A DNA stretch of 64,000 bases from Rhabdophis nuchalis. Taxonomy: Eukaryota; Chordata; Lepidosauria; Squamata; Natricidae. Positions 1 through 64,000 of the stretch are shown one piece after another; positions within the stretch are counted from its first letter, which is position 1; the number at the start of each line of letters is the position of its first letter. The position numbers and the translations under genes are program-made. The notes beneath the pieces are model-generated. The model ran no database searches. It was not told the DNA's origin and saw only the letters and a list, made by a program, of their open reading frames with translations. The DNA lies in assembly GCA_039707465.1 (NCBI GenBank), contig CM077645.1, positions 147,308,503 to 147,372,502 on the forward strand, given 5' to 3'.

Positions 1-1451
1 TAATATGCTACTGGGGAAGAGCTATTACTAGTAGCGCCAGAAAGAGTGAAGTGGCTGGGCCAAAGCCAAAACGAAACTCAGCAGTGGATGTATCTGGTGG
101 TGAAAGGAAAGTCTGATGCTGTAAAGATCTATATTCCATAGGAACCTGGAATGTAAAATCCATGAATCAAGGCAAGCTGGATGTGGTGAAACTAGATGAC
201 AAGACTGAACATCGACATCTTAGGAATCAGTAAACTAAAATGGACAGGAATAAGTGGATTAAATTCAAATGACCATCAGGTATACTACTGCGGGCAAGAA
301 TCCCTCAGAAGAAATGGAGTAGCGTTCATAGTCAATTAAAGAGTAGGAAAAGCAATACTGGGATACAATCCCCAAAATGACAGAATGATCTCAGTTCGAA
401 TCCAAGGCAAACCATTCAACATCACAGTAGTCTAAGTCTGTGCCCCAACCATTGGTGCTGAAGAGGATGAAATTGACTGGTTCTATGAAGCCCTACAGCA
501 CCTTATAGAGTTAACACCAAATATGTTGTCCTTATCATCATGGGGTATTGGAATGCTAAAGTAGGAAGCCAAAAGATAACCGGAATCACAGGCAAATTTG
601 GGCTTGGAATACAAAATAAAGCAGGACACAGGCTGATAGAATTTTGTCAAGAGAAAACGATGATCATAGCAAACACTCTTTTCCAACAACCAAAGAGACA
701 ACTCTACACATGGACATCATCAGACGGTCAACACAGAAATCAGATTGACTATGTGCTCTGCAGCCAAAGATGGAGAAGCTCTATACAGTCAATAAAAGCA
801 AGACCAAGAGCTGACTGTGGGTCAGATCATGAGCTTCTCATTGCAAAATTTAGGCTTAAGTTGAAGAAAGTAGGGAAAAGCACTAGGCCACTCGGGTATG
901 AACTAAATCATATCCCTGGTGAATGTGCAGTAGAGGTGACAAATAAATTTAAGGAAATAGATCTGATAGACAGAGTGCCTGAAGAACTGTGGGCGGAGGT
1001 TCACAATATTGTACAAGAGGTAGTAACTAAAATCATCCCAACGAAAAAGAAATGCAAGAAAGCAAAATGGATGTTGAGGAAGCTTTGCAAATAGCTGAGG
1101 AAAGAAGGGAAGCGAAAGGAAAAGAAGATAGTGGAAGAAACACCCAACTGAATGCAGAATTCCAGAAAATACCTAGAAGAGATAAGTATGCCTTGTTAAA
1201 TAAGCAGTGCAAAGAAATAGAAGAAAACAATAGAATAGGGAGGGCCAGAGATCTCTTCAAGAAAATTGGAGAAGGGAATGTTTCATGCAAAGATGGGCAT
1301 GATAAACGACCAAAATGGCAGGGAACTAACAGAGGCAAAAGAGATTAAGAGGAGGTGGCAAAATTACACAACACAACTATACAAGAATGAGCTTAAAGTC
1401 CCTGAGAACCATGATGGGGTGGCCACGGACCTCGAACCAGACATCCTAGAA
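1..1451 (+). mobile_element. BovB (RTE-clade) LINE, 5' part with decayed endonuclease region
   Basis: The frame at 540-1094 reads a BovB-type APE endonuclease C-terminus, with RNQIDYVLCSQRW and GSDHELLIAKF. The linker (EEALQIAEERREAKGK, then HAKMG) continues at 1052-1457 in shifted frames. Stops and frame changes, also upstream of 540, mean the copy is dead. The element runs off the left edge of the window. It is cut at 1451 by a hAT-like insertion and resumes at 2103. BovB is abundant in squamates and known for horizontal transfer among vertebrates. Confidence 0.9.
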
Positions 1452-2102
1452 CCTTGATGGCAAATCTATAGCGCGTGCTGGCCAGCTGACTTCGGCCTTC
1501 TTTTGAGGCCATTTTTCGCGCAAAAAAACAGCCCTATGGGCAAACTGGAAGTTCAGTACTTCCAATTTGCTTGTAGGGCCAGTTTTAGCCCTCTGGAACG
1601 TTCAGGAGCTTTCAGGAGGCTTCCCTGAAGGCTCCGGAGGGCAAAAAATGACCCAACTAGCAAACCAGAATTGACTTCCGGTTTGCTCGTAGGGTTGTTT
1701 TTTGCACTCTGGAACCTTCAGGGAAGCCTCCTGAAAGCTCTTGAAGGCTCTGGAGGACTAAAACCGGCCTTACGAGCAAACCAGAAGTACATTCCTGAAC
1801 TTCTGGTTTGCTTGTAGCACCGGTTTTTCACGCTCCGGAGGCTTCAGGAAAGTTCCTGAAGCCTTCGGAGGGCCTCCGGGAAGGGGCGGAGAGGCTGTTT
1901 TCACCCTCCCCAAGCTCCTATAAAGCCCCTGGAGCCTGAGGAGGGCGAAAAAAGCATGCAAAAAATTGGGGGGAGTGTCGGTCGCACATGCATGCGTGCT
2001 GGGGTCATGCGCATAGCATTATGGGTGTGGCACGCCTGCACACACTCCCCCTGTGCTCCCCCCACTTTTGGCATGCGAGCCAAAAAAGGTTCGCCATCTC
2101 TG
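1452..2102. mobile_element. non-autonomous hAT-type element inserted in BovB
   Basis: The 651-bp insert is flanked by a perfect 8-bp duplication, TCCTAGAA (1444-1451 and 2103-2110), taken from the BovB target. The right end (GGTTCGCCATCTCTG) and left end (CCTTGATGGCAAATC) form imperfect terminal inverted repeats. The inside has repeated palindromic units built on GGTTTGCTCGTAGGG-like and CCTTCAGG-like words. It codes for nothing recognisable. The 8-bp duplication indicates the hAT superfamily. Confidence 0.85.
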
Positions 2103-2700
2103 TCCTAGAATGTGAAGTCAAATGAGCCTGAGTAAAAACAAAGTTAGTAGAACTTTGAGCTAATCGAAATCTTAAAAGATGATGCAGTAAAAGTGCTACA
2201 CTCAATTTGCCAGCAAATGTGGAAAACTCAACAGTGGGCACAGGATTGGAAAAGGTCAGTTTACATTCTATTTCCAAAGAAAGCCAATGTCAAAAAATGT
2301 TCAAACTTATCGCACCACTGCACTCATTTCACATGCTAGTCAAGTTATGCTCAAAATCCTACAAGCTAGGCTCCAACAGTATGTGGATCAAGAACTACCA
2401 GAAATACAGGCAAGATTTCGAAGAGACAGAGGAACTAGAGATCAAATTGCCAGCATATGCTGGATCATAGAAAAAGTTAGGGAGTTCCAGAAAAACATTT
2501 ACTGCTTCATTAACTATGCGAAAGCCTTTGATTGTGTGAATCACAACAAATTGTGGCAAGTTCTTAAAGAGATGGGAGTACCAGACCGTCTTATTTGTCT
2601 CTTGAGAAACCTATATGCTGGTCAAGAAGCAACAGTGAGAACTAGATACAGAACCACTGATTGGTTCAAAATTGGGAAAGGAGCCTAGCAAGGCTGTATA
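2103..2700 (+). mobile_element. BovB LINE, continuation (reverse-transcriptase N-terminal part)
   Basis: After the hAT insert the BovB sequence resumes. The frame at 2287-2688 reads the start of the reverse transcriptase (SHASQVMLKILQARLQQYVD, then NYAKAFDCVNHNKLW and LLRNLYAGQEATVRT). A stop replaces the glycine codon before RQGC, and the match ends near 2700 where another DNA element begins. It is an inactive fragment of the same copy as 1-1451. Confidence 0.88.
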
Positions 2701-3225
2701 CTGTGGGTCCTCAAACTACGGCCTGGGGGCCACATGTGGCCCACCGAAGTCATTAATCCGGCCTGCACAGGATCACAAGGCTGCCCTGCCCAAATTGCTC
2801 CGCCCACCCTTCGACCCCAAGAGGCCAAAAAACGGGTCAAAATGGCTTGTTTTTGGCCAAAGAATGGGCCATTTTGACCCATTTTTTGCCTACAGAATGC
2901 TTCTGGAGGCGGGAGAGATGAAGAATGGGGTGCATAGATGCCATAGGACAGGGGTCTGCAAAGTCGGCTCTTTTAAGACTGGTGGACTTCAACTCCCAGA
3001 GTTCCCCAGCCAGCATAGCTGGCTGGGGAATTCTGGGAGTTGAAGTCCACCAGTCTTAAAAGAGCCGACTTTGCAGACCCCTGCCATAGGAGGCCAAAAA
3101 ACAGGCAAAAATGGCCCATTTCTGCTAAAAAAAACGGACCATTTTTGCCCATTTTTTGTCTGCATAATGCTTTCGGAGGCAGGGGAGGTGAAAAATGGAG
3201 TGCACATTTATATGCAGCTACCAAA
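2701..3225. mobile_element. hAT-like DNA element with duplicated interior
   Basis: The left end reads GGTCCTCAAACTACGGCC, a terminus typical of hAT-derived repeats. The interior has two related copies of a block containing GGCCAAAAAAC, a short palindrome around CATTTTTTG, and GGAGGCGGGAGAG or GGAGGCAGGGGAG. A 135-bp hairpin element is nested at 2949-3083. The right end near 3225 is poorly defined. Confidence 0.6.
2949..3083. mobile_element. 135-bp hairpin hAT MITE nested in the preceding element
   Basis: Near-perfect inverted repeat: the two arms, from CAGGGGTCTGCAAAG inward, pair over nearly the whole length around CAGCATAGCTGG. It is flanked by a perfect 8-bp duplication CCATAGGA (2941-2948, 3084-3091). 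The arm words (ACTTCAACTCCCAGA) recur near 16230, 46800 and 59640. Confidence 0.9.
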
Positions 3226-3628
3226 ACTAAACATGAGTTTAATTACAGGAATCACATGTCTATGGTGTGGAAACTAACTGTTCTGCTGAAACGAAATTTC
3301 ATTCACCAGAAGGTAAGCTGGCCACAGGAGGTGCGTTCAAACGCAGATATTCTTTATGTTAAGAAATTAAAAAATAATATATATAAAGGTAACTTTTACT
3401 CTTTTGCAGGTACCCTTACAAGCACATTTTACAAGGTAAGGGCAAAAATTATTAAACTCTTTTAATAATGTTATTGCCACCTATGCGCTAAGAATGTAGA
3501 ACACAGTTCCCATGTGCTCTGAAACATCTTTCTATAACTCTAATTATATGACAAACCATCAATTTATCATTAAACAGCAGATATGGTATTGAAGGGGTTC
3601 CGCATACAAGAATAAGAGATAGATGTAC
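3226..3628. other. AT-rich non-coding stretch, nothing recognised
   Basis: No conserved reading frame, repeat terminus or RNA gene is visible here. It lies downstream, on the minus strand, of the candidate exon at 3629-3737. Confidence 0.5.
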
Positions 3629-3737
3629 CTGGTGAGAGAAGGTGCTGATTGGCAGAGTTGTCCCATAAATACCAGAAATAGCTTCTCTTTTTTCCTTCAA
3701 ATGGATAAATTTGTCAACCTGGCTTTTTTCACCCAGC
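3629..3737 (-). CDS. candidate internal exon of a minus-strand gene, possibly FAM217A
   Basis: On the minus strand a pyrimidine-rich tract ends in TACGTACAG at the acceptor. It is followed by 109 bp of open frame and a donor CACCAG|gtacat. One split base plus 36 codons read LGEKSQVDKFIHLKEKREA, then ISGIYGTTLPISTFSHQ. This is charged and protein-like, unlike the repeats around it. In mammals FAM217A lies beside TEX56/C6orf201 and ECI2 on this strand, so it is a candidate by synteny. I did not recognise the protein itself, and no second exon of the gene was found, so this could be chance. Confidence 0.35.
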
Positions 3738-5640
3738 CTGTACGTAGATGAGAATTAGGAAAGACACAATAATATGCACATCAGGATGAACAAGTAATGA
3801 AAATAATAATAGATTGTTAATATAGGACAGTGCCAAATTATATTTTACAAGGACTCGCATGCAAAATTAAATTTAAAAAGCCCTCTGGAGTAGTGAGAGG
3901 ATGTACAGAAATTATGGTCAGGAGTGACAGGCTGCAAAGCAACAGTAAGAGTGGTTGTTGAAGTAAGATCAGAGTAAAGAAAAGGCAAAAATAAAGGTTT
4001 GGGGTTTCCCCCCACCCAAAACAAAATATTGCTTACTTTAGCCCTCTGAGATATAAATCACATTTCTTCAGGAAGCACACAAAACCTTGGCAGGTTCTGG
4101 TGTTTCAGCAGACCATTGGAGAAAGTCAGATTTCAAGAACTAAAAGAGCATTTCTAAAGGATTATCAAAATTTGGAAGTTGTTTTGGAGAGAAAAAGAAG
4201 CATAGGTGTTTGTTCTTAAGGGCAATAGTGTATTTAGGTGGTGTGATGGATGAGCACTCAAACTCTAAGAAACTTAAATGAAGCAAACCAATCATCTTAA
4301 AAATGATTCCAAAATAGTGGGAGGATCTATGCTGTCCAAAATGGAACATTTGATAATTGTTTTCCATATAATACTAATAGTCACACTGTACATTATGGTA
4401 AGAATTCAATGAACACTTCGTTGAAAGTGCTTTAAAGGACTGGAAAATTGTAACCCTGCAACAAAATGACTTCTGCAAAGATAACCTATTCCTTTCTGCC
4501 AAAGCTGCTGAAAATAGATAGTATATTTGTTTAGGAATGAATTGGGAATAAAATACAAGATATTGTGTGTATGGTAGACAAAAAAAGTACCGGTAAATGA
4601 GATGTGATAAAAGTACAAACCCTACTTGATTTTCTTGGCTTCCTGAAAGGGTGAAAAAAAGATTATTGTATTTAGGAATGAATTAATTCAGAAAATTAGA
4701 TTGCAGTGGTCATACTGACCGGAAGAGGCAGAGCTAGAAAAGAAAGGACAATATGGCAAGATAAGTACTGGGATAATAATCCAGCAGCCACAGATGTTTC
4801 AGATTATAATCCTTTAATATTTTGCATGCTTGTTAGAAATGAGACTATACTTTCAAGTATGCAGAAAGCACTAGGTTAACTACCAGGTAGAAAGGTAAAT
4901 CTTTAATTTTAAAATACCTCTGTAACTATTTTTAAAACACAAATTATGAAAGAGCAGTAGATTAGGATTAAATATACTTTCTCACCAAAATACTTTTTAC
5001 ATTCTCATTTATGTTTGACTATATACCTGCATCTTAAAGTTTACATGCATGCCACATGCAAAAACATGCATGACACATGTAAAAACATGAAAGTGGGCAG
5101 TATAGTATGGAGGAGCTGAGATTAAACCTGTTCCTCCTTACACCTGTGCTTGACTGTGCAATGTTTGAAGAAAGTAGTCCTTAGACACATGACACTGAAA
5201 TGCCAGTTGTCATGTCAAGGCAGTGGCTGAACTGGCCCTTCAAGCCAGAGTACTGTCAATTCCCACACATGTTGCTCTCTTCCAAGTCAAACTTGCCAGC
5301 AGATCTTCCTAAAAAAGCCCAAGATTTCATGCTCAAATAAACCTGGATTCTCCACACATATGCACAAAATAAAGAAATCACCATACAGTTTAAACTAACA
5401 TGCTTGAATAACCCTAAATTCTCAACAACAAAAAACTCAAGGAAAAACCCACATCTTTGTAATCTAGTTTGTATTAAATTTTTACCTATTTAATTTATTA
5501 ATCTATTTAAACCCAGATTCGATAGAAAAAACCCTAAATAACAAAAACGCAATAACTCAAGGTTTAAACTAACTAATAATATACTACTATATTACTAATA
5601 TAACTACCTAATACTATCATGTGATGTATAGAAAAACATT
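3738..5640. other. AT-rich intergenic or intronic sequence
   Basis: Short frames only, with no transposon ends or known motifs seen. If the candidate exon at 3629-3737 is real, this would be an intron between it and a first exon in the CpG island. Confidence 0.5.
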
Positions 5641-5689
5641 AAATTTTAAAATGTAAAAAATAAATAAATCTTGAGACCTAGGGAGAGGC

Positions 5690-6350
5690 AAGCGCCAAGG
5701 TAAGGGCGGCCCGACCTGGCCATGAGGCAGGCAGGAGCAACTCTCTTTGGGGAGCGCTGATCGCTCGAAGGGCGCTTTTGGGGAGGGGGTGTCGGGGATT
5801 CCCACCCCGCCTTCCGCCTGGGTTCCCTACCCTGGGAAGTTTGTGAAACTTCGCGGCGTTTCTTTCTTAGGAGGAGAAGCAGAGCGCCCACTCGATGGGT
5901 ACATGCTGGGGCAGGAGGCGGCGGAGCGGAATTTGGGTTTAGCGCCTTGCGCCTCCGCTTCGGCCTTCGGGGCGCGGGGCGGGCCGCTACTCGCCATGGA
6001 AATAGCCCAGTCCCCGAAGCAGCCTTGCCAGGACCCCTCGGGATTTCTCTAGAGCGAGGCGTCGGCCTCTTTCTTTGCCCTGGCGCCGCTTTTCCCCGCG
6101 CCCTTCTCGGGTCCTTTCTGGCCGCTCGCTCCTTCCTAATCCTGATGGGGCGCAGCCAGTTGGCCTCTCTTTCTGGGGAGGAAAGAGCAACGGGAAAAGG
6201 TAGACTCTCGGACCGAGGCAGCCCTGCTCTGGTGGTGTGAAATGCTCCCTTCGCCTGGTTAGCTGGGTCATAATGAAGGCAAGTGTAGTGGGGTTCCCTG
6301 ACGCGGTATGGGGATTGTGCGGTGGAGAGATATAATCCATTGCGAGTTCT
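5690..6350. promoter_or_regulatory. CpG island, probable promoter (TEX56 rightward, perhaps a leftward gene too)
   Basis: A sharp change from AT-rich DNA to about 650 bp of GC-rich sequence with many CpG dinucleotides (for example 5760-5850 and 5920-5990). Long frames on both strands here are composition artefacts. It lies about 6 kb upstream of the first TEX56 coding exon. The candidate minus-strand exon at 3629-3737 points away from it, so it could serve a head-to-head pair. No TATA box was identified. The exact start site and first exon cannot be fixed from sequence alone. Confidence 0.65.
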
Positions 6351-6728
6351 TTTATAGGCGCCTTCAGCTCGGGGGAGCCTGTTTGCATTTGGCGGGGAAG
6401 ACCGTACTCTAGTTAAAATCTGTGCCATAACCTTTGGGGTGGAGAGGACAATGTTTCCTTGCTTTTTCCTAGAACAGATAAGCTCAATGCTATTCTTCCT
6501 GAAGCCGGGCAACGTTTTTTTTCCTCCTCTCCTCCCAACCCCTTGTTTTTTGAAACCAAAATGAAGAGTGTGCGGAATATTTTATGAATCTGCGATTTAG
6601 CAGGGGTGACTTTTTGAAATTTTAACTTTTGTTATAGTCGGTCCGAGTTGGAAACACGTTTGGAGTATTGTATGTTTGATCCTGTTCCTAATAGGTTTGT
6701 GCTACTGCATAGATGATTGTAATGCAAA

Positions 6729-7394
6729 AACTGTGAGAGGGATCTTGGAGTCCTAGTGGACAACCATTTAGATATGAGCCAGCAGTGTGCAGCAGCTGCC
6801 AAAAAAGCCAACACATTTCTAGGCTGCATAAACAGAGGGATAGAATCAAGATCACGTGAAGTGTTAAAACTACTTTATAATGCCTTGGTAAGGCCACACT
6901 TGGAATACTGCATTCAGTTTTGGTCACCACGATGTAGAAAACACGTGGAGACTCTACAAAGAGTGCAGAGAAGAGCAACAAAGATGATTAGGGGACTGGA
7001 GGCTAAAACATGAAGAACGGTTGCAGGAACTGGGTATGTCTAGTTTAATAAAAAGAAGGACCAGGGGAGACATGATAGCAGTGTTCCAATATCTCAGGAG
7101 TTGCCACAAAGAAGAGGGAGTCAAGCTATTCTCCAAGGCACCTGAGGGTAGAACAAGAAGCAATGGATGGAAATTAATCAAGGAGAGAAGCAACTTAGAA
7201 CTGAGGAGAAATTTCCTGACAGTTAGAACAATTAACCTCTGGAACAGCTTGCCTCCAGAAGTTGTGAATGCCCCAACCCTGGAAGTCTTTAAAAAGATGT
7301 TAGATAGCCATTTGTCTAGGTTCCTGCCTAGGCAGGGGGTTGGACTAGAAGTCCTCCAAGGTCCCTTCCAAATCTGCTATTGTATTGTATTGTA
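6729..7394 (+). mobile_element. CR1-type LINE, 5'-truncated 3' end
   Basis: Two frames (6756-7013, 7021-7395) encode the C-terminal CR1 ORF2 region. They read [20 protein letters not shown], then [13 protein letters not shown], and after one frameshift [20 protein letters not shown]. It ends in ATTGTATTGTATTG, the pentamer tail seen in the other copies of this family here. Confidence 0.9.
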
Positions 7395-7659
7395 AAATAA
7401 TTGTGATAACACAAAAAGATGTTTGGGAACAATTTGCTAATAATATCTTTCCTATATAGGGCAAATGGAAAATCTTGGACAGAGATTTATAAGGCTTGAT
7501 GTGAAAGCTGAACCAGATAATGAAAATCCAAAATGATGTTTTTGCCACTGCAGTTGATAAGCTGTAACACAGAGCTGTGAAGCAGTGTGAAAAAGAAATT
7601 TTCTTTAATAGTTTAATTTTGTGTTTTTAATATTGTCTCTGATAAAGCTTACGTTTCAG

Positions 7660-7737
7660 TTTATGTCGCCCTGGGTCCGTTTGGAGAAGGGCGGGGTATA
7701 AATTTAATAAAATAAAAATAAAATAAATAAATAAATA
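7660..7737 (+). mobile_element. L2 LINE 3' tail fragment
   Basis: Contains the L2 3' end found many times in this window (GTCGCCCTGGGTCCG, then GAGAAGGGCGGGGTATAAAT) followed by (AAAT)n. Confidence 0.75.
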
Positions 7738-8029
7738 TGTATTTATTCTATATTCGAATAGGTAGTAGTTCAGTAACACAATATTTGTCAGTAGCTTGTT
7801 TGTAATGTTAATTTTCCTATCACAGGGATATCAGTGAGGAATGGGATAATCTTATTTCTATTTAATTGGAAGCCACATCTATTATCGCTTCCTTTTTTTC
7901 TGTCTACTTAAAATTAACTAAAAGGCACCCTGCTCAATCATTTTTCCCAGGTGTAGAAATTATTAGGATTGCCTTCCTGTAAAAATAATGTAGATGTGCT
8001 GCCAAATTCATGCAATAACTTGTATACAG

Positions 8030-8200
8030 GTAGCAACTGTTTAAAGTTATAGTAGCACTGAATGAGTGACGTTTATGACCGATCCTCAAAATTCCAAATG
8101 TTGCAGCACCCCCACAGTCATGTGATCATAATTCTGCTGCTTGGCAACCGCTTCACACTTAAGGTGGTTGCAGTGGCTGTTTCACCTGCCTCTCTAATAT
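8030..8200 (+). repeat. fragment of the 'tagtcctcgacttac' repeat family
   Basis: Resembles better copies at 49462-50075 and 60170-61030: AGTTATAGTAGCACTGAATGA, then GTTGCAGCACCCCCACAG and GCTTGGCAACCG. The family has palindromic ends and looks like a non-autonomous DNA element. Superfamily not determined. Confidence 0.55.
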
Positions 8201-8417
8201 AGGGGACATGTTTTCTTGGTCACCCCTGCCCATTTAATTGTATAGTTTTTAGCAATTTTTAATGTTTTTTCCTCTCAAATTTAACATATATTGTTATGGA
8301 TGAGACAAATGTAAAGACAAAGGCACAGATAAAGGAGTTTTTGTGGACTTGAATATGGGAAAAAAATTTTTTAAATGTCACCAGCCTGGATTCTCCTTTT
8401 ACTAAAGTCAGCTAAAC

Positions 8418-8768
8418 CAGGGGTCCCCAACCCCCGGTCCACAAACCGATGCCGGTCTGTGGCTTGATAGGAACCGGGCCACAGGGCTGGAGAGGAGGAG
8501 GAGGGAGGAGGGGGCAGCCCCCTGGGCAGAGCACATGCCAGATGCGGGAGAGCGCAGGCGCAGCCGTTCGCACCGTTGGAGGCCCTAGAGGGCCGAGTGA
8601 GCCAACTTCCCCCGCGTGCGCATGCGTCGCCTGTTCCCCCTTCCCCCCTGCGTGCGCATGCGCCGCCTGTTCCCCCCACCCACCCCCCGCTCCTCTACGC
8701 CAGCCGGTCCGCAGAATTTTTTTTTAAATGAAACCGGTCCCTGGTGCAAAAAAGGTTGGGGACCCCTG
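8418..8768. mobile_element. non-autonomous hAT element, 'ggtccccaaccc' family copy 1
   Basis: Ends CAGGGGTCCCCAACC and GGTTGGGGACCCCTG are inverted repeats. A perfect 8-bp duplication AGCTAAAC flanks it (8410-8417, 8769-8776). The GC-rich interior creates spurious long frames on both strands. Related copies are at 23728, 26108 and 44390. Confidence 0.92.
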
Positions 8769-8929
8769 AGCTAAACAACCAATGATAGAAAAACACTGCA
8801 GAAAAGGATTTGTAAGTAAAATAAATGCTCCTTTTATTTCAAAGAAATTTGATGTGTTAGCATGGGACCTTCAAAGAGAATTGGAAAAACAACTCCTGTC
8901 AGATCTTTTTTTATCAGATGGGGAAGAAC

Positions 8930-9432
8930 TAAATGGGGGAAGTCGTGCCTTCAAATCTAGACAGCATACTAAAAAACAGAGACATCGCCCTGCCAATAAA
9001 AGTGTGTATAGTCAAGGCTATGATTTTCCCAGTTTCAATGCATGGCTGTGAATGTCGGACCATAAGAAAGGCTGAGCGCCAAGGAATTGAGGCCTTTGAA
9101 CTATGGTGCTGGAATAGACTCCTGCGAGTCCCTTGGACTGCAAGGTGAGAAGACATCAACCCTGACTGCTCTTTAGAAGGCCAGATCCTGAAGATGAAAC
9201 TCAAATACTATGGTCACCTAATGAGAAGGAAGGAGTCACTGGAGAACAGCCTAATGCTGGGAAAGACTGAGGGCAAAAGAACGGGACGACAGAATGAGAT
9301 GGCTGGATAGAGTCACCGAAGCAGTAGGCGTGAGCCTAAATGGATGGTAGAGGACAGGAAGGACTCGAGGAACATTGTCAATGGGGTCGCGATGGGTCAG
9401 ACACGAGTTTGCAAATAACAACAACAACAACA
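8930..9432 (+). mobile_element. BovB LINE, 5'-truncated 3' end
   Basis: The frame at 8933-9148 reads the BovB ORF2 C-terminus (SNLDSILKNRDIALPIKV, then AFELWCWNRLLRVPWTAR). The match continues past a stop to the BovB 3' end (GGGTCAGACACG) and an (ACA)n tail at 9418-9432. It is a separate copy from the one at 1-2700. Confidence 0.9.
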
Positions 9433-10592
9433 GATGCCTTCACTTGGGTGTCATCATTGCAACTAATTAGTCCATCTACCAGCCAAAATCAGAAGAAGAG
9501 GGTTCCTCTGTGAAAACTCAACAGAGTTCTTATTTATTTATTTCTGTATTAAATGTCTATGCTACCTGTCTCACTGTTGAGCAACTCTGGGGAGCTTGCA
9601 TTGGTGAAACAATGCCAATTTACAGTATTAATGTGTCATCAATCACCAGGTTATTATGACTCAAACTACAAAATGTGGATGCAGTCTAATCAAAGTAAAG
9701 GAAAGTGAAATGAGCAGTTTTTGTGACTTGAAAACTATGCTGTTATTAAATTATACTCAATTTTAACTACATGGTAATATTTAGGTAGTAATATTTAGTG
9801 CGGTAAAACACCAATCATTGCATTATTGGGAAAATAAAACATACTAATTTTGAGAGAAGGCTGTGGCTTTATTTCACTAACAAGAAACTCAAATAGCTCC
9901 TTAAATAAGAGTGTTTCTTTGAGCCAAAAAGAAGTAAAATCCCTCCCCTCATGGAAGCAATGTCCTCTAACAACAAGTAACAAAATTTCTGCATGGACTC
10001 CCATCTACGAACTCTACAGATCCTGGATGTTGATCATGGCCATGTTTATTTTTATTTCAACAACTTTTACATGATCTTCAATTTTGCCAAAATAAGCACA
10101 AATGGAGGCAGCAGGGGGGGAGGGGCGGGGGCAAAGCATTTGCCAGCAATTGGAGCAAGGAAGCAGCCCCCTCTCCTTCATTTCTCCCGACCGCAGGATC
10201 AACACACAACATTGGAAATTTGCTATAGTACTTTGACCAATCGTGCTCTCCCTCAGGCCTCAGATTTGGGGGTATGAATCACCTTTTGGCTAGATCTCGC
10301 ATCTTTTGTGAACACCTTTGGTACCTATTGCCATGGTTGAGAAATTGTGCATTTGAACCCAATGATTAGAAGTCTTTACAATATTTTAAAACAACTGGCA
10401 CAAATTGATTTTCTGGAAAACAAGCTAGAAAAACATTTCAGTGTTTGCTGCGAAACTGCATAAAAGCTTCCAAAAAGAACTCGGCCTTTTTAAATCAGAG
10501 CCATGACTTTGGGAAAGAGCAGAGAATGGGTTTATAGGAAACCATGTGTCCAAGGATGTTGTGATTTGTCTGTATTTTGTAAGGCTTTAAAG
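9433..10592. other. non-coding stretch, nothing recognised
   Basis: AT-rich sequence with a short G-run near 10118. No transposon ends, coding exon or RNA gene identified. Confidence 0.45.
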
Positions 10593-10976
10593 CTGTGATG
10601 GCAAACCTATGGCACACGTGCCGGAAGTGGCATGCAGAGCCATCTCTCTGGGCATGCCAACATCACCCGCTGCTCTTCCAAGTTCCCGCTTTCACATGCA
10701 CACCGGCCAGCTAGTCTTCATGTGTGTGGGAGCACCGGAAACCATAAGAGCAGCTCCCTGGCGTACATGTGCCCGCTGGGAAGTTGAGCTTCCAGTTTTT
10801 GGCCTGTGCATGCACGCCAGAAATGAAGACCAGGTGACTGGTGCATATGCGCACACTGGAAACTGAAAGCTCAGCTTCCCAGTGCATGCATGCATGCTGG
10901 AAAACTGTTCTTCTGGTATCTGGTGTGTCCGTGCCCCCACGCTTCAGTTCACCAACACTGCAGTTCACCAACACTG
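10593..10976. mobile_element. non-autonomous hAT element, 'gatggcgaacc' family
   Basis: Left end CTGTGATGGCAAACC. The right end is a duplicated CAGTTCACCAACACTG. A perfect 8-bp duplication CTTTAAAG flanks it (10585-10592, 10977-10984). Same family as 1452-2102, 58703-59080 and 62255-62567. Confidence 0.88.
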
Positions 10977-11164
10977 CTTTAAAGACTTAGTTTCTAGGCT
11001 TCCACTTTATCTCCGGTCCAATTACCCCATGTTTTTATTTTTGTTAATTTTAGGGGGGGGGTAACCCAGTGATATGATCAGGGCTTGCATCACTGGAAGG
11101 TTCAAAGGACCATATGCACTTCTCTATCGCCCTTATTTAATAATCTTCCTGTGTGGCTATTTTT

Positions 11165-11640
11165 TATTTATTTATTTATTTCGGATTTATACCCCGCCCT
11201 TCTCCTTGTTAGGACCCAGGGCAGCACACAGGCATTATTAAAATCCTAACAAAAAACAACAATATACATCATTAAAAACATATTAAATTATTAAACCCGT
11301 GCTAAAAACCCATTTAAAACCCTGCAAGTTACAGTTTATATATATATAAAAAGTCAGAAACGGGGGGCTATGCCAGGCCAGCTTGTTGGAATAGATATGT
11401 CTTAAGACGCTGGCGGAAGAGGTGGAGGTCCAAGGTAGTGCGTAAATCGGGGGGTAGGTCGTTCCAGAGTGCCGGGCCCGCCATAGAGAAGGCCCTTCCC
11501 TTGGGCGTCGCCAACCGGCATTGCCTGGCCGACGGCACCCGGAGAAGACCTCTGTGGGAGCGGATCGGGCGAAGGGATGTATGGGGCAGGAGGCGGTCTC
11601 GTATATAGCTAGGCCCCGAGCCATGGAACGATTTGAAGAT
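11165..11640 (-). mobile_element. L2 LINE, 5'-truncated 3' end
   Basis: The minus-strand frame at 11368-11652 reads the L2 ORF2 C-terminus (FKSFHGSGPSYIRDRLLPHT, then ALWNDLPPDLRT). It is followed downstream by the 3' UTR, the ATACCCCGCCCTTCTCC complement and (TTTA)n. Confidence 0.88.
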
Positions 11641-12174
11641 GGTCATCAACATGTATGTATGTATGCATGTGTCAAGTGAAAATTGAAGCTACACAATTCC
11701 AAACAAGGCCCTATTTTTATGGAGACATTGTAGAATTTCTCTAGGATCATGGAAAGGAAAGGTTTTTATTTGGATGATGCAACTCACTGGAGGAAGTTAA
11801 TTTAAACTTCAAACAGGATGCGGGTCTGGGAGTAAAGCTTATCCTCTTCGAATTAATAAGCTTATTCATTTGATCTTACTTACTCTTTTGATGCATCATC
11901 CTAATTCTTGTAAATCCAGTTAATCATGTCAAGTCAGCAGTGTCATTAAATACATTTTGATAGGATAGTTTTCCTGTCTCTCATTATTGCCCGTGACATC
12001 ACATTGCTGTTATGACAATTGGGTTTACATAGTGATAGGGGCAGGGAAAATGGCTTTTCATCACCAATATAAAGAGTTTGCTTGATAGGTAGAGAAAGGC
12101 AGAAGGCCATTGTGTCCTGCATTGATAACAACTCCTTTCCTTAAAAAAAACAAAAAAAACCCATTACTTTTCAG
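11641..12174. other. sequence upstream of the first TEX56 coding exon seen
   Basis: A short (CATGTATG)n-like run follows the L2. The rest is unique AT-rich DNA ending in a pyrimidine-rich acceptor (ACTTTTCAG at 12174). Confidence 0.5.
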
Positions 12175-12446
12175 AATGTTTTTTGGGAAAAGATCATGTC
12201 TTCACTTCCCACGACCACCCACAAATCAGCCAACAGTAAAGAAAGGAAGCTTTCTTTCAAGGATCAGGCCTGTAACAAGATCTAGTTTGAACTTACCATC
12301 ACTGGTCAAGTCTCAGAAGGTGAAACGCTGTGATAAGATGGACGAGATAAATGAAGTATTCCTAAAGCTCTCTATGCTTCACAACAATTTGCCTGATCCA
12401 GTGAGAGATATATTACTTCAAAGTGCATGTGAAGATCAAAAAAAGT
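12175..12446 (+). CDS. TEX56: TEX56 first recognised coding exon
   Basis: Acceptor CTTTTCAG|aatg and donor AAAAAGT|gtaagt. The first ATG (12176) is one base inside the exon. Ends in phase 1, and the T is completed by GT of the next exon (Cys). It could be an internal exon if an upstream coding exon exists. Confidence 0.7.
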
Positions 12447-15400
12447 GTAAGTTTTTATCACACACACACATATATATCTCCATTTTAGAGAATATTTCTA
12501 CATGAAAATATGGTTGCCAATATTTTTACAGATTGCAATTTCTCAATTTTAATGAAACTGACCGTCTGTGAACATACTGTACTTGCTTCTTGGGATGGGG
12601 AACGGGTGAGGTAGAAAATCTAGCAGGTACAAAGTTTATTTTTTTAAATTTTATTTAATGGAATCTAAAACCCACTCCAAACCTGGAGGCGACTGTGTGG
12701 TGTAACAGCAGTGAATAAAAACAAAACATCACAAGAAAAAAAACAAAATCAGAGTTTAACTCAGTGCTTCTCAAATAGTGGGGCGCGCCCCCCCAGGGGG
12801 GGTGCGAGGCTCCATAAAGGGGGGCGCGTTTGACCTCGGCAAACACTGTCATAACAAGCTAAGCCCCGTGTTTTATAGACAAATGATACTATTTACAGTC
12901 GCGCGGGGGGGCGCGAAATGTTTTCTTCTTCCTAGGGGGGCATGACAGAAAATAATTGAGAAGCACTGGTTTAACTGAAGGTAAGCATGCAACAACCAGC
13001 CAAATGGATCCAACTTCTCCTTAAAACTGCTGTTTCCAAAATATCTGCAAAGTGGTAGCTTAGCCTCAGCTCAAGGTTGAATCAGCCTTCCAAGGTCATA
13101 AAATGACCCAAATTGTTGGGAGCAATATGCTTACTAAACCACTTGGAGAGAGCTGTAAAGCACTGTGAAGTGGTATATAAGTCTAAGCGCTATTGCTATT
13201 TATATATTGGAGGGGTAGAATGGTAATGTAATTCAATGGAATGGAAACTACCATAGGGGCACTGTCTCCCACATATTCCCATGTGCCTTGAATATAAAGC
13301 AGTGGGGAGAGTTTCAAAAGGATTTCTCCGGATGACTGCACCAGATGAGTGGTTTTAGCTCTGGTGTAAGTGTTGCCTGATATATCCTCCCAATACTGCA
13401 CCACTTAGGACTTTAAAGATACAGCAGGATTTATAATTGAGTTCAGAAGCCCACTATGTCCCAATGCATGTCAGGGTTCCAAATAGCATCCAAATGTAAA
13501 TCAGAGTCCAAGGCAAAGTATTCCTCAAAGTTCCAATGTATTAAGAGAGCCATGTTGTCACATCTGGGAAAACCCGAATCTGAAAGCTTCCCAATTTCCC
13601 CACCCAGTTAAAAGTTCAAGATCATGCCCCCACACCCACAAGTCCATCACATGGTCCAATCTTCCACTGCCATGCTGGCAATTCCACCCATCCAGTTCTG
13701 GTCAGGTACAGAGACAAAGGATGATGTTGGCTTTCTAGAAAGAATTTTGTTATGGCTACATATCATCCAACTCCATATAATCCCCCCTCCCATTTTCCCG
13801 CAATAGAAAATGCATAGTAGAATAATAGAAAGTGTGGCAGGCTTGAGATTAAAAAAAAAAAGATGGCTGCAGGCCTGACAATTTAACAATTTTAATAGAG
13901 GTACAATTCCACATTGGCATCTCAAGAAATATGTGTGTTCTTTGTGTGTTGAAGTTTCAGAAGCAATTCAAAATTCTGCTCTTAAGAAACTTTGGACCTC
14001 ACTTAACTGGTTGTGAGATGCCTATCTTGAGGTAACTTTTGCCTTTTGTTGATGTTGGCTATGATATGACTTGTGGCTTAGCTTCTTGATCATCTCCAAA
14101 GGTACCACCAAAGGCAGTAGACTAATTGGGCATTCATAGAGGTGTGAGATCATAGAACACGAAGATAGGTACTATTGCATTAATTTGGGGATAAAGCAGA
14201 TACAATTGTTAGTATAGAGTTCATACCTACTGCAATTGGCTTAAAGCAAAACAATAGTATTTTAAATTTGGTTGACCTGGATTCTGAGATAGTGATTGCA
14301 TTGAGTTTATTTGACTCCTAACTTAATAACTGCAGTCTGAAAAGTTGTACCTACTTTTAAAAAGCTAATGCGCAGAAGAAAAATAATGTCTGAAGTGGGA
14401 TAAAGAAAGGATTATATTTCAGTAAAATTAATCTTCTCTTGCAAGGAGAGCTTTTAATAGCGCCCAACTGGAAAATCCAATTCAGTGCTTTGGAAGAAAA
14501 GATAATTAAGAGATTTTTTTTTTAAAAAAGAATGTAATAGCAGAATAAGAAAGAAAATATTTGAAATTAGATTGAAAAAGAAATGGGAAAACCAACAGCA
14601 AAAGATAGTGAGGTGTTTTTTTTAATTGAAGAATCAAAATTGCACATAACCACAATCCTTTCCCAGTTTTGACAGTTATAAATGTTATTTATAAATTAAA
14701 AATTTATGTTTGTTAAATGCAGGTTAAAATATGGGTCTGTTTCCCATTCGTCTTTAGTATATAATAAAAAGCTATCATACAATTAAATGTAAGGGTACCT
14801 CCCTTCCTTTCTGCCCTCTACCCTAAGCAATCAATACCATACCAGCCAATTAAACATTCAATACAAATCCTTTTTCTTTTAAAAAATCAAGACACCCATT
14901 TTCAATTTGAGCCAAAGGCACAATTTAAAAAACAACAACTAATTTTCAGAACAGTAGAAATGTAGGTGCTGCACTTCTATCTATATGGCAGTAATTCCAT
15001 AAATTAGGAAGCTACTGTTGGGAAGACTTGTCCTCTTATTCATACCTTATGTATCTCTGAAGTGGAGGGATTGTCAACAGGCCATTCTGCAATTAATAAA
15101 CTGGGTGTGTAAATTCTGAGTGGTATAACTGGAGTTGTGCTCTGTAAGTCTTAAAAGAGATGACTAGTGCTTTGAATTGAACCTTGAAGCTGACTGGTAA
15201 GTAAGCAATACAGCAATTTCAGAATAGAAGTTATCTTGTGCTGGTGGGTTTGATGTTTCAGCACTTCAGTCAGCTAAACTTGGGTTGTGCCAGCGATAGC
15301 ATTCATACTGCCTCCAAGGGCAGCCCCAGGTAGAACATGTTACCGTATCTAGCCAAATGGTGACCCAGCTATTCCAAACATGACCAACAAAGGCATAGTT

Positions 15401-18400
15401 TCAAGGCCAGTAATAAGCAAGGGAAACCCTACCAAACCACTGATACATTTTAAATTGCAGTCAATTCTCCCCTTCTCTTCAGGTTATAAGGCTTCCTACT
15501 TCGACAATTTCTCGATGAATCTGATACCTAAAGAGGCATATTGCTCACCACCACCAAGTCATATGCCCCTAAGAAAAAGAAGGGTTTCTAACCACGTTGC
15601 CAAGCAACCTAAACCTTTTGGAGTCTATAGACAAGATATGCCACTAGCAACTATCATTGTAAGGTGAGATACAAATAAACAATTATTTTTAATAATTGCA
15701 TCTCCTACATTCCACTTAGTCTCTATTATTCTTTTTCTCTAAATTTCTTTTATCTGTTGCTCCTAAATCTCTATTATTATTCTACATAATTTCTTTTCTA
15801 TCATGTTTCCCCAAAAATAAGACCTCCCCAGATAATAAGCCCAACCAGGCTTTTGAGCGCATGTGCTAAAATAAGCCCTCCCCCAAAAATAAGGCCTCCT
15901 CAAAATAAGACCTCCCTGAAAATAAGGCCAAGCGCTTATTTCATGGGTCAAAAGAAAATAAGACCCTGTCTTATTTTTGAGGAAACATGGTAATACCAAG
16001 CAATATTAGAGAAACAGAATTTACTAACTGCTACAAAATACAGTATCACAAAAATAGAGAACATTGATGTATAGCTCAGTGCTGAACTGAGTGTTTATGG
16101 TGTTTCTTGGAGTTTGACTGTTTCCATGCAGCCTTTCATTATCAGCTAAATAACACCACCAGTTCATAGAAAAGTAAAGTTTGCTGATTGTTTACACCAG
16201 GGGTCCCCAACCCTTTAAGTCTGAAGGACTTCAGCTCCCAGAGAATTCTGGGAGCTGAAGAATGCTGGCTGGAGAATTCTGGGAGCTGAAGTCCTTCAGA
16301 CTTAAAGTTGCAAAGGTTGGGGACCCCTGGTTTACACGTAGTGGCTTTATGTGTCTGTCGATGGTTGATTTATCAGAATGCCGAACTCCCAAGAAGTCCT
16401 AACATTTTTGGATTTGAGTGGATGGATCTAAATGTCAAGTTGAAATTGTGGTTGAATTCATTTATTTATCATCCAATTTCTATAAATGTTCATAAACATT
16501 TGTGATTTGGGGCAACTCAGTTTAAAACAGTTGAATAACATAACTAATTAACAAAATACGGGAAAACAGCAAAAACAGAATAATTCCTTAAAACCAAATG
16601 AAAAACCTAATTAGAAGCAAAAGGAGCCCACCTCCCAAAAAAATACAAAAGCAGGCAATGCAAGTTGCTTTTAGCTGTAATGTCTCAGATGTTGGATTCA
16701 TAGGTAGTAATTCTAAGGCAGGGGTATCCAAACTTTTTGCAAGGACGGCCAGATTTGGTGCATTGAAAATTTGTGGGGCTGACCATTCAGCCTGACATTT
16801 TTGAACCATTAACATTAAATGCCAATGAACTATTTTATGAAAGACTATAAACAAATAACTCGTGGGGAGAAGAGGCTGCGAGCCACTCGAAATTTGAAAA
16901 CGGGCGGCATTTGGCCCCCGGGCCAGACTTTGGACATGCCTGTTCCAAGGCCTAGAATTAAACTTTATTTTTAAAAAAAACCTATGAAAAAGTGTGGAAA
17001 GAACCTAGCAATCTATGGTTTTGGCTATGGCTACGACTGTTGCTATAATTGGCTTGACGAATAAAAAGGCACTATTAATTCTAGTATGTGCTGTGCTGAT
17101 TCATAGGGCCAAAGCTTCTGCTTATATACCTAAGACTGTGTCTGATGTTATTGATAAAATGAAAAGTAGCCAGAGTGCCTGTAATGTGAAGGATAGAAAC
17201 ACTGATATTGATTGGATTCCTTTGAGTCTTGATGAATATTCACAGGCTGATGGCGTAATAAGCTTTGAACATAATCCATTATCCTATCAAACTTTTTACT
17301 GAACAACTGATTTTCTATGGGAGATCTATGGAAGAGGCAAGCCAGGGTAATGAAGGCCATCAGACCCGCAGTTTCTGCAGCAAGATCCTCAGATCCTTAT
17401 TGAATGCTTTGCAATTCAGCTAGCTTCAGCATGGAAAACAACAGGTAGTCCTCGACTTACAGCCATGATTGGGACTGGAACTTCCATCGCTAAACAATGT
17501 GGTCATTAAATAAGTTGTGCCCAATTTTATATCCTTTTTGCTTTATTCATTAAGCGAATCTGGCTTCCTTCTCAACTTTCTTTGTCGAAAGCCTGCTGAG
17601 AATGTTGCAAATGGTGATCACAAATCTATGAATTACCAGTTGTATAAAAGAAGACGATAAGAGAACTACAACCACATTAACAGTTTTAAAACCATATGGA
17701 CCAAATGAGTGATATAGATGTTTCAAATTCTTCCTAAGTTCCCAGTTAATATAGTAGTATAGTGACTGATGCTATCTTAAGAAGATATGCCTATATTAAC
17801 ACCAAGGCCGTGAACAAATGGTTAAAGGATAAAGCCTAAAAAATAGTAATTTCATTTCTTTGCAGGATGAATAGGTTGGGGAATTGGTGTGATGACAACA
17901 ATAGTAGGGATGTGGAACGGATGAATATTTTGGATAACATTACTAAGATATATAGAAATAGGTCAAAAACAAGAACACTGTCACATACCATTGTTTATTT
18001 TAATGGGCCATTTTAATAAAAGACTCTTTTATTTAATAAAAGATTCATTACATATATAATTCCCCTACCCCAAAAAAGTAGTTAGTAAAACAGAATTGTA
18101 TGTCAGAACTTTGCAATTATGTTAGCTATTAAAAAAGAAAGTTGTCCACTAGTTTCCCTCCTTCCCACACAATCAGTCTGTCTTGGAATCTCAAGATCTC
18201 AGCTCTCCAAGTCATTTCCTGTGGCTCATAACAATACTTTGTAGGTTTTGAGGGAAGAAAGACTCCAGGAAGAAGCATGCCTGGTATTCGCCCCTTTAAT
18301 ACGTACCTTACTACTAACATGATGGGTCTCTCAGCAACAATATGACCTGTTAGGTTGAGCTGCCGCTTGTTCCAAGCAGCACTATCTTCCAGCAACTTGA

Positions 18401-19116
18401 GTTAAGGCATTATTGTGAGTAAGGCAAACAACAACAGGATAAGTGAGACTTTTCACCAGGAAAATACTGCACATAGAAAGAGTCCTTCCTTCCTTTTTTC
18501 TGCATGTGATCTTAGTCTTGATCATACATCCATACTTGTTCTTAGCCAATGACAACCTTGTTGAGGCCTTTTCTTCTCAAGTCATCTTCAGCTTTTACTG
18601 TTAAAGAAGCCATCGTGGAAAAAACCCTGAACATTTTAGGGGAGACTCTGCAAGGAAATCTGAATGCCATTAAGTGTCAGCGATAGTTTTTTAAAAACCG
18701 TATTCAATGGCGTATTTACTGTTGTTAAAAACTGTGCAAAATACATCAGAGAATAACGAAGTGGTAAAGTATTAAACCTTATTATATGCATTTGAAAACA
18801 GATATTTGATCATCCTTTTCCAATAAAGGTACTGCCATTTTCTTTGTTTTTCTTTTTCCACAATAGATGGATACCGAACAGCATGTCATTTCAATATGAC
18901 CAGCAATCAGCTATTCAAGAACTTGCAAATTTTGGTGACATTGAATCCCTCATCCCTTCTGGAAGACAAACAGTCATTGTCACATTCAAAGAAATTCGCT
19001 CAGCATGCAAAGCAGTGAGTGCTTTCCCGCCTAACGGCCCAAACAGGCATCTCCAGTGCTTTTGGCATCATAAATTCATGTCAAAATACAAAATTCTAAA
19101 AGACAAAGGAAGCTAA
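12175..19116 (+). CDS. TEX56: RRM-like protein gene, probably TEX56 (C6orf201)
   Basis: Three exons (12175-12446, 15483-15663, 18867-19116) have AG/GT borders and compatible phases (1 then 2). They join into 233 codons from the ATG at 12176. The N-terminal ~90 residues are basic then helical (DEINEVFLKLSMLHNNLPD). The middle is rich in proline, lysine and arginine. The C-terminal ~80 residues look like an RRM: AIQELANFGDIESLIP, then TVIVTFKEIRSACKAVSAF matches the alternating strand and helix pattern of beta2-beta3-alpha2. Human C6orf201/TEX56 also lies tail-to-tail with ECI2, and the name rests mainly on that. Function is unknown to me; RNA binding is an inference. An upstream exon starting in the CpG island at 5.7-6.3 kb is likely, so the true N-terminus may be longer. 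Confidence 0.65.
12762..12968. mobile_element. non-autonomous hAT element
   Basis: Ends CAGTGCTTCTCAA and TTGAGAAGCACTG are perfect inverted repeats. Perfect 8-bp duplication GTTTAACT (12754-12761, 12969-12976). The inside has G/C runs around GGGGCGCG. Located in the TEX56 intron. Confidence 0.93.
13052..13200 (+). mobile_element. tRNA-derived squamate SINE, 3' half
   Basis: Shares TTGTTGGGAGCAATATGCT and GTGGTATATAAGTCTAAG with the more complete copy at 28656-28856. The tRNA head is missing or decayed. Confidence 0.7.
13440..13860 (+). repeat. unclassified interspersed repeat, copy 1
   Basis: About 400 bp match 61085-61500 at high identity over the whole length (shared words TTCCAAATAGCATCCAAA, GAAAACCCGAATCTGAAAGC, AATGCATAGTAGAATAATAG). 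There is no intact frame. Candidate LTR or DNA element; ends not determined. Confidence 0.7.
13861..14980. other. TEX56 intron, mostly unique AT-rich DNA
   Basis: No gene or clear repeat recognised. Contains short A and T runs. Confidence 0.4.
14980..15340 (-). mobile_element. ancient L2-like fragment
   Basis: Words such as TTTGAATTGAACCTTGAAGC and GGGCAGCCCCAGGTAGA match, in order, the minus-strand 3' coding region of the L2 at 54.4-56.9 kb, but with heavy divergence. Call is by pattern only. Confidence 0.4.
15483..15663 (+). CDS. TEX56: TEX56 middle exon
   Basis: Acceptor CCCCTTCTCTTCAG and donor AAG|gtgaga. Encodes YKASYFDNFSMNLIPKEAYC, then RKRRVSNHVAKQPKPFGVYR. Ends in phase 2 (AG), completed by A of the next exon to Arg. 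Confidence 0.72.
15800..15990. mobile_element. palindromic DNA-element remnant ('aaataagacc' family)
   Basis: Ends CATGTTTCCCCAAAAATAAG and CTTATTTTTGAGGAAACATG are inverted repeats next to TA. The inside repeats AAATAAGRCCTCC units. The TA borders suggest a Tc1/mariner-type MITE. Confidence 0.65.
16198..16329. mobile_element. 132-bp hairpin hAT MITE
   Basis: Ends CAGGGGTCCCCAACC and GGTTGGGGACCCCTG. The arms pair through AAGTCTGAAGGACTTCAGCT. Perfect 8-bp duplication GTTTACAC (16190-16197, 16330-16337). Confidence 0.93.
16719..16942. mobile_element. non-autonomous hAT element
   Basis: Ends CAGGGGTATCCAAAC and TTTGGACATGCCTG. 8-bp duplication TTCTAAGG/TTCCAAGG with one mismatch (16711-16718, 16943-16950). 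Confidence 0.85.
17015..17302 (+). other. unexplained 95-codon open frame
   Basis: The frame starts with a hydrophobic, signal-like stretch (MVLAMATTVAIIGL, then ALLILVCAVLIH) followed by a hydrophilic part (VSDVIDKMKSSQSACNVKD). It ends FEHNPLSYQTFY then stop. It lies in the TEX56 intron with no obvious splice sites and no recognised family. It may be a remnant of an unrecognised mobile element or chance. Not called as a gene. Confidence 0.25.
17440..17640 (+). repeat. fragment of the 'tagtcctcgacttac' repeat family
   Basis: Begins ACAGGTAGTCCTCGACTTAC and continues with words shared with 49.5-50.1 kb. Decayed. Confidence 0.6.
17641..18866. other. TEX56 intron, unique sequence
   Basis: No gene, RNA or defined repeat recognised. 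Ends in the acceptor of the last TEX56 exon. Confidence 0.4.
18867..19116 (+). CDS. TEX56: TEX56 last coding exon (RRM-like)
   Basis: Acceptor TTTTTCCACAATAG. Codons from Arg-Trp-Ile to the stop at 19114-19116, ending KDKGS. Contains the RRM-like segment. The stop lies 121 bp from the ECI2 stop on the other strand. Confidence 0.75.
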
Positions 19117-19212
19117 GCTCTAGCCAGAATGAAGGGACCATCTGGATATGTATCCAAGGTATTCATTTAATGACAGTTTTTGCAGTAAGGGAACAGAAAC
19201 AACTTACAGCAA

Positions 19213-19218
19213 TTTATT
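19213..19218 (-). terminator. candidate ECI2 polyadenylation signal
   Basis: AATAAA on the minus strand, 20 bp past the ECI2 stop. If used, the ECI2 3' UTR would be very short and end near or inside the last TEX56 exon. No equally clear plus-strand signal follows TEX56. Confidence 0.35.
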
Positions 19219-19237
19219 TTGCATGACTGGCTAGAGT

Positions 19238-19393
19238 CTAGAGCTTTGATTTCTTCTGAATGAAGCTCATTATGGCATTCATGCATTCTTCAGATAGCCA
19301 TCTTCCCACTAGACATTCACATTCCTGAGAATTCACTTCGTACAGCTTCTCTTTTTCCATGTTTCGTATTAGCTGCTTGGAGATTGCCAAAGT
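19238..19393 (-). CDS. ECI2: ECI2 exon 10 (C-terminus with PTS1)
   Basis: 51 codons plus stop, acceptor TTTACCTCTCCAG. Encodes [20 protein letters not shown], then [13 protein letters not shown] and the terminal KKSKL. Confidence 0.96.
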
Positions 19394-22300
19394 CTGGAGA
19401 GGTAAAAGAAATAAGCAACATCTGATTAATATGGACCACAGCAAGCCCATCTGGCTGGTATTGCTAACCGAGGATCAGGGAGAGAATTTACATAGAGAAC
19501 TAGAGCACAAAATCAGGGCCTGCCCTCTGCCTTCTCTATGCTCAATCATTTTCCCTTTATCCTTTTAAATTTATAAACCGCACCCTCTCCCCAGAGGGAC
19601 TCGGGGCAGTGCACAGGAAATTAAAATAGAAAAAATACAAACATAGCAATTAATAATACTAAAAATAGATTAAATCCCAATACCCTGTGCTAAAAATCCT
19701 AAAACCTTAAAATCCTAAAATTCTACCCCTTAAAATCCGAATTAAAACAATTTAAACTACAGTCTACAGCCTGATGGTATGGATTAGGCCAGGCCGGCGA
19801 GATGGAAGAAGTGCGTCTTCAAGCTTTGGCGGAAGGAGCGGAGGTCCATGATGGTTCTAAGTTCGGGGGGTAGGTCGTTCCAGAGGGTTGGGCACACCAC
19901 AGAGAAGGGCGTCGCCCGCTGGCACTGCCTGGTAGACGGTACCCGGAGAAGTCCCTCTCTGTGGGAGCGGATCAGCCGAAGGGATGTATGAGGTAGGATA
20001 GCTGACTTCCAAAACCAAAACAATCCCAGGGGAATAATTAGGAACTTATCTCCCAAATTTCTATGCTATAGTGCTTTCTTGGGCAAGAATAGGGCTGGAC
20101 CCCAAATTTACTTAAAATTATATGTGCTATACAACAACAACAGACCTGGGAGTTGTTTCATAAATGAAGCGCATTAAATAACAGACTCTATTTTTATGTT
20201 ATTGAAGAAATTATAATGGAAATTGTCTTTCTGTTTATAGATGGTCAACAGCTGTCCCTCTACATCACAAGTGAAAAGCAGGAAGAAGGTAATTAGGACC
20301 AATAAAATCGGTCATTCCATATCTTTCTGCCTCTAATACTCATTTCTCTCAGTGTATGTTAAAACCATCCGCAATACAAAAATAACCGTATCAATTTGAA
20401 TTAGTTTACTGCATGTGTTTAATGTCAAAAACTGCCGTAAAAGCCGTTTTTATGTAATTTAAATTGTTTTATTTGTTTTTAATGGGTTTAGTTTTTAACG
20501 TTTTTAAATTTGTATAGGGTTATTTAATTCGATTTTAATTTTGTATGTATTGTCATGTTTTTAGTAGTTTTAATTTTCCTGTACACTGCCCCGAGTCCCT
20601 TCGGGGAGAGGGGGCGGTCTAGAAATTCAATAAAATAAATAAATAAATAAATGTATTCTTTAACGTAAAGAGTCTTTAACATAAAGAGTCAGGCAGGTAT
20701 AACTATTATTTGAATTCAACATTTTTAATTGCAGTTCTCTTCGTCTCCACATACATGCAGTCTTTCTCTATAAATATGTACTCCGAAATAAGATGTAATT
20801 GGTTATAAGAGATGTAAAACCAGATAGGGATGTATAGAACTGTTCCATGGATACAATTCATGGTTTGGTTGTTTCCAGGGTAAGATAGATAGGCCATAAT
20901 TATGTCTGAAAAATGTGAACAGACATAGAGGCTTGCTAAATGGATAATTTCAAGGTGTCACTATTATTAATCTTATAGAGTTCTACAACAGAGAGAACAC
21001 AATGTAGTTTAAGTAAAATAATTTCTGACTGGGAAAGGATACAGATTCAGGTATTTAGCCACAAGTAGGATTTGAAACAAAATAAATTTGTAATATTTTT
21101 TATTATATTTCTTTTCTTTCCTAGTTTGTTGTGGTCCCTCCACCACCATTTTTCAATATTCTGTGGGTACCAAGCTAGTTCAGATTCACTGAGATATTTT
21201 GGAATAACTCTAATATTCCTTTCCTTTTTTTCTTTTCTTTTTCTAGTTCATTTGTTGTCTTGCAACCTTCTTCTGGGCTTCCTTATACTTTCCCTCCTGT
21301 GAATTGATGAAGGCATTAAGAATGTACCAAATGTTTCAGTCTTGCAACATTCCAAAGGAAACACGTCTAGCTTCAAGAGCAAAACATTTGCTTCAAGTGG
21401 TGTAATTTCAAGCATACAATTTGTTCTGAAGTTCTGACAGGTAGTCCTTGACTTACAACTATAATTAAGTCTGGAACTACAGCCATCGGTCCTTGCGGTT
21501 GTAAGTTGAGGCATCTCATGACTGGATTTGAAGTTACAACTGGTTTTTTACAATGGTCATTAAACAGAGGCCACCCTTGTTAAACAAATCTATCTCACTC
21601 AATGGGCATCTTATGTCAGAAAGGAGAAATAAAAGCCAGAAACCAGCGAAAAACACTACAAATTGTGATTGTGTCAGAAACTCTGGCATTTGAAGCATGC
21701 AAGTCTTAAAGCTGTCAAGTTACAAGAACCCTTGCACCCCTAATCCTTTAGGGGGGAAAAAATCCCAGGGGTGTTCAAACTTGACAGCTTTAAGACTTGT
21801 GGATTCAAGCCCTCGTCATCTCCTGCCTGGACTACTGCAACGCTCTCTACATGGGGCTTCCCTTGAGGTGCATCCGGAGGCTCCAGCTAGTTCAGAATGC
21901 GGCCGTGCAGGAGATTTTGGGAGCCCCGAGACACTCCCATGTAACACCTCTCCTGTGCGAGCTGCACTGGCTGCCTGTGGCTTTCCGGGTGTGCTTCAAG
22001 GTCTTAGTAACCATCTTTAAAGCGCTCCATGGCAAGGGACCTGGTTATTTGCGGGACCGCCTCCGACCACATACCTCCCTTCAACCTGTCCGCTCCCACA
22101 GGGAGGGCCTCCTTAGGGTACCGTCTGCCAGACAATGCCAGCTGGCGACTCCTAGGGGGAGAGCCTTCTCTGTGGCAGCCCCCGCCCTCTGGAACAACCT
22201 GCCCCCCGATCTCCATACAACTACGGACCTGCGCCTCTTCCGCCGGGCATTAAAAACACACTTATTTTATGCGGCCAGCCTGGCATAGTTTTTAAATTTG

Positions 22301-25300
22301 ATCTTAGCAAGGGTTTTTTATGTTTTTAGCACGGGTTTCTAATTCAATTTATTTTTAATATATTTCTACTGTATTTAGTGTTATAGTATTTTATTACTGC
22401 CTGTACACTGCCCCGAGTCCCGCAAGGGAGATATAAATGTGAAAAATAAAATAAATAAATAAGTGCCTAAAATGCAATGGTGACCATAGGGGGTTTGTGG
22501 CCATCACAGCTATGAAGACAGGTCATAGGTACCGTATTTATTCGAGTATAACGCGCACACGTGTATAACGCGCACCCCCTAATTTTCGATTAAAAATCGG
22601 TATAAAATTTTGTTTCACTTTTCCTCGGCTCAGACCAAGCATTGTAAGTGACAAACGTTGTTGAACACGTGCGGACATGATAAAAATCATTTATTGACAA
22701 TGTAAACTATGAACACAATACCGAAATAAAATAAATGCTTACAGTCACGTGTGGGCGAGGCGAGGAAAGGAAATGAAGAGGCGACCATACGTTACAGCGG
22801 ATAAGAAGAATTCTCACCCCCAGTTCGGGCCGCCCACTGTACGCGACGAGGGGACGTTTTTTTTTCTTCGCCCTCGCGTACAGTGAGCGGTTGCAACTGC
22901 GTCACACGTTATAACGCGCACCCTCGTTTATAACGCGCACCCTCGTTTATAACGCGCACCCAAACTTTGAGTTCTTTTTTTGGTAGAAAATTTTGCGCGT
23001 TATACTCGAATAAATACGGTAGCTCTGGAGAGGTTCGTTGTAACTCTAAACATTTTTAAGTGACTGGTTGTAAGTTGAGAACTAGCTGTAATTTGCTCTT
23101 TTGTGATTGGAGGCTTTTACTCTTTCCAGTTCAGCCAGTACTGTAACAGGGACCTGTCTTGTTTCTGCTGCTTTACCTTAGATGGAATAATATGGGATTG
23201 GAATATTAAGAGAAAAATAGATGTTCAACATAAAAAAGTTTGCTTTCAGCTCCATTGTTGCTGGTGTGTCTAGTTAAGGTTATAACTGTTGATATTTTAT
23301 AAGCTATTTGCTTGGAGAAGCTAGGGTTGTGTAGATAGGTAGGTTGCAATTAAGAGTAAACTTTATATATATATTTTGAGTTGTGCCTTATTTTGCAAGC
23401 AAATAATGTAAAGCTTTGTAGGTACACACAGTGCTGTGGTCAAGACTCATAGCAATAGCAGTTAAGACCAGTGGTTCCCAACGCCCCACAGGAGGGCAAT
23501 TTGATTTTTAACGGAGACAATTTGAATCTTGTTTAAATCAAGCTAACGGCCTTTTAGGCTTCCTCCGCATGAGTAGAGTTCACTTTTTTAATAAAGTAAG
23601 AATTATATGTCACAAGGGGGGCATCAGGATTTTTAGAAATGGTTAAACCATTTCTTTTTTGGCATGGCCAAAAAAAGGTTGGGAATCACTGAGTTAGACT
23701 TATATATTGCCTGATAGTGCTTTATAGCAGGGGTCCCCAACCCCCGGGCCGCGGACCGGTGCCGGTCTGTGGCTTGATAGGAACCGGGCCGCAGGGCCGG
23801 GAGGAGGAGGAGGGAGGAGGGGGTAGCCTCCTGGGCAGAGCGCACGCCGGATGTGGGAGAGCGCAGGCACGGCCGTTTGCGCCGTTGGAGGCCCTAGAGG
23901 GCCGAGTGAGCCGACTCCCCCCCGCGCGTGCGCATGCGCCATCTGTTCCCCCTCCCCCCCTGCTCCTCCTCTATGCCAGCCGGTCCGCAGAATTTTTTTT
24001 TAAATGAAACCAGTCCCTGGTGCAAAGAAGATTGGGGACCCCTGCTTTATAGCACTCTCTGTGCAGTTTACAACATAAATATATTTCCCCCAACAAACTG
24101 GGTCCTCATTTTACCGATCTCAGTAGAATGGAAGGCTGAGTCAATCTTGAGCCCTGTCAGGATCAAACTCCAGGTTGTGGGCACAATTTGCCTGCAATAC
24201 TGCATTCTAACCGCCATGCCACCAAGGCTCCTACTGATAAGGCTGAATAGAAGTAGAACTAATGCAATTTTGATTGGTTGCTTTTTAGCTTTGGTGTGCA
24301 GGTGCGCTTGGTATGCAGGTGCAAGCTCATATTCTTGCTACACTTCTTTTTAATTTCTAGAGTGCATTTAAATTTTTTTTAAAAAAACAAATGAATCTAT
24401 TTTGGTTTGGGATTGTTATTAACCTCTTGTCCTCTCTTGGGGAGGTTCTTTTCTGTTAAAGTGTTATTCACTTGGGCTTCGTAGGTATGTAGGTTCTTGC
24501 CCTATTATTATTTACTACTATTTTAGAATACATTCTACTGTGTTTCTTGCAAATCAATTTTGCTAACACTAACCTTTTTAGGAAGATTGGCATAAGCCTT
24601 CAGCCTTGCCCATACTTCTTTTTGGAATGTACTGTCGGGAAAAACCTCAGTCACAAGTCCCTGCGAACAGGCTTCAGCAGCAGTTAGCTTCTTGTTGAAA
24701 AGCAGCATTTCAGTGGCCTGATTAAATGAGAAAAGAAACAATGGTTCATTCTGATTTTCCACTAATTCTAGTGTATTTGTTACTCAGAAGGCATAGAAGA
24801 ACACTTCAGTGGATCATTCATAAACTATCTTAAGGTTCAGTCATTGATATCTACCCACGACTTTGATAAGCAGTGTAGGAGGAGGCCATTGGAACAGGAC
24901 TGATCAAGAAGGAGTTTTGATATGCGACAAGACAGTTCCCTATGAAACTGTTACGGCATTAGTATATTTTTGTCAGCTACTGTAACTGCTCTGAATATTA
25001 AAATGTTATTAAAATACCAACGTGACCATACCCCATACGGCACATGAGTGCCCATCTATTACATAAACTGGCCCTGTTTTTCGTTTCTATTCCTTCTTGA
25101 ACAAAATCTAAGAGCATTTTTGTTTCTAAATCAACCATCAAGCAGATAAAATGTTCATATGCTACCTTAGTTAACCCCATGATTTTGGGAAATGTGTATG
25201 AAGAACATCCTTCTGGACTTTGACCCAGGTTGCTAAAAGGAGTATGAAAGGTAGCCTATGGGGGAAAGAAATATTGTCAACATTCTTTATTTTTCCTTAG

Positions 25301-28300
25301 AAGAAAGAATATAGCCATGTCATTTTCAAATGATATGATTAAAAACTCTTGTCACACTGGTAGCTCTAACTGTGAACTTTTATGACCCAGTTACAGTACA
25401 ATTGTTATCTACAGCAAGAGTAACTTTAACATGCACTGGAGCGTCCTGTATTTACAGGTTTGGGTTTTTTAATGTACAAGTGGCAAGACTCTAATGCTGA
25501 GATGTGTAAGATTCAGTGAGTCATGGATGGAATATTCTATGTCAAATCTCCCCTGAGTCATGCTATCCCAGATGGAAACTGGCAGTTTTCTCAAAGTAAA
25601 TTCCCTAAATCTGGTTTAAAGTGTCCCTTGGAGTAAATACCCTACTCAGATGTAATTATAGTATGTTCTTGAAACCAGAATTATCCACAATACTGAGGTT
25701 TTATGAGACCGCTTAAATGAAAAAGGAATAATTTGATGGTCATTATGTCTCTGTTATTATTTAATGGTGATGCTCCCTTGGGTTACAGGGCAAGCTGCAT
25801 ATATGAAAACTGGCATTTCCTTTGTATAAGTGTAGTCTAATAAGATTCTAAAGAATCTTATTTCTAAGAGACCTGATGCTGGACGCAAGGAAATTGACAT
25901 GTAGGCAGGCGGGGGGGGGGGGGGGAGGGGATCCCTAACCCCTCTGCAAGCTGGCAATGTAAGAGATGAGGTACATAAGACAAGTAGTAAGAGGGACAAA
26001 AACAGTGTTGCAAGGAGATGGGAGGAGGGAAGGTCTTTCAGGTTCTGACAGAGATGCTGCCTGTGAGAGAGGCAACTGGATGAGCAGGAAGCTTAGATCC
26101 CCAACCCCAACGGTCCCCAACCTGTTTGGCACCAGGGACCAGTTTCATGTTAAAAAAATTCTGCGGACCCGTGGCCATGGCTCGGCCGGCGTAGAGGGGG
26201 AGCGGGGGAACAGGCGGTGCATGCACGTGTGAGGGGAGGGTTGAGTTGGCTCACTCGCCCCTCTCAGGCCCCCAATGGTACGAGTGCTCTCCCGTCCCCG
26301 GTGCGCGCTCTGCCCAGTGGGCTGCCCCCTCCTCCCTCCTCCTCCTTTCTGGCCCTTTCTAAGAGTTGCGCCGCTCACTGCAGCCCGGTTCCTATCAACC
26401 CACGGACCGGCACCGGTCCGTGGCCCGGGGGTTGGGGATCCCTGATTTAGACAATCCACAGCTGATCAGCAGGAAGGACCAGGGAACCTCTGCAACAGAT
26501 GAAGAACAACTAAAACAGTACTGAAAAGGCACCCTTGGATAATGGAGTGCAAGACCCAGAGAGTTCAGATGCAGAAGTTAAGAGTTTAAGTAAAAGGGAC
26601 ACACTCTCCCCTTACCTTCATTTTTTTTTATGGGGAACTACAGTAACCAGGCTAGTGAAGGAAAGTGATTAGTATCCCAAGGCAAACATTTATATAAGTA
26701 GTGGGGGTAAGTGGAAGGGGTTATTTTATATTTTACAAGTGAAGAACTATTAAGGTTTTCTTTAGGATTTTATTTTTCCACTTAAAATATACAATTTCTT
26801 TGTATTTTTCGAGTTATAAGTGAGTGTGCCAGCTTATATGTGCTTCAAGAGAGCTTTTTCTTAATTGCATGCCTACATGGCTATATCCCTGCATTCCAGT
26901 ACAAGAAGTTTCAGTAAAAAATGTAATTCAATTTTATGAAGACAATTCCAGTTCTCATACATAGCATCTCACTTTGCCACTTTACCTTGATTCTCAAAGT
27001 AGGAAAAAGGAACTCTATATTTTGAACAAAGAAACATTATTCCAACAAAAGCCTATGCCCATAATGATCTAATGATAGTGACAGGAATTAAAGAGAGAAA
27101 ACTTACCTGGTCTGTAGCGTATACAATGTCAAACAGCCCAAGCACAGTTACAGAGATACCAACAGCTGGCCCATTTACCACAGCAATTAATGGCTTTGGA
27201 AAGTCAATAAAATGGTTAACAAAGTTTCTGCAAATAGAAAGGAACAGGAATCGATTTACAAATATAATATTTTGGAATGTCACAACAAGTGAACAATTTG
27301 TTTGGGGGGGGGGGACACCTTACAATTTATTAGATATTCCTACAGCTGAATTTCCCTGAGAATGTACATCTTTCTGGAGTTTTAAATATATATTTACCTT
27401 GAAATCATTCTGTGAGGCATAAAGTGCCTTTGGTTTTCCCACTATACCATTCACCATACTGAATTGGTGAAAGGTGCATCAGAAGATTTTGTTTAAAACA
27501 ATTTTTTTGGTAATACTTTATTTCCAGATTGAGATGCACAAAGTATTTGACAGATCTTTCTGCACTATACACGTAAAAAGGAACTAAGATGTACATTGTG
27601 AATAGTGGAAATTGGCTTCTTTAAAATCTATTATTCAATTAATTGTTTGTCTCTCATTTTGATAGGTATTTAAAAAATAATTTGAGATAACATCTTTTCT
27701 TCCAAATCTTAGAATATTCTTGGACAGAAATATTTCTTAATTATTATTTAGTAAATTTGTTTCCCACCCACCTCGCCACAAAGCAGTTTACAACATCAAA
27801 AGCACACATACACCTCTTAATAAAATAAAAATGAAAATTATAACTAAAAGATGGTGAGGAAGGCAGCAGGATGTAACTGACAATAAGGGAAAAATGGGTG
27901 GGAAATACCAGACAGGTATTGAAAACTAAACAGAAGAGGAAATTCTTTCCAGTTCTGATTCAAATGCTTCTCTCTGTGCTGTGATTTTTTTTGTATTACT
28001 TTTATGTGCTTCTGTAATAAAACTGCATAGGACCTTTTTCTGCCTATCATCCATTGTGCATATTCATTATACATTTTAACAAAAATGAAAAACAAGTCAT
28101 ACTTGAGCATCTCTGCACTATTCTTGGCAGACTCTTCCATTCCAGCAGGTGAAATCTGGGTAAAGTTGTTCAGGTCATTTCCACTACAGTAATAGTCTCC
28201 ATTACCTATATAGAAGCAAATTTTTAAAAAGAATGAAATAAATACAAGTAGTCCTCACTTAATTACTACAATTTGAATCCGCAACTCCATTGGGACCACA

Positions 28301-31300
28301 CCCAACTCAACCTCCGTTCCTCTGTGGCCATGAAGCAAATCAGCCATGTCCGTTAAACATAAAGTCATATAGATAGTCCTCAACTTACAACCAAAATTGA
28401 GTCCAAAATATCTGCTGCAATAGCTACAAATTCTAGGGTTGCTCATAAATCTGCTTTTTCATTGCCTTTGTATATTCAAATTGTTGCTGAATGAAGAGGT
28501 TAGTAACAGAGGGCTACCTGTATTAGTATTACAATCAAAAAGACCACTTTAGGCAGAACTAAATCAATTTATTTTGAACAGTTCAACATTAGCTGAAGAT
28601 TATTACACCACATTGATTTCAATGGATTATTAATCATATTTATTTTTAATTAATAGAGCCAAGGTGGTGCAGTGGTTAGAGTGCAGTACTGCAGGCTACT
28701 TCAGCTGACTGCTGGCTGTAGTCGGCAGTTCAAATCTCACCTTCCGAGGTGGGTAAAATGAGGACCCAGATTGTTGGGGGCAATATGCTGACTCTGTAAA
28801 CTGCAAAGGGCTGTATAAGCACTATGAAGCGGTATATAAATCTAAGTGCTATTGCTAATCCCATCTTTATTACTTTATACATAACTCAATGTGACAAATG
28901 TACATGATGCCCTCTCCTTGTTCTATTTCCTTTGCAACAACCCGGTGGAGGTGTGTTGACTGAGACAGTAACTGGCCCAAAGTCACCCAGCTGACTTTCA
29001 TGCTTAGTTCTTTCCAGACATCAGTAGTTAAACAGGAGTAATAATTTTGGCAGCAGTATGAAAAACAAGCATTCTAAGGAATCCTAGATATTGTTACTGC
29101 ATGTGAATGCAAGAAGTACATCTAGAAACCATATTCTTCCCTGCGCTAACTCAAAGTTGATTGAACAAGATAGCCTTTTTAGTTGCTTTTAGCTCCTCCA
29201 AAGACACCCCAGTAATATCCTTGCTATCCATCCACCCATCTATCATTTCTGCTTTCTTTAGCCTTGTCAAGCAGTCAGATTTGTTGTCCATCATCCACTT
29301 CCTTCACATGCTCAAAATACCGTATATGAGTTTCTGATTCAATAATACAATACAATAGCAGAGTTGGAAGGGACCTTGTAGGTCTTCTAGTCCAACCCCC
29401 TGCGTGGGCAGGAACCTTATACCATTTCAGACAAATGGCTATCTAACATCTTTTTAAAGACTTCCAGGGTTGGGGCATTCACAACTTCTGGAGGCAAGCT
29501 GTTCCAGAGGTTAATTGTTCTAACTGTCAGGAAATTTCTCCTTAGTTCTAAGTTGCTTCTCTCCTTGATTAGTTTCCACCCGTTGCTTCTTGTCCTGCCC
29601 CCAGGTGCCTTGGAGAATAGTTTGACTCCCTCTTCTTTGTGGCACCCTCTGAGATATCGGAACACTGCTATCATGTCTCCCCTGGTCCTTCTCTTCATCA
29701 AACTAGACATACCCAGCTCCCGCAACCGTTCTTCATATGTTTTAGTCTCCAGTCCCCTAATCATCTTGGTTGCTCTTCTCTGCACTCTTTCCAGAGTCTC
29801 CACATCTTTTCTACATCGTGGCGACCAAAACTGTATGCAGTATTCCAAGTGTGGCCTTACCAAGGCACTATACAATGGCATTAACACGTGATCTAGATTC
29901 TATCCCTCTGTTTATGCAGCCTAGAACTGTGTTGGCTTTTTTTGGCAGCTGCTGCACACTGCTGGCTCATATTTAAATGGTTGTCCACTAGGATTCCAAG
30001 ATCCTTCTCACAGTTGCTACTATTGAGCAAGGTACCACCTATACTGTACCTGTGCATTTTGTTTTTCTTGCCTAAATATAGAACCTTACTTTTTTCACAA
30101 TTGAATTTCATTTTATTAGATAGTGCCCAATGTTCAAGTTTGTCAAGATCCTTCTGTATCTTAAGCCTATCTTCTGGAGTGTTGGCTATTCCTGCCAGCT
30201 TGGTGTCGTCTGCAAATTTGATGAGGTCCCCATTTATCCCCTCATTCCTAATGCTTGTTTTAATGGTATAGTCAGTTTTTGTATATTCTCAAACCACCTT
30301 AGCTCTTCCTGCTGAATTGCTTTCATTCTTCTGATATTTGTTATCACTGAAATATCTCTACTCATGATTTTGCCTGTTTCTTATAGCCCCCTTTCCTAGT
30401 ATTCTCCTTGATTTCTCAGCACGCTACCCATCTGAAATCAGTTTTTAACCAACTATCCAACATCTTCACTTCTTTATTGTCAACTGTAAATTTACGATGC
30501 ACGCAGATTGACACAATCCAGCATGTTGCTGTTTTGTTAATATTTAACATCAGCACAGATTTTCACTTTCATGATACCTGTAAGAACTGTTATAGTAGAA
30601 TCATCTTTTCCGGCTTCCTCAAGTGCTTTCATAATTTCATTGTACATCTGCACAAGAGAATTACAAATGAAAATAAATCCCCATTCTATAATTCAGAAAG
30701 TTAGAGGAAAAGCATCGGTAGAACTACTGAATCCTTAGATTATCAATATCATCCAAAGAATGACAATCTTTTTTTAAAAAACTACCGTAGATACAGAATG
30801 TTTCCATCAAATAAAATTGAGAACAATGAAACATAAGGTGAAGGCTAAGGTTCCCCTCGCACATATGCACTAGTCATTCCCAACTCTAGGGGGCAGTGCT
30901 CATCTCTGTTTCAAAGCCAAAGAGCCAGTGCTGTCCGAAGTCGTCTCCATGGTCATGTGGCTGGCATGACTAAATGCCGAAGGAACACTGTTACCTTCCC
31001 ACCAAAGATGGTTCCTATTTTTCTACTTGCATTTTTACATGCTTTAGAACTATTAAGTTGGCAGAAGCTGGGACAAGTAACGGGAGCTCACTCCATTATG
31101 TGGCACTAGGGATTTGAACCGCTGAACTGCCAACCTTCTGATCAACAAGCTCAGCATTTTAGCCACTGAGCCCTTTTTAATGAAACATACAGAATATCAA
31201 ATTGTGGTTTCTGTGTGTCTCAGAATATGAAAGCAACTTTTTTTTCTTATATGAGAAAAATGGTTATGATCTTTGTAATGAACAGAAGCAGTCTTTAGCC

Positions 31301-34300
31301 TATAACATGATGTGAGCTTCTGATATGTAGAGGACCACAGAAATGAAGCACTCACAACTTCCCCAAATATCCCTAAATTTTATTCCCTTGAGACCGATGG
31401 ATCACCGCGCTCTGTGTTATCCCATTTGTGGTACCTTGATTGGGAAAAAAAATATTACCCTATGATGCACGATTTCACCCAGAGTACAGATACAAGAGGT
31501 TTGGCAGAATGTAAATATTATTAGCTGCCTAGAGCTTGACAAAATCATAAATGAGGAGGTGATAAGTCACCTGGGAAAGCAAAGGGAAATCATCAAATCC
31601 ATTAAAAAGTGAAAGTTAGAATATTTTGGACATGTGATGCGACACCCCCAAAAATACGTGATACTTAATCCTCCAGGGAAAGATTGAAGGTAAATGAGGT
31701 CCAGGCAGAAGAAGAACATCATGGCTTCAAAACCTAAGGGACTGGTTTGGACAAAACTCAGCAGCACTTTTTCATGCGGCTGTTGACAAAAATAGGATTG
31801 CCAACATGATCGCCAACGTCCGATGACAGATATGGCACAAGAAGAAGAGCTTACAGGAATGGGCAACATAAGCAAAAGAAAAACAAACAATCCCAATTAT
31901 TTTGAACATTCAGTATTCTAAGAACATTTGAATGGTTGTGCTAAATGGCTGCTGAGAGAATACTTGACGATAATATAGGTGACTGATTATATCAATCAAC
32001 GATTTCAAATAACTGAGCCAGCAGAATATTGCTTGCTACTCCAATTAGCTTCTTCATAGAACATTGCCTAGCGCACGTATAAATCTTTTTTCCTGTTATA
32101 GACAGATAGATACGCTTCCAAACAAAGCACTGGACTGGGCCTGTTCATTGTATTTTGTTTTCTAAAAAAAAGCTTATGGACTTATTGGGATCTCCAGACC
32201 TCTTTGTGGTTCGCAGTTTTCCATTTTTCAAATTCAAATACTGTATTTTTCGGAGTATAAGACGCACCCGAGTATAAGACGCACCAAGGTTTTGAAGAGG
32301 CAAATTACAAAAAGAAGTAGGTAGGTAGATAGAGGGATAGAGAGAGAGAAATAGAGAGAAATACGGTAGGTAGGTAGGGAGAGAGAGTAGGTAGGTATGT
32401 AGATAAAGGTATGAAGAGAGAGAAATAGAGAGAAATACGGTAGGTAGCTAGGGAGAGAGAGTAGGTAGGTAGGTAGATAAAGGTATGAAGAGAGAGAGAA
32501 ATAGAGAGAAATACGGTAGGTAGGGAGAGAGAGTAGGTAGGTAGGTAGATAAAGGTATGAAGAGAGAGAGAAATAGAGAGAAATACGGTAGGTAGGTAGG
32601 GAGAGAGAGTAGGTAGGTAGGTAAAGGTATGAAGAGAGAGAAATAGAGAGAAATACGGTAGGTAGGTAGGGAGAGTAGGTAGGTAGGTAGATAAAGGTAT
32701 GAAGAGAGAGAAATAGAGAGAAATACGGTAGGTAGGTAGGGAGACAGAGTAGGTAGGTAGATAAAGGTATGAAGAGAGAGAGAAATAGAGAGAAATACGG
32801 TAGGTAGGTAGGGAGAGAGAGTAGGTAGGTAGATAAAGGTATGAAGAGAGAGAGGAATAGAGAGAAATACGGTAGGTAGGGAGAGAGAGTAGGTAGGTAG
32901 GTAGATAAAGGTATGAAGAGAGAGAGAAATAGAGAGAAATACGGTAGGTAGGTAGGGAGAGAGAGTAGGTAGGTAGATAAAGGTATGAAGAGAGAAAGAA
33001 ATAGAGAGAAATACAGTAGGTAGGGAAAGAGAGTAGGTAGGTAGGTAGATAAAGGTATGAAGAGAGAGAGAAATAGAGAGAAATACGGTAGATAAGTAGG
33101 GAGAGAGAGTAGGTAGGTAAAGGTATGAAGAGAGAGAGAAATAGAGAGAAATGCGGTAGGTAGGTAGGGAGAGTAGGTAGGTAGGTAGATAAAGATATGA
33201 AGAGAGAGAAATAGAGAGAAATACGTTAGGTAGGTAGGGAGAGTAGGTAGGTAGGTAAAGGTATGAAGAGAGAGAGAAATAGAGAGAAATACGGTAGGTA
33301 GGTAGGAGGAGAGAGTAGGTAGGCAGGTAGATAAAGGTATGAAGAGAGAGAAATAGAGAGAAATATGGTAGGTAGGTAGGTAGAGAGAGTAGGTAGGTAG
33401 GTAGATAAAAAAATAGAGAAAGATGGAGAAATACAGTAGGTAGGGAGAGAGAGAGAGAGAGAGAGAGAGAATGTGTGTAGGTAGATAGGTAGGTAGAAGG
33501 ATAGAGAGAGAAATAGAAAGAGAGAGAGAGAAATACAGTAGGTAGGTAGAGAGAGAGTGTGTTTGTAGGTAGTGCTCCTGGGGTAGGTGTGGGGGGGTCA
33601 AAAATGAGCAAAAAACCGGGCCATTTTTGTGTCAAATAAGTTGCACGGATAACCTTAACAAAGCGCTGGGGCATTCCTCAGATGTCGGGGGTTGGTCTCT
33701 GAAAAATTGCTTTTTTTCTCTGCTTTCATTTGCTCCTAAGCTACAAAATCTACAAGCTTTACCTTGACACTGATAGCATTTTTCCTCTTTGGCCGGTTTA
33801 ATGTGATCTTTGTGATGTTGTCTTTAGTAGTAACCTCAAGTGTCTCATAGATGGATTTGCTACCAGGGGGAATTTCATTAACTGGAGAAGTTTCTGCAGG
33901 AACCAAACTCGATACTAGTTCAATGTAGCTCTGTCTGGCATTGTCCTGTAGTGAGAAGTCAGGATTAAAATAGAATATATAGACTATATAAATGATATCA
34001 AGATAGAAAACGTAAACCTATAACTTGGCTTTGCTGTCAGTTGATTAATCATCATGACTGCTGTTGACACTTATTTATTTTGTAGATGTTTTTATTCTTT
34101 TCATGTTCTTTAAATTGTTTAAACTGTTTTATAATTTTTGAACTGTAAGCCATCAGAGTCACTTGGTTGAGTGGGGCGGCTGTAGAAGTTGAATAAATAA
34201 ATGAATAAATATAAACAAAGTGAAGGATTCAAAATTAGAAATACTGTATTTTATTTTCAACATTTTAAATGACAATAGGGCAAATCTACTTGCTATGTTT

Positions 34301-37098
34301 TTAATTTTTTTTATTAATTTGTATCTGGAAAATCCTTTGATGGTATATATTGAATGCTATTATTTCTATGGATTTTTCAGAATTAGAATACAAATAGTTT
34401 AAATTATTTTAAAATATATGCAATTTTCTTATTAAAAATACAATTTGCACGGCAGATCATAATGAAACAATCAAAACAGGCATTCAACATGGTATAGCAA
34501 AATTAAGCATTTTAACGTATTAATTTCAGTGGCACATTTTAACATTATTCTCTATAATATTATAAATTCCTAGTAGTTGTGAAGCTGCTAAATGGAATTA
34601 TTTACTCTCAATATGTGCCAGGGGATTGATTTTTTATTTATTATGTATTACCTTTTTAATTTGACCTTGAGATGAGTACTTTTTTTACTATTAGTTCTGC
34701 GCAGTAGTATATATTCCTGAAGAAAAGGCATATTACCCATAGATGTTGCAATGAAGAGCAGGGGGGACGGGACAGGACACTCTTCTGATGGCATATGAAG
34801 ACATAAAGTCGTTCACTGCCTCTTTGCAGCATAATTATAGCCTTAGGATACATCAAAGTACCATGCGCGAGTACTTGAGACAGCAGAAAAATTGCTGGCA
34901 ATGCCTGGCATAAAATTTGCTGCCACCTTTGTCATTATTTATTTACTTATATTTATTTATTTATTTATTTACCATATTACTTCATAAGTAATTCAAAACA
35001 GTGAAATATCTAATATTCCTTCTTCCTCCTATTTTCCCCACAACAATCCTGCGAGGTAAGTCAGGTTGAGAGAGAGAGAGACTGGCTCAAAGTCACCCAG
35101 CCAGCTTTCACACCAGAGGTGGGTTTCAAATTTTCTTAGAACCTACTCTGTAGGTGTGGCCTATTTTGTGGGTGTGGCTTGGCAGTCACGTGACAGGGTA
35201 GGAGTGGCCACCTTTTAAAATGTGGTGAAACTCATTTAACAACGCTCTTTTTAGCAACCAAAATTTTGGACTCAATTGTGGTGATAAATTCCTTCCTTCC
35301 TTCCTTCCTTCCTTCCTTCCTTCCTTCCTTCCTTCCTTCCTTCCTTTCCTTTCCTTTCCTTTCCTTTCCTTTCCGTTGGGTCACTGGCAGCGGCGGGCCA
35401 GATTTACTTCCAGGTACACCGGTGGAACCCCCTCTCACCGGTTCTCTAAATTTCACCAACCGGCTCTCGCGAGTAGGTGCGAGCCTCCAGAAACCCACCA
35501 CTGTTTCACACCCAAGGAGGGACTAGAACTCATGGTCTCCTGCGTTCTAGGCCAGCATCTTAACTCTATTTTATCACATCAAGGACTGCTCAAGTGCTGC
35601 TATTCTTATATTCTTAATTTAAGAAAAGTTAAATTGGTGGATTCTTCTTATTTTGTTGCCTCTGCCATCAAATATCATCTATAGTCCTGAAGTGGAAAGC
35701 ACCTGCACCTCATGAGTGGCCTGCTCTAATGTGCTCTACATGGATTTCCCCTTGAAGACCACTTGGAAATTACCAAAAAAACGAACACTGTCTTTTGACG
35801 TTCAATACAGAATCCTTCATCAAGAAGCACTCTAAATTAATTTTGTTTCTAATTTAACAGAATTCATTCACTTTAGATCAGGTATGAATCTCCGTTACTT
35901 ATGAAAGGTTTTACAATGCTGCCTTGAGTAGATCCTTTTTTTTCCTCTCTGGTGATGACATCTTTATTAAAGTCGCCATAGAAATTAACTTTTTCCTTTG
36001 TTTCCTGTGATTTTTTATATTTTGATAAGAATAAAATGTGTGTTCCATGGGCATCTTTATATTAAATAAATGAAATAATGTAAATGGAACTAATTATAAT
36101 ATTTTATAATATTTTCAATACAATACAATACAATACAATACAATACAATACAATACAATACAATACAATACAATACAATACAATACAATAGCAGAGTTGG
36201 AAGGGACCTTGTAGGTCTTCTAGTCCAACCCCCTGCATGGGCAGGAACTTTATACCATTTCAGACAAATGGCTATCTAACATCTAGTGTTGGGGCATTCA
36301 CAACTTCTGGAGGCAAGCTGTTCCAGAGGTTAATTGTTCTAACTGTCAGGAAATTTCTCCTTAGTTCTAAGTTGCTTCTCTCCTTGATTAGTTTCCACCC
36401 ATTGCTTCTTGTCCTGCCCCCAGGTGCCTTGGAGAATAGTTTCAACGATTATTAAACAAAATATTTAAAATGTGATCTCTTCACAACTTTTAATATGAAG
36501 TAAAAAAAACTTGTACTAGAGAAAGTTATTTTAAAGTTTAAAACTAAAATCCTGAAGCTACATACATATCAATTTATCATTTGCATAATTAAGTAACTGA
36601 TGTAGCTATAGTATCTGCATCTATTTATACTTTTTGCAGTTATGCAGATTACATATTACCTCAAATTATATAAATTACATTATTATATTAACATGGCTGT
36701 AATGGATATTTTGTTTTAAAGGACTCTTCCCACCCAAAATGTTAAACCAAAGTTTTTGAGAGTATGCTTACCTGTGTCATATTACCAAGTGAGCTCCAAG
36801 CATCCCATTTGGCTTTGTTGACAAAATCCAACATACTTGGTTTTGGAATATTACATGAGCCCACAGTAGCCTGTGTTAAATCAAACCAAGTTTAAACTGA
36901 TTAGATAATGATTAAATGAAACTAAAACTGCTACTAGATTGCAAAGTATAAATTGTACTATTATTTATTATAATTATCATTATAATTTATAAGTATAAAC
37001 TAATAATTTAATTAATTCAAATTATGTCTATTCCAAAACTTACACAAAACTTTCTGCTATATTTCAGGAGCAATTATGAAAAATATAAAAATAGGTGC

Positions 37099-37186
<88 letters not shown>

Positions 37187-40100
37187 CCAAATATATTTTT
37201 CAAAAAATTACATATTTAAGAAGATAAATGGTTGGAATACCTGTTTAAACAATGCATAAAGCTTCAACTTGATGTCATCGCTTGGCTCATCCTGCAAAAG
37301 GTTTACTTGCTCTTTGGCCTTCTCAAAATCTTCCTGACTGAATTGCATGGTAGAATTAGTTGTATGTAATTGCAACACAGGAAAATGAACACCATGCACT
37401 TTACTGTGAAAAGAAAAAGGAGAAAAATAAGACCAAATCAAATCAAATCAAATCAAAAAACTCAGATGAACTTGTCATGTGCTCAATATCATTCACGGCC
37501 CTAAAGATCAATTTACTACAAAGAAGAGCTAGTGCTGTTTGTAGCATAATTAACCTTTGAATAAGATGGTTCTTCTTTATTCTTCTGTTAAACATTATGC
37601 TGTGAACTTCATTCCGATGCTACCAAAAAGGAATCTGGATGTTGCAAAAGTTTAACTATCAACCCCAAACAGAACACAACACAACTTGGCTGGCTTTAGA
37701 AAGCAAAAGGCAAGACAATTTCTTCTCCTACTTGATGTTACATAAATATGCCTATCAACTCACACCTATTGCTAGTTATTCACATATATATGCATACACC
37801 TCTCTCTATATATACGTATGCTCACATATAAATACTGTGTAGTACCTGAAGATGAGATTCTTTCTCCAAATTGGAAAGGACTTATTAGAGAGAGGCCTGT
37901 GCTACAGAAAATGAAGAACCGTTTTTAATTTTCGGTGCATGAAGCCTCTGGAAACATGGCTGCGGACCTGTAGAGTAACAGACTAAGGTGCTAGTAATGG
38001 CCTCTCTCTGTCATTATAATATTCCCAGATCCCACACCCCATCCCTGGGCAAACAGTTTAGCCCAGGAACCTCAAACGTAAATAGTCATGAGTGTTGCAT
38101 AAGCACTAATTACACAGAAGGCTGCAATGCTTAACCCTTTCCATACATTGGCAGAAAAATCTCTAGAGTCAAAAATAATGTAAGAGTATCATAGTTTGTC
38201 ATTAAACGCCGCCCTGGGTCCTAACAAGGAGAAGGGCGGGGTATAAATTTAATTTAAAAAAACAACAACGACAACTATGTTTGATAATTTAATAAACAAA
38301 GAAACAGTGGTGCAAAATAACGTTAGCTTGGAAACAGCTGGGAAACAATGATTTTGGCTGCTTAGGTAGCAGTGTTTTTCATTAACTGGAATACCAATAT
38401 TTAGTTATATTGCTGTACTAATGTTAGTGCTCAGACATGTGCAAGCTTTTTAAATAGCCAGAAACATAAAGGGGCAAAGGCTAACAGCTCAAAGGTTCCC
38501 ATCATCAACCACTATGAAATAGTTAATAAATATACAAGTGAATTTTCCCCAGATGCTATACTGAACATGTTTCCTAAATGGAACAAAACAGGAAAGCAAA
38601 TAGGCAAAAGCCTATTGAGAAATTTGCTTTGTGTCTTTGGTGTGCCATTATCTATTCTAAATCCTATATAAAACTACTAGTATAGGAGAAAGTAGTAAAT
38701 TTCAAAAGGAAGTATTGGAAAGACACAAATATAAACAACAACTGTATTTATTCTTTTTTAAAAATAAAGCCTGGATTAGTTTAGCTTTATGGAAATTATG
38801 CTTTAGATGTTTATTTTATTTTTGTTTTTAGATTGTTTTGGAGTTTTTGACTGTTGTAGTGTTGTATGTTGCAAAGGGTCACATGTTGTGAGATGGAAGG
38901 GAATAAACCAATCTTCCTACTTAAGTGGACAGGGACTGGCATAAGCAATTTATTAGTAAACTATCCTTTCACAAGTGAATGGTTCTTAAAATATGCTATC
39001 AGAACTGGAAGAAGTATGAAAAAGAATTCTAATATTAAACAAAATGGCAGATTTGGGGGGGGGGGAGAATTTTTTCCATTTTTGTAGCTCAAAGTCACCA
39101 CATCATTAACAATATGCATGAAATTTCTAAGCAATTCTAAATCTTCCACCAGGTTGGAAACACAGAAGACAGGAATTTAAAGGAGAGAGGGGGATATTTT
39201 CCCCGATTGGAATCTTCAGCAAAACACGTTTTTCAAGAGTTATGTCTTAGACTGTTTTACAGCATAGATTAAAGTTTTCTTCTCCTTGATAATTGCTTCT
39301 CAGAGAATGATAAGTTTTACAAACTAATAATGAATATATAACCTGTAGAGATTAAAGCAATGATAGTTCAAGCAGATTTTGCTTGCATAGCAGCATGTAT
39401 GACCAACTGGCTGCAAGAGTGCACAAGTGGGACTGAGGAAATGCATGCCCACTTTCTAAATACCCCTCTGATGACATACTAGCAGCTGCCGGCATAGCTG
39501 GAGGACTATTAAGTACTTGGCTTGTTGAGTCATTATATACTGCTAGTGACAGGCGGCCACAATTTGACCCCAGGTTCTACACCAGCCCTGCTGATTTTAT
39601 CTGGAGAATTCTTTTAAAATATAAGTCTGGTATCTTTGGGGGGAGCTGGCAAAGAGGGTGTAGGAAGAAGACATTAAAATTGGCTTCCAGTTTTGCCTTG
39701 TTAGAAAAACTAGAGTCAGATAAAGAGATGCTGATAGCTCCACCACCCTCTCAAACCTTGGAGCTCATCCTTAGGGATGCCAAGGAAGTAACCAAGAGTG
39801 TGAGACCGATGCTCACTATTAGTCACAGCTTATCAGAAGCTTTACTGGAAATATTGGTACCAAGGGCTGCACCAGAAGTAGGGCCATCTGGGCCTCCACC
39901 CAGTCACTGGCACCTGCAATCCAGGTGGCTCCTCACATTTCTTCAGCCTCTGTTGGTTGCTTGATCCTATGCCACAGTGAGTTTTAATATTGGAACCACC
40001 TTCACTACAACTTCTATTACTTTTATCTCCACTACTTCTACCTCTATTCCTATTGTTAACCTGTCAATAGCACCTATGGTAGAAAGAAATTCTGGCATTA

Positions 40101-41721
40101 CCAATTCTAATTATCCCTCCTCAACTACACTTTTACATTTGATGTGTGTGCATGTGAAGGGGATCCAAAATCTTGCAGTGAGTAGAAACCACATATTTAA
40201 CTCTGCACCAAGCTGTATTGTAAAATTGCACAGAGTAAAGGATAGCACTATAGAAGAAATTGGCTAAAATTATTTGGACATAAACAATACTGAAGTTTCG
40301 TGCGAGTTACTCCACTGGCTTAACATCCAATTTAAAATTTATGCTGTGACAGTCAGAAGCATGTTATAGCTGTTTTCATTGACATGAGATTGTTAAAACA
40401 AAAGAAGGCAAGAGCTCTTTTAAAGTTGCCAAGAAGATAAAAATTGCTATTCTTGAAAAATGGCTGAAAATGCATTTTTTTTAAACTGAGATGATTATTC
40501 CCTTAACAACTGCATTGCATGTAAAGTATAAATTGCATATAAATTAACAAGCACAAATATAAAGCAATTCAGGAATTAGCTACAGCCAAACAAGCTACGA
40601 TCCTTGGCAAATGGTGTTTCCAATCTCTTAATTTGCTTGTAGCCAAAGCATGCACGTTTCTCCTTGTTCATCACTGCACAAAGAAACAACCCTTTTAGGA
40701 ACGATCTTCAAAATCTATAATTCCAAAGTGCATATTTTTCACTTACATCTTATTATTGTAAATATAACTACTTTAACTAAGCTTTGTTTGCACTGAAATG
40801 TTATTCTTCATGATTTTGTCTATCATAATCTTCTTCCCTAGGATTAATCAGTATGCTATTGTGTATTCAATCCTTTGCCTCTGAAAATAAAAGCACCTAT
40901 TTTAACATCTTCACTTCTTATTGACTGAGTTTATTTAAAATGTTAATTCATATTAGCTTTGACTTCACTTTCCATTTTTATTTTCCTAGTGAATTTTCTG
41001 TATTCTTTACTTTCAGCTAACAAAGTTGTCTAATCTGCATCTTAAATTGGTATTTCAACCTCCAGTTTTCATTCTAGCTGTCATTGCTTTTAGCAATGAC
41101 AGCTGGAATTCATTCTTATATTTAACTTAACAAATTGTGCTTCTTAAAATGATGTTCCTTTTAGATGGATTGCAAGTGCCACACTCCATATGTATATGGA
41201 AGTCATTACAGAACTTCAACCCCTCATTTATGTTTATTCTCCATTGATTTCAGTATTATGAAATAACTATTGCCCCTACAGAAAAAACCTCCAGTTAGCT
41301 CAGTCAGTGAAAGTATATATTCATATCTGCAAGACCGCCTCCTGCTGCCAAATACCTCCCACCAACCAGTTCGCTCCCACAGAGAGGGCCTCCTCAGGAT
41401 GCTGTCGGCCAGACAATGTCGGCTGCCGACCCCCAGGGGAAGAGCCTTCTCTGTGGCAGCTCCTGCCCTCTGGAACGGCCTACCCCCTGAATTACGCACG
41501 ATTTCAGACCTATGTCTCTTCCATCGGGCCCTGAAGACACATCTATTTCATGAAGCTGACCCTGTCACAGCCTTTTTAATTGGGTTTTTAGTATTGGGTT
41601 TTAACTGTGGGCCAAAGTATTTAATATATTTTAATATGTCATTTTAACTTTTGTATTTCCTGTTTTTACTGTGGCTGTTCACCACCCTGAGTCCCGAGAA
41701 GGAGAAGGGCGGTATATAAAA

Positions 41722-41808
<87 letters not shown>

Positions 41809-44800
41809 ATGATGAGATCAATGGTTTCATGCATCTTTGATGCTTAGATTCTAGATATTCTATAGGGGATTATAAAATACCTTCTAAAACATTGTTATAA
41901 TCAGATGAGTAAAATAGTTACTTGTAAAAGGAAATTTCTGCGACAGCACGCTTGAACTGAATAGTCTTGGATCAATTTTAGAATTTAGAGCCAAATTATA
42001 TATTACCTGTAAATCCATGTAGTGGTACTCTGATTTTCCCATTACGTGGAAAAGGTACTTAAGGAAGGGATTATTTCAATTTGCAACTGATTGTTTCAGA
42101 ATATAAAGAGACAAACCAACAGAATTCATGTAGGATAGTGTTCTCTACTTAAAGAGTTTCTGAAATCAACTAGATATGTAGGCTGTTGTTTAGAAACAAC
42201 CCCCTTTTTCTTTGGCAGTAAAGTGAGATTGAACTAAAGACTGTATTTTCCCCCCTTTCCTTTGTGTTAAACATTATAAAGTAAATTATATGTTAAATCC
42301 TCTTTTTTTCACTGTGATTTGGAATACATATCCTACAATTACTTATTTTCTAAAGTATCTGTAGCCTTTTTGCCATAATTATGCTCTGAACTGTTTGCTT
42401 AAAATAATCTTGAAATTAGTCAAAAGATTACAGTATTACTTTGTTTTTGGAAGACAATGCTAAATCAGAGCACTAGTGCAATTGTCACAGGATTACAAAA
42501 ATGCATACAAACTTAATGTTCTTGAAAATGCACTATTTTTATTAGAGATTTCACCCTTTTATATCAGATATAATTATAATTACTTATGGTTATAGTTATA
42601 TATTTAGCCATAGCACCAGAGAAATTGACTTTCTCAACTACTACGTATGTCCAAGAAGTTGTGATGGAAAGTGAACTACATTCCCTAACCCAGTGGCGTA
42701 GCGTGGGTTGTCAGCACACCGGGCAAGGCAAGTAATTTGCGCCCCCTGGTGGAGCGCGGCGGGATGACCCGGACGGGGCCCCGGGTGGCCGGGAAGCGGG
42801 TAGGCGCCTTGGTCATGGTGGTGAGCCGGGTACTGAACTGGTTGGGCGTCCGAGAAGCGGCGGCAGTGGCGGCGGCGTCTGTGCCGGGCGAGGCGGTGAG
42901 CTCCCCACTCTTGGGCGGCGTGGTGGGCTGCTTGGAAAGGAAGAAGGGGTCCTGCTCGATGCCTTTGGAATCCATGAGCTCAGTGGGCAGGTACTCTTGC
43001 ACGGACCCCACCACGATCCACTTGAGCAGCATCAGGCTGAGCCCCAGGCCCACGAAGCCGATGAAGAGGGGCACGACGCAGAGCCACGTCTGCTGTCGGT
43101 TCCACACTAGGCAGTCGCCGCAGCGCACCTCCCGCCCCGCTGCCTCGGGCCCTCCATCGCCCGCCGCAGGGCCCCCGCCCGCCGCCGCCCCCTCCTCGGC
43201 AGCGGCTGCGGCACCCGGCGGCGAGGCGACCCCTTCGCTCATCCTTCTCGGCGCCTTTCTAGCCCTTCCCCGGGGGGAAGCAGCGGCATCGAGGACGGGG
43301 AGGGCGCAGCATGCGGAGCGGCGGGGAAGCGAGAAACAGGAAGGGGGGCGAGGAGGGGTGCAGGAAGATCCGACGGCGCCCCCCCAGATGTTGCGCCCGG
43401 TGCGGCCGGCCCCCCCTGCACCCCCCACGCTACGCCTCTGCCCTAACCACATGGATGCTTGTGAAAAGAAGGATATTTCAGTTCTCCATTTCTCATGAAA
43501 CTGCCAATTTATTTAATGGTTGAGTTGCCACTGCAGGTGGGCCTCACCATTAGTGCATGAAGATATCACCTCTGTGAACATATATAAGCCATTATTAGGA
43601 TCACCAAGACTCCATTTTCTCTTTGCCTCACAATGTATAAACTGAGGCAAAGAAAAAAAGGAGTCTTCTCTTTTTATTTCTGCTATTTCTATGCAACTCT
43701 ATTATAAAATAAGTTTGATCAGTGTACAACTGCATTATACAATCAGCAGAGGTTGGTCATAAATAAAAACATAACATCCCCCATATGCTGTTTTCCAAAA
43801 TTAAAGTGCCATCTATTTCTGTAACTTAAGGAACTTTTGTAACTTAAGAGGAGATCTGGTTCTTATATGTGTGGCAGTGGTGGGTTACGACCAGTATACC
43901 CCGGTACAGGCGTACCGGTGCCTGCCGGGAGCACCAAGTAATATTCCGGTACGGTGTTCCAGAGGACCCACTCACCCGCCCACGCTCCTTACTGGTATTT
44001 GAAGTTTTTGGGGCTTCCGCACAGGCGCATAGAGCGCACGGTGCCTGCGCAACGCTCCGAGCAGCTGGAGCGTCACAGAGACGTTGCAGGCGGTAAGTAC
44101 GCATGCACACATCATATAGTGGGCGCCCGGCCCTGTACCGGTTGCACCAGGATCCGGAACCCACCACTGATGTATGGGCAAGCTATGCCATAGGAGAACT
44201 ACCATATTTTAGGAAACCCTGCTACACAGAGTCCCTGTAAAATCCTTTGGAGATGGGCTCCTCAACAGGATTTCCTCTCAGAACTTGCAAGATGAGCTTA
44301 CACTCATATTCATCTGGGGAAAAAATTGTTTTGGAGATAGCCAACTTGCACCATGTAGGGCTTTAAAAGTGACGGTCAACACCTTAAATCAAGGGTCCCC
44401 AACCATTTTGGCACCAGGGACCGGTTTCAAGTTAAAAAAATTCCGCGGACCGGTGGTCATGGCTCAGCTGGCGTAGAGGAAGAGCGGGGGGAGGGGGAAC
44501 AAGCGCGGGGGCGAGTTGGCTCACTCGCCCCTCTCAGGCCCCCAACGGCGTGAGCGGCCGCACCTGTGCTCTCCTACCCCGTTGCGCACTATGCTCAGGG
44601 GGCTGCCCCCTCCTTCCTCCTCCTTCTCTCCCTCCTCTAAGAGTTGCGCCGCTCACTGCGGCCCAGTTCCTATCAAGCCACGGACCGGCACCGGTCCGCG
44701 GCCCGGGGGTTGGGGACCCCTGCCTTAAATTACATTTGGAAGTTGGCTGCATGTTAAATTTGGTGGTCTTCAAGGGCAGCCCCATGCAGTGTTTTGGGAT

Positions 44801-47800
44801 CGAACTGTTGAGAATTGTAAAAAATCTGACTATCCATAGCACCTTCTGGCCGGGGAAAGGTTGCAATTGGTATATACAAGTTAATTATGCAAAGGATATC
44901 CAGGCTATGTTTTCTACTTGTTGTTCAAGCAGGAGCTATGAGTTCCAAAGAACTGTCAAATTATGAGCCTATTCAGCCCAAGGGAACATGACCCCATTCA
45001 AAACTAAAGAAGATATCATATACCTCTGGTCAAAAGGTATCTGTCCACAGCCTGTCTGTCTTGCAAGGATTTCCTGTTCCAACTTACCCAAACCCTAACA
45101 GCCTCTGGGCACCAAGTCAGGCATCTCAATTGCAAGATCTCTCCAACCAGAGGTTAAGAGGTTTTATCTACATATTGATACGGTATTTACCTAGCTCCAT
45201 GTAGACATTGAAAAGTAGGGGCAGAAGATTGAACCCTGTTGTAGTCATAAAATAGAAAAATTGACTTTTCTCTTCACCCACCATCTCAGACTGTTATCAG
45301 TTGCTTAGGAAGGGGATAAACCAGTGATGCATGTTGACTCCTACTCCAAATCGTTGTATACGGAAAGTTATTATGGCCAACATAACTGAAGATCAGGACA
45401 ATTACTCTTCCATCCTAGTTTTGCCAAAGATTCACCTGAGTTCCCTGCAACACTGTTGAATGTGATAAGTTTCTCCTATATTAAATTACTTTTATTTACC
45501 TGTTTTTGCTAGCTTGTGCCACATCCACAAAATTTTTATATAAGCGGTACATCTTTGACACTGTGCCAAAACTATGGCAGGGGGAAGAGTTCAGGCTGAG
45601 AAAAATGTTGTTCAATGACAGCCAAGAGTAGCAATTCTGAATTGCAAAAAAATCTGAACAACTTTAAGAAGGCAACCAATTTTGCAGTCCAAGAGGCTCA
45701 TTCTGAGTTCCCCTTATTGTCACACCAGAAATGGTTAGGTTTTGTTTCAACAAAACAATGAAAGGGCAAATGATTTTTTTTTTTGTCAAACTGCAGCTAA
45801 TTCAACTGAATTTTTGGGATGCAATATTTTTTTCACAGGCAAAACAGATACTCAGTTTGCAGCCCTCAGATTCATACCCATCAGGAAATTCTGGTTACAG
45901 CTGTCTTGGCTGACTGTTCACGGTGAACAGTATGAAAAGAACACATCATACAATATACCTCATTGCACAAGAACCAATTTACATTTGGTGCATAACTTGC
46001 ACAAGAACTTAGGTACAGTATTACATGGCTGCATAGGAACTGGTTCAGAAACCAGTTCAGAGACATATTCTGTGACTATAAAATCTATGCTAGCTGCAAT
46101 CTGTGTATCAATACAGACTCTTTGCAGGCATGCATCTTTGATATGTTTAAATAATTGAATCAATAGGGGTACATATGTCTAGGTTAGCATACTCCAAGTT
46201 TATGAAACTTCAAGCACTTACAATTATACATCGCATTGCCTGTCCAAAGTCCAATAAGAGTGTAAAAAATGCAACATTGTCCCTGGAATATACACTATGC
46301 ATGGATGGAACAAAGATATGAAGTCACTTTATGCTTCACATTTAGTACAGTACTCCCACCATCAACGGAATGGCCATCTAAAGTGCATTGTGTTGTTATT
46401 GTTGAAGTGCATTTTGTTTCTTACTGTTTCACAGCAAGATAAAGTTTATTTATCTGGCTTCATACTGTCTAAGAAGGGAGATTATTGTGCGCTGTTTCTA
46501 GTGATATCTGTTTGCATGGTGTACCATGCAGAGACAATAGGGCACCTTATCCTAAAGTGGACAAATATAGCTATAGGACAATGGGCTGAGAATCAGGCTC
46601 TGGGTGACTTAAATACTTAGGAGCATTGCTGAGATGGAATTTATAAATATGTACTGCCAAATAAGCAATAGAGATCATGTTTGCTCCCTGGATGTATTTG
46701 TAGATTCATCACAACACAGCAGCCAAAAACTGATGGGGAAAAAATAGGACCCTTTAAAGTACTGTTTCTCAACCTTGGTGACTTTAAATCCTGTGGACTT
46801 TAACTCCCAGAATGCTGGCTATGCTGGCTGGGGGATTCTGGAAGTCCACAGGACTTAGTCGCCAAGGTTGAAAAATACTGCTTTAAAGTAAAGAATGAAC
46901 ATATTCCGGTGTCTCATCTTCCTAATTATTACCTCTATTGCTTCGGCAGAGCTAAACTGGCCTAGTGTAACAATATTATCAAATGTATTTATTTACTGCA
47001 TAAAAATAAGCTGTTTTAAAACCAAGATTCCCCCAAAATCTGGATTATTAAAGGGATCATCCTTATATCTATTATCCAACTCTTTCACTATACACAAGGA
47101 GAGAGAGATACACAAACGATAGCTTTGAGCATTGTTTTTGAAACCCACCATAAATAACAATTTCAATATCATACAAAGTTTTACTGTGATGAAATACTAA
47201 CAGTTGAGTAGAGTCCAAAAGGATCTTGATGCTACAATTCCTGACTCCAAAACACTTATTTAGTAGGTATACTTAGGAAACTTTTTCCAGCAGGCAAGCA
47301 CGTTTTAAAACAGTGAAAATCTCAAAGAATTTCACATTACAGCTTTGGAATATGCAGATGCTGTGCAACAGACTGTTTCTGCTTATTTCCCAATACAAAC
47401 TTAAGAAACACACTTACTCGAACCTCTTAGTAACTTTTAAGTCAGCTCTTAAAAACACCCTTCCAGAAAATACTTATTTTCCCTTTACTCCACGTTATGG
47501 TGGAAATTTTTTTTTTAAAAAAAAAATGACAGCCCCTGCTTTAACGCCCGGCATCTTTGCAAAGGGGAAACCCTTATTTTCAATCACCGCTGAAATCCAA
47601 CATTTTAAAATAGATGGACTACCACCATCTGTCAGAAAGGGTGTGGGGTCTCCTGCTTGGGCGGCGGGGGTGGGGTGGACTAGATGACCTCCAAGATCCC
47701 CTCCAACTCTGTTAATCTGTATCTGCTGAAAATCAAGACAGCTGGGGACGATGGGCATTGTAATCCGATATATTTAGAAAGCACCGATTCGGGGAAATCG

Positions 47801-48097
47801 GGTGGCATACAAGGCACCAGAATCGTTAACAGGGAAAGAAGCAACGGCGCTTTAGCCGGCGGAAAAAGCTCTTTCTCCAGTTTCTCTCTTCCAGGGAAGA
47901 AAATAGAAATACTCGGGCAGGGCTTCTTCTGGCGGGCCCAACTTTTCCGCATGAGACCTCTTTCTCTCTCCTCCAGCTTTCCCCTTTGGGGAGCCCTTCT
48001 GCCCCCAAGACAGCGGCTCTCACCTGATCCCCCAAAGCGGTCTGCAAAAACGCAGCGGCTTAGGCCTCAGGAACTTCAGGACGGCAGCGGACAACAT
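19238..48097 (-). CDS. ECI2: enoyl-CoA delta isomerase 2 (peroxisomal and mitochondrial)
   Basis: Ten coding exons on the minus strand join without a phase error into 400 residues, close to the human protein (394). ECI2 moves 3-cis or 3-trans double bonds of enoyl-CoAs to 2-trans during beta-oxidation of unsaturated fatty acids. Residues 1-24 are basic and hydrophobic ([14 protein letters not shown]), a possible mitochondrial leader. Residues ~44-129 form an acyl-CoA-binding domain ([26 protein letters not shown]). Residues ~150-400 are the crotonase fold: [11 protein letters not shown] (197-207), NGPAVGIS (249-256, oxyanion-hole region) and SPEG (284-287, presumed catalytic Glu by family analogy). 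The C-terminus SKL is a peroxisomal PTS1. All donors and acceptors are GT/AG. Introns carry many repeats but none interrupts an exon. The gene is convergent with TEX56. Confidence 0.96.
19563..19994 (-). mobile_element. L2 LINE 3' end in ECI2 intron 9
   Basis: The minus frame at 19784-20056 reads [20 protein letters not shown] and [12 protein letters not shown], with the L2 3' UTR to the left. It has a short internal deletion compared with other copies. Confidence 0.88.
20241..20288 (+). other. candidate alternative 3' exon of TEX56
   Basis: 48 bp between a strong acceptor (CTTTCTGTTTATAG) and a donor (AGAAG|gtaatt). A possible donor CCAAG|gtattc follows the TEX56 stop at about 19157. If used, TEX56 transcripts would extend antisense to ECI2. 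Sequence evidence only. Confidence 0.25.
20440..20652 (+). mobile_element. L2 LINE 3' UTR and tail
   Basis: TTTTAATTTTCCTGTACACTG, then GAGTCCCTTCGGGGAGAGG and an (AATA)n tail match the other L2 3' ends in the window. Confidence 0.8.
21430..21560 (+). repeat. fragment of the 'tagtcctcgacttac' repeat family
   Basis: GACAGGTAGTCCTTGACTTAC followed by diverged family sequence. Confidence 0.6.
21690..21804. mobile_element. hairpin MITE remnant
   Basis: The arms AAGTCTTAAAGCTGTCAAG and CTTGACAGCTTTAAGACTTG are inverted copies around a short G/A loop. Related sequence at 59640-59800. Abuts the next L2. Confidence 0.7.
21806..22462 (+). mobile_element. L2 LINE, 5'-truncated with long open C-terminal frame
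   Basis: The frame at 21797-22288 is open for 163 codons ([20 protein letters not shown], then [11 protein letters not shown]). It is followed by the 3' UTR and an (AATA)n tail. Confidence 0.92.
22532..23019. mobile_element. TA-flanked palindromic DNA element (Tc1/mariner-like MITE)
   Basis: Termini CCGTATTTATTCGAGTATAA and TTATACTCGAATAAATACGG are perfect inverted repeats flanked by TA on both sides. TATAACGCGCACC repeats near both ends. An inner GC-rich inverted repeat lies at about 22830-22890 (CCACTGTACGCGACGAGG and its complement). It sits inside an older 'tagtcctcgacttac' repeat. Confidence 0.85.
23469..23691. mobile_element. non-autonomous hAT element
   Basis: Ends CAGTGGTTCCCAACG and GGTTGGGAATCACTG. 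The flanks AGTTAAGAC and AGTTAGAC resemble an 8-bp duplication with an indel. Confidence 0.75.
23692..24245 (-). mobile_element. tRNA-derived squamate SINE, split by a hAT element
   Basis: The complement reads the SINE seen at 28656-28856: the TATATAAG end at 23700, then after the insert GGTCCTCATTTTACC and CTGCATTCTAACCGCCATGCC at 24100-24240. The tRNA head is at the right end. Confidence 0.8.
23728..24044. mobile_element. non-autonomous hAT element, 'ggtccccaaccc' family copy 2
   Basis: Ends CAGGGGTCCCCAACC and GATTGGGGACCCCTG. Perfect 8-bp duplication CTTTATAG (23720-23727, 24045-24052). Inserted into the SINE. High identity to 8418-8768. Confidence 0.94.
24574..24717 (-). CDS. ECI2: ECI2 exon 9
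   Basis: 48 codons in phase 0, acceptor CTCATTTAATCAG, donor AAAAAG|gttagt. Encodes [16 protein letters not shown], then [20 protein letters not shown]. Confidence 0.96.
25166..25255 (-). CDS. ECI2: ECI2 exon 8 (catalytic segment)
   Basis: Exactly 30 codons, acceptor CCCCCATAG, donor ACTAAG|gtagca. Encodes [20 protein letters not shown] and [10 protein letters not shown]. Only the end falls in a start-to-stop frame, so it is easy to miss. It was found by expecting the segment between exons 7 and 9. Confidence 0.93.
26108..26444. mobile_element. non-autonomous hAT element, 'ggtccccaaccc' family copy 3
   Basis: Begins CAACGGTCCCCAACC and ends GGGGGTTGGGGATCCCTG, in reverse orientation to copies 1 and 2. 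A clear 8-bp duplication was not found. Confidence 0.85.
27107..27227 (-). CDS. ECI2: ECI2 exon 7 (oxyanion-hole segment)
   Basis: 121 bp, acceptor CTATTTGCAG, donor GACCAG|gtaagt. Encodes [19 protein letters not shown] and [12 protein letters not shown]. Confidence 0.96.
28103..28205 (-). CDS. ECI2: ECI2 exon 6 (substrate-binding segment)
   Basis: 103 bp, acceptor CTTCTATATAG, donor CTCAA|gtatga. Encodes [19 protein letters not shown] and [12 protein letters not shown]. Confidence 0.94.
28250..28520 (+). repeat. 'tagtcctcgacttac' repeat family fragments
   Basis: AGTAGTCCTCACTTAATTAC and ATAGTCCTCAACTTACAACC start two adjacent decayed copies or halves. Confidence 0.55.
28656..28856 (+). mobile_element. 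tRNA-derived squamate SINE
   Basis: The head AGCCAAGGTGGTGCAGTGGT has a pol III A-box-like GTGGTTAGAGTGC. GTTCAAATCTC at ~28729 fits the B box. The body ends GAAGCGGTATATAAATCTAA. The most complete copy in the window. Confidence 0.88.
29345..30275 (-). mobile_element. CR1-type LINE, 5'-truncated, in ECI2 intron 5
   Basis: Minus frames 29417-29887 (156 codons, ending [12 protein letters not shown]) and 29893-30111 ([20 protein letters not shown]) read the ORF2 C-terminal part. The tail TATTGTATTGTATT lies at the left end. Confidence 0.93.
30578..30647 (-). CDS. ECI2: ECI2 exon 5
   Basis: 70 bp, acceptor TTCTCTTGTGCAG, donor CTTACAG|gtatca. Encodes [20 protein letters not shown] and ends one base into Gly197. 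Confidence 0.94.
30836..31172 (-). mobile_element. tRNA-derived SINE of a second squamate family
   Basis: On the minus strand it starts GCTCAGTGGCTAAAATGCTG (A box) with GGTTCAAATCCC as B box. It continues through GGGAGCTCACTCC (plus strand) to AAGGTTCCCCTCGCA at the 3' side. A different family from 28656. Confidence 0.82.
31490..31890 (+). mobile_element. decayed LINE fragment with RTE-like ORF2 C-terminus
   Basis: Broken frames read [15 protein letters not shown], then [11 protein letters not shown] and FGQ-rich segments, the pattern of RTE-type ORF2 C-termini and distinct from the BovB copies. Many stops. Confidence 0.6.
32245..32300 (+). repeat. DNA-element end ('cggagtataagacgcacc')
   Basis: TACTGTATTTTTCGGAGTAT and two AGTATAAGACGCACC units resemble the end of the TA-flanked element at 22532. 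No partner end is visible because the minisatellite follows. Confidence 0.6.
32316..33560. repeat. minisatellite, about 14 units of 66-76 bp, in ECI2 intron 4
   Basis: Each unit contains GTAGGTAGATAAAGGTATGAAG, split here as GTAGGTAGATAAAGG and TATGAAG, then (AG)n, AAATAGAGAGAAATACGG and GTAGGTAGG. AAAGGTATGAAG recurs at 32405, 32479, 32551, 32623, 32693, 32763, 32834, 32907, 32979, 33051, 33119, 33191, 33257 and 33333. The 455-codon minus frame is a by-product of low complexity (Leu, Ser, Tyr, Pro) and not a gene. Confidence 0.95.
33763..33945 (-). CDS. ECI2: ECI2 exon 4 (ACB end, linker, crotonase start)
   Basis: 61 codons in phase 0. Acceptor CTTCTCACTACAG, donor GTCAAG|gtaaag. Encodes [16 protein letters not shown], a variable linker, and [15 protein letters not shown], the first strand of the crotonase fold. 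Confidence 0.95.
35114..35503. mobile_element. non-autonomous hAT element carrying a (CCTT)n microsatellite
   Basis: Ends CAGAGGTGGGTTTC and GAAACCCACCACTG. Perfect 8-bp duplication TTTCACAC (35106-35113, 35504-35511). Internal (CCTT)n then (CCTTT)n at about 35291-35373. Right-end sequence recurs at 59820-60000 and 63660-63760. Confidence 0.92.
36117..36450 (-). mobile_element. CR1-type LINE 3' end with expanded (AATAC)n tail
   Basis: CR1 3' end (GCAGAGTTGGAAGGGACC, GTTCCAGAGGTTAATTG) preceded on the plus strand by (AATAC)n at 36117-36190, the complement of its pentamer tail expanded to about 15 units. Internal deletion near 36283. Confidence 0.92.
36772..36870 (-). CDS. ECI2: ECI2 exon 3 (ACB domain)
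   Basis: 33 codons in phase 0, donor ACACAG|gtaagc. Encodes [16 protein letters not shown] and [13 protein letters not shown], the acyl-CoA-binding signature region. Confidence 0.95.
37101..37184 (+). repeat. (GA)42 microsatellite
   Basis: 84 bp of uninterrupted GA. In the ECI2 sense strand it is an 84-nt CU tract starting 57 nt after the exon 2 donor. Confidence 0.98.
37241..37403 (-). CDS. ECI2: ECI2 exon 2 (start of ACB domain)
   Basis: Acceptor TTTTCTTTTTCACAG, donor AAACAG|gtattc. Encodes [20 protein letters not shown], then [10 protein letters not shown]. An 84-bp GA tract (TC in the sense strand) begins 57 bp past the donor. Confidence 0.93.
38205..38272 (+). mobile_element. L2 LINE 3' tail fragment
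   Basis: CGCCGCCCTGGGTCC, then GAGAAGGGCGGGGTATAAAT. Only the end is present. Confidence 0.75.
39680..40267 (+). other. two adjacent unexplained open frames
   Basis: Frames 39680-39964 ([20 protein letters not shown], then [20 protein letters not shown]) and 39977-40267 (Thr/Ser/Ile-rich) abut within 12 bp. No family recognised. May be the remnant of an unrecognised retroelement or chance in ECI2 intron 1 (antisense). Confidence 0.2.
41327..41811 (+). mobile_element. L2 LINE 3' end with expanded (AAAT)n tail
   Basis: The frame at 41270-41647 reads [20 protein letters not shown] and [12 protein letters not shown]. The 3' UTR is followed by about 93 bp of (AAAT)n at 41719-41811. Confidence 0.92.
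42691..43440. mobile_element. hAT-like element carrying a captured NRG3 exon 1 fragment
   Basis: Ends CAGTGGCGTAGCGTGGG and, inverted, CAGAGGCGTAGCGTGGG differ at one base. Both flanks carry the 8-bp CCCTAACC (42683-42690, 43441-43448). Between them is about 650 bp of CpG-rich DNA that is not transposon-like but reads neuregulin-3. Subterminal CACCGGGC occurs at both ends. No transposase. Lies in ECI2 intron 1. Confidence 0.9.
42740..43242 (-). pseudogene. NRG3: neuregulin-3 N-terminal fragment (transduplicate)
   Basis: From the ATG at 43242-43240 the minus frame reads MSEG and an Ala/Gly/Glu-rich stretch. It continues with [20 protein letters not shown] and a hydrophobic segment ending [11 protein letters not shown]. 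Then come QDPFFLSK and [15 protein letters not shown]. This is the N-terminal ectodomain part of neuregulin-3, a membrane ligand of ERBB4. The EGF-like domain and all later parts are absent. The frame runs open into transposon sequence and stops at 42685. Open frame also extends upstream of the ATG through 5' UTR-like GC-rich DNA to 43452. Identity to NRG3 is by recognition; the source gene is elsewhere in the genome. Translation is doubtful, so it is listed as a captured fragment. Confidence 0.88.
43875..44169. mobile_element. non-autonomous hAT element, 'cagtggtgggtt' family
   Basis: Ends CAGTGGTGGGTTACG and GGAACCCACCACTG. 8-bp duplication ATGTGTGG/ATGTATGG with one mismatch (43867-43874, 44170-44177). 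Confidence 0.9.
44310..45450 (-). mobile_element. ancient L2-like LINE fragment, split by a hAT element
   Basis: Heavily diverged, but in the same order as the L2 at 54.4-56.9 kb: CATGTAGGGCTTTAAAAG, then after the insert GGCAGCCCCATGCAGTG, and CATTGAAAAGTAGGGGCAG near 45210. No frame survives. Confidence 0.55.
44390..44722. mobile_element. non-autonomous hAT element, 'ggtccccaaccc' family copy 4
   Basis: Ends CAAGGGTCCCCAACC and GGTTGGGGACCCCTG. Perfect 8-bp duplication CCTTAAAT (44382-44389, 44723-44730). Same orientation as copy 3. Confidence 0.94.
45451..46759. other. ECI2 intron 1, unique sequence
   Basis: Several short frames, none recognised, and no defined repeat. Confidence 0.4.
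46760..46880. mobile_element. 121-bp hairpin hAT MITE
   Basis: Ends TACTGTTTCTCAACCTTGG and CCAAGGTTGAAAAATACTG. The arms pair through the GGACTTTAACTCCCAGAAT region. Perfect 8-bp duplication CTTTAAAG (46752-46759, 46881-46888). Confidence 0.9.
47600..47725 (+). mobile_element. CR1-type LINE 3' end
   Basis: GGGTCTCCTGCTTGGGCGG, then GGACTAGATGACCTCCAAGA and CCAACTCTGTTAAT match CR1 3' ends. Lies just inside ECI2 intron 1. Confidence 0.75.
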
Positions 48098-48420
48098 GCC
48101 CCGAGAAAGTCAGCCAAAGAGACTCCGCCTCCGGCCGCCCGGGCGAGAAAGCCAAGCCGAGGCTCGCGAGTTTTAAATGAAGCGGCCAAGGCCGCCAGGG
48201 GGCATCGTCGTCGCTCCTCCCCCCTGCTCGGGAGGCGTGTGCGTGAAAGGGGGTGGAGCTGGAAAAGAGAAGGGTGGGGCTTCTTCCGGGGAGTCCATGG
48301 CGGTTCTCCCGGGTTAACGCGGGACAATTGCGCGAGCGCCCTCTAGAGGGACAACGGCGCGGAACAGTGGGCGGGAAAGAACGGCGGCGGATCGAGGGTG
48401 GATGAGGCAGGGAAGTGAAC
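47830..48420 (-). promoter_or_regulatory. CpG island, ECI2 promoter and first exon
   Basis: GC-rich with dense CpG (for example 48110-48240 and 48300-48395). Contains ECI2 exon 1 at 48024-48097. Transcription start is expected between about 48100 and 48350. No TATA box seen, as is common for housekeeping metabolic genes. Confidence 0.85.
48024..48097 (-). CDS. ECI2: ECI2 exon 1 (start codon)
   Basis: ATG at 48097-48095 inside the CpG island. 24 codons plus AG, donor ATCAG|gtgaga. Chosen because its phase 2 end joins T of exon 2 to give Ser, and the peptide ([14 protein letters not shown]) is leader-like, as in other ECI2 proteins. Confidence 0.88.
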
Positions 48421-48825
48421 GTGTAAACTCTATGTTAATCTGGGCAGGTGACGTGGTTCGCGTCTTCTTAAAGGTTTTGTGTTTAATCTGTCATTTCGGA
48501 TATCCTGACTTCATCTACTGGTCCTTTTTCACGCGTGACATTCATCTGCCCGCTCGAGAGGAGCGCTCTAGAAATGTGGAGCAAGTGTTTCATTACCCAA
48601 CTAGGTAAACACCATCAATACTATTTGGGAAAATGAAAGGTCTGTAAATAAACAGCCAGGCGCAAGAGAGCACCAAGGACTCTGAGTTATACATATTCTC
48701 TTCCGTGGACTCCTTAGAAGAAGTCTTGACGAATTGCATACCCACACACTACAGGTAGTCCTACACTTAAGTAAGAAAAACCAAAAGTATGCATATAGAT
48801 TGGGAGAAAGCAGGCTTAATAGCAG

Positions 48826-48980
48826 TAACTGAGAGGGATCTAGGAGTCTGAGTGGACAACCAGCTAAATATGAGCCAGCAGTGTGCAGCGGCAGCCAAAA
48901 AGCCAATGCAATCCTAAATTGCACTAATAGAGGGAGACAATCAAAATCAAGCAAGGTACTAATATTGTTACATACTGACA
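48826..48980 (+). mobile_element. CR1-type LINE fragment, plus orientation
   Basis: GAGAGGGATCTAGGAGTC, then TATGAGCCAGCAGTGTGCAG match the CR1 ORF2 segment at 6729-6830. Truncated. Confidence 0.75.
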
Positions 48981-48984
48981 AAAG

Positions 48985-49462
48985 GTCCAATCCTCTGCTT
49001 AGGTAGGAAACCCTACACCACTTCAGACAAATTGTTATCTAATTCCTTCTTAAAAACTTCCAGTGTCGGAGCATACAATTTCTGGAGGCAAGTTGTTCCA
49101 CTGTAATCATTCTAACTGAAATTTCTCCTTAGTTCTAAGTTGCTCCTCTCCTTGATTAGTTTCCACCCATTGCTTCTTTTCCTGCCCCCAGGTGCCTTGG
49201 AGAATAGTTTGACTCCCTCTTCTTTGTGCCACCCTCTGAGATATCGGAACACTACTATCATGTCTCCCCTAGTCTTTCATTTCATTAAACTAGATGTACC
49301 CAAATCCTGCAACCGTTCTTCATATGTTTTATCCTTGAGTCCCCTAATCATCTTTGTTGCTCTTCTCTGCACTCTTTCTAATCTCAACATCTTTTTTACA
49401 CTGTAGTGACCAAAATTGGATGCAGTATTGCAAGTGTGGCCTTACCAAGGCATTGTAAAGTG
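48985..49462 (-). mobile_element. CR1-type LINE fragment, minus orientation
   Basis: CR1 3' end complement: CACTTCAGACAAATTG, CTCCTCTCCTTGATTAGTTT, then CAAGTGTGGCCTTACCAAGG. Head-to-head with the preceding fragment. Confidence 0.85.
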
Positions 49463-50075
49463 GTAGTGACCATTCAAAGTTACACGGGCACTGAAAAAAG
49501 TGATTTATGACCAGTGGTGAAATTCTTTTTTTTTTTTTTTACTACTGGTTCTGTGGGCATGGCTTGCTGGGCGTGGTAGGGGAAGGATACTGCAAACTCC
49601 CCATTCCCTCCCTACTCCTGGGGGAAAGATATTGCAAAATCCTATTCCCAACCCATTCTGGGGTCAGCCAGAGGTGGTATTTGCCGGTTCTCCAAAGTAC
49701 TCAAAATTTCCACTACCGGTTCTCCAGAACCTGTCACCCCTGCTTATGGCCATTTTTCACACTTAACGGCCATTGCAGCATCACCATTGTCACATGATTT
49801 ACATTCAGATGCTTGACAATTGACTCACAACATTTCTGATGGTTGCAGCGTCCTGGGTTAAGAGATCACCTTGGGTGACCTTCTGACAAGCAAAGTCAAT
49901 GGGAAAACCAGATTCACTTAACTGTGGTTACTAATTTAACAACTGCAATGATTCATTTAACCAATGCGGCAAGAAACGTCGTAAAATGGGGCAAAACTCA
50001 CTCAACAAATTTCTCACTTAGCAACATACATTTCAGGCTCAATTGTGATCGTAAGTTGAGGACCACCTATATCCC
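49462..50075 (+). repeat. 'tagtcctcgacttac' family element, near complete, split by a hAT element
   Basis: Runs from GACCATTCAAAGTTACACGG to GTAAGTTGAGGACCACC and aligns along its length with 60170-61030. The ends of the family are inverted repeats (TAGTCCTCAACTTAC and GTAAGTTGAGGACCA), so a DNA element is likely. Superfamily not assigned. Confidence 0.7.
49512..49742. mobile_element. non-autonomous hAT element nested in the preceding repeat
   Basis: Ends CAGTGGTGAAATTC and GAACCTGTCACCCCTG. Imperfect duplication TTTATGAC/CTTATGGC. Contains an 18-bp T run. Confidence 0.8.
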
Positions 50076-50248
50076 TCCAAACACTGTAAAGTAGTGGTCC
50101 CTAAGTTGGTGTTCTCCAGATATATTGGGGTTCGGTTCTGATAATCACTTGCTGGCCTGGTCTGAAGATTAGGGCCACTAGTTGAGGCACTAGGTGAGAA
50201 TTGCGCGTCCTACTTAACAGACTACCAGCTGTAACATTCCAGTAAAAG

Positions 50249-50513
50249 CAGAGGTGGGTAGCTCCTGGTTCAGCCTGGTTCGGCTGAAGTGGTAGTGGTC
50301 ATTTGGCCTGGGTCACAGAACCAGTAGTGACTCAGGCTGGCCACGCCCCCAAACTAGTTCCCTGGTCTCTTCTGCCATTGCTGGCATTTTTCTGTGCATG
50401 CGCAGAACAATTAACAATTGCGCATGTGTGAGCAATATGAGCAAAGCGTGCAGCGCGCATGCAAAGCACACACACAGCAAACCAGTACCAACCGGTACAG
50501 GAACCCATCCTTG
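50249..50513. mobile_element. non-autonomous hAT element
   Basis: Ends CAGAGGTGGGTAGC and AGGAACCCATCCTTG. Perfect 8-bp duplication AGTAAAAG (50241-50248, 50514-50521). Contains CTGTGCATGCGCAGAAC and an ACCGGTAC palindrome. Confidence 0.92.
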
Positions 50514-50837
50514 AGTAAAAGTATACATAGGATTATATATTAAGATGATGCAACCCCTTTCCTGCCTTCTCTATAGAAAGCTCAACTGAGTTAGAGAGCA
50601 GATTGGTGTTAGTGGTGATTTTAGTAGCCTGAATGGGCCCATAATTGTATATTGGTAAGATAGGAACAGGAGTCTGTTATGATTCTATGCATTTGGAAAG
50701 TTCCACAGGAAAGAGCTTTTGATGTGAACCATCATTAGATGGGTAAATGAGATGTAACCTATAGGTTTTAATCTTAAGGAGTTAGGCAGCCACATAAATG
50801 CACAAAGTCAAATCGGATGTATTAATTAGAGAGTCAC

Positions 50838-51045
50838 TTTGGTGTAGTGGTGAAGGCACCAGGCTTGAAGCTGGGAGTCTGAGTTCTGGTCCTGCCTTAG
50901 GTGCAAAGCCAGCTGAGTAATCTTGGACCACTCTCTTAGCCCTTGGAAGAAGGCAGTGGCAAACCATTTCTGAAAAACATGACCAGAAAACTTCCGAGAC
51001 TTGTCCAGGCACATACTAAGAGTTAGGACTGACTTGGAGCCATTC
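50838..51045 (+). mobile_element. Sauria-type tRNA SINE with BovB-like tail
   Basis: The head TTGGTGTAGTGGTGAAGGC has an A-box-like pattern and GAGTTCTGGTCCTGCC a B-box-like one. The 3' half (GGCAGTGGCAAACCATTTC, then CTTCCGAGAC) resembles BovB-derived SINE tails. Confidence 0.8.
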
Positions 51046-51299
51046 ATATTCCAACATATTAATTAATTAACATATTTAATAATTGAGTTTTGGCCATGCA
51101 GCAAACTAATGAAACTTAAACGATACCTGTTTGGACTATAGTGTTTGGTGGCATCAGTATATACTCTGGATACTCCCATTTTGATTTTTAGGCATTTTAT
51201 TTAAAAAAATAAATTAGCATCTCTTCCTTTTGGTATTGGCTCTGATATGGAATGAAAATCACCATTTAACGTCTTTTTTGCATATTATGAGATACTTTT

Positions 51300-51644
51300 T
51301 TTTTTTTTTTGCAAAAAAAAGTTTTATTGGTTTTTACAATTTTTTAGCAAGGAAAGGGTATATAGGGTATAAGAGAAACATTTTGGAGGCATCCATATCG
51401 GGGGTGCAGGCCGCCCCCAAGGCTTCATACAAAGATTAATTATTTTTCCATTTAAGGTGGCAGGAGTTACATATATGTCATTTCACAAAGTTCATGCATT
51501 CAATACATTGTTTCTACAAAGCATCCAAAAGAAAAAGTTACAGTACATTAAAGGAAATCATTTTTGTAAACCGAGTCTTTTAGATATTGTATCCTCATCC
51601 TCCCTCCCACCAGTGGGCGGTGCCATGGCCCCTCCCGTTCCCCC
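51300..51644 (-). mobile_element. retroposed sequence with poly(A) and 16-bp target duplication
   Basis: Flanked by ATTATGAGATACTTTT at 51284-51299 and 51645-51660. On the minus strand it ends CCAATAAAAC, T-run, GCA and poly(A), so it was inserted by LINE1-type target-primed reverse transcription. The inside is not coding. It may be a 5'-truncated L1 3' UTR or a processed transcript end. Confidence 0.82.
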
Positions 51645-51660
51645 ATTATGAGATACTTTT

Positions 51661-53279
51661 AAATGGACTGTATTGATAATGTTTACATACAAGTTTATGC
51701 ATGATTAATTCTACCATGGTTCACTAAACAAAGCAACTATTAGGTTGGTATAACATTGAGAAACTAAGACATTGATAGATTTAGCACAATATAAAGGGAT
51801 TTTGGCTTCTTCATGGAGCAACATGTTGTGTTAACTCAAGAAAACGAAAAAGTTAGGCTGGAACTGACTTTAGCTACAGAGCACCATAATGTCTTTTTGT
51901 CCAGCCCATTAGAAAAAATCAAGTGCTATTTTTAATGTTATAGCTTTTTCAAATGGATTTCAAATTTTAATCATAACAAGACTAGCCTTAGCTGAGAGAA
52001 ATTCTGTGCTTCTTTGGCTATCCATCTCTCAGACTCTTTGGCTGTCCAAACTCTGAAGGTCAGAACCAGCATTTTGAATTGTTTTCTTTTCACTATACTT
52101 CTAAGTGGGTCAATGGGTTTATGTGTTGTGGGAACACCAAATAAGGCTCAATTGACCCAATCAAGCCAACCTTCGGGAGGTTAAATGTAATGCCAAAGCT
52201 ATTTGATTGAACTGATTCCACATAGCATGCTGTGATATGGGATTGCCTAGCCTAGACTGAGTTTTCATAAAATGTTGTTTTCAGATGAAGGAGCTAGAAA
52301 GAAACACCAGCTGAAAAGAAAAAACAATTCAATTATAGAACTTGTTTCCAAGATTTGATAGCACAGGATACAGTATCCAACATAATTGGCTGTAGTAGCC
52401 AAATCTCATTTTGTCCAGCTTGTGGCCAATATCAGGAAACTTTGTCAATATAGCTGGCAGGAGCTCATGAAGTTCTAAGCATCTTGCAGAGGAAAATTAG
52501 GGGATGTGTCAGTCTGTATTGGCAAAATGGTGGGTTTTGACCGTCAATATGATTATCTGTTGCACGAATATGCAATATATACTTACTACAGCTGTAATTA
52601 AGTGGATTAAGCCTGTGGTAGGAACAGGGAAATCCAGAAAGCAATACTCAAACCCTGGTCAGGGATTGGAAAAGGTACCTAGGTGAACAATGTGCGCTCT
52701 TCATATAGCATGTATCTCTTCTTCTGTGATATGAATTAGTGACTCATCCAGTATAGATTGCTTAAGTGAAACAGAGTGTTACCTATGAGTTAGAACATGG
52801 GAGTTTGCAGCAACTATAAGTTTAATCAGAATGATAAATTACATCTTGATGAAAATATGAAATGAATGGAATTTGTCCCTTGTTTCCCCCCTCCCCCAAT
52901 CCCAAACTCATATGTTGGGGAATATTTACATCTCAGTGTCAGCTATATTTGGGTGGTGAGCTGTCTAGAATTCCCCTCCAATGGCAAGTTGGAGAAATCC
53001 AGCAAGAGAAAGAAGAGAATATTTGTAGCTCAGGATTGAACTGTAGGGTCCATGGTGCTCTCTGAGTTTGGTTGTTTTATTGCAGACATTTTGTCTATAT
53101 AAATAATAATATTTGATAATATTATTGGTTGTTGGTTGGTTGTTTTATTATCAAGCTAGGTATTATCAAAGCATTGATGAAACAACCAAGCTCAGACAGC
53201 ACCAAAGACCCCACAAAAGGAAAGAAAGAGAGGCATGGTCTTGTGACAGTGTTTTATCTCATCAAACAATCCACAAAGA
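51661..53279. other. non-coding stretch upstream of ECI2, nothing firmly recognised
   Basis: AT-rich. 52060-52180 has words reminiscent of very old LINE sequence, but too weak to call. Confidence 0.35.
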
Positions 53280-53284
53280 CCTAC

Positions 53285-54388
53285 TTAGTTCTTAGCATAC
53301 AATAATACAATAGCAGAGTTGGAAGGGACCTTGTAGGTCTTCTAGTCCAACCCCCTGCGTGGGCAGGAACCTTATACCATTTCAGACAAATGGCTATCTA
53401 ACATCTTCTTAAAGACTTCCAGGGTTGGGGCATTCACAACTTCTGGAGGCAAGCTGTTCCAGAGGTTAATTGTTCTGACTGTCAGGAAATTTCTCCTTAG
53501 TTCCAAGTTGCTTCTCTCCTTGATTAGTTTCCACCCATTGCTTCTTGTCCTGCCCCCAGGTGCCTTGGAGAATAGTTTGGCTCCCTCTTCTCTGTGACAC
53601 CCTCTGAGATATCGGAACACTGCTATCAAGTCTCCCCTGGTCCTTCTCTTCATCAAACTAGACATACCCAGTGTCTGCAACCGTTCTTCATATGTTTTAG
53701 TCTCCAGTTCCCTAATCATCTTGGTTGCTCTTCTCTGCACTCTTTCCAGAGTCTCCACGTCTTTTCTACATCGTGGCGACCAAAACTGTATGCAGTATTC
53801 CAAGTGTGGCCTTACCAAGGCACTATACAGTGGCATTAACACTTCACGTGATCTAGATTCTATCCCTCTGTTTATGCAGCCTAGAACTGTGTTGGCTTTT
53901 TTGGCAGCTGCTGCACACTGCTGGCTCATATTTAAATTGTTGTCCACTAAGATTCCTAGATCCCTCTCACAGTTGCTACTATTGAGCAAGGTACCACCTA
54001 TACTGTACTTGTGCATTTGGTTTTTCTTGCCTATATGTAGAACCTTACTTTTTTCACAATTGAATTTCATTTTATTAGATAGTGCCCAATTGTCAAGTTT
54101 GTCTAGATCCTTCTGTATCCTAAGCCTATCTTCTGGAGTGTTGGCTATTCCTGCCAGCTTGGTGTCGTCTGCAAATTTGATGAGTTCCCCATTCATCTCC
54201 TCATCCAAATCGTTGATGAAGATGTTAAAGAGTACTGGACCTAAAACAGAGCCTTGGGGGACTCCACTGCATACTTCCTTCCATGTAGATGCAGTTCCAT
54301 TGAGGACTACACATTGAGTGCAGTTGGTCAGCCAGTTGCGAATCCATTTGGTGGTGGTGCTGTCTAACCCACAATTTTCTACTTTATC
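53285..54388 (-). mobile_element. CR1-type LINE, 3' part of a copy split by L2
   Basis: The minus frame at 53372-54388 is open for about 340 codons: SGVPQGSVLGPVLFNIF (RT motif), [13 protein letters not shown] (the F-A-D-D catalytic motif) and the CR1 C-terminus to SHLSEMV. The tail ATTGTATTATTG lies at the left end. The 5' part resumes at 56904. Confidence 0.95.
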
Positions 54389-56903
54389 TAATCGTAGGTT
54401 ATATTTTTTATATATATATTTATTCAATTTATACCCCGCCCTTCTCCAAACGGACCCAGGGCGGCGCACAGGAAAATTAAAATACATACAAAACATCATA
54501 TAAAATTTAAAAAACTAATTCAATAGAACCTGTGCTAAAACCAGATTAAAATCCCCAAATTTAAAAACTATCTAAAAGTCAGTATAGGAGGCTACGCTAG
54601 GCCGGCTAGATGGAATAAATGTGTCTTAAGACACTTGCGGAAGAGGCGGAGGTCAGAGATGGTGCGAAGTTCAGGGGGTAAGTCGTTCCAAAGGGCTGGA
54701 CCTGCCACAGAGAAGGCTCTCCCCCTGGGTGTCGCCAGTCGGCATTGTCCGGCCGACGGCACCCTGAGGAGGCCCTCTCTGTGGGAGCGTATTGGTCTGA
54801 GGGATGTATGGGGCAGGAGGCGGTCTCGCATATAACTAGGCCCCGAGCCATGGAGCGCTTTAAAGATGGTCGTCAGAACCTTGAAGCGCACCCGAAAGAC
54901 CACAGGAAGCCAGTGCAGCTCGCGCAGGATAGGTGTTATGTGGGAGTGTCTAGGCGCTCCCGTAATCACCCGCGCGGCTGCATTCTGGACTAACTGCAGC
55001 TTTCGAGTGCACCTCAAGGGGAGCCCCATGTAGAGAGCATTACAGTAGTCGAGTCGAGAGGTCACGAGGGCCTGAGTGACTGTGCGAAGGGCAGCCCGGT
55101 CCAGTAAGGGCCGCAATTGGCGCATCAGGCGTACCTGATGGAAAGCCCCCCTGGCCACGGCCGCCACATGGTCCTCCATGGACAGCCGGGAATCCAGGAG
55201 GACACCCAAATTGCGCGCCCTCTCCACGGGGGCCGGTGTTTCACCCCCAATGGCCAGAGTTGGAATAATCTGGCTGAACCGGGGTGCCGGAAGCCACAGC
55301 CACTCAGTCTTGGACGGGTTGAGCCTGAGTTTGTTACTACCCATCCAGATCCGTACGGCCTCCAAACACCGGGACATGACCTCGACGGCATCGTTGGGGT
55401 GGTCTGGGGTGGATATGTACAACTGAGTATCATCAGCGTACAGATGATATCCCACCCCAAAACCACGGATGATCTCACCCAGCGGCTTCATGTATGTGTT
55501 GAACAGTAGGGGTGAGAGGACCGACCCCTGAGGTACCCCACATACGAGGGGCCTCGAGGCCGACCTCTGCCCCCCTGCCAACACATATTGCGACCGACCA
55601 GAGAGGTAGGAAGAGAACCACCGTAGAACGGTGCCTCCCAGCCCCAACCCCCCCAGTCGGCGCAATAGGATACCATGGTCGATGGTATCAAAAGCCGCTG
55701 AGAGGTCTAATAGGACTAGGATAGAGGAATATCCTCTATCCCGCGCCCTCCAGAGATCATCAACCAACGCGACCAATGCCGTCTCGGTGCTATGCCCGGG
55801 TCGGAAGCCGGACTGGCGCGGGTCTAGATAATCAACTTCCTCCAAGTGTCGCGGAAACTGTTGGGCCACCACACTCTCAACAACCTTCACTAAAAAGTGA
55901 AGGTTGGAGACGGGACGATAGTTCTCTAGTAATGCTGGATCCAGGGACGGCTTCTTGAGGAGGGGCCTTACTACCGCCTCTTTCAAGACGGCAGGCAAGG
56001 ACCCCTCACTCAAAGATGCGTTGACAATGCCCTGGAGCCAGCCTCGTGTCGTCTCCCAGGATGCCAGTACAAGCCAGGAGGGACACGGGTCCAATAAACA
56101 TGTGGTAGCCCTAAGTCTCTTTGACAACTTGTCCATATCCTCGGTAGTAACAAAATCAAACTCCTCCCAAGATGGTGTCTCAAGAGCAACCTCGGACCGC
56201 TCAGCTGGACCACTGTCGATGGAGGGCAGCTCGCTCCGAATCCGAGTGATTTTCTCCTGCAGATAAATCCCAAATTCCTCTGCTCGACCCTGTAGAGGGG
56301 CTTCCCGCGGCCTCTGTTGGAGGAGGGAGCGGGTCACCCCAAACAGGGCGGCAGGGCGGTTATCTGCGGATGCAATAAGAGTGGCACAATACTCACATTT
56401 GGCCACTCTTATCGCCACCAGGTAAGTCCTAATGTAGGTTCTCACTAGTGTTCGGTCGGCTTCGGAGCGAGAGGATCTCCATCTGCTCTCTAGGCATCTC
56501 TTGTGGCGCTTCATCTCCCTAAGCTCCTCGGTGAACCAAGGAGCCCGGGTGGATCGTCGCCGCACGAGAGGCCGCTCAGGCGCGACTCGGTCCAAGGCCC
56601 CCGTGGCCGCACTTAACCATGCGGCCACTAGGTCCTCAGTCGAGTCGCGGGGCAAGTCCACAGGAATTGGCCCAAGCTCCCTTTGGAACCTTACCGGGTC
56701 CATCAGAAGCCTGGGGCGGAACCATATAGGAATATCCGGTTCCGCCTCCCCGCGATAGGGTGTAGCGATCGGAAAGTCGAGCCGAAGGAGAGCGTGATCT
56801 GTCCATGACAGGGGTGTGATGACTAAATCCCCTATTCCCAGATCACGACTCCACTGTCCCGAGACGAAGATGAGATCCAGGGTGTGTCCACCCTCGTGGG
56901 TAG
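54389..56903 (-). mobile_element. L2-clade LINE, 5'-truncated, with intact reverse-transcriptase frame
   Basis: The minus-strand frame from about 56892 to the stop at 54592 has no interruption (about 766 codons). It contains the endonuclease end (WTDHALLRLDF), an RT core (LLDLSAAFDTIDHGILL, CGVPQGSVLSPLLF, YHLYADDTQLYIS) and the C-terminus ([12 protein letters not shown]). The 3' UTR ends CGCCCTGGGTCCG and (ATAA)n. It is inserted into CR1 with the 11-bp duplication TCTACTTTATC (54378-54388, 56904-56914). The endonuclease start and any ORF1 are missing, so it cannot move itself. The uninterrupted frame points to a recent insertion. Confidence 0.95.
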
Positions 56904-57240
56904 TCTACTTTATCAAATGCCTTACTGAAGTCCAAGTAAATTATATCGACAGCATTCCTCTGGTCCACTGATTTTGTCACTTTGTCAAAGAATGCAATTA
57001 GATTAGTCTGGCATGATCTGTTGTTGACAAACCCATGTTGGCTTTTGGCTATTACTTTGTTTGCTTCTAGGTGTTCACTTATTTGTTGTTTAATTATCTT
57101 TACCAGAATCTTTCCTGGTATTGAGGTCAGGCTGATGGGTCTATAGTTTCCTGGATCTGTTTTTTTTCCTTTTTTGAAGATGGGAACCACATCTGCTCTT
57201 TTCCAGTCTTCTGGCAGTTCCCCGGTGCTCAGGATCTCTG
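56904..57240 (-). mobile_element. CR1-type LINE, 5' part of the copy split by L2
   Basis: The minus frame at 56843-57190 reads VPIFKKGKKTDPGNYRPISL, then SQHGFVNNRSCQTNLIAFFD and VDIIYLDFSKAFDKV, upstream RT motifs of CR1. It continues in sense with 54388 after removal of the L2 and one duplicate. Confidence 0.93.
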
Positions 57241-58702
57241 AAAGATATAGTTCAGTGGTTCTGTGGTTACCTTGTTTCTTACCTTGTTTCTTCCCGTAGA
57301 GTTAACACACTTCAAAAAGGAACACAGCTTTATTCACAATTCAGTTACTCTCCAGAGTCTAGCATAATGACAAAAATATGAGCTAATATATGTGTTTTTG
57401 TGTTGCAGAAATGTGTGATAATCACTGTTTTCACCCATCACTGGAAATGTTGAAACTGAATTGTTGTTCGTTTATGAAAATAATAATAATCAGGAATGAC
57501 CTTATTAAATAGAGAGAGAAGAAAAACCTACCTATAATACAACATAAAAAGTATTACTTTAAACAGGTTAAAAGTTAGGTATAATTTTTTATAATTTGTC
57601 AACATCTAGTATTTCGTAACATTTTGCAAACCTTTTTTAAATATTTATTTCATTCATACCCTACTTTTCTGACTGTACCAGATGGCTTATAAAACACAGT
57701 AATATTTCTTATGCTTAGGAAGTAGAATATTAGCTTATTAAGGCTCTAGTCTTAAATACAATTTAGAATAAGAAAGACCCATTGAAATTGGTAGCAGTAT
57801 GGAATTGCTGTGTTCGTTTGCAACTTTCTATGAGCCATCTGGTGATATCTTTTTGCATTTGCTACCAATTTCTACCAAACTTCAAATAATCTGCCTTATT
57901 TTATGATTAAGACTGGATGCTGAAAGTTTGGGTAAATTTCGAATGCTGTTTTTTTTAATTGTTCAAGACATACAGATTGTTATATTTATGCCTTGCTGTA
58001 AACAAACTACTTTGGCAGAAAAAACAAATGGTGCTAAATATCTGAATTTTCATGGTAGAAACAAAATAAATGTGAAAACAATACAATGTAATCATAAAAA
58101 AACTAAAAATATACTCGGAAAAAAAATATTATTTTTGTGGCATAATAAGTTTTTGAATGTCCATATAAATTACTAGGAGGCTTGATACCAGGCAGAGTAA
58201 CAAGGCTCAGTATTTGGAGATGGTAAAATACCATTCTATAATCTTCTCACAAAAATATGCTGGTTTTATGTATATGTATATATTCACATATAATCCAGGA
58301 TAAAACTCCTCAGGATCCCTAAAAGGTGAACTCTCCTTCAGACTCACCACAAATAGAGCTATTTAATATATTTAAATCAAATATTAATATCAATAAATAT
58401 AGTCTCCAACCTACAGTGATAATGCCAGTTTTATTTTATTTTTTCCACTTCTGTGAACTCTACCCATAATATGAAGAATATGGAGCGTTAAATTGTCGCA
58501 ATAAAGCCTTATCTTTTGGTCCCATTCTGGCATTAAACAAATCATAGCAAAGTAAAATTGGGATGCTACACTATTGGGTCACTAAGCCAAATTTCAAAAC
58601 AGCCCCAACAATTAGTAGTTTGAGGTGTTTAGGGTTTAAAAAAAGCATTTGTCAAAAGAAATTTAACTAAATTAATTAGCATAGACACTGTTGTCCCTGG
58701 AT
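57241..58702. other. AT-rich intergenic sequence
   Basis: No gene, RNA or repeat end recognised. Confidence 0.45.
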
Positions 58703-59080
58703 CCGTGATGGTGAACCTATGGCACGGGTACCAGAGGTGGCACGCAGAGCCCTCTCTGTGGGAACGTCCGCCATCGGCAGCTGCTGAAAACAGCCAAAAA
58801 TGCCCCCCAAATAGGCTGTTTTGGGCCATTTTCCAGCTATTTTGGGCCATTTTCAGGCCATTTTAGGCTGTTTTTGGTGCTCTGGCAGAAAAACAAAAAA
58901 CAGCCTGAAAATGGCCCAAAAATAGCCTGAAAATGGCCCAAAAAATGGCCCCAAAACTAGTCAAAAAACAGGCATGTGCACTCTGGCCAGCTGGTCTTCG
59001 GGTTTCCAGCACTCCGGCACATGTGCATGCCCGCACGTTCTGGTTTGGGCACTTGGTGCTGAAAAGGTTCGCCATCCCTG
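58703..59080. mobile_element. non-autonomous hAT element, 'gatggcgaacc' family
   Basis: Ends CCGTGATGGTGAACC and GGTTCGCCATCCCTG. 8-bp duplication CCCTGGAT/CCCTAGAT with one mismatch (58695-58702, 59081-59088). The inside holds repeated GCCCAAAA and CCATTTT words. Confidence 0.9.
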
Positions 59081-59599
59081 CCCTAGATGATCACATCTAC
59101 AGATAGACACTACTTAAATGAACCAAATAATAAGATACTAATACCCTCAATGATTGGCCTCTCTTCAGACTTGAATGGGATGATAATTAATGATATGAGA
59201 AACCTTTAAGTTGTAAAGATTCAGTATCCCATGTTTGCTGCAGAAATATTGTTGAAATTTGATTTATAAATTCTTCAAAACCCAAGCTAGAGTACTTGAC
59301 ATGCTATCCAGCAATGTTCCAGGAGTTTATGCATGTGGGAGAGTTTGAAGAAGATGTTAGAAGATGGAAAGTCATTCTTAATGTTCAGCATAGAGGCACT
59401 GCCAGAGACTGGGCATACGGACTACAGTGGCCCTGTAAGTTTACCAAATAGTTCTCTGCAGCTTTGAGGCCTGTACCCTGTATTGGATATGAATCATCTA
59501 CCTAGGAGAGAGGGGGGGTACAGGTGGGGCTGGGGTGGGTTCCTGCCAGTTCTACAGTGCCGTTTAGAACCGCTTCCAGCTCCCTCCCCCCGCCTGTCT

Positions 59600-60005
59600 G
59601 CACATCATCAAGATGAAGAGCGAGAGGAGGAATTCTGGGAGTTGAAGTCCACAAGTCTTAAAGCTGTCAGGTTTGAACACCCCTGGGGTTTTTTTTCTAA
59701 AGGGTTAGGGGTGCAAGGGTGTTAGGATATTCAGCCCAGAGTTGCTAACAAAGGGTCTTGTAACTTGAAAGCTTTAAGACTTGTGTGCCTCAAATGCCAG
59801 AGTTTCTGAGCCAACATTTTGGTTGGTAACAAAAGCATTGTTAAGTGAGTTTCACCACATTTTACAAGTTGGCCATGCTCACCCAGTCACATGACTGCCA
59901 AGCCACTCCCACTCAGTCACAAGGCCAGCAAGCCACTCCCACAAAGCAGGCCATACCTACATAAGAGGTTCTAAAAAAAATTGAAACCCACCACTGAAGT
60001 GGGGT
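59600..60005. mobile_element. composite of hairpin MITE and hAT fragments
   Basis: 59630-59800 carries GGAATTCTGGGAGTTGAAG and AAGTCTTAAAGCTGTCAGG, as in the MITEs at 2949 and 21690. 59820-60000 matches the end of the hAT at 35114 (GTTTCACCACATTTTAC, GAAACCCACCACTG). Borders unclear. Confidence 0.6.
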
Positions 60006-60169
60006 GTTGTCCCTGACTTATACACTTGGCTCTGCATTATAATCTTCATTAAGGAGCTTAAAAGAGTACTATTCAATAGAGTGGGGAACCCCATCTGAGT
60101 GAGACATGCGGCACCATTGTGGCAGCTTGACTGGTAATAGAATTGATCAATGTGAACAAGAATTCATAT

Positions 60170-61030
60170 GACAGGTAGTCCTCAATTTACTTCAGTTCAT
60201 TTAGTGACCGTTCAAAGTTACGTCAGCACTGAAAAAAGTGACTTATGGCCATTTCTGCGAGATCGCATCCTACCCCATACATCCCTTTGACCGATCTGCT
60301 CCCACAGAGAGGGACTTCTCCGGGTGCCGTCCACTAGGCAATGCCAGCGGGCGACACCCAGGGGAAGGGCCTTCTCTGTGGTGGGCCCAGCTCTATGGAA
60401 CAACCTACCCCCCGACCTCAGAACAACCACGGACCTCCACGCCTTCCGACAAAAGCTCAAGACTTATCTTTTCCAACAGGCCGGCCTGGCCTAACCTACC
60501 TTCCAGCCTTTTTAGTCTGATCATCTAAATTGTTTTAATTGGGTTTTTTAAGAGGTTAGTTTTTAGGATTTTAGCTTTTTAGCGCAGGGATAAATTGTTT
60601 AATTTGATTTTATATATTTATGATGTATTTATGTTTGTACGTTTTTAACTCCCCTGTGCACCGCCCCGAGTCCCTTCGGGGAGAGGGAGCGGTCTACAAA
60701 TTAAATTTATTATTATTATTATTTTTCACACTCACAACAGTTGCAGTAATCCCCGTGGTCACATGTTTGAAATTCAGATGCTTGGCAATTGGTTTATATT
60801 TATGACGGTTGCAATATCCCATGGTCATGTAATCACCTTTTGTGACCTTCTGACAAGCAAGCCCAATAGGGTGGCCAGATTCACTTAACAGCTTTGTCAG
60901 TAATTTAACAACTGCAGTGATTCACTGAACAACTGTGACAGGAAAGGTCACAAAACGAGGCAAAACTCACTTAGCAAATGTTTCACTTAACAGAAATTTG
61001 GGCCCAATTGTGGTCATAAGTCGAGGGCTT
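60170..61030 (+). repeat. 'tagtcctcgacttac' family element, split by an L2
   Basis: Starts GACAGGTAGTCCTCAATTTAC and ends CATAAGTCGAGGGCTTAG. Aligns with 49462-50075 before and after the L2 insert. Confidence 0.75.
60249..60722 (+). mobile_element. L2 LINE 3' end nested in the preceding repeat
   Basis: Reads the L2 C-terminus in broken frames, then the 3' UTR with GAGTCCCTTCGGGGAGAGG and a (TTA)n tail at 60706-60722. Confidence 0.88.
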
Positions 61031-61084
61031 AGTTCAGCTAGATCAGGATGTACTTTGTGCTTATTAGGGATCTCAGCAGAAACA

Positions 61085-61530
61085 GCAGAATGTCAGGCTT
61101 CCAAATAGCATCCAAAATTAAATCAGAGTCCAAGGCAAAGCATTCCTCAAAGTTCCAGTGTAATAAGAAAGCCATGTTGGCACACCTCGGAAAACCCGAA
61201 TCTGAAAGCTTCCTGGTTTTCCCCACCCAATTGAAAGTTCAAGATCTTGCCCCTACACTCACAAGTTCATCACATTGTCCAATCTTCCATTGCCATGCTG
61301 GCAGTTCCACCCATCCCGTTCCGGTCAGGTACAGAAGTGCAAACACAAAGGATGACCTTGGCTTTCTAGAAAGAATTTTGTTATGGCTACATATCATCTA
61401 ACTCCGTACAACCCCACCCTCCATTTTCCCACAATAGAAAATGCATAGTAGAATAATAGAAGGTGTGGCAGGCCAAAGATCCAAAAGAAAAGACGGCTGC
61501 AGGCCTGAGAGGCGGCCTCTCCTCAGAAGA
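61085..61530 (+). repeat. unclassified interspersed repeat, copy 2
   Basis: Partner of 13440-13860, with the same words in the same order. A further 150 bp (CTGCAGGCCTGAGAGG, CCGCCACTCCCCCTCC) may be part of the same element. No coding frame. Confidence 0.7.
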
Positions 61531-62254
61531 AAAGCATATCCTGTAAAGAGAATAATGTAGGGGGTTAACATAAACATAGCTAACCGCCACTCCCCCTCCA
61601 GGGGGGCCCGTTGCTGAGTAAAGTAGCAAGATCTCTTAGCTCCTCCAATCTCTAAAGAACAGCGACTTGTTCATTCTCAGACAGAAAGGAAGAAGAATCC
61701 ACAATATCAGTTTCTTCCATTAAAACTGAAGAAAGTGAAGGGTTAAGTCATTCACAAAAGCAGTCTGCTCTCAGATGTCCAAGGGCATCATCTCCAGGCA
61801 GAACGGCCAAGTTTCCCCCCCAAGTTTTGTTTTGCAAGATTGCAGCTGGCTACATGCCCAGACTTGGAAAGACTCAGCTGAGGTGTTATTATTATGTCTG
61901 AGAACTTGATTGGAAAAAATGGAAATAAAGTTAAATAATTTCTCACCTTAAGTAGCATAGATAGAATTGTGCATGTATTAAAGGAAAGCCAGCTGGCTGA
62001 CCTTGGGCCAGTTACACTCTCTCTCGGCCCAACAGGGTGGTTGTTGTGGGGAAAACAGGAGGAGGAAGTTGTGTTAGATATGTTGCTGCCTTGAGTTATT
62101 TGTAAAAACAATAAAAGACCAGCTATAAATAAATAGCATGTAAGTAAATCTTGACTCAAGCCATTGTTTGCAAGTTCACCTGAGAGAGAAATATAGAACA
62201 ATAAGCTGGGGGAAAGGATTATTTTTCAGCATTTTATCAGCATTCCGTCTATTA

Positions 62255-62567
62255 CTGTGTTGGTAAACCTATGACAGTGCCAGAGGTGGCAGGCAGCACT
62301 CACTCTGATGGCACATGAACTGTTGCCCCAGTTCAGTTCCGCCACGCATGCATTCTTGGTTCCCACGGGCCAGCTGGTTTTTAGGTCTCTGCCATGCATG
62401 CACGTGGGGCAGGGCAACTGCGGGGGAATGTGTGGGCAGAGGCCATGAATGTTCAGGGGGGAGTGTGCAGGGAGACCATGTACGCATTGCATTTTGGAGG
62501 TTCGGGCACTCACATTCACACGTGCACGCGCGTGCTTTGGGCACTCAATCTGGAAAAGGTTCGCCAT
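62255..62567. mobile_element. non-autonomous hAT element, 'gatggcgaacc' family
   Basis: Ends CTGTGTTGGTAAACC and AAAAGGTTCGCCATC. The flanks GTCTATTA and TCTATTATTA suggest a duplication, but the right end is imprecise. Confidence 0.78.
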
Positions 62568-62781
62568 CTATTATTACAAATGATGAAGTCATTTGGAATG
62601 GTGGAGAACATATTCAAAGTCTCTTGAATTGTTTGTAAGAGTATATTTGATGTTTGTTAGTCATTGTGTGGTTACTTTTGCATGGCTATAGTACACCTAG
62701 AGTCCAATTTATTATTAGTTAAATTCAATTCCTTATAAATTAAATAGACAGTATCTGCTGTTACCATGCATTGCCCTAGGC

Positions 62782-63559
62782 CAGTGGTCGGCAAACCGTG
62801 GCCCCTTGGGTGCGGCACTTCCTCTCTCCCTCCCTCCCTCCCCCCCCCGGAGGCAGCGGAGGACCCAGCATGTCGGCTGGGGGGGGGTGTAGCTGCCTTC
62901 CCCTGTAGCGAGCAGGCAGGCGGTGGGAGCGCCCGCGGTTGCGGCTGCCTGGGCGCCGCCGGGGCCGTCCGGGCGCTGCACGTCCGCCTCCCTCCCAGCC
63001 CCATGTGGCGAGCAGGATGGAGGGCGCGCCTCGGTGAGCTGGTGGAAACGTGTGCTCGGACGGCGGGAGCTGCGTGTCGCAGGGCTCGGGAGCAGCAGCA
63101 GCAGCAGCAGCAACAACAACAGCCACCTGCAGAGTCCGCCGAGGCACGCTCTCTGGGGCTTGCCGCTGCACGGGGCTGGGAGAGAGGTGGGCGTGCGGTG
63201 CCCGGACAGCCCCGGCGGCGCTTGGGTGGCCGCGGCCTCGGGTGCTGCACGCACACCTCCCTCGCTGCGGGAGGAGGCAGCCGTGGGCTCCCCAGCCGAC
63301 GTGCCGGGCTTTCCATTGCTTTCGGGGGGGTAGGGAAAAGGGAGGGAGAGAGGGGGGGAGAGACTGACATTCAGAGAGAGACACAGAGAGAGAGGGAGGG
63401 AGAGAGGGAATCACAGAGAGACACACACAGAGAGAGAGAGAATGACAGATGGGTGGAGCGAGGAGAGAGAGACATAAAGAGAGAGATAGACAGAGCAACA
63501 AAAAGAAAAAGAGAGAAAGAGAAAGAAAAATAGAAAGAAAAAGAAAGTGGGAGAGAGAG

Positions 63560-63642
<83 letters not shown>

Positions 63643-63837
63643 ATGAATTTTGGTTGCTAAGCAGGACTGTCGTTAAGTGAGTTTCACCACATTTTCCAAG
63701 TTGGCCACGCCCACCCGGTCACATGACCGCTGAGCCACTCCCACAAAACAGGCCACATCTTTTGGCTCTCAAAAGAAATTTCAATCGTGGTACTGTTGAT
63801 ATTTGGCTCTCTTGACTAATAAGTTTGCCCACCACTG
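62782..63837. mobile_element. 1-kb fold-back hAT-like element with GC-rich inverted arms
   Basis: Ends CAGTGGTCGGCAAACC and GTTTGCCCACCACTG. Duplication CCCTAGGC/CCCTAGCC (62774-62781, 63838-63845) with one mismatch. Inside, about 62870-63080 and 63125-63315 are diverged inverted copies of each other (for example GCCGCCGGGGCCGTCCGGGC against GCCCGGACAGCCCCGGCGGC). They surround (CAG)n(CAA)n at 63091-63121. Purine microsatellites, including (GAAA)n, follow at 63340-63642. The long frames on both strands are probably compositional. Confidence 0.8.
63558..63642 (+). repeat. (GAAA)n microsatellite
   Basis: About 20 uninterrupted GAAA units inside the fold-back element, preceded by irregular (GA)n. 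Confidence 0.97.
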
Positions 63838-64000
63838 CCCTAGCCTATAATCAGGCAGTTGACAGAGAAGGATTTTCTTATCCTGATTTTTAATACAAGG
63901 TTTTAAAACGACAGGAGATGTTGAATCATTCTCACTTTCTGTGTTCTCTCCCTCCCACTCCAGTACTAACTCATCTTGTAAAATGACCAGGCAGTCATAA

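What the first reader, a model, noticed from the sequence alone, without database searches (positions are those of the whole stretch)
42691..43440. A hAT-like transposon that captured the start of neuregulin-3
Seen: inverted termini matching at 16 of 17 bases, a perfect 8-bp duplication, and between them about 500 bp that read the NRG3 N-terminus from its ATG, in open frame, plus CpG-rich 5' flank. The target site is ECI2 intron 1. Known: Pack-type capture of host genes by DNA transposons is common in plants but rarely shown in vertebrates. Inference: a non-autonomous hAT element copied NRG3 exon 1 DNA and then moved. The absence of stops suggests a recent event or selection.
Basis: partly seen in the sequence, partly recalled or inferred. 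Interest (0 to 1): 0.92.

Follow-up and report, generated by a model that had tools for sequence, protein, structure and literature searches.

The report
Snake transposon carrying NRG3 gene start
In this likely snake genome, at least 39 full-length copies of a jumping DNA element carry a 628-base piece of the host's own NRG3 gene start, and relatives with the same ends carry another NRG3 piece, part of FEZF2 and likely pieces of two further loci, so this element family likely copies gene starts and spreads them.

Summary
Window 42691-43440 is a 750-bp non-autonomous hAT-type transposon with 16-of-17 terminal inverted repeats and a perfect 8-bp target duplication. It is one of at least 39 full-length copies (38 separate insertions) in the window's genome; 36 of 39 have perfect duplications. 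The inside comes from the 5' end of the host's NRG3 gene. The native gene lies elsewhere (exon 1 at C3:111.99 Mb, last exon at C3:112.93 Mb), and the copy consensus matches it without a difference over the 628-bp insert. The open frame is explained by youth: substitutions fit neutral expectation. The left end occurs about 2,280 times. Of 60 sampled elements, 55 could be delimited and form 14 clusters: among them a hAT transposase relative, a second NRG3 piece with other junctions, the 5' end of FEZF2, and a likely chimera of two further loci. The family is a vertebrate Pack-type hAT that has loaded host sequence more than once and amplified it. Pack-TIRs are known in animals, but a survey of 100 genomes found only four multicopy cases (three insertions in one, five copies in another). 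Copy number and repeated loading are the news. How capture happened is inferred. No function is shown.

The parts
42683..42690 (.). 8-bp target site duplication, left copy (CCCTAACC)
42691..42747 (+). transposon left end, 57 bp, with 17-bp terminal inverted repeat 42691-42707; the family shares it (class L052 shares 50 bp)
42748..43375 (-). 628-bp insert copied from the 5' end of host NRG3 (133 bp upstream of the ATG plus 165 codons); family consensus identical to native C3:111992826-111993453
42685..43242 (-). open reading frame of 185 codons plus stop: NRG3 residues 1-165 then a transposon-encoded tail, stop in the left target duplication
43376..43440 (+). transposon right end, 65 bp, with 17-bp terminal inverted repeat 43424-43440
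43441..43448 (.). 8-bp target site duplication, right copy (CCCTAACC)

Best explanation
This is a non-autonomous hAT transposon whose middle is a copy of the 5' end of the host's own NRG3 gene, likely acquired by template switching or gap repair inside a transposon copy and then likely multiplied by a transposase supplied by full-size relatives. Shown: the same ends with target duplications in 39 full-length copies, the native donor gene elsewhere, a consensus insert identical to the donor, a same-ended 3.4-kb relative with hAT transposase segments, and other host sequence inside other members. Inferred: template switching at 1-2 bp of shared sequence as the capture step, transposase action in trans, and capture within the host's own lineage. 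The reading frame is most likely a passenger: it stayed open because the family is young.
For: 39 full-length copies (only 40 of 1,390 candidates were scored) with 36 of 39 perfect 8-bp duplications; two copies share flanks, so 38 separate insertions. An NRG3 31-mer has 61 sites genome-wide: the native gene and 60 others. Insert identical to native exon 1 in the consensus. Native NRG3 exon 1 and last exon lie about 936 kb apart on C3, same strand. At protein level the insert equals the host, not Thamnophis or Pantherophis, including a valine at residue 159 that those three proteins lack. Ends identical to those of classes B, C and L043, near-identical to others. L073 has perfect duplications and carries DUF4371 and Dimer_Tnp_hAT above curated cut-offs, with a stop between. 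Microhomology of 1 and 2 bp at the two junctions. Neutral substitution pattern: 243 non-synonymous against 222.5 expected, 115 synonymous against 129.2 expected.
Against: Capture itself is not observed; 1-2 bp of microhomology is often expected by chance. The one transposase-bearing member examined in detail has a stop between the two domains, so a working source was not shown.
Confidence: 0.93

Rival explanations
1. Copies arose by segmental duplication or by a processed-pseudogene route, with the hAT-like ends coincidental.
For: One pair (L002 and L018) shares about 600 bp of flank at 99%; the captured part of the window's class holds no intron, so an RNA step cannot be excluded from it alone.
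Against: 36 of 39 copies have perfect 8-bp duplications that differ between loci apart from that pair; the other pairs share at most 118-177 bp of flank at 79-85%; the copies end in transposon ends; the second NRG3 class includes about 580 bp upstream of the ATG.
Confidence: 0.02
2. The NRG3 frame is kept by selection: the copies make a useful membrane protein fragment.
For: 24 of 39 copies keep the ATG and have no stop to the end of the element (counted; three of them change frame near the tail); the window copy encodes 185 codons; 56 of 61 sites match the transmembrane 31-mer exactly.
Against: Non-synonymous substitutions are not depleted (243 observed, 222.5 expected) and synonymous ones not enriched (115 against 129.2); 15 of 39 copies lost the start or have a stop. 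The expectation uses the family's own mutation spectrum and counts changes shared by subfamilies more than once.
Confidence: 0.04
3. The two NRG3 classes (N1, the window's; N2) descend from one large capture that was later trimmed in two ways, so NRG3 was loaded once, not twice.
For: Trimming happens: L079 is a shortened N1 with a truncated right end, and L048 and L097 hold only part of what L043 holds. The classes overlap by about 224 bp of the donor.
Against: Both junctions differ between the classes, each extends beyond the other in the donor, and the N2 consensus has 6 substitutions against the donor, 3 of them in the shared stretch and absent from N1. None of the 55 delimited sampled elements was seen to hold the union.
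Confidence: 0.4

Closest known systems
Pack-TIRs of animals (Tan et al. 2021, PMC8277862), in particular Pack-hAT-N8_XT of the western clawed frog carrying 291 bp of the CAPSL 5' UTR
   Same: TIR transposon of the hAT kind, captured 5' host gene segment, distinct target duplications, donor elsewhere, microhomology at junctions; the paper's Discussion says multicopy cases tend to capture GC-rich sequence.
   Different: That survey found 370 Pack-TIRs in 100 genomes, four of them multicopy; one frog example has three insertions, another five copies. Here one insert has 39 full-length copies found and 60 sites, and one transposon lineage holds several donors.
Pack-MULEs and other Pack-TYPE transposons of plants (PMC8903248: abstract start and passages seen; GC-rich capture by Pack-MULEs as cited in PMC8277862)
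   Same: Gene fragments loaded between fixed ends, a likely chimera of two loci in one element, multiple copies, GC-rich captured sequence.
   Different: Vertebrate host, hAT ends with 8-bp duplications.
Ssk-FB4 family of Drosophila (PMC8277862)
   Same: Captured host gene amplified by transposition and still readable.
   Different: Four copies, with protein function and positive selection argued; here neutral and far more copies.

Membership tests
hAT superfamily | 8-bp target site duplication | tested here: met
   Perfect in 36 of 39 NRG3 copies and in 53 of 60 sampled family members, 55 of which could be delimited
hAT superfamily | short terminal inverted repeats | tested here: met
   17 bp, 16 matching, kept in copies
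hAT superfamily | related element with hAT transposase | tested here: met
   L073: same left end, right end with a small deletion; PF14291 56.3 bits and PF05699 48.7 bits, both above cut-off, in two ORFs separated by a stop
hAT superfamily | subfamily target consensus (Ac-type nTnnnnAn or Buster-type nnnTAnnn; recalled) | tested here: inconclusive
   14 and 5 of 88 duplications fit; weak preference for T at 3 and A at 6 and 7
Pack-TYPE / Pack-TIR | host gene fragment between transposon ends with the parental gene elsewhere | tested here: met
   NRG3; FEZF2 in L043
Pack-TYPE / Pack-TIR | non-autonomous, moved after capture | tested here: met
   The 750 bp hold transposon ends of 57 and 65 bp and the NRG3 insert only; 38 separate insertions
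Pack-TYPE / Pack-TIR | transcription or effect on host genes | not testable with these tools
   No RNA data

The most novel reading that the evidence does not exclude
One hAT lineage in a snake works as a vertebrate counterpart of rice Pack-MULEs: it repeatedly loads CpG-rich 5' ends of host genes, NRG3 twice independently, FEZF2 and others, trims and recombines them, and scatters them in tens to hundreds of copies, each a possible new promoter or first exon.
Probability: 0.5. Interest if true: 0.87.

Novelty: new variant of a known kind. Interest (0 to 1): 0.78.

Why it matters
Gene capture by cut-and-paste transposons is common in plants; in the one broad animal survey seen here (PMC8277862) nearly all cases were single-copy. 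A young family whose captured insert still equals the living donor gene, with many copies, several donors, trimmed derivatives and a transposase-bearing relative in the same genome, makes the capture mechanism directly testable, for instance through polymorphism in the population. It also shows a route by which a vertebrate genome can be seeded with copies of developmental gene starts, and gene predictors might mistake such copies for neuregulin genes.

Tried and rejected
Donors of the two commonest inserts were not found. For insert B, the right flanks of 20 of 40 listed hits all show the transposon end. For insert C, flanks of 17 of 40 listed hits were read: 16 show the transposon end, one (L126) only its start followed by a run of C. 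For L062 all 40 listed full-length rows are copies at 93-100%. So B, C and L062 may be host captures (GC 61-74%) but this is not shown.

Pfam and solved structures gave no name for the NRG3 exon-1 protein; the large protein database did. L060 (3.4 kb, same ends) was first taken for the autonomous element but has no ORF over 119 codons. A search for the Neuregulin Pfam family in the genome did not complete. A genome count for the second NRG3 class and a donor search for L090 did not complete. The bacterial promoter scan is of no use for a vertebrate.

Full report
What is there. Window 42691-43440 starts CAGTGGCGTAGCGTGGG and ends with its near-complement (16 of 17), flanked by CCCTAACC on both sides. 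The middle is 70-71% GC. On the minus strand an ATG at 43242 opens 185 codons.

Copies. A DNA search of the window's own genome (1.92 Gb, 348 contigs) returned 39 full-length copies including the window's, the others 91-97% identical to it, plus one hit covering only bases 49-687 at 98% and one 97-base piece; 40 of 1,390 first-look candidates were scored, so the number is a lower bound. All 39 were fetched with flanks. 36 of 39 have a perfect 8-bp duplication, one has 7 of 8, one 6 of 8, one 1 of 8. The last, L008, sits directly behind the first 97 bases of another copy. L002 and L018 share flanks and are one insertion duplicated. An NRG3 31-mer with up to three mismatches has 61 sites: the native gene, the 39, and 21 more. 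Of these 21 only L079, a shortened copy, was read; the rest may include further full-length copies.

Donor. The partial hit is the native gene. L009 reads on past the captured boundary through the rest of exon 1 to a TGA that follows a GTAAGT splice-donor-like sequence. The exon-1 protein matches pro-neuregulin-3, best Thamnophis elegans and T. sirtalis at 96-97% (120 of 602 hits listed), so the host is likely a snake near Thamnophis. With the Thamnophis protein, exon 1 is at C3:111992959-111993732 and the last exon (residues 508-675) at C3:112929469-112929972 on the same strand. The family consensus equals the donor without one difference over the whole insert. At protein level it equals the host at all 165 residues, including a valine at 159 that the T. 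elegans, T. sirtalis and Pantherophis proteins lack. This favours capture in the host's own lineage (inference).

Boundaries. Comparison with other classes puts the transposon ends at consensus 1-57 and 686-750 and the insert at 58-685. The junctions share 1 base (T) and 2 bases (GC) between donor and transposon (read).

Age and selection. Copies differ from their consensus by 0.90% at non-CpG and 5.0% at CpG positions. In the coding part 243 non-synonymous changes were seen against 222.5 expected from the family's own mutation spectrum, 115 synonymous against 129.2, and 4 stops against 6.4. 24 of 39 copies keep the ATG and have no stop to the element end (counted). The frame is open because the family is young.

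The wider family. The left-end 30-mer with up to three mismatches has 2,280 sites and none for the reversed control. I fetched 60 of the first 61 listed two-mismatch sites, all on contig C1; the one left out is L039, an NRG3 copy already held; the five listed sites with 0 or 1 mismatch (one of them the window) were not part of the sample. 55 of 60 could be delimited, 53 with perfect duplications. By shared insides they form 14 clusters: B 14, C 10, a cluster joined by parental right-end sequence 7 (L073 and L062 among them), F3 6, second NRG3 class 5, L043-related 3, F6 3, and seven single ones including L079. Clusters are not all independent: F3, F6 and L086 share a piece, and several share parental left sequence. 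Two of the five undelimited elements (L076, L077) are also of the second NRG3 class, making 7 of 60.

Transposase. L073 (3,396 bp, perfect duplication) encodes 519 residues with DUF4371 and, after a stop, 167 residues with the hAT dimerisation region, both above curated cut-offs. It is a likely relative of the transposase source; a fully open copy was not found in the sample.

Other captures. The second NRG3 class covers about 580 bp upstream of the ATG and about 30 codons, with an internal deletion of about 134 bp. Its seven-copy consensus has 6 substitutions and one gap against the donor, 3 of the substitutions and the gap in the stretch shared with the window's class, and both junctions differ. 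L043 holds about 197 codons of FEZF2 with two stops, plus sequence upstream: 88% to Notechis FEZF2 over 98%. In the genome, element bases 230-1080 have two long matches, L043 itself and C4:50091714-50092547 at 95%, and nine short weaker ones. At C4 the frame continues beyond the captured part into the start of the zinc-finger region. L048 and L097 share the L043 sequence from base 1077 on; whether that also comes from the FEZF2 locus was not tested, and as they have the same duplication they may be one insertion copied. The L052 class (6 full-length copies) looks like a chimera: C7:1273798-1274042 matches bases 50-294, and C4:141689972-141690250 matches bases 301-480 in two pieces, neither with transposon ends in the listing (40 of 947 candidates scored). 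Donors of B, C and L062 were not found.

Reading. Fixed ends, several donors, trimmed derivatives and a likely chimera fit a Pack-type hAT. GC of the examined inserts ranges from 41 to 74%. Those of the short elements are GC-rich and the two named donors are 5' gene ends, but some long members are not GC-rich, so a bias is suggested and not proven.

Literature. Tan et al. 2021 (PMC8277862; abstract, sections 7, 8, 9, 12 and passages seen) found 370 Pack-TIRs in 100 animal genomes, 208 with hAT, four multicopy, and report GC-rich capture for multicopy cases. Its only 'NRG3' strings are journal DOIs. Searches for NRG3 with hAT or reptiles, hAT with promoter capture, squamate or snake gene capture, and Pack-hAT in vertebrates listed no title or abstract start that reports this family; only open-licence PMC papers are covered and the lists are capped. 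Two snake papers were seen in passages: PMC8303610 has no occurrence of 'captur', PMC6609765 reports hAT fragments in a gene array and has none either.

Noticed in passing
L052 (C1:32578696-32579296): Element class whose insert is a likely chimera of two unlinked host loci, C7:1.27 Mb and C4:141.69 Mb; the donor genes were not identified.
   Followed up: partly
L043 element bases 230-822: FEZF2 N-terminal coding sequence captured; two long matches in the genome, itself and the native gene; two stops in its frame.
   Followed up: yes
L079 and L070: Family members whose right ends keep only roughly 10-15 bp of the usual end yet have perfect target duplications, which suggests that very short right ends may suffice for movement, or that they were trimmed after insertion.
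   Followed up: no
G000:C4:31079865-31080542: NRG3-like site matching residues 1-218 at 80% with three stops, possibly a longer captured piece than in the other copies.
   Followed up: no
L008 (C4:79374943-79375789): Full copy directly preceded by the first 97 bases of a second copy and without a matching duplication.
   Followed up: no
window 43870-44900: GC-rich stretch (51-58%) next to the element, perhaps another repeat.
   Followed up: no
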